NCBI RefSeq assembly: GCF_017979475.1
Contig: NZ_JAERIT010000002.1
Span: 1 to 64,000 of the forward strand
Length of the DNA: 64,000 nucleotides
DNA from: Helicobacter pullorum NCTC 12824
GTDB taxonomy: Bacteria > Campylobacterota > Campylobacteria > Campylobacterales > Helicobacteraceae
Direction: 5' to 3'
Part shown: positions 1 to 64,000 of the stretch, in pieces
Position numbering within the stretch: the first letter of the stretch is position 1
How the letters are laid out: every line of letters starts with the position of its first letter
Position numbers and translations under genes: made by a program
The notes under the pieces: generated by a model
What the model was told of the DNA's origin: nothing
The model's database searches: none
The model's input: the letters and a program-made list of their open reading frames with translations, nothing else

Positions 1-3000
1 GCCATACAAGGATTATTTGTCTTAGCATTATCACTTACAATACATAATCTACCTCTTTCTTTACCATCTTCTACAATGTCTTCTTGTTTTTCTTGTGCTG
101 GGAGGATTAGTATTGCTTCTTTAGAGGCTAAGTCTGCTATTTTTTGCACTTCACTTGGTGGAGTAAAACGATTATTGTTATCTCCATTGCCTTGTGTATC
201 TTCAAAGTTATCTAAACTGCCTATGTTGATTGTAAAATTTAGAGGACTTAGAGATTCTTTAGCAAAGATTGTATAGTTAGTATCTGTCTTAAAAGAATCC
301 TTGATTAATCCTTGAAAAGATTCTAAATTTATCTTAGCTATTTGCTCTAAGTTTAAAAGTTCATTGTATTGTTCTTCTAATAGTTTTTTTAGGCTTTCTT
401 GCTCTAAAGGTGGTAAGCCTCCACTTTGATAAAGCTCTTTGTTTTGATTATAGGTATTGAGTTTATCTCTATAATCTTTTAAGAAGGCTAAATTGATATC
501 CTTGTTTTGTTTTAATGCTTCTATGAAATTAGAGAATTTAAGATTAATTGTTAAGTCTTGGTTTAATGCTCCATAGATATTATCATTAACTTTATAATAA
601 TCTCCAAATAATTCTTTAATATCATTTTCTCCATCTAAGAAAGAAACTAAGAAGTCTAAAGATTGTCTAATAGATTCTAAATCTTGTGTGAGTAAATCAA
701 AGATAAGATTACTATTGCCTTGATTGTCTTTACCTAAGATAGAATCTAAGATGGATTGGTTGAAGTCGTCTTTAGTAGGATTGTAGGTGAAGTAAGAATC
801 AAGATTTGATAGATCAATGGTAGGGAAGGTTACAGCAGAGTTGTTTATGCTTGGGGAAGTGATAGTTGGTATGTAATTCTCTTCAATATTAGCAAGAATC
901 TCATCAAAATAATAAATTTTTAGCCCACTATCATTTTTTATATCCCATTTCTCATTTGCTATTGTTGTTTGAATGGCATCATAATCATTCATTTCTTGTT
1001 CTTTCCCATTATAAATAACAACAAATTTATCTTTTGGAGTATTATCATAGGCTTGATAGTCTGTATATTTTACATTATTGACTATCCCATTTTCTATTAT
1101 ACTACTTGAATTACCCTCACCAATAAATACATCATGAAAAGTGCCTTGATAACTTTTTGTAGTTAATAAGTTATCAACATTATTGATACTAACCTTATTT
1201 GCAGATATTTTATCATCTTCATCTACATAGCCTACTAGAGCACCGGCTATCTCACCAACTATACTACCAATATTATTTACCAATATATTTTCTATAATTT
1301 CACCTTCACCCCCTTTACCTAAAACTCCAGCAGAACTAGCCATATTGCTTACACTTTGTGCACCAGCTTTGATATTCTCTATATCAGAAATATATACATT
1401 TTTTATGGTAACACCTCCACTTGAATAACCCATAACACCGCCAGCATTAGCCCTCTGTGATTCAATCGTACCAATATCCTCCATAATAGCATTTTGGATT
1501 GTTCCTCCTTGACTACTTCCAACTACTCCACCTACACTACCATAGGACTCTATTTTGCCAATATCTTGTATTCTAATATCTTCAATCTCTCCTTGATTAT
1601 CTTTTCCTATTAATCCTCCAGCTCCTCCAGTCATACCGGTATCAATTGTTCCAATATTACTAATCTTCACTTTATGCACACTATTGGATTCACTATAACC
1701 AATTCCACCACCTACATAGGAATTTTTCTCAGAAGAACTTACAATAGACTGCATTCCATTCACAGCGACTTCTTTAATGGTATTTTGATATCCATAACCA
1801 ATAATCCCACCTATATGGATTTCATGATCCGTATTGCTTGCTTTGTTTGTTATCACTCCACTAATTGTTCCATTGTTTGTTGCATTATTGATAAAGACAT
1901 TTTGCAATTCCGCATTTCTAGCACCACCAATAAACCCGCCTAAATACACAAAAATCCCACCAGAACCAGCTGCATTTCTATCTGTAATTGCTTCAGCTTT
2001 TAAGGTTCCTATATCAGAGAGACTTACATTTGAAATATTTGCATTTTTATTATATCCGACAAATCCACCTACATATAGTTGTGGCAAACCCCCAGTAATT
2101 TTTGCATCAATACTCACATTCTCAACATTAATACGATTCACAGAATCAAATCCAGTGCTTGTAGAAGTCAGCCAACCAACAACGCCACCTACCATAGACT
2201 GATTACTACCATCTTGAAAACTAATATTTACATCTTTTATGCCAATATCATAAATTTTAGTATCTTGTGCATAACTAATAAGAGATCCCACACCATAAAC
2301 AAAACCATTAGTATTATATGCAATCTCTACATTATCTATTTGTAAATTATGAATTTCAGATTGCTTTACATTCCCAAATATTCCAATAAAATTATTTTTA
2401 TTAGAACTTCCTTTATCAATCTTTATATCCACATTCTTCAATGTATGTCCATTTCCATTAAAGTTTGTAGTAAAAGCATTATTACTATCTCTCCCCACAA
2501 TCATCGAATCATCATAATTACCATCTCCATTTGGATCAGCATAATTCCCACTAAAGTTTAATTGAGTTCCATCAATAAGTGAAATTTTCTCATTTTTACC
2601 AAAGTCAATATCGCTTAACAATACAAAATCATCAATCAAATCTCTTATTTGATTTTTCCCTTCATTCCAACCTTTTGCAAAATAATACCAATCCCTTAAA
2701 GACTCTGCATTATTGCCTTTTTCTTTTCCAATCGTTGCAATACCTTTAAAGTCCTTTATGGAAATAGCACTAGTAATTCCATTATAATTTTGTGTTTCAA
2801 TGTTAAAATTCTCATACCCATAAAGATTTGTTGTAGAGATTTGAATACTAGCTTTATCTTCAATACTTGTGATAACCTTTCCTTTAATGTATTGAGCCCT
2901 CATATCAAGTTCATTGCCAATTAAGGTTATAGAATTATTTTGGGTATCTCCATTTTGATTGATGAGTTTTGCACTCTCTGCAAATACCACTTCATTCCCA

Positions 3001-3721
3001 ATCAATGTGATTCCATTATTGGCTTTAATTGTTCCTAGATTAACAATATTCCCCTTATTAGGTTTAAACACTGGAGAGAAAGTAGTAATAGCATTAATAT
3101 CATTGACTTTGTTTTTAAAACTATTAAGTGTTGTATCATCAATAATATTACTTGCTACAAATTTATTTGCATTAATACTTGCATTTTGTCCTATTAATAC
3201 TCCACTTGGATTAACTAAATAGATATTATTGCCATTGCCATTAAGATTACCTAGTATTTGTGAAGCTTTATTAGTATAATCAAGGTTTAAAAAAGAAGCT
3301 TGCCGTCCATGACTTGTATTAAAATTCACTTCTGCATCTTTACCGATATTAAATCCACCACCCCACGCAATCACATGGTTTGTGTTCTTGCCTGTGATAT
3401 TCATTGTATTGCCATCTTTGATGATAATATTTCCACTTCCATGGATAAATTTACCTCCAGCAGGTAAAGCATTCTTTGGAATATCAGCAGCAACTAAGTT
3501 TTGAGACAACAACACACTAGCAATAATAGAAATACCAATTTTGCTAATGGTTTTGGATTGAATCTTAGAATCTTTTTGTAAAGATTGCAGTTTGGATTTT
3601 TTGGAATCTTGAATCTTTTTAGGATTTGAGTTTTTAAGAGTATTGAGAGTATTTAAAGAGTTAATTAAAGGCTTATTTGCCCCCCCCCCCATACTACGAC
3701 AGAATTAGGATTGTTTGACAT
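1..3721 (-). CDS. Two-partner-secretion exoprotein (filamentous hemagglutinin/TpsA type), 5' part, frame broken at a poly-G tract
   Basis: This is a very large secreted surface protein that continues past the left edge. It begins ATG TCA AAC at 3721 behind an AAAGGAG ribosome site. A long basic N-terminus and a hydrophobic core near residues 65-80 form an extended signal peptide. A TPS (hemagglutination activity) domain follows, with the hallmark NPSGVLIGQNA; this is the domain that addresses TpsA proteins to an outer-membrane TpsB pore. Residues about 470-830 carry repeated G-G-x-[IVL]-G-[YWG] motifs of GLUG type. With 11 Gs the start reads only 18 codons to a TAA at 3665-3667; 12 or 9 Gs would join it to the open frame, which I checked at the left edge, near 1930 and in the N-terminus. 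No in-frame downstream start keeps the signal peptide. A TpsB partner is not in the window. The family call is firm; ligand and role are unknown. Confidence 0.85.
3680..3690. repeat. Homopolymeric tract C11 (G11 in the gene), phase-variation switch
   Basis: Eleven consecutive C residues on the plus strand lie inside codons 11-14 of the exoprotein gene. It is the only long G/C homopolymer in an AT-rich window. Such tracts change length by slipped-strand mispairing in Helicobacter and Campylobacter. The count here leaves the frame off by one base, so the consensus read is the OFF phase unless the tract was miscounted in sequencing. Confidence 0.85.
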
Positions 3722-3743
3722 TTTATCTCCTTTATAAGATATT

Positions 3744-3784
3744 TAAATTTATAAACAAAAAAACCTCTTATATTTATAAATTTA
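3744..3784 (-). repeat. 12-bp perfect inverted repeat in the exoprotein 5' leader
   Basis: TAAATTTATAAA at 3744-3755 and its exact reverse complement at 3773-3784 are separated by 17 bases. The distal arm starts one base inside the predicted transcription start, so the mRNA would begin with this AU-only hairpin, ahead of the ribosome site. It could protect the transcript end or bind a protein. Because it is pure A/T it could also be coincidental. Confidence 0.5.
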
Positions 3785-3791
3785 CAAAGAT

Positions 3792-3797
3792 ATTATA
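3792..3797 (-). promoter_or_regulatory. Predicted -10 element of the exoprotein gene
   Basis: A perfect TATAAT on the minus strand places transcription start near 3785 and gives a leader of about 64 bases. It lies after the trmA stop, so the exoprotein probably has its own promoter rather than reading through from the mot-fli-trmA operon. Confidence 0.5.
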
Positions 3798-3833
3798 CTA
3801 CTAAATTGAGATAAAATTGATAAAATAAAAATA

Positions 3834-4943
3834 TTAATTTGATTTGTGCAACAAAACTCCACTTTCTAAATGTGGAGTGTGTGGAAACTGGTCAAAAAAT
3901 GCCACTTTGGAAATTTTGTGCGTTTGCTTGAGAATCTCCAAATCTTTTGCCAAAGTGCTTGGATTGCAAGAAATATAAAGAATATTTTGGAATCTTTGCA
4001 AAAATCTACTCACTTCCTCACCCAACCCCGCTCTTGGAGGATCCACAAAAACTGATGAGAAATAATAATCTTGCAATCTAATTCCCTCCAATCGCCGAAA
4101 TTCACGCACACCCTCTAATGCCTCTATGCACTCTTGAGCATTTAAACGAACGAATTTGATATTGTTTCTTTGGTTTTTTTCACACGCAAATTGAGCAGCC
4201 CTAATAGAGGTTTTGGAAATCTCTGTGGCAAGGACTTTGCGGAATTTTTCTGAAAAAGGTATCGTGAAATTCCCACAACCACAATACATTTCTAGCAAAT
4301 CCTCATCACTTCTCTTAAGGCTATCCATAGCCCATTTTAGCATTTTTTCATTGACTTTTGGATTGGGTTGGCTAAAGGCTCCTTCATCATAGCGATAAAA
4401 ATAGCCTTTTTTGCCCACCTTCAATTCTTCAATCACAAAATCCTTATCCACCGCAATTTTTACTCCACGACTACGCCCAACCACTTCAAGTTTTATCCCT
4501 CGTTTTTCCAAAACTTCCTTAAAAACTCTTGCTATCTCTAGCCATTTATCATTAAGCTTCTTATGATAAATAAGTGTCAGCAAAATAGTATCCACTTGCG
4601 TGCTTAACGCTTCTATGGCAAAAAGCTTCTCCCTAAAATCTCCAAAAAAATCATCATTTAGCACTTCTTTTAAAACTTGCAAAAATGCCTGTAAATTATC
4701 CACCAAAATAGGACAATTTTGGATAGGGACAAACTGCCTGCCTTTACGCATTGTATAAATGATTTTATTCTCTTTGTGATAAATACCAAGCTCACATCTT
4801 GCCCTAAAAGATACTTCTTGACTTCCAAAAACCTCAAAATTCTTAACCCCAAGCATAGCACTTGCACGAGCAATTTTGGACTCTAAAAAATATTCTTCTA
4901 AAGCACTGCAACCACCACAAATATCGATATTTTCACAATTCAC
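3834..4943 (-). CDS. trmA: tRNA (uracil-5-)-methyltransferase TrmA, with an RlmD-like cysteine set
   Basis: TrmA makes m5U54 in the T-loop of tRNA using S-adenosylmethionine. The 369-residue protein aligns with TrmA throughout: an IYHKKLND segment, a GAFSQPN segment, the SAM loop LEMYCGCGNFTIPF near residue 215, ATEISKTS, VDPPRAGL near 300 and the catalytic-Cys motif SCNPSTLAKDL near 325, ending FDQFPHTPHLESGVLL. Unusually, the N-terminus carries Cys3-x5-Cys9-x2-Cys12 plus Cys77 in QNCPIL, the pattern that holds a 4Fe-4S cluster in the rRNA enzyme RlmD (RumA) and is absent from E. coli TrmA. The start is GTG, overlapping the fliP stop by one base (TAGTG). It is the last gene of the motA-motB-fliP-trmA run. 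Confidence 0.88.
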   Translation of the reverse strand: MNCENIDICGGCSALEEYFLESKIARASAMLGVKNFEVFGSQEVSFRARCELGIYHKENKIIYTMRKGRQFVPIQNCPILVDNLQAFLQVLKEVLNDDFFGDFREKLFAIEALSTQVDTILLTLIYHKKLNDKWLEIARVFKEVLEKRGIKLEVVGRSRGVKIAVDKDFVIEELKVGKKGYFYRYDEGAFSQPNPKVNEKMLKWAMDSLKRSDEDLLEMYCGCGNFTIPFSEKFRKVLATEISKTSIRAAQFACEKNQRNNIKFVRLNAQECIEALEGVREFRRLEGIRLQDYYFSSVFVDPPRAGLGEEVSRFLQRFQNILYISCNPSTLAKDLEILKQTHKISKVAFFDQFPHTPHLESGVLLHKSN

Positions 4944-5698
4944 TAACGAAAACTCTCTACTAGATTCATTGTCAAAAGATTGAATCCATCAACCAAAATA
5001 AAAATTAAGATTTTAAAGGGCAATGAAATCATCGTAGGTGGCAACATCATCATACCCATTGCCATCAAAATAGAGCTAATCACCATATCAATTACCAAAA
5101 ATGGCAAATAAAGTAAAAATCCTATTTGAAAGGCGGTTTTCATTTCACTAATGATGAATGCAGGCAATGCGATAGTAAAAGGCACTTCTTGTGCATTTTG
5201 CGGATTCTCCATTCCTCTAATGCGATAAAACAATGCCAAATCTTTTGGTCTTGTATTTCGAATCATAAAATCTTTAAAAGGCTGTGAAGCACGCACAAAC
5301 GCTTCTTGATAGGAAATTTCCTTCGCTACATAAGGCTTAACCCCTTTTTCATAACCCTCTTTGACTACTGGCTCCATTATAAACATTGTCAAAATCAAAG
5401 CAAAAGATACCAAAAGTTGCGTTGGGGGAGATTGTTGAGTCCCCATTGCAGTCCGCAAAAATGAAAAAACAATCAAAATTCGCGCAAAACTAGTCGCCAT
5501 CAAAACAAGAGAAGGGGCTAATACAAGCAATGTCAAAACAATGACAATATTCAAAATAGCTACCAAATCTCCCGGTTCATTTGGTGCGCTAAGTGTCAAA
5601 TCAATGGTTGGTATAGTCGGACTTTGAGGCAACTCGGGAGGAGCTGCAAAAATAACCAAAGGCAAAAAAACTACAATCAATAAAAAACGCGATAACAC
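4943..5698 (-). CDS. fliP: Flagellar type III export protein FliP
   Basis: FliP forms, with FliQ and FliR, the export gate at the core of the flagellar secretion system in the inner membrane. The 251-residue protein starts with a cleavable signal sequence (MLSRFLLIVVFLPLVIFAA), then four membrane segments. Family signatures are visible: SFARILIVFSFLRTAMGTQQ-P near residues 70-95, a periplasmic/cytoplasmic loop with the F-DFMIRNTR segment, and a C-terminal GMMMLPPTMISLPFKILIFIL stretch. The length is normal. The gene begins 8 bases after motB, and its stop overlaps the trmA start. In H. pylori fliP also sits near glmU, which supports the lineage assignment. Confidence 0.95.
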   Translation of the reverse strand: MLSRFLLIVVFLPLVIFAAPPELPQSPTIPTIDLTLSAPNEPGDLVAILNIVIVLTLLVLAPSLVLMATSFARILIVFSFLRTAMGTQQSPPTQLLVSFALILTMFIMEPVVKEGYEKGVKPYVAKEISYQEAFVRASQPFKDFMIRNTRPKDLALFYRIRGMENPQNAQEVPFTIALPAFIISEMKTAFQIGFLLYLPFLVIDMVISSILMAMGMMMLPPTMISLPFKILIFILVDGFNLLTMNLVESFR

Positions 5699-5706
5699 TT
5701 AAATCC

Positions 5707-6531
5707 TTATTGTTCTATATTTTGAGAAATTGAAGAATTGCTTTTTTGCTCATAATTTTTCTGCTCGATTGTCTTATCCAAAATATTTTGGACTTTATGC
5801 AAATACCTATCATTTGGATAAAATCTAAATTCTACACGCCGATTCTGTGCTTTATTCTCTTCAGTTGTATTAGGAAGCACAAAGTTTGTCGCACCATTAC
5901 CCAAAGAAGTTATTTTTTGTGGATTTACTCCATTTTCAATTAAAACCCTTGCAACGCCTAATGCACGCATAGCACTTAAGCCCAAATTATCTTGATATTT
6001 TTGGGTAGGAATGATTTGTGAATCATCGGTATAGCCGATAACATCTAAATGAATGTTTGCTGGCATTTTTTGTAAAATCAAAGCCATTCTTTTTAGGAAT
6101 AATTTTTCTTCTGCATTTTTTAATGTTGTTTCATTTTTGTCAAAAAGCAATTTACCATTAAAACGCAAAATAAAACCCTTGCTCCCCTCATCAATAATAG
6201 TAGAAGGACCCAAAGAAACGCGGGTATTTTCTTTGAAATCCATAATTTCACTTTCAATCTTTTTGACTTCATTTGTTGTTTCAGGATCGGTTGTAATATC
6301 TGCTTGTTGCTGGATTCGATTATTGCTTTTTTCTATTTTGATTCCGCCTGTTAATAAACTCAAACTCCCTCTTATGCTTCCCTCTGCTTCTACAAGCTTT
6401 TTAGAATCAAAAGTAACCATTGAAAGCAATAAAATAAAAAAAGTAAGAATAAGCGTAACCATATCCCCATAAGTCCCAAGCCACAATGGGACAACTTGCG
6501 GACAATCACAGGGAGGACATCTCTTTGCCAT
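5707..6531 (-). CDS. motB: Flagellar stator protein MotB (OmpA domain)
   Basis: MotB anchors the stator to peptidoglycan and supplies the ion-binding Asp. The 274-residue protein has a short Cys-rich cytoplasmic N-terminus (CPPCDCP), one membrane helix starting at YGDMVTLILTFF whose Asp23 is the expected ion-binding residue, a linker, and a C-terminal OmpA-like domain (about 115-240) with IGYTDDSQ and NRRVEFRF. The N-terminal region differs from the PADFLSLLLALF type I associate with H. pylori and C. jejuni, and matches a second family of stators. It lies 17 bases after motA. Confidence 0.9.
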   Translation of the reverse strand: MAKRCPPCDCPQVVPLWLGTYGDMVTLILTFFILLLSMVTFDSKKLVEAEGSIRGSLSLLTGGIKIEKSNNRIQQQADITTDPETTNEVKKIESEIMDFKENTRVSLGPSTIIDEGSKGFILRFNGKLLFDKNETTLKNAEEKLFLKRMALILQKMPANIHLDVIGYTDDSQIIPTQKYQDNLGLSAMRALGVARVLIENGVNPQKITSLGNGATNFVLPNTTEENKAQNRRVEFRFYPNDRYLHKVQNILDKTIEQKNYEQKSNSSISQNIEQ

Positions 6532-6548
6532 TCTTCTTAATCCAAGTT

Positions 6549-7313
6549 TTATTCAAATTGACTCACACGCTGACTAGGCGGTAAAAATGTCAATAATTTT
6601 GCTTCCAAAGCACGCGGATTATCCCCTGCTTGAATGGACATAATCCCTTCAATAATCATAAGTTTGACTAATGCCTCATCATTTGCACGCACATTTAAAA
6701 TATTAGCAATAGGAGAACCTACAACATTTCCGATAAAAGAACCATACAATGTAGTAATCAAAGCAACCGCCATCGCAGGACCAATAGAGCCGGGATCGGA
6801 CATATTTAAAAGCATTGCAACAAGACCAATCAAAGTCCCCAACATCCCATATGCACCAGCATAAGCAGCCCAAGTATCAAAAATACTTGCATTAGATTTA
6901 TGTCGCTCCAATGTCCTATCCATATCTGTTTCAAGCAAATCTCTAATGCTATCAGGCTCTGCTCCATCAATTGCCATATTCAAGCCTCGTTTTAGAAACT
7001 CATTCTCTTCTTGATTAGATTGCTGCTCCAAAGATAAAATGCCATCGCGTCGTGCTTGTGTAGAATAATCAACAAGCTTTTTAATCAATGCAGGCACATC
7101 AAAAGTTTGAGGTTTGAATGCAATCGCAAAATATGTAAAAAATTTTTTCATATTTTCAAGTTTAAAAGCAATCAGCAAACTTGTAATAGAACCCCCAATT
7201 GTAATCATAACAGATGGAATGTCAATATAAGGACCAATCCCAACCCCAAGCATCATAGCAGAACCAATAAGTATAAATGAAAGACTCATACCAATGACAG
7301 TTCCTAAATCCAT
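6549..7313 (-). CDS. motA: Flagellar stator protein MotA (PomA-like branch)
   Basis: MotA forms the five-subunit ring around MotB that drives the flagellar rotor by ion flow. The 254-residue protein has four membrane segments and the cytoplasmic loop with E-RHKSN. I chose ATG at 7313 because AAGGA lies at the right distance and family members start MDL; a TTG at 7346 would add 11 residues without a ribosome site. GMLGTLIGLVAMLLNMSDP and GPAMAVALITTLYGS resemble Vibrio PomA far more than H. pylori MotA. The proline normally found just before helix 3 (E. coli Pro173; PomA APAMGM) is Gly here (YAGAYGM, residue about 152), read directly as GGT. The ion, H+ or Na+, cannot be told from sequence. 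Confidence 0.9.
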   Translation of the reverse strand: MDLGTVIGMSLSFILIGSAMMLGVGIGPYIDIPSVMITIGGSITSLLIAFKLENMKKFFTYFAIAFKPQTFDVPALIKKLVDYSTQARRDGILSLEQQSNQEENEFLKRGLNMAIDGAEPDSIRDLLETDMDRTLERHKSNASIFDTWAAYAGAYGMLGTLIGLVAMLLNMSDPGSIGPAMAVALITTLYGSFIGNVVGSPIANILNVRANDEALVKLMIIEGIMSIQAGDNPRALEAKLLTFLPPSQRVSQFE

Positions 7314-7387
7314 CGTCTCTCGTCCTTTAGAAAAAATATCATTCAAAACTTTATTTTAAAAATTTATTATTCTAAACTTTATTGTGT

Positions 7388-7393
7388 TAAAAT
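7388..7393 (+). promoter_or_regulatory. Possible -10 element for glmU
   Basis: TAAAAT lies 24 bases before the glmU start in the 103-base gap between divergent motA and glmU. It is a weak match and no clear -35 is seen, as usual in this group. Confidence 0.3.
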
Positions 7394-7416
7394 CTCATTA
7401 AAATTTTTACAATATT

Positions 7417-8733
7417 ATGGATATTTTTATGGAAAACAAACTTTCAATCGTTATTTTAGCTGCCGGAAAAGGCACTCGTATGCAATCTCAAACGCCAAAG
7501 GTTTTGCACCAAATTTGTGGCAAAGAAATGCTTTATTATAGTATCAAAGAATCTTTGAAACTAAGCGATGATGTGAGTGTGGTATTAGGATACAAAGCTC
7601 AAGAGATTCAAGAGGCAATGGAACAATACTTCCCTAATACATTGCATTTTATTTTGCAAGATTTAGAAAATTACCCTGGCACAGGCGGTGCATTAAAAAA
7701 TTATCGCCCTAAATACAAAAAGGTTTTAGTTTTAAATGGAGATATGCCACTTATTCAAGCAGATGAATTAAAACATTTTCTTTCTTTGGATTCTGATATT
7801 ATTATGAGTATTTTAGATTTGCCCAACACCAAAGGCTATGGTCGTGTTAAAATTCAAAATAACGAAGTTTTAGAAATTATCGAAGAAAAAGACGCCTCGC
7901 CAGAGATTCTTTCTTTGAGCACGCTTAATGCTGGGGTATATTGCTTTAGAAGCGAAATTTTGGAAACTTACCTCCCAAAGCTCCAAAATCATAATGCCCA
8001 AAAAGAATACTATCTCACTGATATTATTGCATTAAGCAAAAAAGATTCAAAAAGTATCACACCACTATTTGTAGAGTTAGAAAATTTTAAGGGTGTTAAT
8101 GACAAAGCAGATTTGGCACATGCAGAAGAAATCATGGGTATGCGAATCAAAAAAGCTCTTATGCAACAAGGCGTAATAATGCACCTCCCACAAACTATTT
8201 ATATCCAAGAGGGTGCAAAGTTTGTCGGAGAATGTATCTTGGAAAATGGGGTTAGCATTTATGGCGATTGTGAAATTATCAATTCCCATATCAAAGCCCA
8301 TAGTGTCATTGAATCAAGCTATATTGAAAATAGCGATGTTGGTCCTTTGGCACATTTACGCCCAAAAAGCATACTCAAAAATACACACATTGGTAATTTT
8401 GTCGAAGTCAAAAAATCCACACTCAATGGAGTAAAAGCGGGGCATTTAAGCTATCTTGGAGATTGTGAGATTGATGAAGGAACTAATGTTGGTGCTGGTT
8501 TTATTACCTGCAATTACAATGGCAAAGAAAAATTTCAAACCAAAATAGGCAAAAATGTCTTTATCGGCAGTGATTCACAAGCAGTGGCTCCTATTGTGAT
8601 TGAAGATGACTGCATTATAGGTGCAGGAAGCACAATAAGAGAGGATATCAAAAAAGGCTCTTTGTTTTTGACACAAGGCAAAAAAATTCACAAAGAGAAC
8701 TTTTTTTATAAATTTTTCAATAAAAAAGCATAA
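7417..8733 (+). CDS. glmU: Bifunctional UDP-GlcNAc pyrophosphorylase / glucosamine-1-phosphate N-acetyltransferase GlmU
   Basis: GlmU acetylates glucosamine-1-phosphate and then couples it to UTP, giving UDP-GlcNAc for peptidoglycan and LPS. Residues 1-230 form the uridylyltransferase, with the nucleotide loop LAAGKGTRM near 12-20 and PKVLH after it. Residues about 250-438 form the left-handed beta-helix of hexapeptide repeats, with GPLAHLRP, GNFVEVKKS, GAGFITCNYNG and IGSDSQAVAP. The 438-residue length is close to that of H. pylori GlmU. Two starts are possible, 7417 and 7429; neither has a strong ribosome site, and the second aligns better with homologues. It is transcribed divergently from motA. 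Confidence 0.95.
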   Translation: MDIFMENKLSIVILAAGKGTRMQSQTPKVLHQICGKEMLYYSIKESLKLSDDVSVVLGYKAQEIQEAMEQYFPNTLHFILQDLENYPGTGGALKNYRPKYKKVLVLNGDMPLIQADELKHFLSLDSDIIMSILDLPNTKGYGRVKIQNNEVLEIIEEKDASPEILSLSTLNAGVYCFRSEILETYLPKLQNHNAQKEYYLTDIIALSKKDSKSITPLFVELENFKGVNDKADLAHAEEIMGMRIKKALMQQGVIMHLPQTIYIQEGAKFVGECILENGVSIYGDCEIINSHIKAHSVIESSYIENSDVGPLAHLRPKSILKNTHIGNFVEVKKSTLNGVKAGHLSYLGDCEIDEGTNVGAGFITCNYNGKEKFQTKIGKNVFIGSDSQAVAPIVIEDDCIIGAGSTIREDIKKGSLFLTQGKKIHKENFFYKFFNKKA

Positions 8734-8767
8734 AATTACACTCATTTTTTACTTAAGGAAACCTCTA

Positions 8768-8965
8768 ATGGAAGTTAAACTTAATGGCAAACAGATTCAA
8801 ACAGATTCTAAAAGCCTTTTGGAACTTTTGCAAGAATACCATATCGAACAAAAAAGTGTCGCAGTTTCAATCAATCTTGAAATCATCAAACAAGATAAGT
8901 GGAATACTTATGAGCTTAAAAATGGTGATGTGATAGAATGTTTAACTTTTATGGGCGGTGGTTGA
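8768..8965 (+). CDS. thiS: Sulfur carrier protein ThiS
   Basis: ThiS is the small ubiquitin-like protein that carries sulfur, as a C-terminal thiocarboxylate, to thiazole synthase in thiamine biosynthesis. The 65-residue protein starts MEVKLNGKQ and ends ECLTFMGGG; the terminal Gly-Gly is the activation site. The rest fits the beta-grasp fold, including VAVSINLEII and the late ELKNGDVIE segment. An AAGGAA site precedes the start. No thiF, thiG or thiH lies beside it, so its partners must be elsewhere. It lies 34 bases after glmU on the same strand. Confidence 0.9.
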   Translation: MEVKLNGKQIQTDSKSLLELLQEYHIEQKSVAVSINLEIIKQDKWNTYELKNGDVIECLTFMGGG

Positions 8966-9017
8966 TACTTAATTTCTCAAAAATTTATATTTGTTTAAGT
9001 TATTTTAAGGGAGTATC

Positions 9018-10028
9018 ATGAAAATAAAAGTTGGAATCGTCGGAGTTAGCGGATATACAGGTTTGGAGCTTGTAAAAATCCTCATTAATCATCCTGTATT
9101 TGAACTCAAATTACTTTGTGCCACAGAAAGCCACCCAAACATTGCCTCTTTGCACCCTGCTCTAAAAAATATCCTGCAAATGCCCATTATAGAAGCAAAT
9201 ATAGAAAAAATTGCCCAAGAATGCGAATTGGTTTTTCTAGCCCTACCCCACCAAAAGGCAATGGAATATGTCAAAACACTTTACAAAAAAAATATCAAAA
9301 TCGTAGATTTATCGGCTGACTATCGCCTTTCTTTTGAAAAATATGAAGAATCTTATTGCCAACACTTAGACAAAGAAAACCTCAAAAACGCAGTTTATGG
9401 ACTCCCTGAATACAATCGCAATGCCATTGCTAATACAAATCTAGTCGCAAATCCGGGTTGTTACCCCACTGCTTCCTTGCTTGGAATCTTGCCCTTTGCT
9501 CAATATATAGATACCACCCAAACACTCTATATTGACGCAAAAAGCGGAGTTAGTGGTGCTGGGAAAAAACTCACGCAAACTTCTCATTATGTTACCATTA
9601 ATGAAAATCTTTTTGCCTACTCGCCCATTAGCCACCGCCATACACCAGAAATTAGCGAACAAATCAAAAAAATTGGCAATATTCAAGTAAAAACAATCTT
9701 TGTGCCTCATCTCATTCCTATTACAAGAGGTATGCTAGTATCCATTTATGCAAAACTCAAAGAAAAAATCAATCCACTAGAGATACTAAACGAACATTAT
9801 GCCAATGAAGCATTTATTAGAATCCATCACAATTGCGTGCAAATCAAAAATGTCGTTGGCACACATTTTTGCGATATTTATGCCAAAAATGATGGAGAAG
9901 ATTTATTTATATCTTCTAGTATCGATAATCTTTTGCGTGGTGCAAGCTCTCAAGCGGTTGCAAATGCTAACCTTATGTGCGGTTTAGATGAAAAACTCGG
10001 CTTACCTCTAATTGCTTATGTCCCCTAA
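9018..10028 (+). CDS. argC: N-acetyl-gamma-glutamyl-phosphate reductase ArgC
   Basis: ArgC reduces N-acetylglutamyl-5-phosphate to the semialdehyde with NADPH, the third step of arginine synthesis. The 336-residue protein has the NADP-binding loop GVSGYTGLELVK near residues 8-19, the catalytic-Cys motif NPGCYPTASLLG near 145, and the C-terminal VPHLIPITRGM and LLRGASSQAVAN segments typical of the family. AAGGGAG lies before the ATG. argF, another arginine gene, is about 7.7 kb downstream but not in the same operon. Confidence 0.95.
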   Translation: MKIKVGIVGVSGYTGLELVKILINHPVFELKLLCATESHPNIASLHPALKNILQMPIIEANIEKIAQECELVFLALPHQKAMEYVKTLYKKNIKIVDLSADYRLSFEKYEESYCQHLDKENLKNAVYGLPEYNRNAIANTNLVANPGCYPTASLLGILPFAQYIDTTQTLYIDAKSGVSGAGKKLTQTSHYVTINENLFAYSPISHRHTPEISEQIKKIGNIQVKTIFVPHLIPITRGMLVSIYAKLKEKINPLEILNEHYANEAFIRIHHNCVQIKNVVGTHFCDIYAKNDGEDLFISSSIDNLLRGASSQAVANANLMCGLDEKLGLPLIAYVP

Positions 10029-10757
10029 ATGCCACCAATAGAAATCAAAGAAAATGCAATATTTATTGCAGATTCACATCATCACTGCTACTATCGTAAC
10101 ACTTTAGAAGATTTTTTTGCCTCTCTTTTGGAAACTCCAAAAAGGCAAATTTTCCTTATGGGCGATATTTTTGACTTTCTAGTGGGTGAAGTCCCAAAAA
10201 GTGTTTATGAAAATAAAAAAACTTTGGAATTATTAGAAAAACTTTCTTTACAACATGAAATCCATTATTTTGAAGGCAATCACGATTTTTCTCTCAAAAA
10301 CATTCCCTATCTTAGAAATATTCGCTGCTACCCTATTGAAATGCAACCTGTTTGTTTTTCTTTTAACCAAAAAAATGCTTACTTATCCCATGGGGATATT
10401 TTCTTAAGTTGGCATTACAACCTTTACACAAAAATCATTAGAAATCACAAAATTCTTTCTTTTTTGAATCGCTTTAGTCGTTTTTTATATCCAAAAATCT
10501 TGCAATACCTTCAAAATAAAAAAAATTTAACCTTCCATTATTCGGATGATTTTATCCAAAATCGGATTCGAAATTATAAGAATAAATACCCTATAACCGA
10601 TAATTCCTACATCATAGAAGGACATTTTCATTTGGGCAAAACACAAAACATAGATTCAATTAATTACATAGGATTACCTCTTTTTGCTTGTAAAAAAAGC
10701 TATTTTATTGTAGAATTTTATAATTATTATTTATGCTTCAAATCAAAGGAGTTTTAG
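10029..10757 (+). CDS. Calcineurin-like metallophosphoesterase, probable UDP-2,3-diacylglucosamine hydrolase of lipid A synthesis
   Basis: The 242-residue protein has the metal ligands of the binuclear phosphoesterases in order: ADSHHH (residues 14-19), GDIFDF (45-50), EGNHDF (79-84), SHGDIF (about 119) and EGHFHLG (about 198). This is the LpxH-like pattern. The enzyme is expected to cleave UDP-2,3-diacylglucosamine to lipid X and UMP at the inner membrane. Epsilonproteobacteria often lack classical LpxH and use a divergent relative (described as LpxJ), so the exact family should be left open. The ATG directly abuts the argC stop (TAAATG) with no ribosome site, implying coupled translation. 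Confidence 0.75.
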   Translation: MPPIEIKENAIFIADSHHHCYYRNTLEDFFASLLETPKRQIFLMGDIFDFLVGEVPKSVYENKKTLELLEKLSLQHEIHYFEGNHDFSLKNIPYLRNIRCYPIEMQPVCFSFNQKNAYLSHGDIFLSWHYNLYTKIIRNHKILSFLNRFSRFLYPKILQYLQNKKNLTFHYSDDFIQNRIRNYKNKYPITDNSYIIEGHFHLGKTQNIDSINYIGLPLFACKKSYFIVEFYNYYLCFKSKEF

Positions 10758-11722
10758 TGTCAAATCTCGAAAAAAACGATACTTTAAAGATTGGTACCAA
10801 TGAAATGGAGTTAGTAGATTTTCGTATCTACAAGGTCGAAAAAGGTAAAATCTATGAAGGTATCTATGGCATCAATGTTGCCAAAGTAAATGAAATTATA
10901 AGACTTCCAGAACTCACAGAATTACCGGGAGTTCCTGATTATATTGAGGGTATTTTTGACTTAAGGGGAGTAGTGATTCCTGTTATTAACCTTGCAAAAT
11001 GGATGAATGTCGAAACCCCCAAAAACAAAAAAATAAAACCTCGTGTTATCATCGCAGAATTTAACAACATTATGATTGGCTTTATTGTGCATGAAGCAAA
11101 ACGCATCCGCAGAATCAATTGGAAAGATATCGAGCCAGCACACTTTAGCTCTTCTGTTTCCTCTAATTTAGACAAAAGCCGAATTACTGGTGTAACAAGA
11201 ATTGAAGGTGACCAAGTTTTATTAATCTTAGATTTAGAAAGCATTGTTCAAGATTTAGGATTCTATCACCCTGAAGTCAATTCTGAACACACTTATGAAA
11301 AATTCGAAGGATTAGCCCTAATTTTAGATGATAGCTCTATTGCTAGAAAAATTCTTAAAGAGTTTTTAGAAAAAATGGGATTTGATGTTGCAGAAGCAAA
11401 TGATGGGGAAGATGGATTACGCAAGCTTGATAAACTTTATGAAAATTATGGTGAAACTCTTGGCAAGCAGCTCAAAATCATTATTTCTGATGTTGAAATG
11501 CCTCAAATGGATGGTTTTCATTTTGCAGCAAAAGTCAAGGAAGACCCAAGATTTTCCAAGATTCCTATCATTTTTAGCTCTTCTATTAGCGACAAATTTA
11601 GTGAAAGTCGTGGAAAAGAGGCGGGAGCTGAATCTTATCTTGTTAAATTTGATGGAAATAAATTCCACGAAGAAGTTTCCCGTGTTGTCAATAAATACAA
11701 CCAAGAATTAGAAAACGCTTAA
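10757..11722 (+). CDS. cheV: Chemotaxis coupling protein CheV (CheW domain plus receiver)
   Basis: CheV links chemoreceptors to CheA and carries its own receiver domain, thought to act in adaptation or as a phosphate sink. Residues about 25-170 form the CheW domain (LPGVPDYIEGIFDLRGVVIPVINL). Residues about 190-320 form a receiver, with LDDSS acid pocket, IISDVEMPQMDGF phospho-acceptor near 244 and SYLVKFDG. I chose GTG at 10757, which overlaps the preceding TAG and has AAAGGAG at 10745-10751; an upstream ATG at 10733 would have no ribosome site. It leads a cheV-cheA-cheW cluster. Confidence 0.93.
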   Translation: MSNLEKNDTLKIGTNEMELVDFRIYKVEKGKIYEGIYGINVAKVNEIIRLPELTELPGVPDYIEGIFDLRGVVIPVINLAKWMNVETPKNKKIKPRVIIAEFNNIMIGFIVHEAKRIRRINWKDIEPAHFSSSVSSNLDKSRITGVTRIEGDQVLLILDLESIVQDLGFYHPEVNSEHTYEKFEGLALILDDSSIARKILKEFLEKMGFDVAEANDGEDGLRKLDKLYENYGETLGKQLKIIISDVEMPQMDGFHFAAKVKEDPRFSKIPIIFSSSISDKFSESRGKEAGAESYLVKFDGNKFHEEVSRVVNKYNQELENA

Positions 11723-11748
11723 TTTAATACCAAGAAAAAGGATTAACA

Positions 11749-14172
11749 ATGGATGAAATGCAAGAAATATTAGAAGACTTTTTGATTGAAGCCTTTGAAA
11801 TGATAGAACAATTAGACCAAGATTTAGTGGAATTAGAAAATAGACCAGAAGATTTAGAATTACTCAATAGAATCTTTAGAGTAGCACACACTATCAAAGG
11901 TTCAGGCTCATTTTTGAATTTTTCTGTTTTAACACATCTAACACACCATATGGAAGACGTTCTCAATAAAGCAAGACATGGTGAATTGACAATCACTCCA
12001 GATATTATGGATGTCGTATTAGAATCAATTGACTTTATGAAAAAACTTCTCAACGCCATTAGAGATACAGGCACTGATGCTAATACAGGATTAGATTCTG
12101 ATATTGCTAATGTTGTCGCACGATTAGATGCAATCTCAAAGGGAGAATCGCCTCAAGATATACCAGCTTCACAAGAATCTTCTACAACCCAAGAAGCTCC
12201 TCAATCTCAAGCTCCACAAGAAGCGTCCAACAACGCACAAGAGGAAGTGGATTATTCTAATATGTCCCCAGAAGAAGTTGAAAAAGAAATCGAAAGGCTA
12301 CTCAATCAACGCCAAGAAGAAGATAAGAAAAAAAGAGAAGAAAAACGCGCCAAAGGTGAATTGCAGGATATTCAAGCTCCAAGCGAAATAGAGCAAACTC
12401 CTAATACTACACCAGCAGCCAAAGCTCCAGAATCCCAAAAACAACCAGAAGTTAATGCAACTCCAGCAAAACAAACCGAAGCAAAACCGCAAATTAAACC
12501 ACGCCAAGAAGAAAACAAAACTCTTGCCACTTCTGTGGAGCAAACTATCAGGGTAGATGTCAAAAGATTAGATAGCCTTATGAATCTCATTGGAGAGCTT
12601 GTTTTGGGCAAAAACCGCCTCATAAAAATTTATAATGATGTAGAAGAGCGTTATGAAGGCGAGAAGTTTTTGGAAGAACTCAATCAAGTAGTTGCCTCTG
12701 TGTCAATGGTTACTACTGATATTCAACTTGCTGTTATGAAAACAAGAATGTTACCAATCGGTAGAGTTTTCAATAAATTCCCAAGAATGGTGCGTGACCT
12801 CTCAAGAGAATTAGGAAAAAATATTGAACTTGTTATTAGCGGTGAGGAAACAGAGCTTGATAAATCTATCGTTGAAGAGATAGGGGATCCATTGGTGCAT
12901 TTAATACGCAATGCTTGTGACCATGGTATTGAATCCAAAGAAGAAAGAATAGCTGCTGGCAAAAAAGAACAAGGGACAGTAGAGCTTAAAGCTTACAATG
13001 AGGGCAATCATATCGTAGTTGAGATTACAGATGATGGTAAAGGAATGGATCCTGCTACCTTGAAAGCCAAAGCCATAGAAAAAGGCATCATTGGAGAGAG
13101 AGAAGCAGATACTATGACAGATAGAGAGGCTTATTCGCTTATTTTTAAAGCTGGTTTTTCTACTGCAAAAGTTGTTACAAATGTTAGCGGACGCGGTGTT
13201 GGAATGGATGTCGTTAAAACCAATATTGAAAAACTCAATGGAATCATTGATGTGGATAGCACCTATGGGGAAGGCACCACACTCAAACTAAAAATCCCAT
13301 TAACGCTTGCTATTATTCAATCTCTACTTGTTGGCGTTCAAGAAGAATATTATGCTATCCCTCTTGCTTCTGTTATTGAAACTGTGCGAATCTCTCAAGA
13401 TGAAATTTATACAGTAGAAAACAAAAGCGTATTACGCCTAAGAAATGAAGTCTTGCCTCTCGTGCGTCTAGCAGATATTTTTGGGGTTGATTCTGTATTT
13501 GATAACTCCGAGCAAGCCTATGTTGTCGTAATTGGATTAGCAGAAAACAAAATAGGTGTAATTGTTGATTTTCTCATCGGTCAAGAAGAAGTTGTTATCA
13601 AATCGCTTGGTTCTTATCTCAAAGGCACAGAAGGAATTGCTGGAGCCACAATACGCGGCGATGGTAGAGTAACATTGATTGTAGATATTGCCGCTATGAT
13701 GCAAATGGCAAAACAAGTTAAAGTAAGCGTTACTAAACTTGCTCAAGAAAATGAAAAGAAAAAAGAAAAAAATTCTCCAAGCGATTATAATGTTTTAATT
13801 GTAGATGATTCTATGACAGATAGAGCCATTATGAAAAAATCTCTCAAACCTTTGGGAATTAGCGTTAGCGAAGCCACTAACGGAATGGAAGCATTAGATA
13901 TTGTCAAAAATGGTGATAAAGCCTTTGATGCAATATTAATTGATATTGAAATGCCAAAAATGGACGGATATACTTTAGCAGGAGAAATTAGAAAGTATGC
14001 AAAATTCAAAAACTTGCCACTCATTGCCGTTACAAGTAGAACAAGCAAAACCGACAGAATGCGTGGGGTAGAATCAGGAATGACAGAATACATTACCAAA
14101 CCCTACTCATCTGAATATCTTATGAATGTCGTCAAAAGAAATATTAATTTAACAATGGAGGTAACAGAATAA
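11749..14172 (+). CDS. cheA: Chemotaxis histidine kinase CheA fused to a receiver domain (CheAY)
   Basis: CheA autophosphorylates under receptor control and passes phosphate to CheY. Domains in the 807-residue protein: P1 with His47 in VAHTIKGSGSF; a long Gln/Pro/Glu/Lys-rich linker (about 130-265); dimerisation helices; the ATP-binding domain with N-box HLIRNACDHGIES, G1 DDGKGMD and G2 GRGVGMDVV; the CheW-like regulatory domain; and a C-terminal receiver (about 680-800) with VDDSMTD and ILIDIEMPKMDGY. No P2 domain is evident, as expected when the receiver is fused. This architecture is standard in Helicobacter and Campylobacter. The stop overlaps the cheW start. Confidence 0.95.
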   Translation: MDEMQEILEDFLIEAFEMIEQLDQDLVELENRPEDLELLNRIFRVAHTIKGSGSFLNFSVLTHLTHHMEDVLNKARHGELTITPDIMDVVLESIDFMKKLLNAIRDTGTDANTGLDSDIANVVARLDAISKGESPQDIPASQESSTTQEAPQSQAPQEASNNAQEEVDYSNMSPEEVEKEIERLLNQRQEEDKKKREEKRAKGELQDIQAPSEIEQTPNTTPAAKAPESQKQPEVNATPAKQTEAKPQIKPRQEENKTLATSVEQTIRVDVKRLDSLMNLIGELVLGKNRLIKIYNDVEERYEGEKFLEELNQVVASVSMVTTDIQLAVMKTRMLPIGRVFNKFPRMVRDLSRELGKNIELVISGEETELDKSIVEEIGDPLVHLIRNACDHGIESKEERIAAGKKEQGTVELKAYNEGNHIVVEITDDGKGMDPATLKAKAIEKGIIGEREADTMTDREAYSLIFKAGFSTAKVVTNVSGRGVGMDVVKTNIEKLNGIIDVDSTYGEGTTLKLKIPLTLAIIQSLLVGVQEEYYAIPLASVIETVRISQDEIYTVENKSVLRLRNEVLPLVRLADIFGVDSVFDNSEQAYVVVIGLAENKIGVIVDFLIGQEEVVIKSLGSYLKGTEGIAGATIRGDGRVTLIVDIAAMMQMAKQVKVSVTKLAQENEKKKEKNSPSDYNVLIVDDSMTDRAIMKKSLKPLGISVSEATNGMEALDIVKNGDKAFDAILIDIEMPKMDGYTLAGEIRKYAKFKNLPLIAVTSRTSKTDRMRGVESGMTEYITKPYSSEYLMNVVKRNINLTMEVTE

Positions 14173-14663
14173 TGAGCAACCAATTGCGTGATGTTTTACA
14201 AAAACAACAAGAACAAAAAAAACCAAATACAGAAACTGAAAATATCATTCAACTTGTCGCTTTTGTGGTGGGTTCAGAAGAGTTTGCAGTGCCAATTTTA
14301 AGCATTCAAGAAATCATCAAGCCACTAGAATACACAAGAGTACCGGGCGTACCAAACTATGTCCTAGGTGTCTTTAATATGCGTGGCTGGGTTGTTCCGC
14401 TTATTAACCTTCGTTTAAAGTTTGGATTACCCTATGAAAAACCAACAGAAGATACACGCTATATCGTAATCAAAAATCAAGAAGAGCGTGCTGGCTTCAT
14501 CATTGACAGATTAACAGAAGCAGTAAGAATCAAAGAATCAGATATTGACCCAACACCCGAAACGATTAGCCAAGATGAAAATCTTATCTATGGTGTAGGC
14601 AAAAGAGATGATAGGCTAATCACGATTTTGCGTCCAGAGGAACTACTTAAACGCACTTTCTAA
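14172..14663 (+). CDS. cheW: Chemotaxis scaffold protein CheW
   Basis: CheW bridges chemoreceptors and CheA in the signalling array. The 163-residue protein is one CheW domain after a short charged N-terminus. It shows FAVPILSIQEIIKP near residue 37, RVPGVPNYVLGVFNMRGWVVPLINL about 57-80 cut by the usual beta-turns, and VGKRDDRLITILRPEELL at the end. Its ATG overlaps the cheA stop (TAATG). A strong intrinsic terminator follows within 5 bases of the stop, closing this transcription unit. Confidence 0.95.
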   Translation: MSNQLRDVLQKQQEQKKPNTETENIIQLVAFVVGSEEFAVPILSIQEIIKPLEYTRVPGVPNYVLGVFNMRGWVVPLINLRLKFGLPYEKPTEDTRYIVIKNQEERAGFIIDRLTEAVRIKESDIDPTPETISQDENLIYGVGKRDDRLITILRPEELLKRTF

Positions 14664-14667
14664 TCTT

Positions 14668-14703
14668 AGAGCAAGGATTCTTTTCTTGCTCTTATTTTTT
14701 TAT
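14668..14703 (+). terminator. Intrinsic terminator after cheW
   Basis: AGAGCAAG (14668-14675) pairs with CTTGCTCT (14685-14692) around a 9-base loop and is followed by a run of Ts. The T-run encodes the last lysines of the convergent murG, whose stop codon lies in the stem. On the minus strand no T-run follows, so it should end only plus-strand transcription. Confidence 0.85.
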
Positions 14704-15771
14704 TCTTTCCAGAATACAATCTACCATTTGCCCTGTTGCACCTATATGCGTTTCCCTTTGCAATTCTCTACTCATTTTTGATAAAGTTCTTTGAGTGAGT
14801 AACTCCAAAATATTCCACAATACATCACAATACAAATCTTTTTCTTCACATAAAAATCCCAATTCTTTATCCTCCAAAAACTTTGCATTAAAGTATTGAT
14901 GATTGCCAGCAGCATAAGGATAAGGCACAAAAAGCATTACTATTCCATTAGCACACAATTCCCATAACGAACTAGCACCTGCCCTAGAAACCGCAAAATC
15001 ACAAGCCTCAAAAATCTTTGGCATATTCTTGCTAAAGTCAAAAAGAAGCACATCAAAATCATCTTTTAAATCTTCCATTGTTTCTAAAATTTTCATTTTT
15101 AGAGGCAATTTATGGTATTCCTCCAAAACTCTTTGGAAATCATTTTTTCCACACTGATGAAAAATTTTAATACCTCTCTTTTGCAAATCCATCGCCATAC
15201 TCAAAGCAAAATTATTAATTGCTCTAGCCCCTTGAGATCCGCCAATAAACAAAATTTTATCAACTTTCTCTCTAACCCTTGAATATTCAAAAAATTCTTT
15301 TCTCACAGGATAAAATTTAATAGGTGAAGTCTCCAAATAAGAAGAAAAAAACACTGCAGCATACGGCCTTAAAAGATTGTTTAATCTCCCAATTCTAGCA
15401 TTTTGCTCATGAATGATAAGGGGCAATCTCAAAAATACTGCACCAAAAGCAGCAGGTGCCGCAGAATAGCCACCCACAGAGAGGACAAAATCCACCCTTT
15501 CTTGTTTTAAAATTTTCAATGCCTCTATAAAAGCCTTAAAATGTTGAAATAACGAACTAATTTTGCCCAATATTCTTTGATTAACCACCCCTTTTGTTTG
15601 CAAAAAATACTTCTTTGCAAATCGATTATCATCTCCAAAATAAACCCTATCTTGTCCCCCCATAGAACCAATAAAAATACATTCATAGCCTCTCTTGTCA
15701 AACTCTTCTAAAAACGCTTTTGCAACGCTCAAATGCCCACCCGTGCCACCACCTGTAATCACAACTTTCAT
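14692..15771 (-). CDS. murG: UDP-N-acetylglucosamine--lipid II transferase MurG
   Basis: MurG adds GlcNAc to lipid I to make lipid II at the inner face of the cytoplasmic membrane. The 359-residue glycosyltransferase (GT28, GT-B fold) begins with the family loop TGGGTGGHLSVAKAF (residues 6-20), has VDFVLSVGGYSAAPAAFGA near 95, the second glycine-rich loop FIGGSQGARAINNF near 175 and the donor-binding SRAGASSLWELCANG near 262. A site AGGAAA lies before the ATG. It is a single gene, convergent with the chemotaxis operon and divergent from the thioesterase gene. Confidence 0.95.
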   Translation of the reverse strand: MKVVITGGGTGGHLSVAKAFLEEFDKRGYECIFIGSMGGQDRVYFGDDNRFAKKYFLQTKGVVNQRILGKISSLFQHFKAFIEALKILKQERVDFVLSVGGYSAAPAAFGAVFLRLPLIIHEQNARIGRLNNLLRPYAAVFFSSYLETSPIKFYPVRKEFFEYSRVREKVDKILFIGGSQGARAINNFALSMAMDLQKRGIKIFHQCGKNDFQRVLEEYHKLPLKMKILETMEDLKDDFDVLLFDFSKNMPKIFEACDFAVSRAGASSLWELCANGIVMLFVPYPYAAGNHQYFNAKFLEDKELGFLCEEKDLYCDVLWNILELLTQRTLSKMSRELQRETHIGATGQMVDCILERIKK

Positions 15772-15912
15772 TCACTATTTCCTATTGAAAAAATCTCAAA
15801 ATTTTAACATAGCATTGAATATTTTAAATGAATTAATGTATCATTTTTGAAATTTTTTACAACAAAGTTAAATAAAATAATACTTTTTTGCAAAAATTGA
15901 CCAAAAAAGTGC

Positions 15913-15918
15913 TATGAT
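15913..15918 (+). promoter_or_regulatory. Predicted extended -10 for the thioesterase gene
   Basis: TGC-TATGAT lies 42 bases before the start codon in the gap between murG and the thioesterase gene. A start near 15925 would give a leader of about 35 bases containing the AAGGAC ribosome site. Confidence 0.4.
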
Positions 15919-15959
15919 AAACAACAAGATTCAAGAATCCAAATTCTAAGGACAAATCA

Positions 15960-16436
15960 ATGGATAATATGGAAAATGTTTTTGATATTAAATCTTTAAC
16001 AATGACAGTATTAATGACGCCTGCTATGGCAAATTTCAAAGGAAGAGTGCATGGGGGAGATTTATTAAAGCTCCTAGATCAAGTCGCCTATGCTTGTGCC
16101 TCAAGATATTGCGGAAAATATGTAGTTACCCTCTCTGTTGATAGTGTAACCTTTAAATATCCCATTGAAGTTGGAAGTTTGGTAACCTTTTTAGCCTCCG
16201 TTAATTACACAGGAACTAGCTCTCTTGAAGTAGGCATAAAAGTCATTGCAGAAAATATTCACAAAAGAATTGTAACTCACACTAATAGTGCTTATTTCAC
16301 TATGGTATGCGTAGATGAAAATGGCAAACCAACTTCTGCTCCAAAACTAGAACCCAAAACTGAAGCAGAAATTAGACGCTACAACAACGCAATGAAGCGA
16401 AAGCAAGCAAGAATCGAGCTCTCCAAAAAGAAATAA
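15960..16436 (+). CDS. Acyl-CoA thioesterase, hotdog fold (YciA / Cj0915 type)
   Basis: Such enzymes hydrolyse acyl-CoA to free acid and CoA. The 158-residue protein has the hotdog-family signature: TMTVLMTPAMANFKGRVHGGDLLKLLDQ (in two halves near residues 13-42) with Asn and His/Gly positions before the long helix, then VTLSVDSVTFKYPIEVGSLVTF and the YTGTSSLEVGIKV strand. Its length and the Lys-rich tail match the Campylobacter protein Cj0915. The physiological substrate is unknown. It is the first gene of a short plus-strand set, followed 30 bases later by a small unknown gene with its own TATAAT. Confidence 0.82.
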   Translation: MDNMENVFDIKSLTMTVLMTPAMANFKGRVHGGDLLKLLDQVAYACASRYCGKYVVTLSVDSVTFKYPIEVGSLVTFLASVNYTGTSSLEVGIKVIAENIHKRIVTHTNSAYFTMVCVDENGKPTSAPKLEPKTEAEIRRYNNAMKRKQARIELSKKK

Positions 16437-16442
16437 ATATGT

Positions 16443-16448
16443 TATAAT
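16443..16448 (+). promoter_or_regulatory. Predicted -10 for the small gene at 16467
   Basis: TATAAT lies immediately after the thioesterase stop. With a start near 16455 the leader would be only about 12 bases, consisting mostly of the GGAGGA ribosome site at 16458-16463. Confidence 0.45.
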
Positions 16449-16466
16449 TCCTCTTTTGGAGGAATA

Positions 16467-16778
16467 ATGCCAAGCAAACAAGAAGAAATTGAAGCCATTA
16501 AACTAAACATTATCAAATACCACTTAAGCAATTTCTGCAAACACAATTCACGCACATTAGGCTTATTATTTAAAGCCCTTATTCAATCTGAAAAAACAAA
16601 TCACATCCAAAAGACAGCAAACCATACTACACCACCTAACACAAAAACTTCCCCTAAATCCTCCACCAAAAAAACTCAAACAAATCAAAATATCCCCAAC
16701 AAAACTGATACAATACACTTAGAAGAGCTTAAATTAGATATACCTACACCCAAACCCCCATTAAATATAGAAGGCTAA
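16467..16778 (+). CDS. Small protein of unknown function with a Thr/Lys/Pro/Asn-rich tail
   Basis: I do not recognise this 103-residue protein. A strong GGAGGA site precedes its ATG, so it is probably translated. Residues 1-47 look folded and helical (KQEEIEAIKLNIIKYHLSN, then FCKHNSRTLGLLFKALIQ). Residues about 50-85 are low-complexity, rich in Thr, Lys, Asn and Pro, and the end has a short acidic-hydrophobic motif (LEELKLDIP). There is no signal peptide or membrane segment, so a cytoplasmic protein with a disordered tail is likely. It has the same strand and tight spacing as trmL (three bases). Confidence 0.65.
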   Translation: MPSKQEEIEAIKLNIIKYHLSNFCKHNSRTLGLLFKALIQSEKTNHIQKTANHTTPPNTKTSPKSSTKKTQTNQNIPNKTDTIHLEELKLDIPTPKPPLNIEG

Positions 16779-16781
16779 TAA

Positions 16782-17258
16782 ATGCAAAGATTCCACATTG
16801 TTTTACACCAACCAAGAATCCCTCAAAATACCGGAAACATAGGGCGATTATGCTTTGCTAGTAACAGCATATTACACCTTATTTATCCATTAGGATTCCA
16901 CCTAACCCAAAAAGAACTCAAACGCGCAGGAATGGATTATTGGCAACATTTAGAAGTATATGAATGGGAAAATCTAGAATCCTTTATGTCTTCCTCTTTA
17001 TTAAATCTTCCCCATTTTTATCTCACTACAAAAACCCAAAAGCCTTACTATAATGCCAACTTATCCAAAGGTGCTTATCTCCATTTTGGACGCGAAGATG
17101 CAGGATTAGATACAAAGATACTTCAAGCCAAACAACAAGACTGCTATACAATCCCCATGCAAAATAATGCAAGAAGCTTAAATCTCGCAACAAGTGTTGG
17201 CATTGTGCTTTATGAAGGAATTAGACAAAGGGATTTTATTCCATTACAAGACGCATAA
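16782..17258 (+). CDS. trmL: tRNA (cytidine(34)-2'-O)-methyltransferase TrmL (SPOUT family)
   Basis: TrmL 2'-O-methylates the wobble base of tRNA-Leu isoacceptors using SAM. The 158-residue protein covers the whole small SPOUT domain: IVLHQPRIPQNTGNIGRLC at residues 5-23, KRAGMDYWQHLEV near 46-58, the knot residues YLHFGREDAGLD near 96-107 and the SAM-binding IPMQNNARSLNLATSVGIVLYE near 125-146 (read in two parts). Its 3' end overlaps the convergent hypA gene by 23 bases. Confidence 0.9.
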   Translation: MQRFHIVLHQPRIPQNTGNIGRLCFASNSILHLIYPLGFHLTQKELKRAGMDYWQHLEVYEWENLESFMSSSLLNLPHFYLTTKTQKPYYNANLSKGAYLHFGREDAGLDTKILQAKQQDCYTIPMQNNARSLNLATSVGIVLYEGIRQRDFIPLQDA

Positions 17259-17580
17259 GCAACATTTCATTCCCTCTAATCATCTCCACTTGCTCACTTT
17301 TGCATAGCGGGCATTGAGTGTAACAAATCTCTACAATTTTGCTCTCTTGCTTGCAATTTTTACAAAAAATTTCCACCTCCACCTCTTCTATAAAAAGTTC
17401 TGCATTTTGACAGATTTCACCGACTTTAAATTCCTCAAAAGCCCTTTTAAATAAACTTGCATTAACTCCGCTACGCCTCCCAATTTGCACATACACTTCC
17501 ATAATCTTGCTAGCCCCATTTTCTCTTGCAACCTGCCTACAATTTTCCAACAAAGATGACACAATAGAAAATTCATGCAT
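17236..17580 (-). CDS. hypA: Nickel metallochaperone HypA
   Basis: HypA delivers nickel to [NiFe]-hydrogenase, and in Helicobacter to urease as well, with HypB. I chose ATG at 17580 because it gives MHEFSIVSSLLENC, where His2 is the essential nickel ligand; an in-frame ATG at 17592 would bury it, and GAGG sits correctly for the shorter form. The protein is 114 residues, with two zinc CxxC motifs (CKNC near 70 and CPLC near 90) and a conserved GNEMLLMRL end. It stands alone here, apart from the other hyp genes. Confidence 0.92.
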   Translation of the reverse strand: MHEFSIVSSLLENCRQVARENGASKIMEVYVQIGRRSGVNASLFKRAFEEFKVGEICQNAELFIEEVEVEIFCKNCKQESKIVEICYTQCPLCKSEQVEMIRGNEMLLMRLVME

Positions 17581-17694
17581 TTTAAACCTCATTAAAAACT
17601 TGCTTAGAATTCAAAATTTAAAAATAAATTTTAGCTTGATAAGTGTAAAATAATGCTTTTATTTAAAAATAACTATCTATTAAGGCATTCTAAA

Positions 17695-18615
17695 ATGAGG
17701 CATTTTCTTACATTAGCAGATTTTAGCAAAGAAGAAATTTTAGAGATTCTACAAATTGCTGCAACACTTAAAAAAGATTTAAAAGCAGGGAAAACAAGCA
17801 ATCTTTTAGAAAAAAAGACTCTTGGAATGATTTTTGAAAAAAATTCTACAAGAACTCGAGTAAGCTTTGAAACAGGGATTTATCAACTAGGGGGACAAGG
17901 CATATTTCTCTCTAGCAATGACACACAACTTGGCAGAGGAGAGCCTATCAAAGATACCGCTAGGGTGCTTTCTTCTATGGTAGATTTAATTATGATGCGC
18001 ACACACGAACATTCAAGATTAGAAGAATTTGCACATTACTCTAAAATCCCTGTTATTAATGGTTTGAGTGATAGCTTTCACCCTATGCAACTTCTAGCAG
18101 ATTATCTCACTATGCAAGAATGCCAAAAAGATCAAAACCCCATTGTTGCTTACATTGGTGATGGCAATAATATGGCACACTCTTGGCTTATGCTTGCTGC
18201 AAAACTTGGCTTTGAACTTAGAATCGCCTCGCCAAAAGGATACGAAGTTTGTCAAAAAATTTTCCAAAAAGCTCAAGAATTTGCTAAAATTTCAGAAGCA
18301 AAGCTAATTTTGACACAAAACCCTCAAGAAGCTGTTTTAAATGCCGATGTTATCACAACAGACACTTGGGCTTCAATGGGACAAGAGAGAGAAAAAGAAA
18401 CAAGAAAAAAAGCATTTGAAGGCTATTGTGTAGATAAAAATCTAATGAATCTATCCAAAAAAGATTCTATCTTTTTGCATTGTTTGCCAGCATACCGCGG
18501 ACAAGAAGTCAGTGAAGAAGTATTAGAATCTACACAAAGTAAAATTTTTTTAGAAGCAGAAAATCGCTTACATGCACAAAAAGGAGTTATGGTTTGGCTA
18601 CACCAAAACCGCTAA
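17695..18615 (+). CDS. argF: Ornithine carbamoyltransferase ArgF
   Basis: ArgF makes citrulline from ornithine and carbamoyl phosphate. With start ATG 17695 (AAGG upstream) the protein is 306 residues, the normal length; the in-frame ATG at 17653 adds 14 residues with no support. Seen: [12 protein letters not shown] at the N-terminus, the carbamoyl-phosphate loop [12 protein letters not shown] near residue 45-56, [27 protein letters not shown] near 124, DTWASMGQE near 223 and [11 protein letters not shown] near 262. The last codons overlap the next gene by 22 bases. Confidence 0.95.
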
Positions 18616-19028
18616 TTAATCATACCAAACAAGATAATCTTGAAATTCTCAAACAAGCTATCATTGAAGCAAAAAATAATATAATCACACTTCCAACGCC
18701 TTTAGATAAAATCATCGATGAAGAATCTTTGCCTTATTGCTTCAAGGATTCAAATAATGAAGAATATTATCTACTCCCATCTCATATCATCAAAACGCTC
18801 TTAGAATCTGCCAAAAAACTTCAAAGAGATAGATATCTTTTTCAACTAGAGCAAGAAATTCACAAAAATATGCCCATTGATTTTGAAGATGTATGGTGCA
18901 TTGCCATAAAAGAAATAGGCAAAAATTTCCAAAAAGATCCCAAGCGTCTTATTAAAAATATCCGAAAACGCTATCCTTATTTGTTTATAGATTTTCAAAA
19001 CTTTAACCCACTTCAAAATCCTTTATAA
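18594..19028 (+). CDS. UPF0763 / DUF2603 family protein, function unknown
   Basis: The 144-residue protein belongs to a family found in Helicobacter and Campylobacter. Recognisable parts are [22 protein letters not shown] near residues 60-82, ELEQEI-like [18 protein letters not shown] about 86-103 and [14 protein letters not shown] near 128-141. The start is TTG at 18594, 7 bases after a good AAGGAG and inside the end of argF, so the two genes are translationally linked. It is probably cytoplasmic, with no membrane segment. No function is known. Confidence 0.8.
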
Positions 19029-19044
19029 CTCCAAGGAATCTTTT

Positions 19045-20412
19045 ATGCAAGAAATAGATTTTAAAAAATTCGCAAAATTCTCCAAACCCGGACCACGCTA
19101 TACAAGCTATCCAACCGCTATTGAGTTTAGTGAAGCCTACACCTATGATTCTTATATTAATGATTTACAAAATGACACAAGCCCACTTTCTTTGTATATA
19201 CATTTGCCTTTTTGTCGAAGTGCTTGCTACTTTTGTGGTTGCAATGTCATTTATACCAGCAAAGAAGAAAATAAAACTTTATATTTAGAATATCTCAAAA
19301 AAGAATTAGAGATTTTAAAAAACACTTTAAATTGTAATAAACAAGTCTATCAACTCCATTTTGGTGGTGGAACGCCAACCTTTTTTAATGCCAAAGAGCT
19401 TGAGATTCTAATTACAATGCTTAAAAACACTTTCCCAAACTTTGATAAAGAAGCAGAAATTGCCTGTGAAATTGATCCGCGATTTTTTACCAAAGAGCAA
19501 ATGGAAGTTTTAAAAAATGGTGGTTTTAATCGCTTGAGTTTTGGGATTCAAGACTTCAATCCTAAAGTCCAAGAGGCTATCCATAGGATTCAACCTTTTG
19601 AGCTTGTAGAAAGTGCTATATCCACTGCTAGAGAATACGGAATCACTTCAATTAATTTTGATTTAATCTATGGACTTCCATATCAAACTTTAAAATCTTT
19701 TCAAGAAACACTCAAACAATGCCTAAACCTCAATCCAGACCGCTTTGCCATTTTTAATTACGCTCATGTGCCTTGGATTAAGAAAACTATGCGAAAAATT
19801 GATGAAACCACCCTGCCAACCCCAGAAGAAAAACTTAATATTCTAAAAACTACCATTCACACCTTGCAATCCTATGGCTACAAAATGATTGGAATGGATC
19901 ATTTTGCAAAATCTAATGATGAACTCTTTAAATCCATACAAAAAGGGCAATTAAGACGAAATTTTCAAGGATACAGCACCAAAGGCGGAACGCAAACTAT
20001 CGGCATAGGCTTAACCTCTATTGGAGAAGGGGTAGATTATTATGCACAAAACTATAAAGATTTACCCTCTTATCAAAATGCCATAGACAAAGGCATTTTA
20101 CCCTTTTTCAAAGGAATTAAACTAAGCATTGATGATAAAATCAGAAAAGCAGTTATTATGCAGCTAATGAGCAATTTTCAATTAAATTTCAAAAATATTG
20201 AAGAGCAATTTAATATTTCTTTTGAAGATTATTTTAGAGATTCCCTAAAAGAACTCGAGATTTTTGAACAAGAAGATTTAATTACACTCTCAAAAGAAGG
20301 CATTAAAGTCAGTCAAACAGGCACTTTACTCATTCGCAATATTGCTATGGCATTTGATTCCTACCTCAAAAAAATTAATCCCACTCAAAATGTTTTTAGC
20401 AAAACAATTTAA
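19045..20412 (+). CDS. hemN: Oxygen-independent coproporphyrinogen III oxidase HemN
   Basis: This radical-SAM enzyme decarboxylates coproporphyrinogen III to protoporphyrinogen IX in haem synthesis without oxygen. The 455-residue protein shows GPRYTSYPTAIEF near residue 15, then YIHLPFCRSACYFCGCNV (about 51-68), whose Cys-x3-Cys-x2-Cys binds the 4Fe-4S cluster, HFGGGTPTFF near 106 and EIDPRFFT near 145. The full length and the TSYPT segment favour true HemN over HemW. An AAGGA site precedes it. In H. pylori hemN is also followed by the glpC-like gene, as here. Confidence 0.93.
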   Translation: MQEIDFKKFAKFSKPGPRYTSYPTAIEFSEAYTYDSYINDLQNDTSPLSLYIHLPFCRSACYFCGCNVIYTSKEENKTLYLEYLKKELEILKNTLNCNKQVYQLHFGGGTPTFFNAKELEILITMLKNTFPNFDKEAEIACEIDPRFFTKEQMEVLKNGGFNRLSFGIQDFNPKVQEAIHRIQPFELVESAISTAREYGITSINFDLIYGLPYQTLKSFQETLKQCLNLNPDRFAIFNYAHVPWIKKTMRKIDETTLPTPEEKLNILKTTIHTLQSYGYKMIGMDHFAKSNDELFKSIQKGQLRRNFQGYSTKGGTQTIGIGLTSIGEGVDYYAQNYKDLPSYQNAIDKGILPFFKGIKLSIDDKIRKAVIMQLMSNFQLNFKNIEEQFNISFEDYFRDSLKELEIFEQEDLITLSKEGIKVSQTGTLLIRNIAMAFDSYLKKINPTQNVFSKTI

Positions 20413-20420
20413 GGTTGAAA

Positions 20421-21716
20421 ATGGCACATTTTGAAAACTACAATTATCTTCAAACAAGCGATGCTTGCGTCAAATGTGGGAAATGTCTCCCAGATTGCAC
20501 AATCTTCAACATCAATGGTGATGAAGCTACATCTCCACGGGGTTTTATTGACTTACTAGGCGCCTACCAAAGAAAAGAAATAGAACTCGATAAAAATGCA
20601 AAAGAAATTTTTGAAAAATGCTTTTTATGCACTACTTGTGTAAATGTTTGTCCAAATTCACTTCCAACAGATACACTCATTGAAAATATACGCTATGAAC
20701 TTGCCCAAAAATATGGGATTACTTGGTTTAAAAGGCTCTTTTTCTTTCTCTTAAAACACAGAAAAATTATGGATTTAAGCATGAAAATGGGCTCTCTTTT
20801 TGCACCTTTGTTGTTTAAAAAAACCAGTGATAAATCTTCTATTAAGCCCCGTTTTAAACTGCCTTTTATTCACAATAGAATCTTTGGTGCAATCCAGTCA
20901 AAAAGCTTCCTAAATTCCCATAAAGAATATCTCATCTACAATAATAAGCCCCAAAAAGTCGCTATTTTTATTGGCTGTCTAAGCAATTATAATTATAAAA
21001 ATGTGGGGGAATCTTTAATTTTTATTTTAGAAAAACTCGGGATTAACACTATGATACCCAAAAAACAAAAATGCTGTGGTGCTCCTGCATATTTCACGGG
21101 TGATTTTGAAAGCGTCAATCATCTCATCATAGAAAATATAGAATACTTTGAAAGCTTTATAGATGAAGTAGATGCGATTTTAGTGCCAGAGGCTACTTGT
21201 GCTGCAATGATTTTGGAAGATTGGGAAAAATTTATGGCAAAAAACCCCGCTTATCAAGAAAGAATCAAAAAACTCTTACCCAAAATTTATATGGCAACTC
21301 AATGGCTAAGCAACCACACAAATCTCAAAGAAAAACTCTCCTCTTTGCCATTTAACACCAAAGATACTTTCACCTATCATGATCCTTGCCACGCTAGAAA
21401 AGTGCTTAATATTTGGAAAGAGCCTCGCGAACTTCTTAATCAAAATTATTCCCTCATTGAAATGGAAGATTCAAATGCCTGCTGTGGATTTGGCGGAGTT
21501 ACCATGCAAACCGAACGCTTTAACCTTGCTAGCAAAGTGGGACAAAAAAAGGCACAGATGATTGGCAAAACACAAGCAAAATATGTTGTAGCCGAGTGTA
21601 GTGCTTGTCGTATGCAACTTAGCAACGCCCTTCATCAAGAAAATATTAATACCACTTTTATACATCCATTAGAATTAATTTGCAAAGCCCTAAAAAATGA
21701 TACTATGCAAATTTAG
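20421..21716 (+). CDS. Iron-sulphur/CCG-domain oxidoreductase subunit (GlpC/GlcF family)
   Basis: Proteins of this family pass electrons from FAD-linked dehydrogenases (glycolate, lactate or glycerol-3-phosphate) to quinone. The start ATG 20421 fits AAGG at 20411-20414. Residues 10-90 hold two 4Fe-4S motifs (CVKCGKCLPDC and CFLCTTCVNVCP). The rest has two cysteine-rich CCG domains, KKQKCCGAPAYFTGD near 215 and DSNACCGFGGVTMQT near 350, plus DPCHARK. H. pylori annotates the homologue as glpC, but glycolate or lactate oxidation is equally possible because no dehydrogenase partner lies nearby. Confidence 0.8.
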   Translation: MAHFENYNYLQTSDACVKCGKCLPDCTIFNINGDEATSPRGFIDLLGAYQRKEIELDKNAKEIFEKCFLCTTCVNVCPNSLPTDTLIENIRYELAQKYGITWFKRLFFFLLKHRKIMDLSMKMGSLFAPLLFKKTSDKSSIKPRFKLPFIHNRIFGAIQSKSFLNSHKEYLIYNNKPQKVAIFIGCLSNYNYKNVGESLIFILEKLGINTMIPKKQKCCGAPAYFTGDFESVNHLIIENIEYFESFIDEVDAILVPEATCAAMILEDWEKFMAKNPAYQERIKKLLPKIYMATQWLSNHTNLKEKLSSLPFNTKDTFTYHDPCHARKVLNIWKEPRELLNQNYSLIEMEDSNACCGFGGVTMQTERFNLASKVGQKKAQMIGKTQAKYVVAECSACRMQLSNALHQENINTTFIHPLELICKALKNDTMQI

Positions 21717-21738
21717 CTAAAATTAATGCTATATATTT

Positions 21739-21744
21739 TATAAT
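21739..21744 (+). promoter_or_regulatory. Predicted -10 for the chemoreceptor gene
   Basis: TATAAT lies 43 bases before the chemoreceptor ATG in a 70-base gap. A start near 21751 gives a leader of about 36 bases containing AAAAAGGA. Confidence 0.5.
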
Positions 21745-21786
21745 CTTGCAATTTTAATTTATAAATCATTTTAAAAAGGAATTATT

Positions 21787-23430
21787 ATGATTGGAAAAAA
21801 TCTATCACTTAAGAATCAATTATTTATTGGTTTTGGTATCATCTTAGCATTTATCATTATAATTGCTATTACAGGTTATATAAAAATTAAATTTGTCAAT
21901 GATACGCTCACAGAAATCAGCGAAATCAATTCAGTCAAACAACGCTATGCGATTAATTTTAGAGGTAGTGTGCATGATAGAGCCATTGCAATAAGAGATA
22001 TTATTCTGCTTAATGACCCAAAAGATCTAGAAAATACTCTCAAAGAAATTAAAAACCTAGAAGATTTCTACCAAGATTCCGCAACAAAAATGGATGATAT
22101 TTTTAAAAATCCAAATATGGTAGATTCTAAAGATAAAGAAATTCTAACACGCATTAAAGGAGTAGAACAATCTACTATGCCCTTAATCCTCAATATCATC
22201 GAACTCAAAGCTCAAGGGAATACTCCACAAGCTGAGGCTTTATTACTTAGCAAAGCAAGAAGTGCATTTGTAAATTGGCTTGATGTTATCAATGAATTTA
22301 TCGACCATCAAGAAGCCAAAAATCAATCTCTCACTAATGTAGCAAGACAAGAGATTCAAAACTATCTTGATATTACAATTTGGTTAGCTGGAATCGCCTT
22401 TGTCATCGCTATTTTTATCGCTTCTTACATTACTCGCTTAATCATCTCTTCGCTTGGAGGCGAACCCAAAGAAGCTGTAAAAGTCGTCTTGAGTATTGCT
22501 AATGGAAATCTAAATACCCCTATTCAAACCAATTTTAAAGATAGTATGTTAGCCTCTGTAGAACAAATGCAAATCAAACTTAAAGAAATCGTTTCTGAAG
22601 TTGTGCATTCTTCAAAAGAACTCAATGAACATGCTAATGAAGTTGCAAAAAGCTCAGAAGAAGCCAAAGTATCTTCTTACCAACAACTTAGTAAATCAGA
22701 AGATTCCGTGAAAAAAATCCAGCAAGTCGTTGATGCAGTCAATCATGTTTCCAAAATTGCAAAACAAACAGAAGAAAACTCCGAATACACAACAACCCTT
22801 TCTAATAAAGGGATTGATGCTATGAAAACCACAATCAATGAGATAGAAAAAATCACACAAACCGTTTCTTCCTCATCAGAGCATATTCGAATGCTTGAAA
22901 AACATTCTCAAGAAATTAGTGGCAGTGCAGAACTCATCAAAGAAATTACAGACCAAACCAACCTACTTGCCCTAAACGCCGCTATTGAAGCAGCAAGAGC
23001 AGGTGAAGCAGGTAGAGGCTTTGCAGTTGTCGCAGATGAAATAAGAAAACTTGCAGAACGCACAGGTGTTGCGACTTCAGAAATTGCACGCATGATTGAA
23101 GTAATCCAAAACGAAACACAAACTGCCGTAGAAGCCATCCAAACTGCAGTCCCTCAAGTAGAAAAAGGAATGCAACTTGCCAATGAAGCTAGTGAGATAC
23201 TTGACCAAATCAATTCCCAAGCAACCGATTCACTTAATAAAGCAAAAGAAGTAACCGATGCAGCACAAAATCAAGTAGAAAATATGGAAACACTAGCCAA
23301 TGAACTTCAAGATATTTCAACAACATCAAGACACACCGCAAATTCTATGGAAAACAATACAGAATCTGCAAAAACACTCAAAGAGATTTCATCTATCCTA
23401 ACCAATCACATTGAACATTTTAAAATTTAA
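21787..23430 (+). CDS. Methyl-accepting chemotaxis protein with four-helix-bundle sensor
   Basis: This is a transmembrane chemoreceptor that controls CheA. In the 547-residue protein, TM1 is about residues 11-31; the periplasmic sensor (33-195) is helical and contains [19 protein letters not shown], typical of 4HB_MCP sensors; TM2 is about 197-217, followed by a HAMP region. The conserved signalling tip [20 protein letters not shown] lies near 385-425, with [11 protein letters not shown] after it. The C-terminal end (IEHFKI) lacks a CheR/CheB pentapeptide. The ligand cannot be told from sequence. The gene is transcribed alone, with its own TATAAT and a hairpin after the stop. Confidence 0.92.
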
Positions 23431-23432
23431 TA

Positions 23433-23454
23433 AATACCCTTTTATAAGGGTATT
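23433..23454 (+). terminator. Hairpin after the chemoreceptor gene
   Basis: AATACCCTT (23433-23441) and AAGGGTATT (23446-23454) form a perfect 9-bp stem with a 4-base loop just after the stop codon. The T-run that should follow is displaced by several bases, so it is a likely but imperfect terminator. Confidence 0.55.
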
Positions 23455-23469
23455 CAAAAGCTTTTATAG

Positions 23470-23475
23470 TATAAT
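23470..23475 (+). promoter_or_regulatory. Predicted -10 for the ispDF operon
   Basis: TATAAT follows the chemoreceptor terminator and lies 27 bases before the ispDF start. A start near 23482 would leave a short leader with the GGAAGG ribosome site. Confidence 0.5.
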
Positions 23476-23502
23476 TTGATATTTTTTAATGGAAGGTAAA
23501 AT

Positions 23503-24663
23503 TTGACTCATTGTGTTACTTTAATATTGCTAGGCGCTGGAGATAGCAATCGCTTTAAAAAATATAAAGTCCCCAAAAAACAATGGTTGCGAGTTGGAGA
23601 TATTCCTCTTTGGCTTAAAGTCGCACAAGAAGTTAGTAATTATTACCCTTTCTCTAAACTTATCTTGAGTGCTAAAGAAGAAGAATTGCAATATATGCAA
23701 AAATATCTTGATTCCTTGGAGTTAAACTTTATTCTCACAAAGGGTGGCAGCACAAGACAAGAATCCCTCCAAAATGCGTTAATGGAAGTCAAAGAAGAAT
23801 ATGTTTTGGTTAGTGATATTGCGCGTTGCAACACTCCACAAAAAGTATTCCAAAATATCTTAGAGCAAATAAAAAATTTTGATTGTGTAGTGCCTTTTTT
23901 AAATATTCCAGATACCATTGCTTATGCAGATGACAAAACATTGCAATATCTCAAAAGAGAAAATCTCAAAATTATTCAAACTCCACAGCTTAGCAAAACA
24001 AATATCCTCAAACAAGCCCTACAAAAAGGCAATTTTACCGATGAAAGCAGTGCAATTGCAAATTTTGGTGGCAGCATTGGTTTTGTTCAAGGATCCCCTA
24101 AGGCAAGAAAAATCACTTTTATTGATGATTTGGATTCTATGCAATTACCTCCACCTAGCACAAAAACCATCATCGGAAATGGTAGCGATATTCATGCTCT
24201 AAAAAGCGGAAATGGCATTATTTTGGGTGGCATTAATATTCCATGTGATTTTGAACTTATCGCACATAGCGATGGGGATGTCTGTTTGCATGCTATTAGC
24301 GATGCTATTTTGGGTGGCATTGGTGCTGGTGATATTGGTGAGTGGTTCCCTGATAATAATAATGCTTACAAAAATGCAGATTCTGCACTATTGCTAAAAA
24401 AAATTGTTGATTTTAGCATTAATGTGGGTTATCAAATCACACAAGCGGATATTACTATTTTTGCCCAAAAACCAAAACTTTCGCCCTATAAAAATGCTAT
24501 GGAAAAGCGAATCTCAGAAATTTTAGAAATCCCACTTTTTTCTGTCAACGTAAAAGCCACAACAACAGAGCATTTGGGATTTATTGGGAGAGGAGAAGGG
24601 ATTATGGTGCAAGCAACTCTCACTCTAACATATTTTGATTGGAAAAACTATCACTTCAAATAA
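23503..24663 (+). CDS. ispDF: Bifunctional IspD/IspF enzyme of the MEP isoprenoid pathway
   Basis: The protein combines 2-C-methyl-D-erythritol 4-phosphate cytidylyltransferase and MECDP synthase. The fusion is usual in Epsilonproteobacteria. In the 386 residues, about 1-215 are IspD (LLGAGDSNRFKK, VPKKQWL, KGGSTRQESLQNAL, the last at about 85-98). About 225-386 are IspF, with the metal ligands NGSDIHAL near 226, IAHSDGDVCLHAISDAILGG, IGEWFPDN and the C-terminal TTTEHLGFIGRGEG. The start is TTG, 5 bases after GGAAGGT; no ATG is better placed. It heads a four-gene run in the same order as Campylobacter Cj1607-Cj1610. Confidence 0.95.
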   Translation: MTHCVTLILLGAGDSNRFKKYKVPKKQWLRVGDIPLWLKVAQEVSNYYPFSKLILSAKEEELQYMQKYLDSLELNFILTKGGSTRQESLQNALMEVKEEYVLVSDIARCNTPQKVFQNILEQIKNFDCVVPFLNIPDTIAYADDKTLQYLKRENLKIIQTPQLSKTNILKQALQKGNFTDESSAIANFGGSIGFVQGSPKARKITFIDDLDSMQLPPPSTKTIIGNGSDIHALKSGNGIILGGINIPCDFELIAHSDGDVCLHAISDAILGGIGAGDIGEWFPDNNNAYKNADSALLLKKIVDFSINVGYQITQADITIFAQKPKLSPYKNAMEKRISEILEIPLFSVNVKATTTEHLGFIGRGEGIMVQATLTLTYFDWKNYHFK

Positions 24664-24671
24664 GGGGTTTT

Positions 24672-25559
24672 ATGGAAATTTTAATTATAGAAAATGAAAT
24701 CTATTTGGCTCAAAGCATTTCTTCCAAACTAAGCCATTTTGGCTTTAACTGCGAGATTATACCTAGTATGCAAGAAGCTTTAGAATACGATAATGCGGAT
24801 ATAATTTTATTATCTACTAATATTTCTGGACAAAATTTTTATCCTTTAATTGAAAAGTTCAAAAATTCAATTATTATCTTGATGATTCCCTATATCAATG
24901 ATGAAACCGTAACGCGTCCTTTGCAAGCTGGTGCAAGCGACTATATTGTTAAGCCTTTTATGATTGATGAATTGATTAGAAAAATCAAACAACACACGAT
25001 TTTTAAACAAACCCAAAAAGAAATTGCATTTTATAGAGATTATTTTTGCAATTCCTTACTTACTCCCTCATACCAAATCAATACAAAAATTTCCTTTCCT
25101 CTTATTATCAAAAGCATATCCCAAAAAGCCATTGATATGTGTGTGGTAAATTACACAATCCACAAAAAATTGCAAATCAACTTCATATCGCTTTACAAAA
25201 ACAAAAATTATCAAGAATCCCTCAAACATTTACCCAAACAACAATTAACTTACATCATTGGCTTTGAAATACTCCAAAAATCAGAAAAAGAAGAATGTAT
25301 CAAAATGCTCAAAAACACTCCTGCTATACTCTCTTGTCTAGGCGGAGAAACCGATGATTTTTCAAATGTCTATGAGCTCCAAGTGCAAGAAATCTCACAA
25401 GGTTTTCAAGATATTTTAAGTATTGATGAATATGTCAAAACAATGATATTAAAATTTGAAAACAAATATCCAGATACCGAACTTAGCAAGAAGCTAGGAA
25501 TGTCAAGAAAAAGTTTATGGGAAAAAAGAAAAAAATATGGAATCACAAAGAAAAAATAA
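24672..25559 (+). CDS. HP1021-type atypical response regulator
   Basis: This is an orphan regulator resembling H. pylori HP1021 and C. jejuni Cj1608, which bind DNA, including oriC, and respond to redox rather than phosphorylation. ATG 24672 (AAGGGG upstream) gives 295 residues and was chosen over an in-frame start inside ispDF. The N-terminal receiver lacks the phospho-acceptor: DIILLSTN has Ser48 where Asp is expected, and the acid pocket is ENE, while the VKPF lysine motif remains. A middle region (110-255) is unassigned. The C-terminus ends in a helix-turn-helix (LSKKLGMSRKSLWEKRKKYG). ispDF lies directly upstream, as in H. pylori. Identity rests on architecture and neighbours. Confidence 0.8.
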   Translation: MEILIIENEIYLAQSISSKLSHFGFNCEIIPSMQEALEYDNADIILLSTNISGQNFYPLIEKFKNSIIILMIPYINDETVTRPLQAGASDYIVKPFMIDELIRKIKQHTIFKQTQKEIAFYRDYFCNSLLTPSYQINTKISFPLIIKSISQKAIDMCVVNYTIHKKLQINFISLYKNKNYQESLKHLPKQQLTYIIGFEILQKSEKEECIKMLKNTPAILSCLGGETDDFSNVYELQVQEISQGFQDILSIDEYVKTMILKFENKYPDTELSKKLGMSRKSLWEKRKKYGITKKK

Positions 25560-26736
25560 ATCCTTATTCATTGACAAAGAAGCTCTCTTTGCCTTAATGC
25601 TGTGTAAAGAGGGATTGCTCTATCCGCTTACCCATCTTATGAATCAGCAAGAAATGGAAGAGGTAGATAAAAATGGTTTATACAATTCCCAAACCTTTCC
25701 TTTTTCCTTTATCCTTGCACCCTCTGGAAAACGCAATCAAGAAGTTATTCAAAATCTCAAAAAAGGCGAAGTCGTTGATCTTGTTTATAATTATGAAATC
25801 TGTGGGCAGCTTATTACTGATTCCATCTTCCCTATTGACAAAAAACAGCGACTTTTTAAAATTATGAGTGGAGATATCTATTCTCAAAAAGCAAAAAACA
25901 TTTATAATAGGCTTGGAAATTTTGCTATATGCGGAGATTACACCCTCTATATCAAAGATAATTTATTTGCCGACAGAATCTCCAAAGAAAAAATTCTACA
26001 TGCCAAAAAAAATCTCCAAACACAAAATGCTACCTCTATAGTCCTAGATGCTTCGCCTGTAACTAGAATCCACGAGCGTATCTTCCGCCTAATTTTAGAA
26101 GAAGATACCCTGCTTGTTTTATTGCTACTACGCAAGCAAAATGAAGATATACTTAGCTTTGAGATTAGAAAGCAATGTTTGGAATATATTATTGAAAACT
26201 TTTTGCCAAAAAATAGAATTATCATTTTCCCTCTTGATGACATTTATCTTTTTGCAGGAGCACACGGCATTTTACTTGATGCTATTTTGTCTCAAAATTT
26301 AGGTTGCAATAAAATGGTAATTGGAGAAACTTACCCCAACCTTGCCATTTATTATGACAAACAAAAAATCTACTCCATTTTTGACACCACAAAAGATATT
26401 AAAATCAAAATTCAACTTTTAAGTGAATTTGTTTATTGTCAGCAATGTAGCACTATTGTTAGCATCAAAACTTGCCCTCATGGCAAACATCATCACATCA
26501 ATTATCACTCAAGATTCATTCAAGGCATCTTGCAATCTGGTTTAATTCCACCGACAATTTTAGTTAGGAAAGAAATTTCTGCAAAAATCCTTTCTCATCT
26601 TTTTCCCAACCGCTTTAACACACTCATCAAACAATTTGGAACAATGTTTGCAGAAAGCGGGATTATCAGCGAACAAAGCGAAGAAGATTTTTATATCAAG
26701 CTTGCAAATCTCTATAAAACACATTCATTAAATTAG
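25537..26736 (+). CDS. ATP-sulfurylase-like protein with degenerate active site
   Basis: The 399-residue protein follows the sulfate adenylyltransferase (Sat) fold: a PUA-like N-terminal part, AGAHGILLDAILSQNLGCNKM near residues 240-260 aligned with the Sat strand and helix before its catalytic loop, and a C-terminal TCPHG motif near 312 followed by RFIQGILQSGLIPPTILVRKEI, which matches the Sat SGTKLREML-PP region. The catalytic GRDHAG of true Sat is GETYPN here and the SGT is changed, so sulfate activation is doubtful. It starts 22 bases inside the regulator gene. The Campylobacter neighbour Cj1609 is annotated as a possible Sat. Function unknown. Confidence 0.7.
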   Translation: MESQRKNKSLFIDKEALFALMLCKEGLLYPLTHLMNQQEMEEVDKNGLYNSQTFPFSFILAPSGKRNQEVIQNLKKGEVVDLVYNYEICGQLITDSIFPIDKKQRLFKIMSGDIYSQKAKNIYNRLGNFAICGDYTLYIKDNLFADRISKEKILHAKKNLQTQNATSIVLDASPVTRIHERIFRLILEEDTLLVLLLLRKQNEDILSFEIRKQCLEYIIENFLPKNRIIIFPLDDIYLFAGAHGILLDAILSQNLGCNKMVIGETYPNLAIYYDKQKIYSIFDTTKDIKIKIQLLSEFVYCQQCSTIVSIKTCPHGKHHHINYHSRFIQGILQSGLIPPTILVRKEISAKILSHLFPNRFNTLIKQFGTMFAESGIISEQSEEDFYIKLANLYKTHSLN

Positions 26737-26743
26737 GATTCTT

Positions 26744-27271
26744 ATGAAAAACAAAAATTTCTTTTTAGATTTTAAAGACACAAAAGATTTTATCCAAAAA
26801 ATGTATCTAACACTCTTTTTTAGCGGCTTAAGCCCAAAAGCACCGGGGACAATTGGGACCATTGTAGCACTTCCATTTGGGTGGGCAATTTCTTATTATA
26901 TTGCTCCAAGCACACTTCTTTTGCTGGCACTTCTGCTAGGGGCAATTGGGATAAAGATTATCGATAATTACGAAAAACAAGGCTTATCGCACGATAGAAA
27001 AGAAATCGTTATTGATGAACTTGCTGGCGTTTGGATTAGCATTGCTATGATTGGTCATAGTTTATTTGCCCTATTTCTCTCTTTTATTCTATTTAGAATC
27101 TTTGATATTTGGAAGCCCTCTATCATCCATCGAGTAGATAAAAATGTAAAGGGGGGTTTGGGGGTTATTGGCGATGATTTATTGGCTGGTTTTTTTGCTG
27201 GGATATTAGGCTTGATTATCCTAAAAGCTCTTTATTATTTCCCTTCTTTGTATTCGTTTTTAAATATTTGA
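26744..27271 (+). CDS. pgpA: Phosphatidylglycerophosphatase A
   Basis: PgpA removes the phosphate from phosphatidylglycerophosphate to make phosphatidylglycerol in the inner membrane. The 175-residue protein has GLSPKAPGTIGTIVALPFGW near residues 29-48, whose P-GT-G is the family hallmark, the metal-binding motif IVIDELAGVW near 88-97 and DIWKPSIIHRVDKNVKGGLGVIGDDLLAG near 120-148 (read in parts). Hydrophobic segments at 38-70, 98-118 and 145-170 are membrane helices. AGGA precedes the ATG. It closes the ispDF operon and overlaps the convergent PilJ-domain gene by 37 bases. Confidence 0.92.
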   Translation: MKNKNFFLDFKDTKDFIQKMYLTLFFSGLSPKAPGTIGTIVALPFGWAISYYIAPSTLLLLALLLGAIGIKIIDNYEKQGLSHDRKEIVIDELAGVWISIAMIGHSLFALFLSFILFRIFDIWKPSIIHRVDKNVKGGLGVIGDDLLAGFFAGILGLIILKALYYFPSLYSFLNI

Positions 27272-27909
27272 TTTTTTGGGACAATTAAAAATAAAATTGC
27301 CTCCAAAATTATAAAACACACAACAAACAATAAAAAATATTCTATTTGCTTATACATTTCTTTTAATTGATTTTGTGCATAAAATTGCTGACTCAAAGTT
27401 GCCAACTCCAAACTAGCCAACAACCCATTATCCCCCTCCAAACCATTCAATAATTCCTGATTATTGACCAAAATTTCACTGACATTATTAATAAAGAAAA
27501 TTTTATTAGCGCTATTCAAAAAATTCTCCATTTTTACAGAGAGATTCCCACTCCCAAAATAAATATCATCAAGTGTAGAATTTTTATAATTTGTTACCAC
27601 CATAGAAACAACGAAATTTTGCAAAATGCTATGGATATTTGTCAATTGACTAATGCACGAACGCAACTCTGCAATTTCTTCATGATTATTGTGTTTCAAA
27701 ATATAATTCGTTGAAACTACTTGGGATAAAAACACTATTCGTTGAGCCAATACCCTCTGCTTACCACTAATATTGACATAATACACTAAAGTTTCTTGAG
27801 TTTTAAACACTTCCTTAATAGAAGAGTAGCAATAAAATACTCCCACTCCCAAACAAAAAAGCAAAATAATATGCAAAATAAGCAATCCCCTTTTCAAAAC
27901 AATACCCAA
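27235..27909 (-). CDS. Membrane protein with a PilJ/NarX-type periplasmic sensor and no output domain
   Basis: The 224-residue protein has a TM helix at about 9-29, a helical periplasmic part (30-190) and a second TM (about 193-212), then only about 12 cytoplasmic residues. The first periplasmic helix reads NISGKQRVLAQRIVFLSQ, the signature of the type IV pili methyl-accepting chemotaxis N-terminal domain (PilJ/NarX family). There is no HAMP, kinase or MCP region. The start is TTG with AAGGGG 8 bases upstream. The gene converges on pgpA and is divergent from a lipoprotein gene. It may be a sensor half working with a separate partner, or a remnant receptor. Confidence 0.7.
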   Translation of the reverse strand: MGIVLKRGLLILHIILLFCLGVGVFYCYSSIKEVFKTQETLVYYVNISGKQRVLAQRIVFLSQVVSTNYILKHNNHEEIAELRSCISQLTNIHSILQNFVVSMVVTNYKNSTLDDIYFGSGNLSVKMENFLNSANKIFFINNVSEILVNNQELLNGLEGDNGLLASLELATLSQQFYAQNQLKEMYKQIEYFLLFVVCFIILEAILFLIVPKNQIFKNEYKEGK

Positions 27910-28007
27910 AAAATGCCCCTTAAATTAATTGGGTTATTGTATCAATCTTAAAAAAAAATATCAATAAAATATGTTAAAATTACTCTTAAATTACACAAAG
28001 GAATGAT

Positions 28008-28553
28008 ATGCCAAAATCCCATTTACTCATTGCGATTTTTGCCATAGGAAGCATTTTGATTACCTCCTGTAGCCAAAAACAACAAAATTCCATCGCAACC
28101 ATCACAACCCAAAAAATCTGCACAACCCCTATTGTCTCTTATCAAATAAACTCTATCTCTGCAGGACAATTTAATGACCTACAAATCACAAATGAGCAAA
28201 TTTTGCCATCATTGAAAAATGCACTCCAACAAACCAACTGCTTTATTGAAAGCAATAATAATCCTCTTTATAACTTAAAGCTTGTTTATGGTAGCATTGC
28301 GACAAAAAACACACAGGGCGGTTTTTGGAGTTCCACCTCAAAAGATTCTGCTATTATAGAACTTCAAATCGCTTTTACAGATAAAAACGAAGAAAGAATC
28401 TTCACCTCCAAAGCCTTTTTTGAAAATACAAAAGATCATTATTTAGGCTTAGGCGATTCCTCCAAATTACAACCCCAGCACATTCAAGACACTCTCTTAA
28501 ATGCAATCCACTCCATTGCCAATCAAGCAGCACAAAATTTTATGGGCTTTTAA
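28008..28553 (+). CDS. Putative lipoprotein, function unknown
   Basis: The 181-residue protein begins with a lipoprotein signal peptide: MPKSHLLIAIFAIGSILITSC, with a lipobox ending at Cys21, then a Ser/Gln-rich linker. The mature part has YNLKLVYGSIATKNT and a stretch IIELQIAFTDKNEERIFTSKAFFE suggesting beta-strands, and ends AAQNFMGF. I do not recognise a family; the outline resembles small outer-membrane lipoproteins. AAAGGAA precedes the ATG. It stands alone, divergent from the PilJ-domain gene and convergent with nuoN. Confidence 0.75.
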   Translation: MPKSHLLIAIFAIGSILITSCSQKQQNSIATITTQKICTTPIVSYQINSISAGQFNDLQITNEQILPSLKNALQQTNCFIESNNNPLYNLKLVYGSIATKNTQGGFWSSTSKDSAIIELQIAFTDKNEERIFTSKAFFENTKDHYLGLGDSSKLQPQHIQDTLLNAIHSIANQAAQNFMGF

Positions 28554-28567
28554 TCCTCCCATAAAAT
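28537..28567. terminator. Inverted repeat between the lipoprotein gene and nuoN
   Basis: ATTTTATGGG (28537-28546) and CCCATAAAAT (28558-28567) form a perfect 10-bp stem with an 11-base loop, spanning both convergent stop regions. The T-runs lie inside the stem ends, so it could terminate in both directions, more probably on the minus strand for the nuo operon. Confidence 0.5.
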
Positions 28568-30048
28568 CACAGAATATCTATCCCAATTAACCCATAGACC
28601 CAATACAAGATTCCATCGACTAATACACTAGAAAAACACACATACAAAACCGCAATCCCAACAACTATTTTTAAAGGCAAAGTTGCATTTTGCAAATAAA
28701 TTGAGCTATTTTGCACAATAGGTTCTCTCAAAAACATATACACAATCAGCTTCAAATAATAATACGCCGCAATAGCACTATTAATAGCCATTACGACTGC
28801 CAAAAACAAATAGCCATTATTGACAGCCGCACTCATCAAATACACTTTCCCCCAAAAGACAGAAAAAGGCGGAATCCCAGCAAGAGATAGCATAAATATT
28901 CCAATAATAACAGCCACTAGAGGGGAAAGCTTCACAAGCCCAGAGAATTTCTCATAAGAATGATCATAGCGTTTATCCCAAATTTGCTCTTTTGTTCGCG
29001 AAATCCACAGCATTGCAAAAATACCAAGATTTGTAAATAAAAATAAAATCCAATACATAAAAAGAGCACTAAATGCCTGCATTCCTCCGATTAAAATCAT
29101 ACTAAAAGCAAATCCAGCGTGAGAAATCGAGCTATATGCCAACATTCTCTTAACATCTCTTTGAACGAGCGCTACAAGATTTGGCAAAGTAATTGTAATA
29201 ACAATCAACAAATAAAAAACATTATGAACCCAAACAATATCCATAAAAACACTAAAGATTCGGATAGCAACTACCAATGCGGCAATTTTTGGGACAATTG
29301 ACATAAATCCTGCCAAAAATGAATTAGAGCCTTCATAAACATCGGGAGTCCAAGTATGAAAAGGCACAAGCGAAACTTTAAATCCAATTGCAACAACCAT
29401 AAATACAACTGCCCCCAACACCAAATAAGAAGGTTGAAAATTATTTTGCTCTAAAACAATTTTGATATTTTGTATATCTAAATGCCCACTTGCAGCATAC
29501 AAAAGCATCGCTCCAAATGCAAAACAAGCCGCAGAAAGAGACCCCATCGTAAAATATTTAATAGCTGCTTCAAAAGAAGTTTTTCGATTATGCATTGCAA
29601 TAAGGGTATAAAGTGCCAAAGATGCAGTTTCAAGCCCCAAAAAAATCACAATTAAATGATCACTGCTTACCATAAATTGGAATCCTACACACATAAATAA
29701 AAAAAGTGAGTAATATTCAGCATATTGAAATTCATGGAATTTATTATAACTCAATGTCAATGGTAAAAATAAGATTGCTGCTACTAGAATGATTGTCTGT
29801 GCTAATATTGACATTCCATCAATCAAAATTAAATCAAAAAATGCCCTATAATACCCCTCAAATAATACGACATATCCCAAATCCATTAACAAAAACAAAA
29901 TTGCAAGCATTGCATAAAACTGCTTATTGATTTTTGCTATACATAAATCTGCTACTAAAATTATAATTGCACCCGCTATTGCAATTAGCATTGGAATAAT
30001 GCTAAAAAAATTCAAACTCTCCAAAGAAATACGAAAAACTTCCAACAT
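28567..30048 (-). CDS. nuoN: Complex I subunit NuoN
   Basis: NuoN is one of the three antiporter-like proton-pumping subunits of complex I. The 493-residue protein is hydrophobic throughout, with about 14 membrane helices. The conserved part is seen: [16 protein letters not shown] near 130-145, [14 protein letters not shown] near 225, [23 protein letters not shown] near 290-312 and FSLAGIPP-like [17 protein letters not shown] near 390. Its ATG overlaps the nuoM stop (TAATG). It is the last gene of the nuo operon and ends in a convergent inverted repeat. Confidence 0.95.
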
Positions 30049-31586
30049 TATTTATCCTCCAACTTTAAAGGATTCTCTAAATTTTCTAATTTAAAAAATA
30101 CTTTTACCTCATCTGTATCAATGTGTGAATACATGATAGAAAACATATTTTCTACACCTTTATTAATTGGCTCTAAAATAGGTTTTGGATACACTCCAAG
30201 CCAAATTACAATCACAACAAGAGGCAATAAAGCACTTAATTCACGAGAATCTAAGTCTTTTAGTTTCCTATTTTCATCATTTTGTAATTGTCCATAAAAT
30301 ACCCTTTTATACAAATGCAACATATAAATTGCACCCACAATAATACTAAGTCCAGCAATCCCAGCTGCAATAGGAGAAACTTCAAAAAAACCAAGCAAAG
30401 ACAAAAACTCTCCCACAAACCCCATTGTCAGTGGCAATCCAGCAGATGCCATCATCATAATCCCAAAAATCACCGCATAATTTGGCATTACTTTTGCCAA
30501 TCCGCCAAACTCGCTAATTAGTTTTGTATGACGCCTATCATAAATCACCCCAACAAGCATAAAAAGTGCTCCACTAATAACACCATGGCTCAACATAAAA
30601 AAAACAGAGCCTGTTACTCCCTCCAAATTCAATGCAAAAATCCCTATCATAATTACACCCATATGCGAAATAGAGCTATAAGCAATTACCTGCTTCATAT
30701 CTTCTTGTGCAAAAGCAACCATTGCCCCATAAACAATCATAATAAGGGCTAAAATCACTATAGGCACAAGCAGGGCTACACTTGCATCAGGGAATAAAGG
30801 CAGAGAAAACCTTACAAAGCCATAAGTCCCCATTTTCAAAAGCACTGCTGCTAAAACAACCGAACCAATTGTAGGTGCTTGTCCATGGGCATAAGGCAAC
30901 CAAGTATGGAAAGGAAACATCGGCACCTTCACTGCCAAACCGCAAAAAAATGCAAGGAATAACCAAATTTGAATATCTTTTGGAATCGCTTCTAAACTAT
31001 ACCAATCCAACAAAGAAAAAGTCCAAACTCCACTTACTTCAAAATAATAATAAGCCAAAAATAAAATCCCAACAAGCATAATCAAAGAACCAAAGAAAGT
31101 GTATAAGAAAAACTTTATGGCTGCATATATTCTATTTCCACTCCCCCAAGCACCAATAATATAAAGCATCGGCACCAAAGAAAGCTCCCAAAAAATATAA
31201 AACAAAATTACATCCAAAGCACAAAATACGCCAATCATAATACTTTCAAGGCACAAAAGAGAAATTACTAGCTTTTTAATTTCTCTTTGTTCATTCAAAT
31301 AAACAAAACCCAAAAAGCTAATTAATGCACTCAAAATAATCAAAAATAGTGAAATACCATCAACCCCTACAAGATAATTTACCCCAAAATTAGCAACCAA
31401 AGGGAAAGAAACGATAAATTGATAACCATCTACATTTTTATCAAAAAAAATCCACAAAAACAATGACAAGATCAATTCAATCACACCAATAATAATTCCA
31501 TAAGCCCTAAGATTTTCTTTGATTCCAATTGCCAATAAAGCACCAAAAAATGGAAATAAAATTAGCAGTGTTAAAATATGATCCAT
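30048..31586 (-). CDS. nuoM: Complex I subunit NuoM
   Basis: NuoM is an antiporter-like proton-pumping membrane subunit of complex I. The 512-residue protein has about 14 helices and the conserved [18 protein letters not shown] near 85-102, [17 protein letters not shown] near 130-146 with the functional Glu, [20 protein letters not shown] near 220-240 and [22 protein letters not shown] near 290-311. The C-terminus is a short charged tail ([14 protein letters not shown]). The start overlaps the end of nuoL by 16 bases. Confidence 0.95.
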
Positions 31587-33430
31587 ACGCCCTCCCGATA
31601 AATAAATACAAGCAACAATAAAAACACCAAACCAAAAAACATAATTTGCAACATTTTAGAAAGATTCCCGCTTTGAATCCACTTCAATTTCTCTCCACTA
31701 TCACTCAACATATAAGCAATTTTATCCACAATAAAATCGATTATTTTTTTATCTATACAAAGCCAACACATTTTAGACAATCGCTGATAATTCCTAATAA
31801 AAATACATTCATAAACCTTAGGAATATAATATTGATTAACTAGCAACCTATAAAAAAGATTCTTCTCCCATTTTTTAGAGAATCCACCTTTGGAATATTT
31901 CCATACTGCAAAGAAAATCCCACTCAAAGCCACACAAGAAGTGATTCCAATGAGAATCCAAACTATTTTTGCACTCAAATTAGCACTAAATTCAGGCAAT
32001 GTTTGCATTACAAAATGATGAAAAAATGGCTCAAAAAATCCACCAAATACCGCTAAAATTCCAAGTGGCAACATTGCATAAAGCATAAAAGAATAAGCCT
32101 CATGAGGATGTTCTTGATGTTTTTTCTCTCCAAAAAATACAAGCATAATTAATCTAAAGCTATAAAATGCTGTTAAAAATGCCCCAAACAATAACATCCC
32201 CCAAAGCACATAAGCTCTGCTCCCAAAAGCAGCTTCTAAAATTTTATCTTTAGAAAAAAATCCAGAGAATGGGTAAATTCCCGCTAAAGCTATGGAGGCT
32301 AGAATCATCAAAATTGCAGTGTATTTAAGCGGTTTATACAATGCCCCCATTTTAGTAATGTCCAATTTATCATTCATTGCATGCATTACATTCCCAGCTC
32401 CCAAAAATAACAAAGATTTAAAAAACGCATGCGTTGCTAGATGAAATAATGCAATCCAATAAGCACCAAGCCCAGCAGCAACAAACATATACCCAAGTTG
32501 AGAGAGCGTAGAATATGCAATAATGCGTTTTAAATCCCTATTTACCAAAGCCATACTTGCAGCAAAAACTGCGACAAATGCCCCCAAAACAGAGATTCCA
32601 AAACCAACTTCAGGGATTATTGAATACAAGGGATTTGCCCTTATTACCAAATACACACCAGCAGTTACCATTGTAGCAGCATGAATCAATGCAGAAACAG
32701 GCGTTGGTCCCTCCATTGCATCAGCAAGCCAAGTATGTAATGGAAACTGCGCACTTTTTCCCATTGCTCCTACAAACAACAAAATTCCAATTGCAATTAA
32801 AATACCTTTGGGAGCTTCATACACACTACTTAAAACTACTTCATAGCTCAAAGTTCCAAACACCCAATAAATCAAGAAGATTCCAAGCAACAATCCAAGA
32901 TCTGCAATACGATTCATCACAAAAGCTTCATTAGCAGCAAATGAGGCAGAATCCCTTTCATACCAAAATCCTATCAACATCCATGAACAAAGCCCAACAC
33001 CTTCCCAACCAATGAATAATCCAGCAAAATTATCACTCATCACCAAAATCAACATTGAAAATACAAATGCACTCAAATACACAAAAAAGCGATTAAAGTT
33101 TTTATCATTATTCATATAGCCAATAGAATAAATATGCACACACAAAGACACAAGAGTCACTACAAACACCATTGTAGCACTAACACTATCAATTAAGAAA
33201 CCAAAAGGAATATAAAGCCTTCCAGCCCCTATCCAATCCATCATTACAACTTCTAATACCCCACCTTGATAAGCATAAACCAAAAGCAATACTGATGCAA
33301 CAAAAGACACAAACAACATCAAAGAAGCAAAAACTCCAACAAAAAGAAACTTCCTCTTCGCACCAAAAGGTATCCCAAAAACAGAACCAATTAATGGGGC
33401 AAATAAAGCCGTGTATAAAATAACTTCCAC
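31571..33430 (-). CDS. nuoL: Complex I subunit NuoL
   Basis: NuoL is the distal antiporter-like subunit whose long amphipathic helix runs along the membrane arm. The 619-residue protein has GFLIDSVSATMVFVVTLVS near 57, FIGWEGVGLCSWMLIGFWYE near 139-158, AQFPLHTWLADAMEGPTPVSALIHAATMV near 227-255, LVNRDLKRIIAYSTLSQLGYM near 293-313 and FKSLLFLGAGNVMHAM. The C-terminal third holds the lateral helix and a final TM. It lies three bases after nuoK, and its 3' end overlaps nuoM. Confidence 0.95.
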   Translation of the reverse strand: MEVILYTALFAPLIGSVFGIPFGAKRKFLFVGVFASLMLFVSFVASVLLLVYAYQGGVLEVVMMDWIGAGRLYIPFGFLIDSVSATMVFVVTLVSLCVHIYSIGYMNNDKNFNRFFVYLSAFVFSMLILVMSDNFAGLFIGWEGVGLCSWMLIGFWYERDSASFAANEAFVMNRIADLGLLLGIFLIYWVFGTLSYEVVLSSVYEAPKGILIAIGILLFVGAMGKSAQFPLHTWLADAMEGPTPVSALIHAATMVTAGVYLVIRANPLYSIIPEVGFGISVLGAFVAVFAASMALVNRDLKRIIAYSTLSQLGYMFVAAGLGAYWIALFHLATHAFFKSLLFLGAGNVMHAMNDKLDITKMGALYKPLKYTAILMILASIALAGIYPFSGFFSKDKILEAAFGSRAYVLWGMLLFGAFLTAFYSFRLIMLVFFGEKKHQEHPHEAYSFMLYAMLPLGILAVFGGFFEPFFHHFVMQTLPEFSANLSAKIVWILIGITSCVALSGIFFAVWKYSKGGFSKKWEKNLFYRLLVNQYYIPKVYECIFIRNYQRLSKMCWLCIDKKIIDFIVDKIAYMLSDSGEKLKWIQSGNLSKMLQIMFFGLVFLLLLVFIYREGVWIIF

Positions 33431-33433
33431 TCT

Positions 33434-33736
33434 CTAGCCTTTCATAATTTGTAGAGCATCTAAATCTAGCGTATGATACTTTTTATACCAAGCAATCAAC
33501 AACCCAACTCCAACTGCGACTTCACTTGCAGCAACCGCCAAAATAAAAAATGCAAAAAGTTGCCCATTTAAATCTCCTAAATAATATCCAACTGCTACAA
33601 GCCCTACATTAACAGAGCTCAAAAGTATCTCGGTAGAAAAAAATAACATCAAAAGATTCTTGCGTCGCAACATCCCAAAAGCACCCACTACAAACATTAA
33701 AGCAGAAACAATCAAATAATGATTTAACCCAATCAT
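33434..33736 (-). CDS. nuoK: Complex I subunit NuoK
   Basis: NuoK is the 100-residue, three-helix membrane subunit. It begins MIGLNHYLIVSALMFVVGAFG and shows the family segment MLRRKNLLMLFFSTEILLSSVNV (about 23-45), with the conserved membrane Glu in TEILL, then FAFFILAVAASEVAVGVGLL with the second conserved Glu near 72. The length equals that of other NuoK proteins. Its start overlaps the nuoJ stop by four bases. Confidence 0.95.
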   Translation of the reverse strand: MIGLNHYLIVSALMFVVGAFGMLRRKNLLMLFFSTEILLSSVNVGLVAVGYYLGDLNGQLFAFFILAVAASEVAVGVGLLIAWYKKYHTLDLDALQIMKG

Positions 33737-34296
33737 TTTTTATCCTTTACTTGATTTTCTTCACTTTCTCCCAAAGTCAAAGAATATCGCATTCCCTTGC
33801 CTGCCAAGATGATTCCAGCAATCATTGCAACCAATAGCATAATTGCTGCAATTTCAAAAGGAATTAAGAATTTAGTAAAAAGCACATATCCCACCATTTG
33901 GACATTTCCCACCCCTTCTTTAACAGGAATCTGTGGTGAAATCTGAGAGATATTTTGTGCAATAATAGGAGCAACCACAATCAATACTAAAAGCAATGCT
34001 CCAAGCCCTACAAGTAAAAACAAAAGTTTTGGATTCTCAATCCTTTCATTTTGTAATTTCTGTGCATCAAAAAACATCATCGCAAAGGCATAAAGAGCAA
34101 TTACGGCACCCGTATAAACGACAATTTGCACCACTCCCAAAAATTCTGCCCCAAGCAAAAAGAAAAACCCCGATACAAAAATCATTCCAGCTGCTAAAGC
34201 ACTCAAAGCATAAAGAATATTTTTAGTGGTTACTACAATCAAAAACATAGCTAGCGTCAAAGCACTAAAAGTATAAAATGCAATCGCCTCAAACAT
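33733..34296 (-). CDS. nuoJ: Complex I subunit NuoJ
   Basis: NuoJ is a five-helix membrane subunit next to the quinone channel. In the 187 residues the key helix 3 with its conserved pattern is present: AEFLGVVQIVVYTGAVIALYAFAMMFF near 50-76, including the VYTGA-motif. The last helix (IPFEIAAIMLLVAMIAGIILAG, about 142-163) is followed by a charged tail. It overlaps nuoI by eight bases at its start and nuoK by four at its end. Confidence 0.93.
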   Translation of the reverse strand: MFEAIAFYTFSALTLAMFLIVVTTKNILYALSALAAGMIFVSGFFFLLGAEFLGVVQIVVYTGAVIALYAFAMMFFDAQKLQNERIENPKLLFLLVGLGALLLVLIVVAPIIAQNISQISPQIPVKEGVGNVQMVGYVLFTKFLIPFEIAAIMLLVAMIAGIILAGKGMRYSLTLGESEENQVKDKK

Positions 34297-34903
34297 TTTC
34301 CACCTCTTGTTCTTGTTTTTTGCAATATTCTAGTGGAGTTGCTTTGATTTTTAAATCCGCATCTACACTCACACTACCTACTCCCTCAAACTCGCTATCC
34401 CCTCCCTTTAAAACCTTATCCATAGGTGTCAGCATATCTTCTTTTAAAGAAAAGGAAGCTCTTTGCTCGCTTGCGTTTTCATAACGCTTCCCATGGACAA
34501 TAGCAAGCTCGGGGCAAACCTCTGCACACAATCCACAATAAATACATCGTCCAAAATTAATTGTATATTCAAAAACCTTTTTACGCTTATCTTCTCCATA
34601 CCCAGTTTCCATACGAATACAATTTGAAACGCAAATTTTCTCACAAAGCCCACAACCAATACACCGCTCATTTCCACTTTCTAAAAGCCTTTTTAATTCA
34701 TGCACAGCCCTATATCTAGGACTTAATGGAAGCTTCTCCAAAGGATATTGCACTGTGTGAATTTGAGCTTTACAAAATTCCTTTAAAACCAACCACAACC
34801 CCACAAATAATTCACCTTTTAAGGCACGATTCCAAAAACTAATAAATTTTTGAGAATTACTTAAATTTGGCAATTTGTCAGCTAATTTAATATATCTTCT
34901 CAC
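34289..34903 (-). CDS. nuoI: Complex I subunit NuoI (two 4Fe-4S clusters)
   Basis: NuoI carries clusters N6a and N6b, which pass electrons toward N2 in NuoB. The 204-residue protein has CIGCGLCEKICVSNC near 80-94 and CIYCGLCAEVCPELAI near 119-134, each a Cys-x2-Cys-x2-Cys-x3-Cys set, and the upstream YPLEKLPLSPRYRAVHEL stretch. The N-terminal 45 residues are longer than in some bacteria, and the C-terminus is acidic and Lys-rich. Overlaps of four and eight bases tie it to nuoH and nuoJ. Confidence 0.95.
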   Translation of the reverse strand: MRRYIKLADKLPNLSNSQKFISFWNRALKGELFVGLWLVLKEFCKAQIHTVQYPLEKLPLSPRYRAVHELKRLLESGNERCIGCGLCEKICVSNCIRMETGYGEDKRKKVFEYTINFGRCIYCGLCAEVCPELAIVHGKRYENASEQRASFSLKEDMLTPMDKVLKGGDSEFEGVGSVSVDADLKIKATPLEYCKKQEQEVENV

Positions 34904-35898
34904 ATTTCACCTCCAAGCACCACCACTCCCGTAATTACAATATTTAAAAGAGCCAATGGAAATAACACTTTCCAACACAACCCCATAAGTTGATCAGGTC
35001 TAATATGTGGATATGCCGCCCTAGCCCACATAAACAAAAAAATAAAAAACATCACTTTAAGCAAAATCGCAATACCACCAGGAATAAACCAAAGCGGATT
35101 AAACCCTCCTAAAAAAAGCAAAGAAATTACAAATGAAAGCGAAATCATATTAGCATATTCGCCAATAAAAAACATTCCCCATCGCATTCCTGCATATTCT
35201 GTTGCATATCCTGCAACTACTTCTGCTTCATGCTCCAATAAATCAAAAGGTGTTCGATTAAGCTCTGCATATCCAGCAAACAAAAACAAAACAAATGCCA
35301 AAGGTTGAGAAAATATAAGCCAATTTGTAATACTTCCATTTTGATAATTATTAATATCAATCAACGATAAAGAGCCTACAAGCATAATCGGAGCCAAAAG
35401 AGACAATCCAGAAACCACCTCAAAACTCAAAAGTTGAATAGCCGTTCTTGCAGCCCCCAAAAGCGAGTATTTACTATTTGCACTAATCCCAGCTAATAAA
35501 GGACCATAAAGCCCAGCAGCACCAACCCCAAGCACAAACAAAATTCCGACATTGATATCTGCAATAATAGGCTGCACTACTCTACCAAAAATTTCAAACT
35601 CCGGAAAAAATGGAATGGGTGCCATCGCAATAAAGGCAGTTGCCGCAGTAATCACTGGTGCGATTCTAAAAATCAATCTATTTGCACCACTTGGGACAAT
35701 ATCCTCTTTAGTAAAAAGCTTAATTCCATCAGCCAAAATTTGCAAAACCCCAAAAGGTCCCACAACCATCGGTCCAAGCCTTCTTTGAAAAAAAGCCAAC
35801 ATTTTACGCTCTATATAAGTGGCAAATCCAGCCAATGCTGAAAATATTAAAACAACCAAAATAACCTTAATGAGTGTTTCTATTATAAATCCAATCAT
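34900..35898 (-). CDS. nuoH: Complex I subunit NuoH
   Basis: NuoH is the membrane subunit that forms most of the quinone-binding chamber. The 332-residue protein has TYIERKMLAFFQRRLGPMVVGPFG near 27-50, FTKEDIVPSGANR near 62, the loop GYAELNRTPFDLLEHEAEVVAGYATEYAGMRWGMFF near 205-240 with the conserved Glu-rich part, and RAAYPHIRPDQLMGLCWKVLFPLAL near 288-312. It sits in the operon between nuoG and nuoI with four-base overlaps on both sides. Confidence 0.95.
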   Translation of the reverse strand: MIGFIIETLIKVILVVLIFSALAGFATYIERKMLAFFQRRLGPMVVGPFGVLQILADGIKLFTKEDIVPSGANRLIFRIAPVITAATAFIAMAPIPFFPEFEIFGRVVQPIIADINVGILFVLGVGAAGLYGPLLAGISANSKYSLLGAARTAIQLLSFEVVSGLSLLAPIMLVGSLSLIDINNYQNGSITNWLIFSQPLAFVLFLFAGYAELNRTPFDLLEHEAEVVAGYATEYAGMRWGMFFIGEYANMISLSFVISLLFLGGFNPLWFIPGGIAILLKVMFFIFLFMWARAAYPHIRPDQLMGLCWKVLFPLALLNIVITGVVVLGGEM

Positions 35899-38345
35899 TT
35901 TATTGCCTTTAACTGCACTTTCTGATAGCGACTATTAGGGAAATATTCAAACTCTTCCAAACCACACACTCCAAGTGCTGCAATATCTCCCTCCATTTCA
36001 TTATCAATGGTAACCTCCCTTTGCAAAACCTTAGAATCCCCAAAATCAATCTCCACACAATCACCTGATTCTAAACCAAGCTTTTTAGCAAGTTTCTCCG
36101 ACATTTGCAAGCCATTTTTAGAATCTAAATATTGTGAATTTAAAGTCTCTTTAGAAAAATGTGCCATAGCATTTCTTGCATAAAGATTATAAGCTTTTAG
36201 CTCCTCTAATTCCACCCCTTCAACCTCAACCTCTTCTTGCACTAAAAGTGGCTCTAGCAAATACCCTCTAATCTCGGTTCCATCATTTAAAAATCCATAG
36301 CCCAAATTATCATATTCTACGCTTTTAAAACCTTTTTGAAGCGGAAGTTCTAATGTATAATCAATAGTATTTTCTAGCTGCAACCCAAGCTCTTTTGCAA
36401 TATCATTGAGTTCATATCCTTTATAAGGAATCGCTGGAGAAATTGGCACCACTCGCTTATCCACATTTACAAAAGTCCCCTCCTGCTCTCTTAGATAAGG
36501 CATTATCAATACATTATTATCTTCAACCCCTATTGTAAAATCCCCTTTTGCATTATATCCGATACTATATCCTTTGCTTGCTTGCTCTAAATCGCATAGC
36601 AAAGAAATCCCAAGTGCATTTGTTGTTGATGGTAAAAGCAAGATTTTAACCTCTGAATGCATTTCAATACAAGCCAAAATTCTTGCAATATTTTTTGCAT
36701 TTTTTGCTCTATAAATATCAAATCCAACCACCAAAATAGGATTCTTTGAAATGCTTATTGTGCGTTTTAGATTCTCTAGCTCTAAAGTAGAATCTTTTAC
36801 ACAATACTCTATAAGATCACTAGATAATTCTTCAACTTGTTCTAAAACTTGCTTGATTTCTTCTTTTTTGATTAACACCTCATTACCATTTTCATCGATT
36901 TGTGGAATCTCAACGATACTTTTCACTTCTTTTGGAATCTCTTTTGTAATTTTTCTTTCATATTTTTCAATTTGATTCTTCAAAGCAAGCGGCATATTTT
37001 CTTTGGCTATACAAACACTAGCCAACAAAAGTGCAAAAGCCTCTTCGCTATCTGGCTTATAATAGGCTTCAATCAAATTTGCAGGTTTAACAAACTCTTT
37101 TGCCACGCAATCTTCCATTGTGTGAAAATACGCCAAAATTGCACCTTTATTTTGCTTCATTGCATTATTGATACTATGTGTAACCACTGGCATATCATAG
37201 CTCATAGCTCCACCAAAACACATTACAAAAGTGCTTTGCGTGATTTCTTTTTGAGTGGCTTTGCCTAAACTGCCTCCTTTTGAAAATTCTTGTATAAATT
37301 GCTGAAAGCCCCACACTTCATCGCACACCAAATGGTAGCCGTATTTTTGTTTCAATTTTTGCAATATCATTGCCTCTTCATTTGTTATATTTCCTGCAAA
37401 ATGAATACTATCTGCTTCTTTAAAAGCTGCAATTGCTGCATTAAATGCTTCTTTATCTTTTGTAATTCCTTGATGATTTTCATCAAAAACCAATCGACCT
37501 GCTGGACATAATGTTGCAAAATTCCAATCACTAACAACCCGATAAATTTTTCTTTTATCTCCCGAGATTCCTTCTTGCTTTATCTCATAAGTCAAAGCAC
37601 AGCCATTCCCACAATGCACACAAGTGCTAGGAATTTTCTCTAACTCCCAAGCATTAGATTTATACTGAAAATGTGCGATACCCAAAGCACCTACAGGACA
37701 CACACTTGCACACTCTCCACAATCCTTACAATCTCCCTCACCGCTTACACCAATTAGCGACTTTTTAAACTTCGTCCAAACACTAAAAGCATCTTTTGGC
37801 ATACTTTCTTTATATTCTTTATTAGGCAATTGACCATCAAATTTAATGGCTTTAATATGTGATTTACCTATTTTATCTTTACAAAGAGTTACGCATCTCT
37901 CACACACGATACACAAATTAGGATCATAAGCAGTTTTGCCCCAATGGTTAAGCGCCTTATAATCATCTCTTAAAGCATATTTTTGCTCTTTTATGCCCAC
38001 ATAATGGGTATAATTTTGCAACTCGCACTCACCACTTTTATCACACACTCCACATTGCAATGGGTGATTCACATTATAAGCTTGCATAATTGCATATCTT
38101 TCTTGCTCTATCTCTATGGTATTAACAATCACTTCCATTCCATCTTTGACTTTAGCATTACAAGCATACACTCTTTTGCCATCAGCCTCCACCATACACA
38201 TTTTGCAAGCCAATGTGGGAGAACAACAAGAAAGGTAGCAAATTGCAGGAATAAAAATATCATTTGCTCTAGCAGCATTTAAAATGCTCTCGCCTTCTTT
38301 GCAAAATATCTCACAACCATCAATTTTTATTTTAACCATTCCCAT
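35895..38345 (-). CDS. nuoG: Complex I subunit NuoG
   Basis: NuoG is the large iron-sulphur subunit at the electron-input end. In the 816 residues, about 1-100 form the 2Fe-2S domain (CYLSCCSPTLACKMC), then HPLQCGVCDKSGECELQ with the His-ligated cluster near 95-110. Ferredoxin-type clusters follow at CIVCERCVTLC (about 143) and CKDCGECASVCPVGALG (about 203), and CVHCGNGCALTYE (about 236) opens the molybdopterin-oxidoreductase-like domain. The later part has long acidic stretches. With NuoF absent, NuoG is likely to take electrons from flavodoxin or ferredoxin through the two short neighbours. Confidence 0.92.
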   Translation of the reverse strand: MGMVKIKIDGCEIFCKEGESILNAARANDIFIPAICYLSCCSPTLACKMCMVEADGKRVYACNAKVKDGMEVIVNTIEIEQERYAIMQAYNVNHPLQCGVCDKSGECELQNYTHYVGIKEQKYALRDDYKALNHWGKTAYDPNLCIVCERCVTLCKDKIGKSHIKAIKFDGQLPNKEYKESMPKDAFSVWTKFKKSLIGVSGEGDCKDCGECASVCPVGALGIAHFQYKSNAWELEKIPSTCVHCGNGCALTYEIKQEGISGDKRKIYRVVSDWNFATLCPAGRLVFDENHQGITKDKEAFNAAIAAFKEADSIHFAGNITNEEAMILQKLKQKYGYHLVCDEVWGFQQFIQEFSKGGSLGKATQKEITQSTFVMCFGGAMSYDMPVVTHSINNAMKQNKGAILAYFHTMEDCVAKEFVKPANLIEAYYKPDSEEAFALLLASVCIAKENMPLALKNQIEKYERKITKEIPKEVKSIVEIPQIDENGNEVLIKKEEIKQVLEQVEELSSDLIEYCVKDSTLELENLKRTISISKNPILVVGFDIYRAKNAKNIARILACIEMHSEVKILLLPSTTNALGISLLCDLEQASKGYSIGYNAKGDFTIGVEDNNVLIMPYLREQEGTFVNVDKRVVPISPAIPYKGYELNDIAKELGLQLENTIDYTLELPLQKGFKSVEYDNLGYGFLNDGTEIRGYLLEPLLVQEEVEVEGVELEELKAYNLYARNAMAHFSKETLNSQYLDSKNGLQMSEKLAKKLGLESGDCVEIDFGDSKVLQREVTIDNEMEGDIAALGVCGLEEFEYFPNSRYQKVQLKAIK

Positions 38346-39184
38346 TATGAAATCCTATTTACCCTAATTTTTTGGTAACAAAAACCAATGTTTTCTTGTT
38401 TAGATAACCACAAGATTCCAACCATTCCTTTAATTTCTTGTTGCTCACAAAAATTAGCTTTGATTTTTTGATTTGCAAATTCTATCTCTATTGTATCCCC
38501 ATTTGCAATTTTCCCAACCAATGCAAACTGCCTAGAAGCCTGCAAAATAGGATATTCCAATCCTTCATTACAATGCACATAAGCCACCAATCCATCAAAA
38601 TTATCTATTTCTCCCAATTTAGCAATCTCTTCTATTTGCTCTACTGCTTGCACCCAAACTTCATCTAAAAATACTATCTCTATTTTTGGATTTTTTGCTA
38701 GCAATCCAAGAATCTTTGCAATATTACTAGCTCTTTTATGCCCATAAATATCTTTGCCAATTATCAAAACACCTTTAGTACTCTCCACAAAACTTTGAGA
38801 TATCGCCATAATCTCTTCTTCAGAAAAATTAACTTCAGATGCAAGATAACCCACATCAAGATCTTTTATCCATTGTTTCTCTTGTATATCATCTTGCTTT
38901 AACAAAGATTCAGCCAAAAGTGCAAGCACCACTTCTTCACACCCAACTTCATACAAAAATTGTCTTATATTTGGCGCAGGATTAAAATTAAGAGGACTTA
39001 GCAAAAAAACATTATTTTGATTTTTTAAATGTGGAATCTTTTCTAAAAATTCTTGAATAAAGCCACCAAAAAGCAAAATTGACTGCGTTTTATCATCTTT
39101 TTTTAAATAACTTTCTAAAGGTGTGATAATCCCTCCATTTTTGCAATAGATTTCTAAAAATTCTTGCTTTTCCATTTTAGGCAA
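38345..39184 (-). CDS. NuoF-position protein (HP1265-like), no NADH/FMN motifs
   Basis: The 279-residue protein occupies the nuoF position in the operon, as HP1265 does in H. pylori. I see no NADH- or FMN-binding glycine-rich loop and no NuoF 4Fe-4S cysteine set; only scattered cysteines are present (CEEVV, CNEG, CEQQ). Segments such as QSILLFGGFIQEFLEKIPHL and GVLIIGKDIYGHKRASNIAKI suggest an alpha/beta fold, and the second resembles the NuoG part GFDIYRAKNAKNIARI, which hints at descent from a NuoG-like domain. It is probably a structural or electron-input subunit. It overlaps its neighbours. Confidence 0.75.
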   Translation of the reverse strand: MPKMEKQEFLEIYCKNGGIITPLESYLKKDDKTQSILLFGGFIQEFLEKIPHLKNQNNVFLLSPLNFNPAPNIRQFLYEVGCEEVVLALLAESLLKQDDIQEKQWIKDLDVGYLASEVNFSEEEIMAISQSFVESTKGVLIIGKDIYGHKRASNIAKILGLLAKNPKIEIVFLDEVWVQAVEQIEEIAKLGEIDNFDGLVAYVHCNEGLEYPILQASRQFALVGKIANGDTIEIEFANQKIKANFCEQQEIKGMVGILWLSKQENIGFCYQKIRVNRIS

Positions 39185-39407
39185 CCTTTCTTACAACAAT
39201 TGTCCAATCCACTTCATTAAATCGCAAAGAATTTAACAACTCATTTCCGCTTTTCTCTACAATATCTGCACTTTTTTGGACATTCTCAAAATCTATCACT
39301 TCAAACAAAAAAATCCCAACTTCTCCCTTTTGTAATTGTGTTTGCAAAATTTCCTCCAAACGCCCTCCAAAATCGTTTTTCAAATGCCTCAAATCAAATC
39401 GCTTCAT
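39177..39407 (-). CDS. NuoE-position protein (HP1264-like), 76 residues
   Basis: This small protein replaces nuoE in the operon. It has 76 residues, the length of HP1264, and no cysteines at all, so it cannot bind the 2Fe-2S cluster of NuoE. Sequence parts are [19 protein letters not shown], a middle [12 protein letters not shown] and an end [10 protein letters not shown], suggesting a compact alpha/beta fold. It overlaps nuoD by four bases and the next gene by eight. The family is known from Helicobacter and Campylobacter; its role, possibly docking of flavodoxin, is unproven. Confidence 0.75.
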
Positions 39408-40633
39408 CTATCAATCTCCCCAAACACAATGTTTGTATTTCCGATAATTGTAACCACATCCGCCAAATAATGCCCGGGTAATAGATCTTGCAAAACCCCC
39501 GTATGAAAGAAGCTTGGAGTCCGCATTTTCACGCGATAAGGATAAGGCTCACCTTCAGAGCGGATAAAAAATCCAAGCTCGCCTTTTGGGGATTCTGTTG
39601 GCACATACACTTCACCCACAGGCGGACGCATTCCTTGTGTTACAAGCACAAAATGTTGCATTAAAGAATAATTTTGTGTCATAATTTGCTCTTTGGGTGC
39701 AGAAAAATAACGCCCATCTTCGCACATTATCAAAGAATCTGTATCCTTGTATTTCTCAATGAGTTGGTATAAGATTCTAATGCTTTGTCGCATTTCCTCC
39801 ATATAAAGCAAATAGCGTCCATAGCTATCATTGCTATAACTCACAGGCACATCAAAATCTAATTCACCATATAGCTCATAAGGCTCTTCTTTGCGTATAT
39901 CCCACTCTATTCCGCTTCCTCGCAGCATTACCCCACTAAGCCCCCAACTCTTTGCCATTTCTGGACTAATTACCCCTACATTTTCTAATCGCATTCTCCA
40001 TATTCGATTCTCGCTCAAAATCCCTTCATACAATTCAATCTGCTTAGGCAAAGAATCCAAATAAGCCTTTAACTTCTCACACCAATCTTGTGGCAAATCT
40101 AGCGGAACACCGCCGATTCTAATGCTAGAATGCGTCAGCCTTGCCCCGCAATAATCCTCAATTAAATCAATCCCAAACTCTCTTTCTCTAAAACAATAAA
40201 GAAAAATACTCATCGCCCCTACATCCAAAGCATGAGTAGCTAGCCAAAATAAATGCGAAATGATACGATTTAATTCCAAAAGCATTGTGCGTATGACTTG
40301 TGCTCTACGCGGAACTTCTACCCCCAAAAGTCTCTCAACCCCCAAAGCAAAAGCATAATTATTAGAGCTTGCTGCAATATAATCCATTCTATCTGTGGTT
40401 GGCAAAAACTCATTATAAATCATATTTTCTGCCATCTTTTCCATACCGCGGTGCAAATATCCAATATCAGGAGTAGCCTTAAGGACTTTCTCGCCCTCTA
40501 ATTCCAAAATCAAACGCAACTGCCCATGAGCACTCGGATGCTGTGGTCCAAAATTCAGCACCATTGCATTATCATTGATTCTATCAAATGCAATATTTTC
40601 ATAAAAGGGCATCAATTTATTAGGTTGTTGCAT
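39404..40633 (-). CDS. nuoD: Complex I subunit NuoD
   Basis: NuoD is the 49-kDa-type subunit beside the quinone-binding site. The 409-residue protein has [22 protein letters not shown] (about 27-48, with the two quinone-site His residues in HPSAHG), [14 protein letters not shown] near 57, [24 protein letters not shown] near 81-104 and the C-terminal [15 protein letters not shown] and [14 protein letters not shown] near 388. It is a separate gene from nuoC, one base apart, as in Helicobacter. Confidence 0.95.
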
Positions 40634-40634
40634 T

Positions 40635-41435
40635 TTATTTCCTTTTGTCTAATTGTTTTGCATTTTCTGGTTTCATTTTGGATACAAAAAGCACCCCATT
40701 CTCTTCTTGATAAACAATTGGCTTTTCTTTTTCTTGCCCTTCCTCAATCATTTCTCCATAACCCACTTCATATCCAAGTCTTGAAAATCTTGTCGTATCA
40801 TATCTATCTACTCGCGCAGAATCTCTTTGCTCTTTGCCGATAACTTCTCGATATTCTTCACCAAAAATCGTATCCACTTCATACCATTGTGCTGCTTCAT
40901 CGCCTTGAAGTGGATAACTTTTCAAAAGCGGATGCCCAACCCAATCATCAGGCATTAAGATTCTTTTGGGATAAGGATGATTTTGTGGCAAAATCCCAAA
41001 CATATCATACATCTCCCTTTCGCTCCAATTTGCACTACTAAAAAGCATACTCACAGATTGAATCTGCTCTTCTTTTTTCAAAAAAGTTTTTACTCGAATA
41101 CGCCTTTTTTTGCCCATCGAAAGAAGTTGATAAAAAATCTCAAATCCTCCTCTTTTCTCCAAATAATCCATCGCACTCATTTCTGTTAAAACATCATAAC
41201 TAAGCCCTTTTAATTCCTCCAAACAAGAATAAATATCTTCTTTTTTTACCCAGATTATCAAAGTCCCACATTGCATATAAGATTCAACCACAAAGCATTT
41301 TTGGCTTAATTGTTCTAAATCTCCTAGCAAAATATCATCTACCACTATTTCTTTTGGAATCTTTGGAGGCACATAAAATCTATCTTTGTAATAAACTTGT
41401 TTTTGCGTGTTGGTTTTTGGTTTATATTCTCTCAT
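40635..41435 (-). CDS. nuoC: Complex I subunit NuoC
   Basis: NuoC is the 30-kDa-type subunit of the hydrophilic arm. The 266-residue protein has the family signature near 145-190: [36 protein letters not shown] (in two parts), followed by [17 protein letters not shown]. The N-terminus ([19 protein letters not shown]) is longer than the E. coli domain and the C-terminus is acidic. It lies between nuoB (10 bases upstream) and nuoD (one base downstream). Confidence 0.93.
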
Positions 41436-41444
41436 CTAACACCT

Positions 41445-41954
41445 CTAAACTAATCGTTTTGGGATATTTTTGCGGTTGGCTTTCTCTTTTCTAATTTTTT
41501 GCTGCAAAACCATTAAAGCATATTGCAAAGTCTCCGGTCTTGGGGAACAACCGGGTAAATAAATATCCACAGGAATAATTCTATCTACCCCCTGCACAGT
41601 GGCATAGGTGTTAAACATTCCACCTGTATTAGCACAACTCCCCATTGAAATCACCCATTTAGGTTCTGGCATTTGATCATAAAGTCGCCTTACAAATTGT
41701 GCGTGTTTTTTTGTCACCGTTCCTGCAATAATCATCACATCACTTTGACGCGGAGATGCCCTAAAAATTGTCCCAAATCTATCAAAATCATACCTAGAAG
41801 CACCCGTTGCCATCATTTCAATCGCACAACAAGCTAGCCCATAAGTCATTGCCCAAAGTGAATTACTTCTCCCCCAATTAATTAACTTATCTACACTTGT
41901 TAAAGCAATCGGTAATCCTGCATTTTTTAAATATTTTACTTCATGCTCTGCCAT
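41445..41954 (-). CDS. nuoB: Complex I subunit NuoB (cluster N2)
   Basis: NuoB binds the terminal 4Fe-4S cluster N2 that reduces quinone. I chose ATG at 41954 because AAGGGG lies 8 bases upstream; a GTG at 41975 extends the frame by 7 residues with no ribosome site. The 169-residue protein has [23 protein letters not shown] near 41-63, with adjacent Cys residues, then [14 protein letters not shown] near 102 and [16 protein letters not shown] near 132, giving the four ligands. Its start region overlaps the end of nuoA by 19 bases. Confidence 0.95.
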
Positions 41955-42325
41955 TGTAATGCCCCTTTTCTCCACGCATAAATAAAACCAATTGTCAATA
42001 ACAATACAAATAATACCATTTCAATAAATCCAAAAAATCCAAGAATCTTAAAATCAACTGCCCATGGAAACATAAAAATAATTTCAATATCAAATAAAAT
42101 AAACAATAAAGCCATTAAATAAAATTGTGAAGAGATTCGATTAGGCTGTTTTGTAGGAGCCAAACCGCACTCATAGGGCGATAATTTTAATTTTTGTGTA
42201 TTTTTGTTTGCCAATGTTTTGCCAACAAAGCGAGACAATAAAGTTGTCCCAAAAAATGCCACAAAGGTAAAAATAAAAATCGCAAAAACGCCAAAATAAG
42301 GATGTGCTACATCAATATGAGACAT
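41936..42325 (-). CDS. nuoA: Complex I subunit NuoA
   Basis: NuoA is the three-helix membrane subunit at the operon's head. The 129-residue protein starts [22 protein letters not shown] and has the conserved [11 protein letters not shown] motif with its Cys near 47-57, then [25 protein letters not shown] near 67-92 with the conserved Asp-Ile-Glu, and a third helix (about 95-115). GAAAGGGA precedes the ATG. The whole set runs nuoA-B-C-D-(E)-(F)-G-H-I-J-K-L-M-N with no gaps. Confidence 0.95.
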
Positions 42326-42365
42326 ATAAATCCCTTTCTCAATAAATTGAATATTATCTATGTAA

Positions 42366-42371
42366 ATATTA
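42366..42371 (-). promoter_or_regulatory. Predicted -10 of the nuo operon
   Basis: TAATAT on the minus strand lies 41 bases before nuoA in a 123-base gap after the small membrane-protein gene. A start near 42359 would give a 33-base leader. Confidence 0.4.
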
Positions 42372-42448
42372 GCGTAGTTTTCTTAAAAAACAAGAATTAA
42401 TCAAAAACAATAAGAAAAATTTTATTTTCCAAAAAGACAATTTGCAAA

Positions 42449-42745
42449 TTATCTTTCTATTTCTGCAACTTCAATTTGAGACTTTGAACACGCTTGATAA
42501 ACCATTATTATCATTACTATCCAAACAATGGGTATCAAAATGTAACCAACAAAAATAACACACAATAACACACTTACCAAAAATGCCAAGAAAAATACAA
42601 AAGAATATAAAAAACTCTTCAAAATATTCCACCTTGCAATCAACCACCAACTAAAAAACGCTCCAATAAACCCAAACAATAATGTTAAAATAACCGCTAT
42701 AATTCCAGAAGCGCCACCAGAAATTTTAATTTTTTCCTTTGCCAT
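42449..42745 (-). CDS. Small membrane protein of unknown function
   Basis: I do not recognise this 98-residue protein. It has two or three hydrophobic helices (about residues 13-34, 41-68 and 69-87). The N-terminus is lysine- and glycine-rich (MAKEKIKISGGASG) and the tail short and charged (QIEVAEIER). A GGAGAT site and a TGC-TATAAT promoter (42773-42778) precede it, so it is likely expressed on its own. It sits between the end of nap and the start of nuo on their strand, which does not by itself link it to either. Confidence 0.7.
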   Translation of the reverse strand: MAKEKIKISGGASGIIAVILTLLFGFIGAFFSWWLIARWNILKSFLYSFVFFLAFLVSVLLCVIFVGYILIPIVWIVMIIMVYQACSKSQIEVAEIER

Positions 42746-42772
42746 TTTATCTCCATTTTAAAAAATATTTTA

Positions 42773-42778
42773 ATTATA
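42773..42778 (-). promoter_or_regulatory. Predicted extended -10 of the small membrane-protein gene
   Basis: TGC-TATAAT on the minus strand lies 28 bases before the start at 42745, between the napD stop and this gene. Confidence 0.5.
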
Positions 42779-42791
42779 GCAAATTTCAATT

Positions 42792-43178
42792 TTACAAAAC
42801 ATTTTTTAAAATATTATCCAATTTTCCCTGCACATCTCCATTATAGCCTATTTCCTCGGCTTTTACTTTATTATTTTTTAAGACTTCTGGCACTGCATCT
42901 TGTCTTTGGATATTTTCTTGCAATATCTCTAATTCTGCATTATGATAAGCATAAATCATCTGTGCCAAAACCACTCCTTGCAATTTCTCAATTTGCCTCA
43001 ATAAGCAAATCTCCTCATCAATACTCTCAGTTTCAAGAGTAACAACAATTTTCCCATTTTCATCACTATAATGGCATTGTGCATTTGGTATTTTTTCAAT
43101 TTCCTCCCACAACCTTGCAATATCCTCTGGCTTACACATTACAATCAAACTTGAAACATTAAGATTTTTTTCTTGCAT
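42792..43178 (-). CDS. napD: NapD, chaperone for NapA Tat export
   Basis: NapD binds the twin-arginine signal peptide of NapA and holds it until the cofactor is inserted. I chose ATG at 43178 because AAGGGGG lies just upstream; a TTG at 43205 would overlap further into napL without support. The protein is 128 residues. NVSSLIVMCKPEDIARLWEEI opens the ferredoxin-like fold, followed by KIVVTLETES and LQGVVLAQMIYAYH, which match NapD. It has about 45 extra residues at the C-terminus compared with the E. coli protein. It is the last gene of napAGHBFLD and overlaps the end of napL by 12 bases... the overlap is in the leader only, since napL stops at 43190. Confidence 0.85.
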   Translation of the reverse strand: MQEKNLNVSSLIVMCKPEDIARLWEEIEKIPNAQCHYSDENGKIVVTLETESIDEEICLLRQIEKLQGVVLAQMIYAYHNAELEILQENIQRQDAVPEVLKNNKVKAEEIGYNGDVQGKLDNILKNVL

Positions 43179-43189
43179 ATTTTCCCCCT

Positions 43190-44146
43190 TTAAGGTAATT
43201 TCCAAAATAAAATATTTTTTCCATCTTCTGCACTCACAATATTCTTATCATCGATAAAAATAATACTATTTAATAAATTTTTATGCCCTTTTAAAATCGC
43301 CATTTCTTTGCCGCCATTAATCTCAAAAACAGCAATATCGCTCATCTCATTTTTCATATAAGCACCAATTTTACCATCTAAACTCAACCCCACACTATAA
43401 ACCAAAAAATCCGCTTCTTTTGTATAATCTTGCATTCTATTGCCAAAATATACACCAACCTTCCTATCTTGCCCAGCAGCAATAATAACAATATCGCTCC
43501 CTTGGAATCCCATTTTGGCTTCATAAACATTGTCTTTGTTTAGTCCGCTAAATTCTTTCAATATTTCCCCATTCAAAGTCTTACCATAATACAAAATCCC
43601 AGATTCACAAGAAACCAAAAAATATTCTTTATCTTCACTTAATGTAAAATCCGAAAAAGTCGCTTCTGATAGCTGTTTTTGGTAAAGTATCTTAGAATCC
43701 TTCAAATCATAAAGCAAAATTTCATTACTCATCAATCCCAAAAAAATCTTATCTTTATCTACAAAGGCAGCTTTCTTGATATTTAGAGCAATTGGTAGCT
43801 TTTCTAACTGCTCTTTGAAAACAAAAAGATTCTTTGTCCCTTCACTCCCTTCGCTATTAACAAGCAATCTACCCTCCAAAAAATCCACAGAAAATACTTT
43901 TGGAGGATAAAAATCACCAAAAAAATTACTAATATCAGGCAATTTTAGCACTACTTTTTTGGTAATATTTTCAAATTCTTTTTCAAGTTTCACCTCTATC
44001 ACTTCACCAAAATCTGTTCCAACCAACAATCTATTTTCTACATAATTTACATCAATAATATTATTTTCCAATTTCAGCTGATAAGAAGGCTCTAAACCAA
44101 AAACACTTCCCAAAAACAACAAAAACACCCCAATTATTCTAAACAT
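43190..44146 (-). CDS. napL: NapL, periplasmic beta-propeller protein of the nap operon
   Basis: NapL is an accessory protein found in the nap operon of Campylobacter, Wolinella and Helicobacter; its precise role is not settled. The 318-residue protein has a signal peptide (MFRIIGVFLLFLGSVFG) and then repeated beta-strands of WD40/propeller type: VENRLLVGTDFGEVIEV, DKIFLGLMSNEILLYDL, KEYFLVSCESGILYYG and a final GHKNLLNSIIFIDDKN-IVSAEDGKNILFWKL, a WD-like repeat. Its start overlaps the end of napF by 8 bases. Position in the operon makes the name secure even though the sequence is not strongly conserved. Confidence 0.82.
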   Translation of the reverse strand: MFRIIGVFLLFLGSVFGLEPSYQLKLENNIIDVNYVENRLLVGTDFGEVIEVKLEKEFENITKKVVLKLPDISNFFGDFYPPKVFSVDFLEGRLLVNSEGSEGTKNLFVFKEQLEKLPIALNIKKAAFVDKDKIFLGLMSNEILLYDLKDSKILYQKQLSEATFSDFTLSEDKEYFLVSCESGILYYGKTLNGEILKEFSGLNKDNVYEAKMGFQGSDIVIIAAGQDRKVGVYFGNRMQDYTKEADFLVYSVGLSLDGKIGAYMKNEMSDIAVFEINGGKEMAILKGHKNLLNSIIFIDDKNIVSAEDGKNILFWKLP

Positions 44147-44654
44147 TTTTTTCCTTTATTATGATGGCTTTTGTCGGACATACCCTTACGCAAAATCCAC
44201 ATCCAATGCAATTTTCATTGATTATAGGATAAAAAACACCAACAAACTCTATTGCCTTTTGATTCCCAAGCACCCCTTGACACACTTCTTTGCAGGTATA
44301 ACACATTGTTTTTTGATACCCCAAACACCTTAATTCATCAATACTAACCACAAAATTCCAATTGCTCTTATTGTCTTCTTTTAATACTCCATGAGGGCAT
44401 TCTTTGGCACATTCTCCACATAATTTGCAACCATCAATATCAAAATCCACAGTTGGTATGCCATTATAATCCCTTAAAATCCCTTTTTGACATACTTTGT
44501 CACAAGCTCTAATACAATATTTTTGACATTCCATACAAAATTTCTCAAAAAGAGATCTATCTGCATTATATGGAGGCAATGGAAAAAAAGAAGTTTTTTT
44601 CTGCTTTCCATTCCCCAATAGAAAATTAAAAAAGTCTCGACGCTTCTCTATCAC
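44139..44654 (-). CDS. napF: NapF, cytoplasmic iron-sulphur protein
   Basis: NapF is a soluble Fe-S protein proposed to help insert or reduce cofactors in NapA before export. In the 171-residue protein I count four cysteine groups: CMECQKYCIRACDKVC near 41-56, CKLCGECAKECPHG near 76-89, CYTCKEVC near 118-125 and CIGCGFCVRVCPTKAI near 149-164. The N-terminus MIEKRRDFFNFLLG has the RR-x-F sequence typical of NapF, which is not a cleaved signal. It overlaps napB by four bases and napL by eight. Confidence 0.9.
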   Translation of the reverse strand: MIEKRRDFFNFLLGNGKQKKTSFFPLPPYNADRSLFEKFCMECQKYCIRACDKVCQKGILRDYNGIPTVDFDIDGCKLCGECAKECPHGVLKEDNKSNWNFVVSIDELRCLGYQKTMCYTCKEVCQGVLGNQKAIEFVGVFYPIINENCIGCGFCVRVCPTKAIIIKEKNV

Positions 44655-45175
44655 TCAACGCCCTCATTGATAACATCAAGCAAATTTGATTTGCTGCTAC
44701 CTTCTTCTTGACGAAAATCTGCTTTAAAATTATTCCCTACAAGAGGTGGTGCATCTACTTGAGTTGTATGGCAAATTACACAATTAAAGCGATTCTCATC
44801 CATTTGCCCATCTAAATTTTTATTTTCTCTAAAATTATAAAAATGTGATTTTGGCATAGGAGTAGCTGCTACTGCCTCTGCAATTTCTGGTAAATGGCAA
44901 CTCGTGCAAGCATTATTATCTCGAGTAATAGGCAACATACCATCAAGATTATGCGAAATCATAGGAGGAGCATTTTCAAAAGACCTCTCAATCAAAGTCG
45001 ATTCACCTGCGGTTTTACCCGTATAATCATATGCTTTTATTTCCGCTTCTTCATTAAAAAGCGTTGTTTTTCTTAAACCAATCTCTTCAGAGGAATAACT
45101 CTGAATACTCTTACAACTTACAAGAATCAAAGCAAGAGTGCTAACCCCTGCTACCAATATAGTTCCAAATTTCAT
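44651..45175 (-). CDS. napB: NapB, di-haem cytochrome c subunit of nitrate reductase
   Basis: NapB passes electrons to NapA in the periplasm. The start ATG 45175 has AAAAGGAAG immediately upstream; a longer frame to 45229 would run into napH. The protein is 174 residues. Two haem sites are seen: CTSCH near 91 and CVICH near 131, with conserved His in PMISHNLDG and PKSHFYNF as likely axial ligands. The signal peptide ends STLALILVSCKS, which reads as a lipobox with Cys near 22; if processed, this NapB would be membrane-anchored rather than soluble. It follows napH by one base and overlaps napF. Confidence 0.92.
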   Translation of the reverse strand: MKFGTILVAGVSTLALILVSCKSIQSYSSEEIGLRKTTLFNEEAEIKAYDYTGKTAGESTLIERSFENAPPMISHNLDGMLPITRDNNACTSCHLPEIAEAVAATPMPKSHFYNFRENKNLDGQMDENRFNCVICHTTQVDAPPLVGNNFKADFRQEEGSSKSNLLDVINEGVE

Positions 45176-45176
45176 T

Positions 45177-45977
45177 TTACTTCCTTTTTGTAAAATCCAA
45201 AAGATTAAATCCAAGGGCATTATCCCCACAAACTTCTACGCATCTACCACAACGAGTGCATTCTCCACTTATTACTTCTCCACTCTCTTTTCCAATTAAT
45301 CCCAAAACTTGCTTCTCTGGACAAATTACTTTACACTTCATACAATGCGTGCAAACATTCAAATCATATTTTATTTTCAAAAAAGCAAATTTGCCTACAA
45401 GAGAATAAAAAGCACCAAGAGGGCACAAATAGCCACAAAATCCATTTTTGACAACAAACAAATCTAGCAAAAACACCAAAAGCACTGCAAAGATTCCAAA
45501 ACCCATGCCAAAGACAATTCCTCTGTGTATCATTGCTATAGGACTTATTGCCTCAAAAGCTGCCATTCCAAAAAGGCTTGATAGAATCAAAGCCAAAATT
45601 AAAACCACATATCTAATATTTTTATTAAGAGAGATAGGGGTATAATTAATTTTTAGAATCCTATGCAAGAAATTTGCCAAATCCACAACAAGATTCATAG
45701 GACAAACATAAGAACAAAAAGCTCTCCCTGCAAACACTCCATAAAACATTAAAATAATCAAACCACCCACCAACGCATTTAATCCAACTAAAGCTCCACT
45801 AAAAAAGTTTTGCAAAAGTGCAAAAGGATCGCTAAGCGGAATGGTTTCTAAAAATAATGAAGCACTAAGATTCCCTTGCAAAATCTTAATTCCAGCATAA
45901 TTCCCCAAACAATATAAGCACAATAATCCTATTTGGACAATTCGCCTCATTATCAAAAAACGATATTTAAAAATCAT
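45177..45977 (-). CDS. napH: NapH, membrane iron-sulphur protein
   Basis: NapH is the membrane half of the NapGH quinol dehydrogenase that feeds electrons from menaquinol to NapB. In the 266 residues there are four membrane segments (about 10-28, 45-75, 118-140 and 150-175) and CSYVCPMN and CGYLCPLGAF loops on the cytoplasmic side, then two 4Fe-4S motifs, CTHCMKCKVICPEKQ near 210 and CTRCGRCVEVCGDNAL near 240. The start codon overlaps the napG stop (TAATG). A possible alternative start at MRRIVQIG lies nine residues in. Confidence 0.93.
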   Translation of the reverse strand: MIFKYRFLIMRRIVQIGLLCLYCLGNYAGIKILQGNLSASLFLETIPLSDPFALLQNFFSGALVGLNALVGGLIILMFYGVFAGRAFCSYVCPMNLVVDLANFLHRILKINYTPISLNKNIRYVVLILALILSSLFGMAAFEAISPIAMIHRGIVFGMGFGIFAVLLVFLLDLFVVKNGFCGYLCPLGAFYSLVGKFAFLKIKYDLNVCTHCMKCKVICPEKQVLGLIGKESGEVISGECTRCGRCVEVCGDNALGFNLLDFTKRK

Positions 45978-46750
45978 TATAATTCTCCATCATTGAGATA
46001 ATCTTGCACTTCTTGCAAATTATTATTTTCTATGTTGCGGAGTTTTACATCCTCTAATCTCTGCTCATCTTGCATATCCCAACCTTTAATGTAATTTGTG
46101 CCAACCTCTCCTAAAACTACATTTCTTGGCATTACAATAATTGCCGCCTTTTGCGTCACACAGGCTTTTTCACACTTTCCACATCCTGTGCAAACCTCAC
46201 TCTCTACAACCGGCAACAAATAAGAATGCTTACCTGTTCTCTCATTGCGTTTTAGCTCAAGCTTAATGGCTTCCCCCATCAAAGGACAAGCACGATAACA
46301 CGCATCACAAGCAATTCCCCAATAAGCTATGCAATGCTCCTTATCCACAATTGCAACACCCATTTGTGCTTTATTAATATCCATAATTCCATTACTTTGC
46401 ACCAATTCCACATCCAGTGCTTTTGTGGGGCATATAGGAACACAAGGAATATCTGGACACATTTCACAAGGCACTTCACGAGGGATAAAATAAGGAGTCC
46501 CAATAGGTTTCCCACTCCCTGCACTTGCTAGCTTTAATGTATCAAAAGGACATGCTTCTACACACAAACCACACTTAATACAATACTTCAAAAATTCTTC
46601 CTCCCTCAAAGCCCCGGGAGGTCTAAGAATTAGGGGATTCGCTTTGCTTTCTTTTAAAAAAGCACTCCAAACTAATCCACCCATTAAAGTCATTGCAATT
46701 GCTTGTGTTGTATGAATAAGAAAACTTCTTCTTGGATTCTTATTATCCAT
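45977..46750 (-). CDS. napG: NapG, periplasmic four-cluster iron-sulphur protein
   Basis: NapG works with NapH to oxidise menaquinol. The 257-residue protein has a Tat-type signal (PRRSFLIHTTQAIAMTLMGG) near residues 6-25. Four 4Fe-4S motifs follow: CIKCGLCVEACPFD, CEMCPDIPCVPICPTKAL, CIAYWGIACDACYRACPL and CTGCGKCEKACVTQKA. The C-terminus is acidic and low in structure (NNLQEVQDYLNDGEL). It lies five bases after napA and its stop overlaps napH. Confidence 0.94.
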   Translation of the reverse strand: MDNKNPRRSFLIHTTQAIAMTLMGGLVWSAFLKESKANPLILRPPGALREEEFLKYCIKCGLCVEACPFDTLKLASAGSGKPIGTPYFIPREVPCEMCPDIPCVPICPTKALDVELVQSNGIMDINKAQMGVAIVDKEHCIAYWGIACDACYRACPLMGEAIKLELKRNERTGKHSYLLPVVESEVCTGCGKCEKACVTQKAAIIVMPRNVVLGEVGTNYIKGWDMQDEQRLEDVKLRNIENNNLQEVQDYLNDGEL

Positions 46751-46755
46751 TGATG

Positions 46756-49542
46756 TTATGCCTTATAAACTTTGACTGCACACTTTTTGAAATCAGTTTG
46801 CTTAGAGATCGGACAAGTTGCATCAAGACAAACTTTGTTGATATACACCTTTTCATCAAACCAAGGCACATACACCAACCCCAAAGGAGGACGATTCCTA
46901 CCTCGCATATCCACTCTAGCCTTAACTTTTCCGCGTCTTGATTCAACCCACACTACATCATTTTGCTGTACACCTAATTTCTCTCCATCTTGTGGATTCA
47001 TATAACACAAAGCTTCTGGTACAGCACGATAAAGTTCTGGGACCCTCATTGTCATTGTTCCACTATGCCAATGCTCTAATACACGCCCCGTGCTTAACCA
47101 AAATGGATATTCTTCATTTGGCATTTCTGGTGGATCCATATAAGGACGGAAGAATATTTTTGCTTTATTTTTGAGTGAATATTTTTCACTTGTTTTAGGC
47201 GACTTCAAATCCCCTCGTGGCAATTCTTTTCCAAATGAGCCATAAAATGCAAAATCTCCATTATTAGCTTTTCTAGCATAATAATCATATTTGCTATTAA
47301 ATCTCCATTGTGTCTCTTTGCCATCAACTACCGGCCATCTCAATCCTCTAACCCTATGATAAGTATCAAAATCAGCTAAATCATGACCATGTCCAACGCC
47401 AAATTTCCTATATTCCTCCCATAGATATTTTTGTATGAAGAATCCATAACCTCTAAAAATTTCCCCATCGCTTCCTACCACTTCTCTTTGATCTCCAAAT
47501 ACTTCAGAATTCAAAGAATCTTTTAGCATTTTATCCTCTGTTTTATAGCTTTGTGCTTCTTTGTTTGCATATAAAACTTCAAAAAGCGTAGTATCTTCAT
47601 TATATCCCATAGCTTTGGCTTCATCTAATACACTTGGGAGTGTGAGCTTATCATTGATTTTCTTCTCTCCCCACACTTCTTTAAGTTTGAAACGCTTTGA
47701 AAATTCTACAATTTGCCAAGTATCACTCATCGCATTCCCTTGTGGCAATACTTGTTGCTTCCAATGCTGTGTGCGTCTCTCGGCATTTCCATAAGCACCC
47801 CATTTCTCATAAATCATCGCAACAGGCAAAATCAAATCTGCTACTTTTGCACTAATTCCGGGGTATGCGTCTGAAACCACTATAAAATTATCCATTTCCC
47901 TAGCTGCTTTAATCCAATGGTTTGCATTTGCAGTATTTTGCCAAGGATTATTAACATGCACCCATGCCCATTTGATTTTACCATCTTCTAAATCTCTCAT
48001 AATCTGCATAAAATGCGCACCAATTTGAGGATTAAGCGTGCCATTTGGAATCTTCCAAATTTTCTCTGTAATCTCTCTATGAGCCTTATTGCCTACAACC
48101 ATATCCGCAGGCAATCTGTGAGAAAATGTCCCCACTTCTCTTGCTGTTCCACAAGCACTAGGTTGCCCAGTTAGAGAAAATGCTCCATTTCCGGGTTTTG
48201 CCTGTTTGCCCAAAAGCATATGCACCATATAGCTTTGTTCATTTACCCAAGTCCCTCTTGTATGTTGATTCATACCCATTGTCCAAAAACTTACAATTTT
48301 TCTATTTTTGTCAATATAATAACTTGCCAAAGTTTTTAATTTTTCTTTAAAAGAATCCAAACTTTCTTGTGAATCTCCTTTGGCAATTTTTGCAACAAAA
48401 TCAAGTGTGTAAGGCTCAAGGGCTGCTTTAAAGTCTTCAAAAGAAATTTCCCAATGATTTCCTGCTTCTGCGGCATGTTTATTTTCCATTACATCGCCAG
48501 CTTTCATACCCAAATAACGCAGAGTAACTCCCTCATTTACACTTAGCACTTTGGATTTTTCTTTTGCAGCTGTATCCAACTCTTTGGGATTGTATTTTGC
48601 ATGTTTAATATTTGTCCTCATACCATAGCCAATATCTACAAATCCTGTTGTAAAAATACAATTATTTTTAACAAAATCCCAATCAATAGATTCTGGATGA
48701 TTATAAACAATCTCTCGTGCAATATAATTCCAAATTGCCAAATCTGTATGCGGTGCAAAAACAATTTCTGTATCTGCCAAATCTGAAGTTCTATTAGAAT
48801 ATGGAGTAAGATTAACAACACGAACTTTATCAGCATTAGAAAGCTTTCTATCTGTAACTCTTGCCCAAAGAATCGGGTGCATTTCTGCCATATTAGCTCC
48901 CCAAGTTACAATCGTATCTGTAAGCTCAATATCATCATAACATCCAGCAGGTTCATCAATCCCAAAAGTCTCCATAAATCCAACTACTGCACTTGCCATA
49001 CAATGCCTTGCATTTGGATCAATATTATTACTTCTAAAACCTCCCTTAATTAGTTTTACAGAGGCATAACCCTCTTGAATCGTATATTGCCCAGAACCAA
49101 ACACGCCAATCCCCGTTGGTCCAAGCTCATTATAAGCTTCTTTAAATTTTTCAGCCATCACATCAAAGGCTTTTTGCCAACTCACAGGTTGGAATCTACC
49201 ATTTTTATCAAATTCTCCTTTTGCATTAACGCGTAACAAAGGCTGAGTTAATCTATCTTGTCCATACATAATCTTTGCATTAAAATAACCCTTAATACAA
49301 TTCAAACCACGATTAACAGGTGCTGCAGGATCTCCCTTAACTGCGACAATCTGTCCATCTTTGGTGGCAACCATAATTCCACAACCTGTTCCACAGAATC
49401 TACAAACTGCTTTATCCCACTTCCAAGATTCTTCTGCTTCTTTTGCCATTAAAGCTTGTGGCGGCGGAACTGCAATACCAGCTACACTTGCTGCACTAAC
49501 AGCAGCAGCCGTCTTTAGAAACTCGCGTCTAGTTTGTGCCAT
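46756..49542 (-). CDS. napA: NapA, catalytic subunit of periplasmic nitrate reductase
   Basis: NapA reduces nitrate to nitrite in the periplasm using a molybdenum bis-MGD cofactor and one 4Fe-4S cluster. The 928-residue length is typical of epsilonproteobacterial NapA. A Tat signal ([19 protein letters not shown]) opens it; [17 protein letters not shown] near 47-63 and NCIKGYFN bind the cluster; the Mo-ligand Cys lies in [12 protein letters not shown] near 179. Cofactor motifs include [11 protein letters not shown] and [15 protein letters not shown]. An AGGAGGT site precedes the ATG. Its promoter region holds an FNR-like palindrome, fitting anaerobic or nitrate control. Confidence 0.97.
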
Positions 49543-49582
49543 ATATACCTCCTAAATTCTAGTAGCATTTAAATGCGAAGGA

Positions 49583-49588
49583 AGTATA
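49583..49588 (-). promoter_or_regulatory. Predicted -10 of the nap operon
   Basis: TATACT on the minus strand gives a start near 49576 and a leader of about 34 bases before napA. Together with the upstream FNR-like palindrome it forms a class II arrangement. Confidence 0.6.
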
Positions 49589-49610
49589 ACACTCTCCAAA
49601 AATAAAAGAA

Positions 49611-49624
49611 TTGACATAAATCAA
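49611..49624 (-). promoter_or_regulatory. FNR/CRP-family palindrome upstream of napA
   Basis: TTGACATAAATCAA matches the FNR consensus TTGAT-N4-ATCAA at nine of ten defined positions. Its centre lies about 41.5 bases before the predicted transcription start, the exact spacing for class II activation. A Crp/Fnr-family protein responding to low oxygen or nitrate/nitric oxide is the likely binder; none is encoded in the window. Confidence 0.6.
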
Positions 49625-49725
49625 TATATATTTTTAGATACTTTGCCCAATATCGTATTTAAGGACATTTGTAAAATTTTAAAGATAATAAAAAGTTATA
49701 ATAAAAAAGAAAAAAGAGAAGAAGA

Positions 49726-49741
49726 AATAGATTGCTCTATT
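49726..49741 (-). terminator. Possible terminator after the second cheV gene
   Basis: On the minus strand a 6-bp stem (AATAGA/TCTATT) with a 4-base loop overlaps the cheV stop codon and is followed by a long T-rich run. The stem is short, so this is a weak call. Confidence 0.4.
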
Positions 49742-50696
49742 TAATCATAAAACGCCTTAGAGCATCTTCTACTTCAATAGGATTAGACTTTGAGATAAAC
49801 TCATCTGCATTCAAAGAGCGCGCCATATCTTCATTGCTGCTTCCACTCATAGAAGAATTCACCACCACTGGTATTTTAGCAGTTAGCGGATTTGATTTGA
49901 TTTGTTTAATCACTTCAAATCCACTTGCTTCTGGCATTTCCAAATCCGTAATCACAATTCCAATCTTTGAAATATCGGTATCTTCTGCAAAAATATAATC
50001 TAGCAATTTTTGCCCATTGACAAATGTGCGATAATTTACCCCTAATTTATTAAGAATATTCTGCATAGTTTTAATTACACTTGGAGAATCATCTGCCAAT
50101 AAAACTTCATTGTTAGTAACAATTTGCTTAATTTTATCGATTTCTTCATTTTTCTCATCTTCAATCCATGGGAAAACATCTACAAGCATTTTTTCAATAT
50201 CAACCACTTGCACCAAACGCCCATCAAAATAACGCGTTCTACTTACCAATTTGCTATTTAAACCAGAATTACCAATACCCGCGCTCTGCTCAATCTCCGT
50301 CCATTTTTTATTTAAGATTCTATCTGCTTCATAAATCCTAACACCCACAGTCCATTTAGAAAATTCACAAATCATGATTACTTCATCTTCACCGGGATTT
50401 CTTTTAATCCCATAAGGTTCAAGATCTTTTGTTTTGTCTCTTGAATCATAATAAAACCACTTCTTTAAATCAATGAGCGGAATTGTTAATTCTCTAATTG
50501 TAATTAACCCCTCTACCAAAGAGCTTCCCTCATGTGAAACAATAGTAATCTCTCCGCGATATTTAACTACTTCGCGTATTTTAAAAACATTCACCGCATA
50601 CAAATCTTTATCTTTTTCCAGCCTAAAACAAAGCAATTGCAATTCATTATTTCTATGTAAATTGGTTATTTGGTCAACATTGGACAAATTTGACAT
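49737..50696 (-). CDS. cheV: Second CheV-type chemotaxis coupling protein
   Basis: This is a paralogue of the CheV at 10757. The 319-residue protein has a CheW-like domain (about 15-175; LYAVNVFKIREVVKY, SSLVEGLITIRELTIPLIDL) and a receiver (about 190-315) with the acid pocket LLADDSPS, the phospho-acceptor VITDLEMPEASGF and a FISKSNP lysine motif. The two CheVs differ clearly, so they are separate lineages, as in H. pylori, which has three. It has its own TATAAT at 50726-50731 and no chemotaxis neighbours. Confidence 0.92.
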   Translation of the reverse strand: MSNLSNVDQITNLHRNNELQLLCFRLEKDKDLYAVNVFKIREVVKYRGEITIVSHEGSSLVEGLITIRELTIPLIDLKKWFYYDSRDKTKDLEPYGIKRNPGEDEVIMICEFSKWTVGVRIYEADRILNKKWTEIEQSAGIGNSGLNSKLVSRTRYFDGRLVQVVDIEKMLVDVFPWIEDEKNEEIDKIKQIVTNNEVLLADDSPSVIKTMQNILNKLGVNYRTFVNGQKLLDYIFAEDTDISKIGIVITDLEMPEASGFEVIKQIKSNPLTAKIPVVVNSSMSGSSNEDMARSLNADEFISKSNPIEVEDALRRFMIK

Positions 50697-50725
50697 TTTG
50701 GAGCCTTAAATTAAAATTTATCTAA

Positions 50726-50731
50726 ATTATA
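50726..50731 (-). promoter_or_regulatory. Predicted -10 of the second cheV gene
   Basis: A perfect TATAAT on the minus strand in the 58-base gap between msbA and this gene gives a start near 50719 and a short leader. Confidence 0.5.
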
Positions 50732-50754
50732 ACATACTTTTTAGAATAATAAAA

Positions 50755-52458
50755 TTAGATGTTTTTATAATAATCCCTAAAAGATTCACTTTTTTCCATC
50801 AATTCTTGTTGTGTCCCTCCAGCCACTATCTTGCCATTTTGAAAAAAATAAATCTTACTAGCTAATGAGACAGTAGAAAATCTATGTGCAATAATAATAA
50901 CAATTCTATCTTTTATAACCTCCTTTAAAGCATCTCTAAATTCCTCTTCAGTTTTATTATCAAGCGCACTTGTGGCTTCATCTAAAATCAAAATTTCTGG
51001 ATTCTTATACAAAGCTCTTGCAATAGCAATTCTCTGCCTCTGCCCTCCACTCAAATTTGCTCCAAATTCCTCCAAAATCGTATGGATACCATCAGGCAAA
51101 GATTCTACATACTCCAATATTCTTGCTCTATGAAGAGATTCTTTGATTCTTTTTTCATCTATCTCACTTCCATAAGCAATATTTCTTGCGATACTATCAT
51201 TAAAAATAAAAATCCTCTGCGTAACAATTGCAACCTTAGCTCTCAAACTCTCTTGCGTGAAATCTTTAATATTTTGACCATTAATCTCAACACTTCCCCT
51301 ATTTGGCTCATAAAGCCTCAATAGCAAATTCACAAGAGAGCTTTTTCCACCTCCACTACTCCCTACTAATGCAATACTCTCACCTTTATTAATTTGCATA
51401 TTTATTTGACTAAGAGCTTGTTTATCTCCATAAAACAAATCCACATCTTTAAAAACAATCTTTTTAACTTCTTGTGTTAATCTAATCTCCCCATCATTGA
51501 TTTTTGCCTTTCTATCAAGCATTTCAAAGATTCTATCTCCTGCGGCAAAAGCGATTTGAATCTTTGCATAAAGACTGCTTACCTTCTTAAAAGGAGTATA
51601 AAGCATAAAAAGAGCTGTCACAAAAGAAAAAAAGGCGCCCGTTGTAATCTCTCCATCAATCACTTTATGCCCACCAATAATAATCACAACTGCAATAGCA
51701 ATAGCACCTAGAGTTTCCATAAGCGGAGAGGTTAGCTCAGAAACACGCACTGTTTTCATAGACAATCTAAATAATTCTTTATTTTGTCGAGAAAACTCAT
51801 CTTTTTCCATTTTTTCACCACTACTTGCTTTAATAAGCTCAATATTATTAAAAATTTCAATCAATTTTGAAGAAAGATCTGCACCCTTTTCTTGCATTTT
51901 CTTAGAAGCTTTACGCATTTTCCTAGCAATTAAACTAATAGGATATAAAGCTAGTGGCATTACAATAAGTCCATAGAAGGCTAATTCTGGACTTTGATAA
52001 ATCACCACACCAACAAGCCCAACAATTGTCAATCCCTCGCGAATCCCTTCAATAAAATAATTAGAAACTGCCCCCTGCACTGCTCCAATATCCCCAGTGA
52101 TTCTAGAAATCAATTCTCCATTACGATAACGATTAAAAAACTCCATCTCAAAAGTCAATATTTTATTTAATAAAATATCCTTTAAACGCCTCACAATATC
52201 TTGACCGACAAAATTCATATAATAAGTTTGAATATACGCTCCAAGCCCTTTTGAGAAATAAGCCAACACCACCAAAAAAGGCAATATTTGCAACATCGCA
52301 ACATCTTTTTTAATAAAAATATCATCTAACACAGGCTTCACCAAATAAGCACTAGCACTACTTGCACCCGCTACCAAAATAGTACCAATGATTGCATAAA
52401 AAAAATAAAGCTTATATTCCCGAATATAAGGATAAAATCTTTTAAAAAATTCTTTCAT
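50755..52458 (-). CDS. msbA: Lipid A/phospholipid export ABC transporter MsbA
   Basis: MsbA flips lipid A-core across the inner membrane. The 567-residue half-transporter has six membrane helices in residues 1-300 and an ATPase domain from about 330: Walker A GSSGGGKSSL near 373-382, signature LSGGQRQRIAIARAL near 475 and Walker B ILILDEATSALD near 497, then the H-loop IAHRFSTV. The family call MsbA fits length and fold; other exporter-type ABC half-transporters cannot be fully excluded. The start overlaps the preceding gene's stop (TAATG). Confidence 0.85.
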   Translation of the reverse strand: MKEFFKRFYPYIREYKLYFFYAIIGTILVAGASSASAYLVKPVLDDIFIKKDVAMLQILPFLVVLAYFSKGLGAYIQTYYMNFVGQDIVRRLKDILLNKILTFEMEFFNRYRNGELISRITGDIGAVQGAVSNYFIEGIREGLTIVGLVGVVIYQSPELAFYGLIVMPLALYPISLIARKMRKASKKMQEKGADLSSKLIEIFNNIELIKASSGEKMEKDEFSRQNKELFRLSMKTVRVSELTSPLMETLGAIAIAVVIIIGGHKVIDGEITTGAFFSFVTALFMLYTPFKKVSSLYAKIQIAFAAGDRIFEMLDRKAKINDGEIRLTQEVKKIVFKDVDLFYGDKQALSQINMQINKGESIALVGSSGGGKSSLVNLLLRLYEPNRGSVEINGQNIKDFTQESLRAKVAIVTQRIFIFNDSIARNIAYGSEIDEKRIKESLHRARILEYVESLPDGIHTILEEFGANLSGGQRQRIAIARALYKNPEILILDEATSALDNKTEEEFRDALKEVIKDRIVIIIAHRFSTVSLASKIYFFQNGKIVAGGTQQELMEKSESFRDYYKNI

Positions 52459-54392
52459 TAGAAAATGATTCCTTCTTGAATATTGCTTGAGCTATTTTCA
52501 AGAGGAGATTTGTCGGTATAATAAAATGTCTCCCCTTTGATAATTTTACTGTGCACGCCTTGAGGAATATTAAATTTCCTCTGCATTCCCGGATCTATCG
52601 TCAAAATTTTTTCAAAAAAATATGAAAAAGCTGATGCTGGAGCTATCCCGCCTGATTCTCCACTACCCATTGGAGTGTTATCATCTTTGCCATACCACAC
52701 TATTGCCTCTATGCTCGGAGAAAACCCGCAAAACCAAGCATCAACATTTTCATTAGTTGTTCCTGTTTTGCCTGCCAATTCAATTCCATTTACCTTAGCT
52801 CTTCTCCCACTTCCATTTTGCACAACACCTCTCATCATATCTACCAACAAAAAACTTTGTTGTGGTTGTGCTAAATCCTTAGATTGAGTGTCAAAATAAG
52901 TAATATTACCTTGATTATCAACCATTCTATCAAACAATCGTGGTTCTATTACTTTGCCATAATTTGAAAAGATCATAAAATTTTTAGCCATTTCCAAAGG
53001 AGAAGCACCAAAACTCCCCAAAGAAATTGTTAAATCTTTTGGCATATTGCTAAATCCATATCCCAAAAGCCCTTGATAGATTCTATCAAAACCAACTTCC
53101 TCAACCAAATTAATTGTTGCAAGATTCAAAGAACGCCTCAAAGCCTCTTTGAGTGTTACAAATCCATTAATTATGGGCGTATAATTTTTGGGTTGCCATT
53201 TTTTTTCTTCACCTTCAACCTTATACTCGTATGTCCGCGTAACATCTGGAATCTCATAATTTTGCCCAAGCCCAGAATTAATCGCACTCAAATACAAAAA
53301 TGGCTTGACGCTACTTCCAATTTGCCTTTTACTTTGTGTAGCTCGATTAAAATTACTCTTTTTATAATCCACTCCCCCTACTAATGCAAGAATATTCCCT
53401 GTATGATTTTCCAAAACCACAAAAGCACCATTAAGTTTTGCCTGCATATCTTCATCATTTTTATGGCGCGATAAAATCTGTTCATACCCAAAATACAAAG
53501 ATTCTTGCGCCATCTCTTGATAGTCTAAATCAATATTTAAATAGATTTTATAACCACCAGTTTTTAAATCTTCAATATTCTTTAATTGTCTTTGCACCTC
53601 ATCTACCACATAGGGAGAAACATTTTGCGTGAGTGTCTCATCATAAACTTTTGGAGTTTCTGCTACACCTTCTTGTAATTGTTCTTTGGTAATCCACCCT
53701 AATTCCTCCATTCTTTGCAATACATTATTTGCCCTTGCTAAAGAAAAATCATAATTTTTTGTAGGATCATAGAAGCTTGGTGCTCTAGGCAAAGAAACAA
53801 GCATAGCAATTTCTTTAAGAGTTAATTCTTGCATATCTTTTTTAAAATAGCCTTGAGAGGCTGTTTTTATCCCATAAAAACCATGACCAAAATAAGTATG
53901 ATTCAAATAACGCTCTAAAATCTCTTCTTTGCTCAAGATTGTTTCTAATTGTAATGCCAAAAGTGCTTCTTTTAATTTCCGCTCAATAGTCTTATCTCTA
54001 GTTAATGCGACATTTTTAATCAATTGTTGAGTGATTGTGCTACCACCCTCCACATAACTTGCATTTTTGATATTTTTCAACATTGCACGCATAATGGCAT
54101 CTAAATTTACACCGGGATGCTCAAAAAACAAAGTATCCTCAATTGCTAACAATGCTTCAATAATACGCGGTGGAATCTCATTAAATTTTGCATAAAAGCG
54201 GAATTCTTTATCAAACAAATTTGCAATTAGTCGCTCTTTTCTATCAAAAATCTGCGTTGTCAATGGGGGATTATAATGCACGATTTTATCAGTATCATCG
54301 TGTATCTCTAAATATAATTGAGAGATTAAAATAATAATCGCCAAAACAAAAACAACACATACAGCAAAAAAGATTCTTAAAGCAACTTTCAT
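52458..54392 (-). CDS. pbp1A: Class A penicillin-binding protein (PBP1A)
   Basis: This bifunctional enzyme polymerises and cross-links peptidoglycan in the periplasm. In the 644 residues, one TM anchor lies at about 8-28. The GT51 glycosyltransferase (about 50-225) shows AIEDTLFFEHPGVNLDAI with the catalytic Glu, GGSTITQQLIKN and LERYLNHTYFGHG. The transpeptidase (about 300-600) shows the active-site Ser in GSSVKPFLYLSA near 370, an S-x-N-type motif SLNLATINL and ELAGKTGTTNENVD near 550. It lies upstream of msbA with overlapping stop and start. A TATAAT at 54457-54462 gives it its own promoter. Confidence 0.93.
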   Translation of the reverse strand: MKVALRIFFAVCVVFVLAIIILISQLYLEIHDDTDKIVHYNPPLTTQIFDRKERLIANLFDKEFRFYAKFNEIPPRIIEALLAIEDTLFFEHPGVNLDAIMRAMLKNIKNASYVEGGSTITQQLIKNVALTRDKTIERKLKEALLALQLETILSKEEILERYLNHTYFGHGFYGIKTASQGYFKKDMQELTLKEIAMLVSLPRAPSFYDPTKNYDFSLARANNVLQRMEELGWITKEQLQEGVAETPKVYDETLTQNVSPYVVDEVQRQLKNIEDLKTGGYKIYLNIDLDYQEMAQESLYFGYEQILSRHKNDEDMQAKLNGAFVVLENHTGNILALVGGVDYKKSNFNRATQSKRQIGSSVKPFLYLSAINSGLGQNYEIPDVTRTYEYKVEGEEKKWQPKNYTPIINGFVTLKEALRRSLNLATINLVEEVGFDRIYQGLLGYGFSNMPKDLTISLGSFGASPLEMAKNFMIFSNYGKVIEPRLFDRMVDNQGNITYFDTQSKDLAQPQQSFLLVDMMRGVVQNGSGRRAKVNGIELAGKTGTTNENVDAWFCGFSPSIEAIVWYGKDDNTPMGSGESGGIAPASAFSYFFEKILTIDPGMQRKFNIPQGVHSKIIKGETFYYTDKSPLENSSSNIQEGIIF

Positions 54393-54456
54393 AAATAGCC
54401 TGAATAAAAAAATAAATGCAAAAATTTTAACATATAAATATTAAAGGAAAGTTTGC

Positions 54457-54462
54457 ATTATA
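54457..54462 (-). promoter_or_regulatory. Predicted -10 of the pbp1A-msbA unit
   Basis: TATAAT on the minus strand in the 98-base gap after the orphan response-regulator gene gives a start near 54450 and a leader of about 58 bases. Confidence 0.45.
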
Positions 54463-54490
54463 TATTTACCCTATTTCCAAATAATTATCT

Positions 54491-55183
54491 TTAAGATGAT
54501 TTTTGAATTTTATAACCCAATCTTGAATGATTCTTAATCAGTTCATAATAAGTTTTACGACGAATGTTATTGATATGCATACGCAAAGAATCCATTGTCA
54601 TTGAATTATTTTTCCAAATCTTTCTGCGAAATTCCTCATAAGTAATAGGATAACCATCTGCTTTGATAAGAAGTTCTAATATCTGACTTTCCCTATCAGT
54701 AAGTTCAAAAATAGCATAGCCCTTTACGATAACTTTATCGCGTTTTCTATAAAAAACTCCCCTCCCTAAATCAACCATATGTTCTTTATGGAGCTGCTTA
54801 TTAATGCTCAAAAGCAAAACAAATAATTCTTCTAAATCGACTTCTTTTTTGATTAATGAAACTGCATTTAATGCTATCATTTGAGAAATCTTTTCATCAT
54901 CACTATAGGCTGTCATAAAAATCACAGGAACATTTGGATTAATCCGGCGAATAGATTTCACCATAGAAAGCCCATCAGTTTTACTTCCCAAATTAATATC
55001 AGTAATAACAATATCTACTGCATTATTTTTAAAGAACTTTAATCCCTCATCTCCATCTTTGGCTGCCAATATCTTGCGACATCTTCTCTCCAAAGCAACT
55101 TTCAGCGATTCTAACGCAACTTCATCATCCTCTACAATTAAAATTGTAAGATTGCCCAATGGCTCTAACAAATCTGGCGACAT
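54491..55183 (-). CDS. Orphan OmpR-type response regulator
   Basis: The 230-residue protein has a receiver (about 12-130) with ILIVEDDEVALES acid pocket (Glu18, Asp19, Asp20), VDIVITDINLG with phospho-acceptor Asp62, the switch Thr in VIFMTAYS and Lys in LIKKEVD. A winged-helix DNA-binding domain follows (about 150-228) with FELTDRESQILELLIKADG, TYEEFRRKIW, the recognition helix SLRMHINNIRRKT and SRLGYKI. No sensor kinase lies beside it. It differs from the CosR/HsrA family and from the atypical regulator at 24672. The target genes are unknown. Confidence 0.85.
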   Translation of the reverse strand: MSPDLLEPLGNLTILIVEDDEVALESLKVALERRCRKILAAKDGDEGLKFFKNNAVDIVITDINLGSKTDGLSMVKSIRRINPNVPVIFMTAYSDDEKISQMIALNAVSLIKKEVDLEELFVLLLSINKQLHKEHMVDLGRGVFYRKRDKVIVKGYAIFELTDRESQILELLIKADGYPITYEEFRRKIWKNNSMTMDSLRMHINNIRRKTYYELIKNHSRLGYKIQKSS

Positions 55184-55240
55184 TGTTTCTTCCTTAAACT
55201 ACGAACTAAATATATTTTTTATAATCAAGAGTGTCTAGGA

Positions 55241-55246
55241 ATTATA
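55241..55246 (-). promoter_or_regulatory. Predicted -10 of the orphan response-regulator gene
   Basis: TATAAT on the minus strand gives a start near 55234 and a leader of about 51 bases, in the gap before the DUF2325 gene. Confidence 0.4.
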
Positions 55247-55270
55247 ATAAAAGAGCCTTTAAAATTCACT

Positions 55271-55576
55271 TTAATTTTTACAAGAATTACAATTTTTTCC
55301 AAAAATTTTCATAAATTCACAATATAGACAACTCACACTTCTTTTTGTGCAAATCACAGGAATATCTTTTTTCTTTGCTTCATTTTTAAATTTTTTCATT
55401 GTATTGTGATTTAAAAAATTAGTAAGCATAACCAAACAAGCAATATTTTTTGGAATACCACGATGATTTACACTCTCTCTTCTTGCGTCCCAATGGGTAA
55501 CCTCTTCACAACCAAGATTCTTCAAAACTGCTTCAATAGGAGTAATCTCATCTCCCCCAATAACTAAAACAGACAT
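55271..55576 (-). CDS. DUF2325 protein with C-terminal cysteines
   Basis: This 101-residue protein belongs to the DUF2325 family, of unknown function. I chose ATG at 55576 because GGAGG lies just upstream; a longer frame to 55624 has no ribosome site. It begins MSVLVIGGDEITPIEAVL, a Rossmann-like opening, has HWDARRES and IACLVMLTNFLNHNTM in the middle, and ends with a cysteine cluster, CTKRSVSCLYCEFMKIFG then CNSC, suitable for a metal or redox site. It is transcribed divergently from fur, with Fur-box-like sequence between them, which points to a role in iron or redox metabolism. Confidence 0.75.
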   Translation of the reverse strand: MSVLVIGGDEITPIEAVLKNLGCEEVTHWDARRESVNHRGIPKNIACLVMLTNFLNHNTMKKFKNEAKKKDIPVICTKRSVSCLYCEFMKIFGKNCNSCKN

Positions 55577-55613
55577 ATTATCCTCCATAAATAAATGAAA
55601 TATTTTAAATGAT

Positions 55614-55619
55614 TTTATA
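55614..55619 (-). promoter_or_regulatory. Predicted -10 of the DUF2325 gene
   Basis: TATAAA on the minus strand gives a start near 55607 and a leader of about 30 bases before 55576. A Fur-box-like sequence lies just upstream. Confidence 0.4.
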
Positions 55620-55626
55620 ATCAAAA

Positions 55627-55641
55627 TGATAATTAATATTA
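55627..55641. promoter_or_regulatory. Fur-box-like palindrome in the fur/DUF2325 intergenic region
   Basis: TGATAATTAATATTA fits the 7-1-7 Fur consensus (TGATAAT-N-ATTATCA) at 12 of 14 positions. It covers about -20 to -34 of the DUF2325 promoter. Two more weaker candidates (ATAATTCTCATTTT and TTAATTATCAT) lie nearer fur. Because the whole stretch is A/T-rich, any single match is soft. Confidence 0.45.
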
Positions 55642-55700
55642 ACTTAATATAATATAAAAATAATTCTCATTTTATTTTTGCTTTAATTATCATATTCTGC

Positions 55701-55706
55701 TATAAT
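55701..55706 (+). promoter_or_regulatory. Predicted extended -10 of fur
   Basis: TGC-TATAAT lies 56 bases before the chosen fur start. The upstream Fur-box-like sequences suggest autoregulation, as reported for H. pylori fur. Confidence 0.55.
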
Positions 55707-55761
55707 CCTTACAATCTAAAGGATAGATTCCTAACTACCCATAACAAAGGATATGACTATT

Positions 55762-56217
55762 ATGAAAAAATACAAAGAATCTCTCAAAACCATTTTGGAT
55801 AGATTGCATCTCTCTATCAAAAAAAACAACCTCAAAAATTCTAAGCAAAGAGAATATATTTTAAAGGCAATTTATGAGGATGGAGGTCATCTAAGCCCAG
55901 AAGATATTTTTGTATCTATCAAAAAAACCTGTAAAAATGCCAGCATATCTTCTATTTATAGAATCTTATCGTTCTTAGAAAAAGAAGGTTTTGTAAAATC
56001 TCTTGAAATTGACAAAAGCGGCAAACGTTATGAAATTGCCAGTGGATTGCACCATGACCATATCATTTGCGTAGAATGTGGTAAAATCGAAGAATTTTGC
56101 AATGAAGAGATTGAAAAATTGCAAGTAGAGGTTACACATTCTTACAAAGCAAAGCTTGTAGGACACGATATGCTTTTGTATGTTGTCTGTGAATCTTGCC
56201 TTGCAAAAACAAAATAA
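55762..56217 (+). CDS. fur: Ferric uptake regulator Fur
   Basis: Fur is the iron-responsive repressor of iron-uptake and stress genes. I chose ATG 55762, 10 bases from AAAGGA; ATG 55753 directly abuts that site. The 151-residue protein has a winged-helix DNA-binding domain (LKNSKQREYILKAIYEDGGHLSPEDIF, then ASISSIYRILSFLEKEGF) and a metal-binding half with HHDHIICVECGKIEEF near 93-108 and CESCL near 145, giving two Cys-x2-Cys zinc motifs. The N-terminal extension before the helix-turn-helix matches H. pylori Fur. Confidence 0.95.
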   Translation: MKKYKESLKTILDRLHLSIKKNNLKNSKQREYILKAIYEDGGHLSPEDIFVSIKKTCKNASISSIYRILSFLEKEGFVKSLEIDKSGKRYEIASGLHHDHIICVECGKIEEFCNEEIEKLQVEVTHSYKAKLVGHDMLLYVVCESCLAKTK

Positions 56218-56242
56218 AATTAGAGTTTCCTTTCTCTAATTT
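56217..56242. terminator. Bidirectional terminator between fur and gpt
   Basis: AAATTAGAG (56217-56225) and CTCTAATTT (56234-56242) form a perfect 9-bp stem with an 8-base loop. On the minus strand a T-rich run follows, so it should end gpt transcription well; on the plus strand the run is weaker. It overlaps both convergent stop regions. Confidence 0.65.
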
Positions 56243-56678
56243 CCTTTACAATATCTACTTCCCAAAAGAAATCTACCCAATCCCCTGTTTCACGCAAAAA
56301 ATAATCCGGCTTAAAAGTCGCTGTTGGTTTATAAAAAATAGAAGCTGTTTTAAAATCAATATTAGAATTAATTTCTTGCAAAATATTTTTTACTTTTGCC
56401 ATACTTGTCCCACTATCGACAATCTCATCAACTATCAACACTCTTTGATTTCCATTTAATTCTGGGACATTAGAAATGCGAATTTCTTGCTGAACTTTGT
56501 TAAAAAATGATGATGCATTAATGCTATATACCATTCTCAAATCCAAAGCAATTCCCAAAAAATGTGCCATTGTCAATCCACCTCTTGAAATAGCGACAAT
56601 TCCATCTGGATTGAAATCAATTTTTAAAACCAATTCTTTAATATCTTCTTTGAAAGTTTCATAACTATAATATTGCAT
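56220..56678 (-). CDS. gpt: Xanthine-guanine phosphoribosyltransferase (Gpt)
   Basis: Gpt salvages xanthine and guanine (and perhaps hypoxanthine) to nucleotides with PRPP. The 152-residue protein is close to the length of the E. coli enzyme. It has the PRPP-binding motif RVLIVDEIVDSGTSM near 79-93, the upstream GIVAISRGGLTMAHFLG near 26-42 and the C-terminal WVDFFWEVD segment typical of Gpt. AAAAGGGAG, inside the end of mqnE, serves as its ribosome site, and it starts one base after the mqnE stop, so the two are co-transcribed. Confidence 0.88.
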   Translation of the reverse strand: MQYYSYETFKEDIKELVLKIDFNPDGIVAISRGGLTMAHFLGIALDLRMVYSINASSFFNKVQQEIRISNVPELNGNQRVLIVDEIVDSGTSMAKVKNILQEINSNIDFKTASIFYKPTATFKPDYFLRETGDWVDFFWEVDIVKEIRERKL

Positions 56679-56679
56679 A

Positions 56680-57753
56680 TTATCTCCCTTTTGTTTGATA
56701 GACTTTTATTTCATTATATAAACTATCCCGCTCTACTGGGATAAAACCAGCATCACAAATCTGTGCTACCAACTCATCTTTTGAGATTCCATTGGCACTT
56801 TTACTGCCTGATGCACTCTGAATTGCCTCTTTTTGAATTGTTCCATCTATATCATCTGCACCAAACTCTTGTGCAACCATAGCAAGATTCAAGCCCAAAG
56901 TCGCCCAATATGCCTTAATATGCGGAATATTAGAAAGCAAGATTCGACTAATTGCAATGGTTTTTAGAATCTCTTGCCCACTAGGAAAATTCTCAACTTT
57001 CAAAAAATTATTTTCCTTTTGATATACCAATGGAATAAAGGCGTTAAATCCTCCGCTTTTTTCTTGCTGTTCATATAATCTTAACAAATGCTCAATCCTA
57101 TGTTCTCTACTTTCAATATGCCCAAAAAGCATTGTTGCATTAGATTTTTTACCCAAAGAATGCCAATACCCATGAATCTCTAGCCAACGCTTAGAATCCA
57201 CTTTGCCCTTACAAATATATTCCCTTATTTTTTCATTAAAAATCTCCGCCCCTCCACCGGGCATTGAATCTACCCCATTTTGTGCCATAAGTTCTAATAC
57301 TTCTTGATAAGGTTTATTAGAGATTTTAGAAAGAAAATTCACTTCTGCTGCTGTGAGCGCCTTTAATGAAACTTGAGGATACCTTGCTTTAAGCTCCCTA
57401 AAAAGTTCCAAATACCATTGCAAATCTAGCTTAGGATTGTGTGCCCCTACAATGTGAATCTCCAAAGCACCCATTTCCACTGCTTTTTGTGCTTGAATTA
57501 ATGCTTCCTCTTGAGTGAAAGTATAAGGATTAGGATTTTTTCTATGTGCAGAAAAGCCACAAAATTTACAAATATCCGCACACTCATTAGTGGGATTTAA
57601 ATGGCGATTTGAGTTGAAAAAAACCTTCTTTCCAAAATATCTTTGTCGAATCTCATCTGCCATCTTGCCAAGAGTGAAAATATCCAACTCATAAAGCTTT
57701 ATAGCTTCATTAGGATTTAAAATATCATTCATATCTATTTCATTTTTACTCAT
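56680..57753 (-). CDS. mqnE: Aminodeoxyfutalosine synthase MqnE (radical SAM)
   Basis: MqnE joins SAM to the MqnA product in the futalosine route to menaquinone. I chose ATG 57753 because AAGG lies 6-7 bases upstream, giving 357 residues; the frame runs to 57822 but that stretch reads as untranslated promoter. The cluster motif CADICKFCGFSAHRKNPNPY near 56-75 holds Cys-x3-Cys-x2-Cys. Others are VGAHNPKLDLQWY, ALTAAEVNFLSK, VDSMPGGGAEIF near 186 and the C-terminal DDIDGTIQKE. Menaquinone serves both the nuo and nap operons in this window. Confidence 0.92.
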   Translation of the reverse strand: MSKNEIDMNDILNPNEAIKLYELDIFTLGKMADEIRQRYFGKKVFFNSNRHLNPTNECADICKFCGFSAHRKNPNPYTFTQEEALIQAQKAVEMGALEIHIVGAHNPKLDLQWYLELFRELKARYPQVSLKALTAAEVNFLSKISNKPYQEVLELMAQNGVDSMPGGGAEIFNEKIREYICKGKVDSKRWLEIHGYWHSLGKKSNATMLFGHIESREHRIEHLLRLYEQQEKSGGFNAFIPLVYQKENNFLKVENFPSGQEILKTIAISRILLSNIPHIKAYWATLGLNLAMVAQEFGADDIDGTIQKEAIQSASGSKSANGISKDELVAQICDAGFIPVERDSLYNEIKVYQTKGR

Positions 57754-57790
57754 CAAAAGCCTTATAAATATCATTGATAGTTTGTTACAT

Positions 57791-57796
57791 ATTATA
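57791..57796 (-). promoter_or_regulatory. Predicted -10 of mqnE
   Basis: TATAAT on the minus strand gives a start near 57784 and a leader of about 31 bases. A second TATAAT lies at 57812-57817. The 220-base region between mqnE and the cetB-like gene holds these and a weaker TATAAA at 57942-57947 for the plus strand; I see nothing else in it. Confidence 0.45.
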
Positions 57797-57973
57797 AAAA
57801 ATAAAAGCTTAATTATACACAAAGTTTTTATATATCAAAGACTTTATAATTCTGATAACTTTTACCATATTTAACAAAAGTTTTTGCAATTTTAAAGCAT
57901 TTTTTATATCTTTTTAAATAGAATATAAACCCCCAAAAAATTATAAAATATTCAATTTGAAAGGAAAATAATT

Positions 57974-58501
57974 ATGAAAACAACCTATGGAGAAGAGGTT
58001 TTCCTCAAGGATGATACTCTAATAACCTCCAAAACTGATTTAAAAGGCAAAATTACTTATGGTAATAATGATTTTATTAAATATGGAGAATATACAGAGA
58101 GTGAGTTTCTCAACAAACCTCACAATCTCATAAGACATTCCAAAATGCCACGCACTGCCTTTAAACTACTATGGGATACTTTAGCCAACAAAAATGAATT
58201 TTTTGCTTTTGTGTGCAATCTTTCAAAAACAGGAAAAACTTACTGGGTATTTGCTAATATCACTCCCTCTTATGATGAAAATGGAAAAGTGGTAGGTTAT
58301 TATTCTGTGCGAAGACGCCCAAGCAAAGAAGGTGTAGAAACCATTCAATCAATCTATGCCAAACTTTTAGAAATTGAAAAATCACAAGGCGTCGATAAAG
58401 GGGTTCAATTTGTTCAAAACCTCCTTAAAGAAAACAACACTACTTGGGATGAATTTATTATCAATCTTCAAAACAAAGGAAAAACAGGGGGATATCGATG
58501 A
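57974..58501 (+). CDS. PAS-domain protein of CetB/Aer type
   Basis: The 175-residue cytoplasmic protein is one PAS domain, resembling C. jejuni CetB and the sensor half of E. coli Aer, which bind FAD and report the redox state for energy taxis. Seen: [21 protein letters not shown] near 22-42, [23 protein letters not shown] near 48-70, the strands [28 protein letters not shown] about 88-115 (in parts), and a helical C-terminus. It lacks a membrane segment. AAAGGAAA precedes the ATG, and its stop overlaps the following receptor gene (ATGA), so the two form a bipartite receptor. Confidence 0.82.
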
Positions 58502-59871
58502 AAAAGCTATTATCGCTAGGAATAGCAATAAGTCTATTAGGCTTAGTTCTTGAAGCCATACTTTATGGGCTATCTTTTAATCTAATTACTTTTATTGCAC
58601 TTATTTTATTGTTAGGCTTTAGCCTTCTAAAATTTTCCAAACGCGAAGCACTTTTGCAAAAATCTATTAAAATTTCTAATCTTTATAGTAAAGGAAAATT
58701 TGAAGCAAGAATCCTACAAATACAGGGAGATGAAGATTTATGCACTCTTGCAAATAATATCAACAATCTTGCTGATAATCTTGAAGCTTTTATGCGTGAA
58801 ATTTCAACTGCGATTCGTTGCTCACAAGAAGGCAAATACTACCGCTTAGCATTTCCACAAGGATTGAATCCTGCTTTTAGCAATAATATTGAAAGCATCA
58901 ATAAAGCATTAATCAAAATAGAGGAAAATGCCAAAAATAATCTTTCTAATTTTTTAGCAAAATCTCTTATGGATATGAGTTTGGGTAGCCAAAATGAGAA
59001 TCTTACAAAAATTTCTTTGGATTTAGACAAAGATATTCAAAATATGAATACCGTAGATGAAAATATCACTAGCATCACAAATTCTGCTAAGAATTCTCAA
59101 AAAGATGTTTCTTCCATTACACAATCCATTGATGAGCTTGTAGAAATCATCAATGATAACTCTATTACCATTGAAAGTTTTGCACAAAAATCCAAAGATA
59201 TTGATTCGGTAGTAGAGATAATTAGCGATATTGCTAATCAAACCAATTTATTAGCCCTCAATGCAAGCATTGAAGCAGCTAGGGCTGGAGAGCATGGGAG
59301 AGGCTTTGCTGTTGTTGCAGATGAAGTCAGACAACTTGCAGAAAAAACGCACAAAGCTACCAATGATATTTCCATTGTCGTGCAAACAATGCAACAAGAA
59401 ATTTCAAGCATTCAAGATAATTTCAAAAGAGTTTCAGAATTCGCAAGCTCTACACATACAAGCATTATGCATTTTAATTCTATCTTTAGCTATATGGAAC
59501 AAACCACCAATACACTCAAAGATGTTTTTGAAAACTTATCCAACAAATTCCTCTTAAGCGTTTCTAAGCTAGAACATATCGTTTATAAATCCAATCTATA
59601 CTTGAGTTTCAACCTCAAGCAACAAACTTGCGATTTTAATAAAATCAACCCAATCTCCAAATATTTTGACAACAAAGAAAAAATACAAAATATCAATTCT
59701 TTAGATATCAACTCTCTAAACACTCTAAAAGATAAGTTCTTGAAAAATACAAATGACGCTTTAGTGGAGCTCAAAAAACCTCTTACCAAAGAAAGTGTGG
59801 ATACCATTATTGATACTTTCCACACTATTGAAGAGGATTCTAAAAATGTCATTAAACTTTTAGATAACTAA
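58498..59871 (+). CDS. CetA-like membrane chemotaxis signalling protein
   Basis: In the 457-residue protein two adjacent hydrophobic helices (about 5-25 and 28-47) form a membrane hairpin without a periplasmic sensor, as in CetA. A HAMP-like region follows, then the signalling tip [20 protein letters not shown] near 240-262 with [13 protein letters not shown]. The last 100 residues look like a CZB (zinc-binding) domain: [15 protein letters not shown] near 357-371 keeps its His, TCDF has a Cys near 378, but the later His pair expected in CZB is not obvious. With the PAS partner this should mediate energy taxis. The stop overlaps the convergent helicase gene by four bases. Confidence 0.82.
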
Positions 59872-61898
59872 ACTTGTCTATCTTTATGGAGCATTCCTGC
59901 TTCATAAAGAAAAATCGAACCTTCATAAGAAATATTTTTCATCACATCTTTTTTTGCATAGCTCAAATATAAATTTTCTTTTGCCCTTGTAACTGCTACA
60001 TAAAAAAGCCTTCTTTCTTCTTCCAAACTTCCACCTTGATTCATTAATTTTTTATTTGGAAATCTTCCTTCCATTAAATCCACAATATACACTTCACTAA
60101 ATTCCAACCCCTTACTTGCATGGATACTTAGCAAATTCACCCCCTCACCTTCACTCATCTCACTTGAACCCAAAATCATTGCATTCAAAAATCTACCAAT
60201 ATCTTGATAATGGCTAGCCAAATCTCTCAACAAAGAAATTTTTCTCTCTATTCTCTCTAATGATTCTTGATATTTTTCTTGATTAATCCCACCTTCTTTG
60301 GTAATTGCCCTTTCTTTAGCCAACTTTTGAGCAACCATTTTGAAAATAGGAAATTCCCTTGCTTTTGAAATCAAATAATAAGGTTTATCGCTCACTCCAA
60401 AACTGCTAAAAAATTCATAGAGTGCATTTAAAAACTCTGCCCCTTCTTTAGTAAGTTTTGAATGGCTCAAAACAGGATTATCCCTAAAGTTACTATCAAG
60501 ATAACTAAACCTTGCAACATTTCCCATTGCAAAAAAATCATCAAATAGCCCAAGTTGCGTATTTTGAATCTTTTTTTTATAAGGCTCTTTAATTTCTTTA
60601 TTTGGTTTTAAAATCCCACTTACAGGATTCCCATCTCCCAATACTAGCAAAGCCTCATAAATATCTTTTGCCATTGCATTCCCCACACCCTTAATATGGC
60701 TTAAAACATGGATAAAAGACATCATATCTTTGGGATTATAAAGCAATGAACAAAGATTAAGCATATACACCACTTCTTTAGAATCAAAAAAACTTATACC
60801 CCCTTTCCTACGCGTAGGAATCCCGATTTCTCTCAAACTTGCTTCAATTCCATCTGCACTAGAATTGTTTCTAAAAATTACTGCTACTTCTTTATAGGGG
60901 CGATTAGAGAGTTTAATTTTGTTAGCAATGCCTTGGTATTGCAAAAATAACTCATCATACACAAGCAATGTTGGCATTCCAAAATTTTGCGTTTTAACCA
61001 CTTCTAAAGTTTTGGGATAGATTCTAGGATTCTTTTCAATCACTCGATTGGCAAGATTTAAAATAGGTTCGGTTGAACGATAATTTTTTGTCAAACTATA
61101 AATATTTCCATTAGGGTATCTCTCTTTGAAACTTCCAATAATGCTTATATCAGCACCATTAAAAGCATAAATGCTCTGATCATAATCCCCTACACAAAAA
61201 ATAGAAGGAGGATTTAAAGCCTGCAAAATAGAATCTTGTAGCGGATTAGTATCTTGGTATTCATCTACCAAAATTTCTTTAAAAAAGAGTTTGTCTTTTA
61301 AAATTTCCTCTTTATAAAAAATTAGCAAATCATTATAATCTGCATAGTGATATTCTTTTTTAAGATTTCTAAATTCCTCCCAAACATCCAAATAAATCTC
61401 TACATACTGCATTTGTTCTGCATTTCTTTTTTCAAGCCAGCTAGAAAAATCCTCATTGATAGTTGCATTTTGATAGAGAGAGAAGAGATCATACAAATAA
61501 TTTGCTCCATAAGGGGGAGTTTGGGATACATTCAAAAACACTCGTCTATCATACAGGCTTTTAAAAAGCACTTTAAGTTCTCTTGGTTGCTTTAAGATAA
61601 TAGAATTTTTGGATTTTAAGTATCGGTATGCAACCGCATGAAAAGTTCCTGCTTCAATTTGTTTAACAATTTTGGAATCAAAACGCAACTCCAAGCGAGC
61701 AAGCATTTCTTGAGCGGCTTTGTTGGTAAATGTGAGCAGTAAAATCTCATTTGGAGTAATCCCGCTTTCTAATAAATGCGAGATTCTCCCTACAATTGTA
61801 GAAGTCTTCCCAGTGCCTGCTGATGCAATTACAAGATTGTAACCACTGGGAGCCAAAGAAGCTTCCCTTTGCTGTATATTAAGCTTAGAAAGAGGCAA
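59868..61898 (-). CDS. uvrD: UvrD/Rep-family DNA helicase
   Basis: This is a superfamily 1A 3'-5' helicase acting in repair or replication restart. The 676-residue protein has motif [16 protein letters not shown] near 26-40, [11 protein letters not shown] near 56, motif [18 protein letters not shown] near 212, motif [17 protein letters not shown] near 238, NYRSTEP near 270 and motif [24 protein letters not shown] and [16 protein letters not shown] near 575-650. UvrD, Rep and PcrA cannot be told apart from this; H. pylori calls its homologue Rep or UvrD. The start is TTG at 61898, five bases after the fliW stop, with a weak ribosome site. Confidence 0.9.
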
Positions 61899-61903
61899 TC
61901 AGA

Positions 61904-62296
61904 TTATTCTTTAATATAATCTTTAATAGATTCAGCGACGCCAAATCTCGGATAATCTTTTGCATTTAAAATCACTTGAGCTAGAGTATGATTATCACAA
62001 TTTAAAATAATCGGCGCTAAAAAATTAATGCGAATTTCTGTTTGCTTTTCTCTCACAAACACACAAAAAACTTTCACATTTGAATCTGCTTTGATATCCA
62101 ACAATGCTTGAATATTAGCAGGCACATCAAAAGAATATTCTCTTACTTTATAAGGATTAATCAAAAGCAATTCTGCATCATTCCCAATCATAGATAAAAA
62201 TGCTAATGCCCCATTATCCACTTCTGCAAATTCAACCTCATTAACCTCTTCAAATCCTAAAATCGGAGATTTAACAACAAATTTTTCACCTTTCAT
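61904..62296 (-). CDS. fliW: Flagellar assembly factor FliW
   Basis: FliW binds flagellin and controls the translation regulator CsrA. The 130-residue protein has the family opening FVVKSPILGFEEVNEVEFAEV, then FLSMIGNDAELLLINPYKVREYSFDVP near 35-60 (in parts), VKVFCVFVREK and IRINFLAPIILNCDNHTLAQVIL near 88-110. The end is YPRFGVAESIKDYI, resembling Helicobacter FliW. AAAGGAG lies upstream of the ATG. It lies immediately upstream of the helicase gene and is divergent from valS, in a 168-base gap. Confidence 0.88.
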   Translation of the reverse strand: MKGEKFVVKSPILGFEEVNEVEFAEVDNGALAFLSMIGNDAELLLINPYKVREYSFDVPANIQALLDIKADSNVKVFCVFVREKQTEIRINFLAPIILNCDNHTLAQVILNAKDYPRFGVAESIKDYIKE

Positions 62297-62464
62297 AACA
62301 AACTCCTTTTTAAAAATAAGTTATTTTATAATTCTACCAAACATTTTTCTTTCTAAACCTTAGAAAATCAAATCCCTAAAATTTAAATTTTTTGGTAAAA
62401 TTCAAAACTTAATATTTTAGCTATCAGCAAAAACCATTCCATTTTGCTAAATGAAGGTATTTTT

Positions 62465-64000
62465 ATGCAAGAAAAAACTAATACAACTTACAATCCAAAA
62501 GAAATTGAAGAAAAATATTATCGTTTTTGGGAAGAATCTGGGTATTTTGAAATTAACGGCAATGAAAAAATTCAAAAAGCAAACAAGAACTTTTGCATTA
62601 TGCTTCCACCCCCAAATGTTACAGGAAGTCTTCACATAGGTCATGCACTCAATCACACTCTCATTGACATTATCGTCCGATACAAAAGAATGCAAGGCTT
62701 TAAAACTTTATGGCAACCCGGACTAGATCACGCAGGAATCGCCACACAAAATGTTGTCGAAAAACAACTTTTAGCACAAGGAATCAAAAAAGAAGAAATT
62801 GGAAGAGAAGCATTTATACAAAAAGTATGGGCTTGGAAAGAACAAAGTGGAGGAATGATTCTAAAGCAAATGAGAAAGCTTGGTAGCTCACCTGCATGGA
62901 GTAGAACTCGCTTTACAATGGATGAAGGCTTGCAAAATGCGGTTAAAGAAGTCTTTGTGAAACTCTATAATGAAGGCTTGATTATACAAGATAAATATCT
63001 CGTAAATTGGTGTACCCATGATGGAGCGCTATCGGATATTGAAGTAGAATACAAAGAAAATAATGGCAAACTTTATTATCTGCGTTATTTTTTAGAAGAT
63101 TCTAAAGACTATATTATTGTAGCAACTACTCGTCCAGAAACTTATTTTGGAGATACTGCTGTTATGGTCAATCCAGAAGATTCTCGCTATTCTCATCTTA
63201 TTGGGAAAAAAGTTATTTTGCCCTTGCTTAACAAAGCTATACCTATTATTGCAGATTCTCATGTTGATATGGAATTTGGGACAGGTGCAGTCAAAGTTAC
63301 TCCAGCACACGATACTAATGATTATGAAGTAGGCAAAAGGCACAATTTAGAGCAAATCACAATTTTTGACAAAAAAGGGATTCTAAACGAATTTGCCGGA
63401 GAATTTGAAGGATTAGAGCGATTAGAAGCTAGAGAAAAAATTATCGCCAAACTACAAGAAACAGGCTTTATTGAAAAAATTGAAGATTACAAAAATCAAG
63501 TGGGACATTGTTACCGATGTGGAAATGTTGTTGAGCCTTATATCTCCAAACAATGGTTTTTAAAAAAAGAAATCGCGGCCAAAGCTATTGAAAAAATTAA
63601 TGCTAACCAAAGCAATTTTTTCCCTCCTCAATGGAAAAACAATTACAATGCGTGGATGAAAGAATTGCGTGATTGGTGCATTTCAAGACAACTTTGGTGG
63701 GGACACCAAATCCCTGTATTTTATTGTGATTCTTGTTCTAATAAATGGGCAAGTGCCAAAACACAACTCCAATGCCCAAAATGCCAAAGCACAAATATCC
63801 ACCAAGATCCCGATGTTTTAGATACTTGGTTTAGCTCTGCCTTGTGGGCATTTTCTACACTCGGATATGGAAATGGTAAATGGGGAGAAGGCACACTTTG
63901 GCAAAAAGATGATTTACAAAACTTTTATCCTAATTCCTTATTAATTACAGGTTTTGATATTTTGTTTTTTTGGGTTGCAAGAATGCTAATGATGGGAGAA
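62465..64000 (+). CDS. valS: Valyl-tRNA synthetase, 5' part (runs off the right edge)
   Basis: ValS charges tRNA-Val and edits threonine. The first 512 codons are present, in frame to the end of the window. Seen: PPPNVTGSLHIGHALNHTLID near 46-66 (class I HIGH motif in GSLHIGHAL), WQPGLDHAGIATQ near 80-92, the CP1 editing domain with VATTRPETYFGDTAV near 220 and DPDVLDTWFSSALWAFSTLGY near 457. The Cys-rich segment YCDSCSNKW...CPKCQS near 420-440 is a zinc ribbon. The KMSKS motif lies beyond the edge. A short ATG frame just upstream (62451) is out of frame and is not used. Confidence 0.95.
   Translation, partial: MQEKTNTTYNPKEIEEKYYRFWEESGYFEINGNEKIQKANKNFCIMLPPPNVTGSLHIGHALNHTLIDIIVRYKRMQGFKTLWQPGLDHAGIATQNVVEKQLLAQGIKKEEIGREAFIQKVWAWKEQSGGMILKQMRKLGSSPAWSRTRFTMDEGLQNAVKEVFVKLYNEGLIIQDKYLVNWCTHDGALSDIEVEYKENNGKLYYLRYFLEDSKDYIIVATTRPETYFGDTAVMVNPEDSRYSHLIGKKVILPLLNKAIPIIADSHVDMEFGTGAVKVTPAHDTNDYEVGKRHNLEQITIFDKKGILNEFAGEFEGLERLEAREKIIAKLQETGFIEKIEDYKNQVGHCYRCGNVVEPYISKQWFLKKEIAAKAIEKINANQSNFFPPQWKNNYNAWMKELRDWCISRQLWWGHQIPVFYCDSCSNKWASAKTQLQCPKCQSTNIHQDPDVLDTWFSSALWAFSTLGYGNGKWGEGTLWQKDDLQNFYPNSLLITGFDILFFWVARMLMMGE

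What the first reader, a model, noticed from the sequence alone, without database searches (positions are those of the whole stretch)
3680..3690. Phase-variable G11 tract switches off a TPS exoprotein
An 11-G tract at codons 11-14 puts ATG and signal peptide one base out of frame with a very long open frame. At 11 Gs translation ends after 18 codons (TAA at 3665-3667); at 12 or 9 it would continue. This is the layout of a contingency locus that varies a surface adhesin. The protein and its ligand appear undescribed.
Basis: partly seen in the sequence, partly recalled or inferred. Interest (0 to 1): 0.75.

Follow-up and report, generated by a model that had tools for sequence, protein, structure and literature searches.

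The report
Poly-G switch on surface-protein gene
A run of eleven Gs just after the start of a large surface-protein gene in a Helicobacter-type bacterium very probably acts as a random on/off switch, one of several matching switches on related genes; the kind of switch is already known, so this is a tidy new example rather than a surprise.

Summary
Eleven uninterrupted Gs (3680-3690, minus strand) separate the ATG that bears a Shine-Dalgarno from a signal peptide, a two-partner-secretion (TPS) domain and a frame open to the contig edge; translation from that ATG stops after 18 codons. Two corrections: the signal peptide lies after the tract, in the long frame; and an ATG overlapping the tract is in frame as assembled, without a Shine-Dalgarno, so "off" may mean "low". 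All four TPS genes detected in this genome carry a G tract 31 nt after the ATG (11, 12, 13, 13 Gs; one in frame), and three related genomes carry it at the same place. The genome has 38 G/C runs of 9 or more. The long frames look selected. A published H. canadensis survey lists an FHA-domain gene with a G14 tract, 11-16 in reads, very probably the ortholog. Verdict: a new member of a known kind. New here: a shared leader that supports the upstream start codon, four separately switchable TpsA genes with one detected TpsB, and a shared C-terminal cysteine pair reminiscent of HMW1/HxuA anchors. Within-strain length variation could not be tested.

The parts
3727..3732 (-). Shine-Dalgarno AAGGAG of the leader ATG
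   Evidence: sequence; duplex with anti-SD -8.0 kcal/mol; same energy in the C6 and C16 paralogs, -4.6 in C11
3719..3721 (-). leader ATG, most likely start codon, 31 nt before the tract
   Evidence: same offset in the 4 TPS genes found in this genome and in G003, G004, G005
3680..3690 (-). 11-G tract (codons 11-14)
3665..3667 (-). TAA reached from the leader ATG at the assembled length
3690..3692 (-). second ATG overlapping the tract; in frame with the long ORF at 11 Gs; no Shine-Dalgarno
3486..3539 (-). hydrophobic core of the signal peptide (IGISIIASVLLSQNLVAA), in the long frame
   Evidence: translation, by eye
2736..3431 (-). TPS secretion domain
   Evidence: PF05860 45.8 bits, cut-off 33.5; TIGR01901; EtpA 7.6e-15
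3..3692 (-). long open frame of the TpsA exoprotein (1230 aa from the tract ATG), cut by the contig end
6..44 (-). C-terminal cysteine pair CIVSDNAKTNNPC (the only cysteines in the long frame after the tract), candidate surface anchor

Best explanation
This is a translationally phase-variable tpsA gene. The ribosome starts at the leader ATG, crosses the G tract and, depending on tract length, either enters the long frame (signal peptide, TPS domain, passenger, C-terminal Cys pair) or meets a stop within a few codons. Slipped-strand mispairing during replication adds or removes Gs, so the progeny of one cell differ. This copy is out of frame as assembled; one of its three paralogs (C6) is in frame. 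When made, the protein is exported by Sec, carried across the outer membrane by a TpsB pore and probably held at the surface by its C-terminal Cys loop. Shown: tract, frames, shared leader, domain, a TpsB gene, conserved C-terminus. Inferred: slippage within a strain, secretion, anchoring, any ligand.
For: Tract, ATG and frames read directly. All 4 TPS genes detected in the genome have the tract 31 nt after the ATG, lengths 11, 12, 13, 13; G003 (14), G004 (11) and G005 (11) have it at the same offset, G005 being in frame. The leader-plus-tract pattern (3 mismatches allowed) matched 8 places in 4 of 121 family genomes, with none for the reversed control pattern. Between tract and hydrophobic core the window gene has no other in-frame ATG, GTG or TTG. 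The long frame is kept: dN/dS 0.42-0.55 over the 6 segment pairs compared. 38 G/C runs of 9 or more genome-wide, 10-14 long. One ShlB-type TpsB at C11:41829-42569. Snyder et al. 2010 (PMC2823697): HCAN_0344, filamentous-haemagglutinin domain, G14, range 11-16 in reads, to be rated a strong candidate if a start 5' of the repeat is chosen.
Against: No reads, clones or further isolates of this species could be examined, so within-strain variation is not shown. The assembled count could be wrong; a contig edge 3.7 kb away lies in a repeat. At 11 Gs a second ATG opens the full frame, so this copy may not be silent. Domain calls are uneven: the Pfam scan of the whole window protein did not report the TPS domain, nor did that of the C11 ORF, and NCBIfam gave nothing for C6; piece-wise or six-frame searches do find it. 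The 14 control genomes of the PF05860 and ShlB searches gave no match, so they give no positive control. In G003 the Shine-Dalgarno before the leader ATG is weak (-2.6). Published read variation is from 454 data, whose homopolymer problems the authors acknowledge.
Confidence: 0.87

Rival explanations
1. Graded rather than on/off switch: the ATG overlapping the tract gives a low level of full protein at lengths such as the present 11, so the locus has strong, weak and off states.
For: The tract ATG is in frame for 1230 aa at 11 Gs; an ATG overlaps the tract in the same way in all four TPS genes of the genome, whose lengths fall in all three frame classes.
Against: No Shine-Dalgarno (duplex energies +0.5 to +1.0 in the four genes); in G003-G005 the ATG near the tract is in the same frame as the leader ATG, so the arrangement is not conserved.
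Confidence: 0.25
2. Assembly or sequencing error: the true count keeps the frame intact and nothing switches.
For: Homopolymers are error-prone; the C6 paralog is in frame with 12.
Against: Four paralogs and three other genomes differ in length around an uninterrupted tract at one position, and 38 tracts stand in this genome. Even with a wrong count the tract would remain a likely slippage site.
Confidence: 0.06
3. Decayed pseudogene: the frame break is permanent.
For: A fifth leader copy at C20:154192 has no TPS gene behind it, so decay or partial duplication does occur in this family.
Against: Long frame free of stops for over 1200 codons; dN/dS 0.43-0.55 between two copies that are both out of frame as assembled (dS of the middle segment is 1.41, so that value is rough).
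Confidence: 0.05
4. The switched protein is not an adhesin but an HxuA-like nutrient-binding exoprotein, or another TpsA class.
For: HxuA ranks first in the fold search and haemolysin A of Proteus follows further down (low-confidence model, no row below E 0.001); a review expects HxuA to share the HMW1-type disulfide anchor.
Against: The two sequence matches among solved structures are both the adhesin EtpA; TIGR01901 is the filamentous-hemagglutinin N-terminal domain. Both lie in the secretion domain, which does not tell the function.
Confidence: 0.3

Closest known systems
HCAN_0344 of Helicobacter canadensis (Snyder et al. 2010, PMC2823697)
   Same: Filamentous-haemagglutinin-domain gene with a poly-G tract inside the gene; listed as a phase-variation candidate, G14 with reads 11-16. 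G003, probably this genome, carries one TPS gene, with 14 Gs at the same offset.
   Different: One TPS gene there, four here; the paper rated it 'putative' because the annotated start lay after the repeat; the window copy has 11 Gs and different first residues.
fhaB of Bordetella pertussis (PMC7446907)
   Same: TPS exoprotein with a G tract (10, with 9 and 11 as variants), mixtures in all 49 isolates, FHA amount correlated with the in-frame fraction (r 0.49).
   Different: The tract lies about 1.08 kb into the gene, not in the leader before the signal peptide.
HMW1/HMW2 and HxuA of Haemophilus influenzae
   Same: TPS domain; a C-terminal disulfide loop that locks the protein in its TpsB pore (review PMC5422565); a Cys pair close to the C-terminus here.
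   Different: HMW phase variation by promoter repeats (recalled) is transcriptional; an HMW1C-type gene was not found with one domain model, in a search whose controls rang nowhere either.
EtpA of enterotoxigenic E. coli
   Same: Closest solved sequence for the secretion domain (8cpk, 7.6e-15).
   Different: No poly-G switch known to me (recalled, not searched).

Membership tests
Two-partner secretion exoprotein (TpsA) | N-terminal TPS/NPXG secretion domain | tested here: met
   PF05860 45.8 bits over 33.5; TIGR01901 47.7 over 29.1; EtpA; not reported when the whole protein was scanned with Pfam
Two-partner secretion exoprotein (TpsA) | Sec signal peptide before the TPS domain | tested here: met
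   by eye only: long basic N-region and hydrophobic core ending LVAA; no signal-peptide program was run
Two-partner secretion exoprotein (TpsA) | TpsB (ShlB/FhaC) in the genome | tested here: met
   one ShlB match, C11:41829-42569, in the same locus as the C11 paralog; that it serves the window copy is inferred
Two-partner secretion exoprotein (TpsA) | secretion through TpsB | not testable with these tools
   needs an experiment
Simple-sequence contingency locus, translational | long uninterrupted repeat between start codon and most of the frame | tested here: met
Simple-sequence contingency locus, translational | repeat position conserved while its length varies between homologs | tested here: met
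   7 genes in 4 genomes, lengths 11-14, offset 31 in all; pattern search
Simple-sequence contingency locus, translational | length variation within a strain | not testable with these tools
   no reads or isolates held; reported for the probable ortholog
Simple-sequence contingency locus, translational | protein switches with tract length | not testable with these tools
   reported for fhaB elsewhere
HMW1/HxuA-type anchored TpsA | C-terminal Cys pair that locks the protein in TpsB | tested here: inconclusive
   Cys pair 11 residues apart in 4 of 4 C-termini found in the genome and in G003 and G004; bond and locking not tested
HMW1-type system | HMW1C-like glycosyltransferase | tested here: inconclusive
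   PF18254 (number recalled) gave no match, but the control genomes gave none either
Adhesin | binds a host or bacterial surface ligand | not testable with these tools
   needs an experiment

The most novel reading that the evidence does not exclude
A combinatorial surface-protein repertoire: four tpsA genes with similar leaders and near-identical C-terminal anchors but divergent central regions, each with its own G tract, all feeding the single TpsB pore detected. Random slippage would set which passengers are displayed, competition for one pore would limit how many, and recombination between the conserved ends would supply new centres; the ATG at the tract would add a low-expression state.
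Probability: 0.25. Interest if true: 0.5.

Novelty: new member of a known kind. Interest (0 to 1): 0.32.

Why it matters
Poly-G switching of a TPS exoprotein has experimental support in B. pertussis (fhaB) and read-level support in H. canadensis. This case shows the tract kept at one position in the leader of a TPS gene family across four genomes, which supports the upstream start codon that the H. canadensis study left open, and warns that automatic annotation starting at the tract would call such genes intact. It also offers a small, testable model of several switched passengers that may share one pore.

Tried and rejected
Naming the organism: not reached. One hit named G004 as Helicobacter sp. 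11-8110 (contig of 52,887 bases, as G004:C1). G003 is taken as H. canadensis from its size (1,623,845 bases, one contig; I recall this as the size of that genome) and its single G14 TPS gene; no call proves it.

Relatives by protein in genome contigs: none confirmed. RNA families in the window: none at the gathering score. Promoter-like sites near the start: 5 against 2.6 expected; terminators: 0, not used. Structure: mean pLDDT 46 from a two-row alignment; Foldseek's first six rows are TPS proteins (HxuA, EtpA, HMW1), but none reaches E 0.001, so this is support of the weakest kind. A glycosyltransferase between tpsA and tpsB was suspected; the 861-aa ORF there has no Pfam or PDB match and is a LOFI-repeat protein by NCBIfam. 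Direct repeats in the gene: only short diverged pairs and one trio.

Papers: searches were seen as listings (titles, abstract starts). Apart from Snyder 2010, which alone holds the name HCAN_0344, no listed title pointed to this gene family; only open-licence PMC text is covered. Passages were read in PMC7446907, PMC5422565, PMC8151025 and PMC539331 (76, TPS loci in Campylobacter, several disrupted). One search (multiple start codons) listed 12 of 3,705, irrelevant by title apart from two or three on phase variation.

G or C runs of 9 or more within 300 nt before a TPS domain: 9 of 36 genes with enough upstream sequence (40 loci examined of the 51 matches; 4 of the 40 cut by contig ends and dropped). 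Seven are the leader family; the other two (G097, G100, another genus) are C runs, not followed up. So most TPS genes examined lack the tract; it belongs to one branch.

Full report
What is there. On the minus strand the sequence reads AAGGAG, five bases, ATG, nine more codons, a T and eleven Gs, and then a frame that stays open to the edge of the contig. The ATG (3719-3721) is out of that frame and meets TAA at 3665-3667 after 18 codons. The run is the only one of seven or more G/C in the window, and 0 of 100 shuffles held a run of eleven. The window starts at base 1 of contig C16, so the 3' end of the gene is cut; paralogs suggest that only a few residues are missing.

The signal peptide is not with the ATG but after the tract, some 46 codons into the long frame. 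An ATG overlapping the tract (3690-3692) is in frame at eleven Gs, which is why the mechanical ORF list shows an intact frame. It has no Shine-Dalgarno (+0.5 kcal/mol against -8.0 for the leader ATG), and between tract and signal-peptide core there is no other in-frame ATG, GTG or TTG in this gene.

What the gene is. Scanned as an N-terminal piece it matches the TPS secretion domain (PF05860, 45.8 bits, cut-off 33.5) and, as a whole, TIGR01901, the filamentous-hemagglutinin N-terminal domain. The whole-protein Pfam scan shows only a GLUG motif just above its cut-off and a chance-level row. Among the paralogs the Pfam scan found TPS in the C16 ORF but not in the C11 ORF, and NCBIfam found TIGR01901 in C11 and C16 but nothing in C6; the six-frame search with PF05860 puts all four over the cut-off, 44.6-52.8 bits, though its 14 control genomes gave no match. 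The two solved sequences matched are both EtpA (7.6e-15). A low-confidence model (pLDDT 46) finds HxuA, EtpA and HMW1 first, none below E 0.001. The genome shows one ShlB-type TpsB, in the locus of the C11 paralog with a LOFI-repeat protein in between; completeness is given as 93%, so a second cannot be excluded.

The tract is a family feature. The 4 TPS genes detected in the genome all have a G tract 31 nt after an ATG with a Shine-Dalgarno (-4.6 to -8.0): 11 (window), 12 (C6), 13 (C11) and 13 (C16, 163 kb) Gs; only C6 is in frame from that ATG. A fifth leader with 13 Gs at C20:154192 has no TPS gene behind it. Three other genomes of the genus have the tract at the same offset behind a related leader: G003 14, G004 (Helicobacter sp. 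11-8110) 11, G005 11; G005 is in frame. The Shine-Dalgarno is -8.0 in G004 and G005 but weak, -2.6, in G003. The leader pattern, with up to 3 mismatches, occurs at 8 places in 4 of 121 family genomes, and 0 times reversed. TPS genes elsewhere in the family (28 of 121 genomes) mostly lack such a tract: 9 of 36 examinable genes have a G/C run of nine or more within 300 nt before the domain, 7 of them this leader family.

Selection. Gly codons in 33 larger ORFs of the window are GGG in 202 of 899 cases, so a pure G run is not demanded by the coding need alone. The long frame is kept: dN/dS is 0.45, 0.55 and 0.43 in three segments of the window gene against its C16 paralog, though both are out of frame as assembled, and 0.42-0.48 for the three other pairs tested.

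Conserved ends, variable centre. Window and C16 paralog are 78% identical at aligned positions in the first 400 residues, 32% in the middle and 88% at the end; the last 146 bases at the contig edge are 98.6% identical to the C11 paralog, which may explain why the assembly broke there. RLCIVSDNAKTNNPCM occurs in 4 of 4 C-termini found in the genome (the fourth, at C16:250690, is not linked to a TPS domain in the assembly); G003 and G004 keep closely similar ends with both cysteines, and G005 and C6 run off their contigs. In the window protein these are the only cysteines after the tract. A review says that HMW1 carries, and HxuA is expected to carry, a C-terminal disulfide loop that locks it in its TpsB pore (PMC5422565, passages read), so a similar anchor is a fair inference, not a test.

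The genome. 38 G/C runs of nine or more, 10-14 long (one is cut by a contig end). Of 20 ORFs scanned, chosen from those that hold or adjoin tracts, 14 had a Pfam match: three GT8 glycosyltransferases, two methyltransferases, a sulfatase, an MBOAT acyltransferase, a GNAT acetyltransferase, a polysaccharide pyruvyl transferase, a cytidylyltransferase, a TupA-like ATP-grasp protein, two radical-SAM-type proteins and, beside a tract, polyphosphate kinase; 6 had none. Several are plausible surface-glycan enzymes, as in known contingency sets.

What is already in print. Snyder et al. 2010 (PMC2823697; abstract and the first two of four text parts read) list 29 tract-associated genes in H. canadensis, among them HCAN_0344, 'putative filamentous haemagglutinin domain protein', G14, 11-16 in 454 reads, rated putative because its annotated start lay after the repeat. 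The authors note that homopolymers can be problematic for 454 sequencing. G003 is very probably this genome. The conserved leader shown here supports the upstream start. In B. pertussis the fhaB G tract is mixed in all 49 isolates examined and FHA amount correlates with the in-frame fraction (PMC7446907, passages read). Hence the mechanism is known, and the probable ortholog is known as a candidate.

Mechanism and confidence. Slipped-strand mispairing at the tract shifts the frame and switches the exoprotein (0.87). Tract, frames, shared leader and domain are shown; slippage within a strain, secretion, anchoring and adhesion are inferred. Interest 0.32: a clear, well-supported new member of a known kind.

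Noticed in passing
G000:C20:154192-154235 (L077 10493-10536): Fifth copy of the leader with a 13-G tract but no TPS gene behind it; similarity to the C16 paralog (92% over 261 nt) ends about 30 nt after the tract.
   Followed up: partly
L063 5783-8368 (G000:C11): 861-aa LOFI-repeat protein (NF038205, 7 stretches) between a tpsA and the only tpsB detected.
   Followed up: partly
G000, 38 places: Large set of G/C tracts of 10-14, several in glycosyltransferase, methyltransferase, acyltransferase and sulfatase genes; some late in the frame (for example L087, L091), like the C-terminal variation described for H. canadensis.
   Followed up: partly
L094 (G005:C5): An ATG stands directly after the G tract and five extra bases follow the tract compared with G004; the gene is in frame from the leader ATG.
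   Followed up: no
L112 (G097), L113 (G100): TPS genes of another genus in the family with C runs (11; 10 and 10) upstream of the domain: possibly an independent switch.
   Followed up: no
L097 1-71 (G002:C2): Contig begins with 71 Cs about 0.8 kb before a TPS domain, probably an assembly artefact at a C tract.
   Followed up: no
window 1-146: Contig edge lies in a 3' end that is 98.6% identical to the C11 paralog and within a 792-nt 3' stretch 93.7% identical to the C16 paralog.
   Followed up: yes
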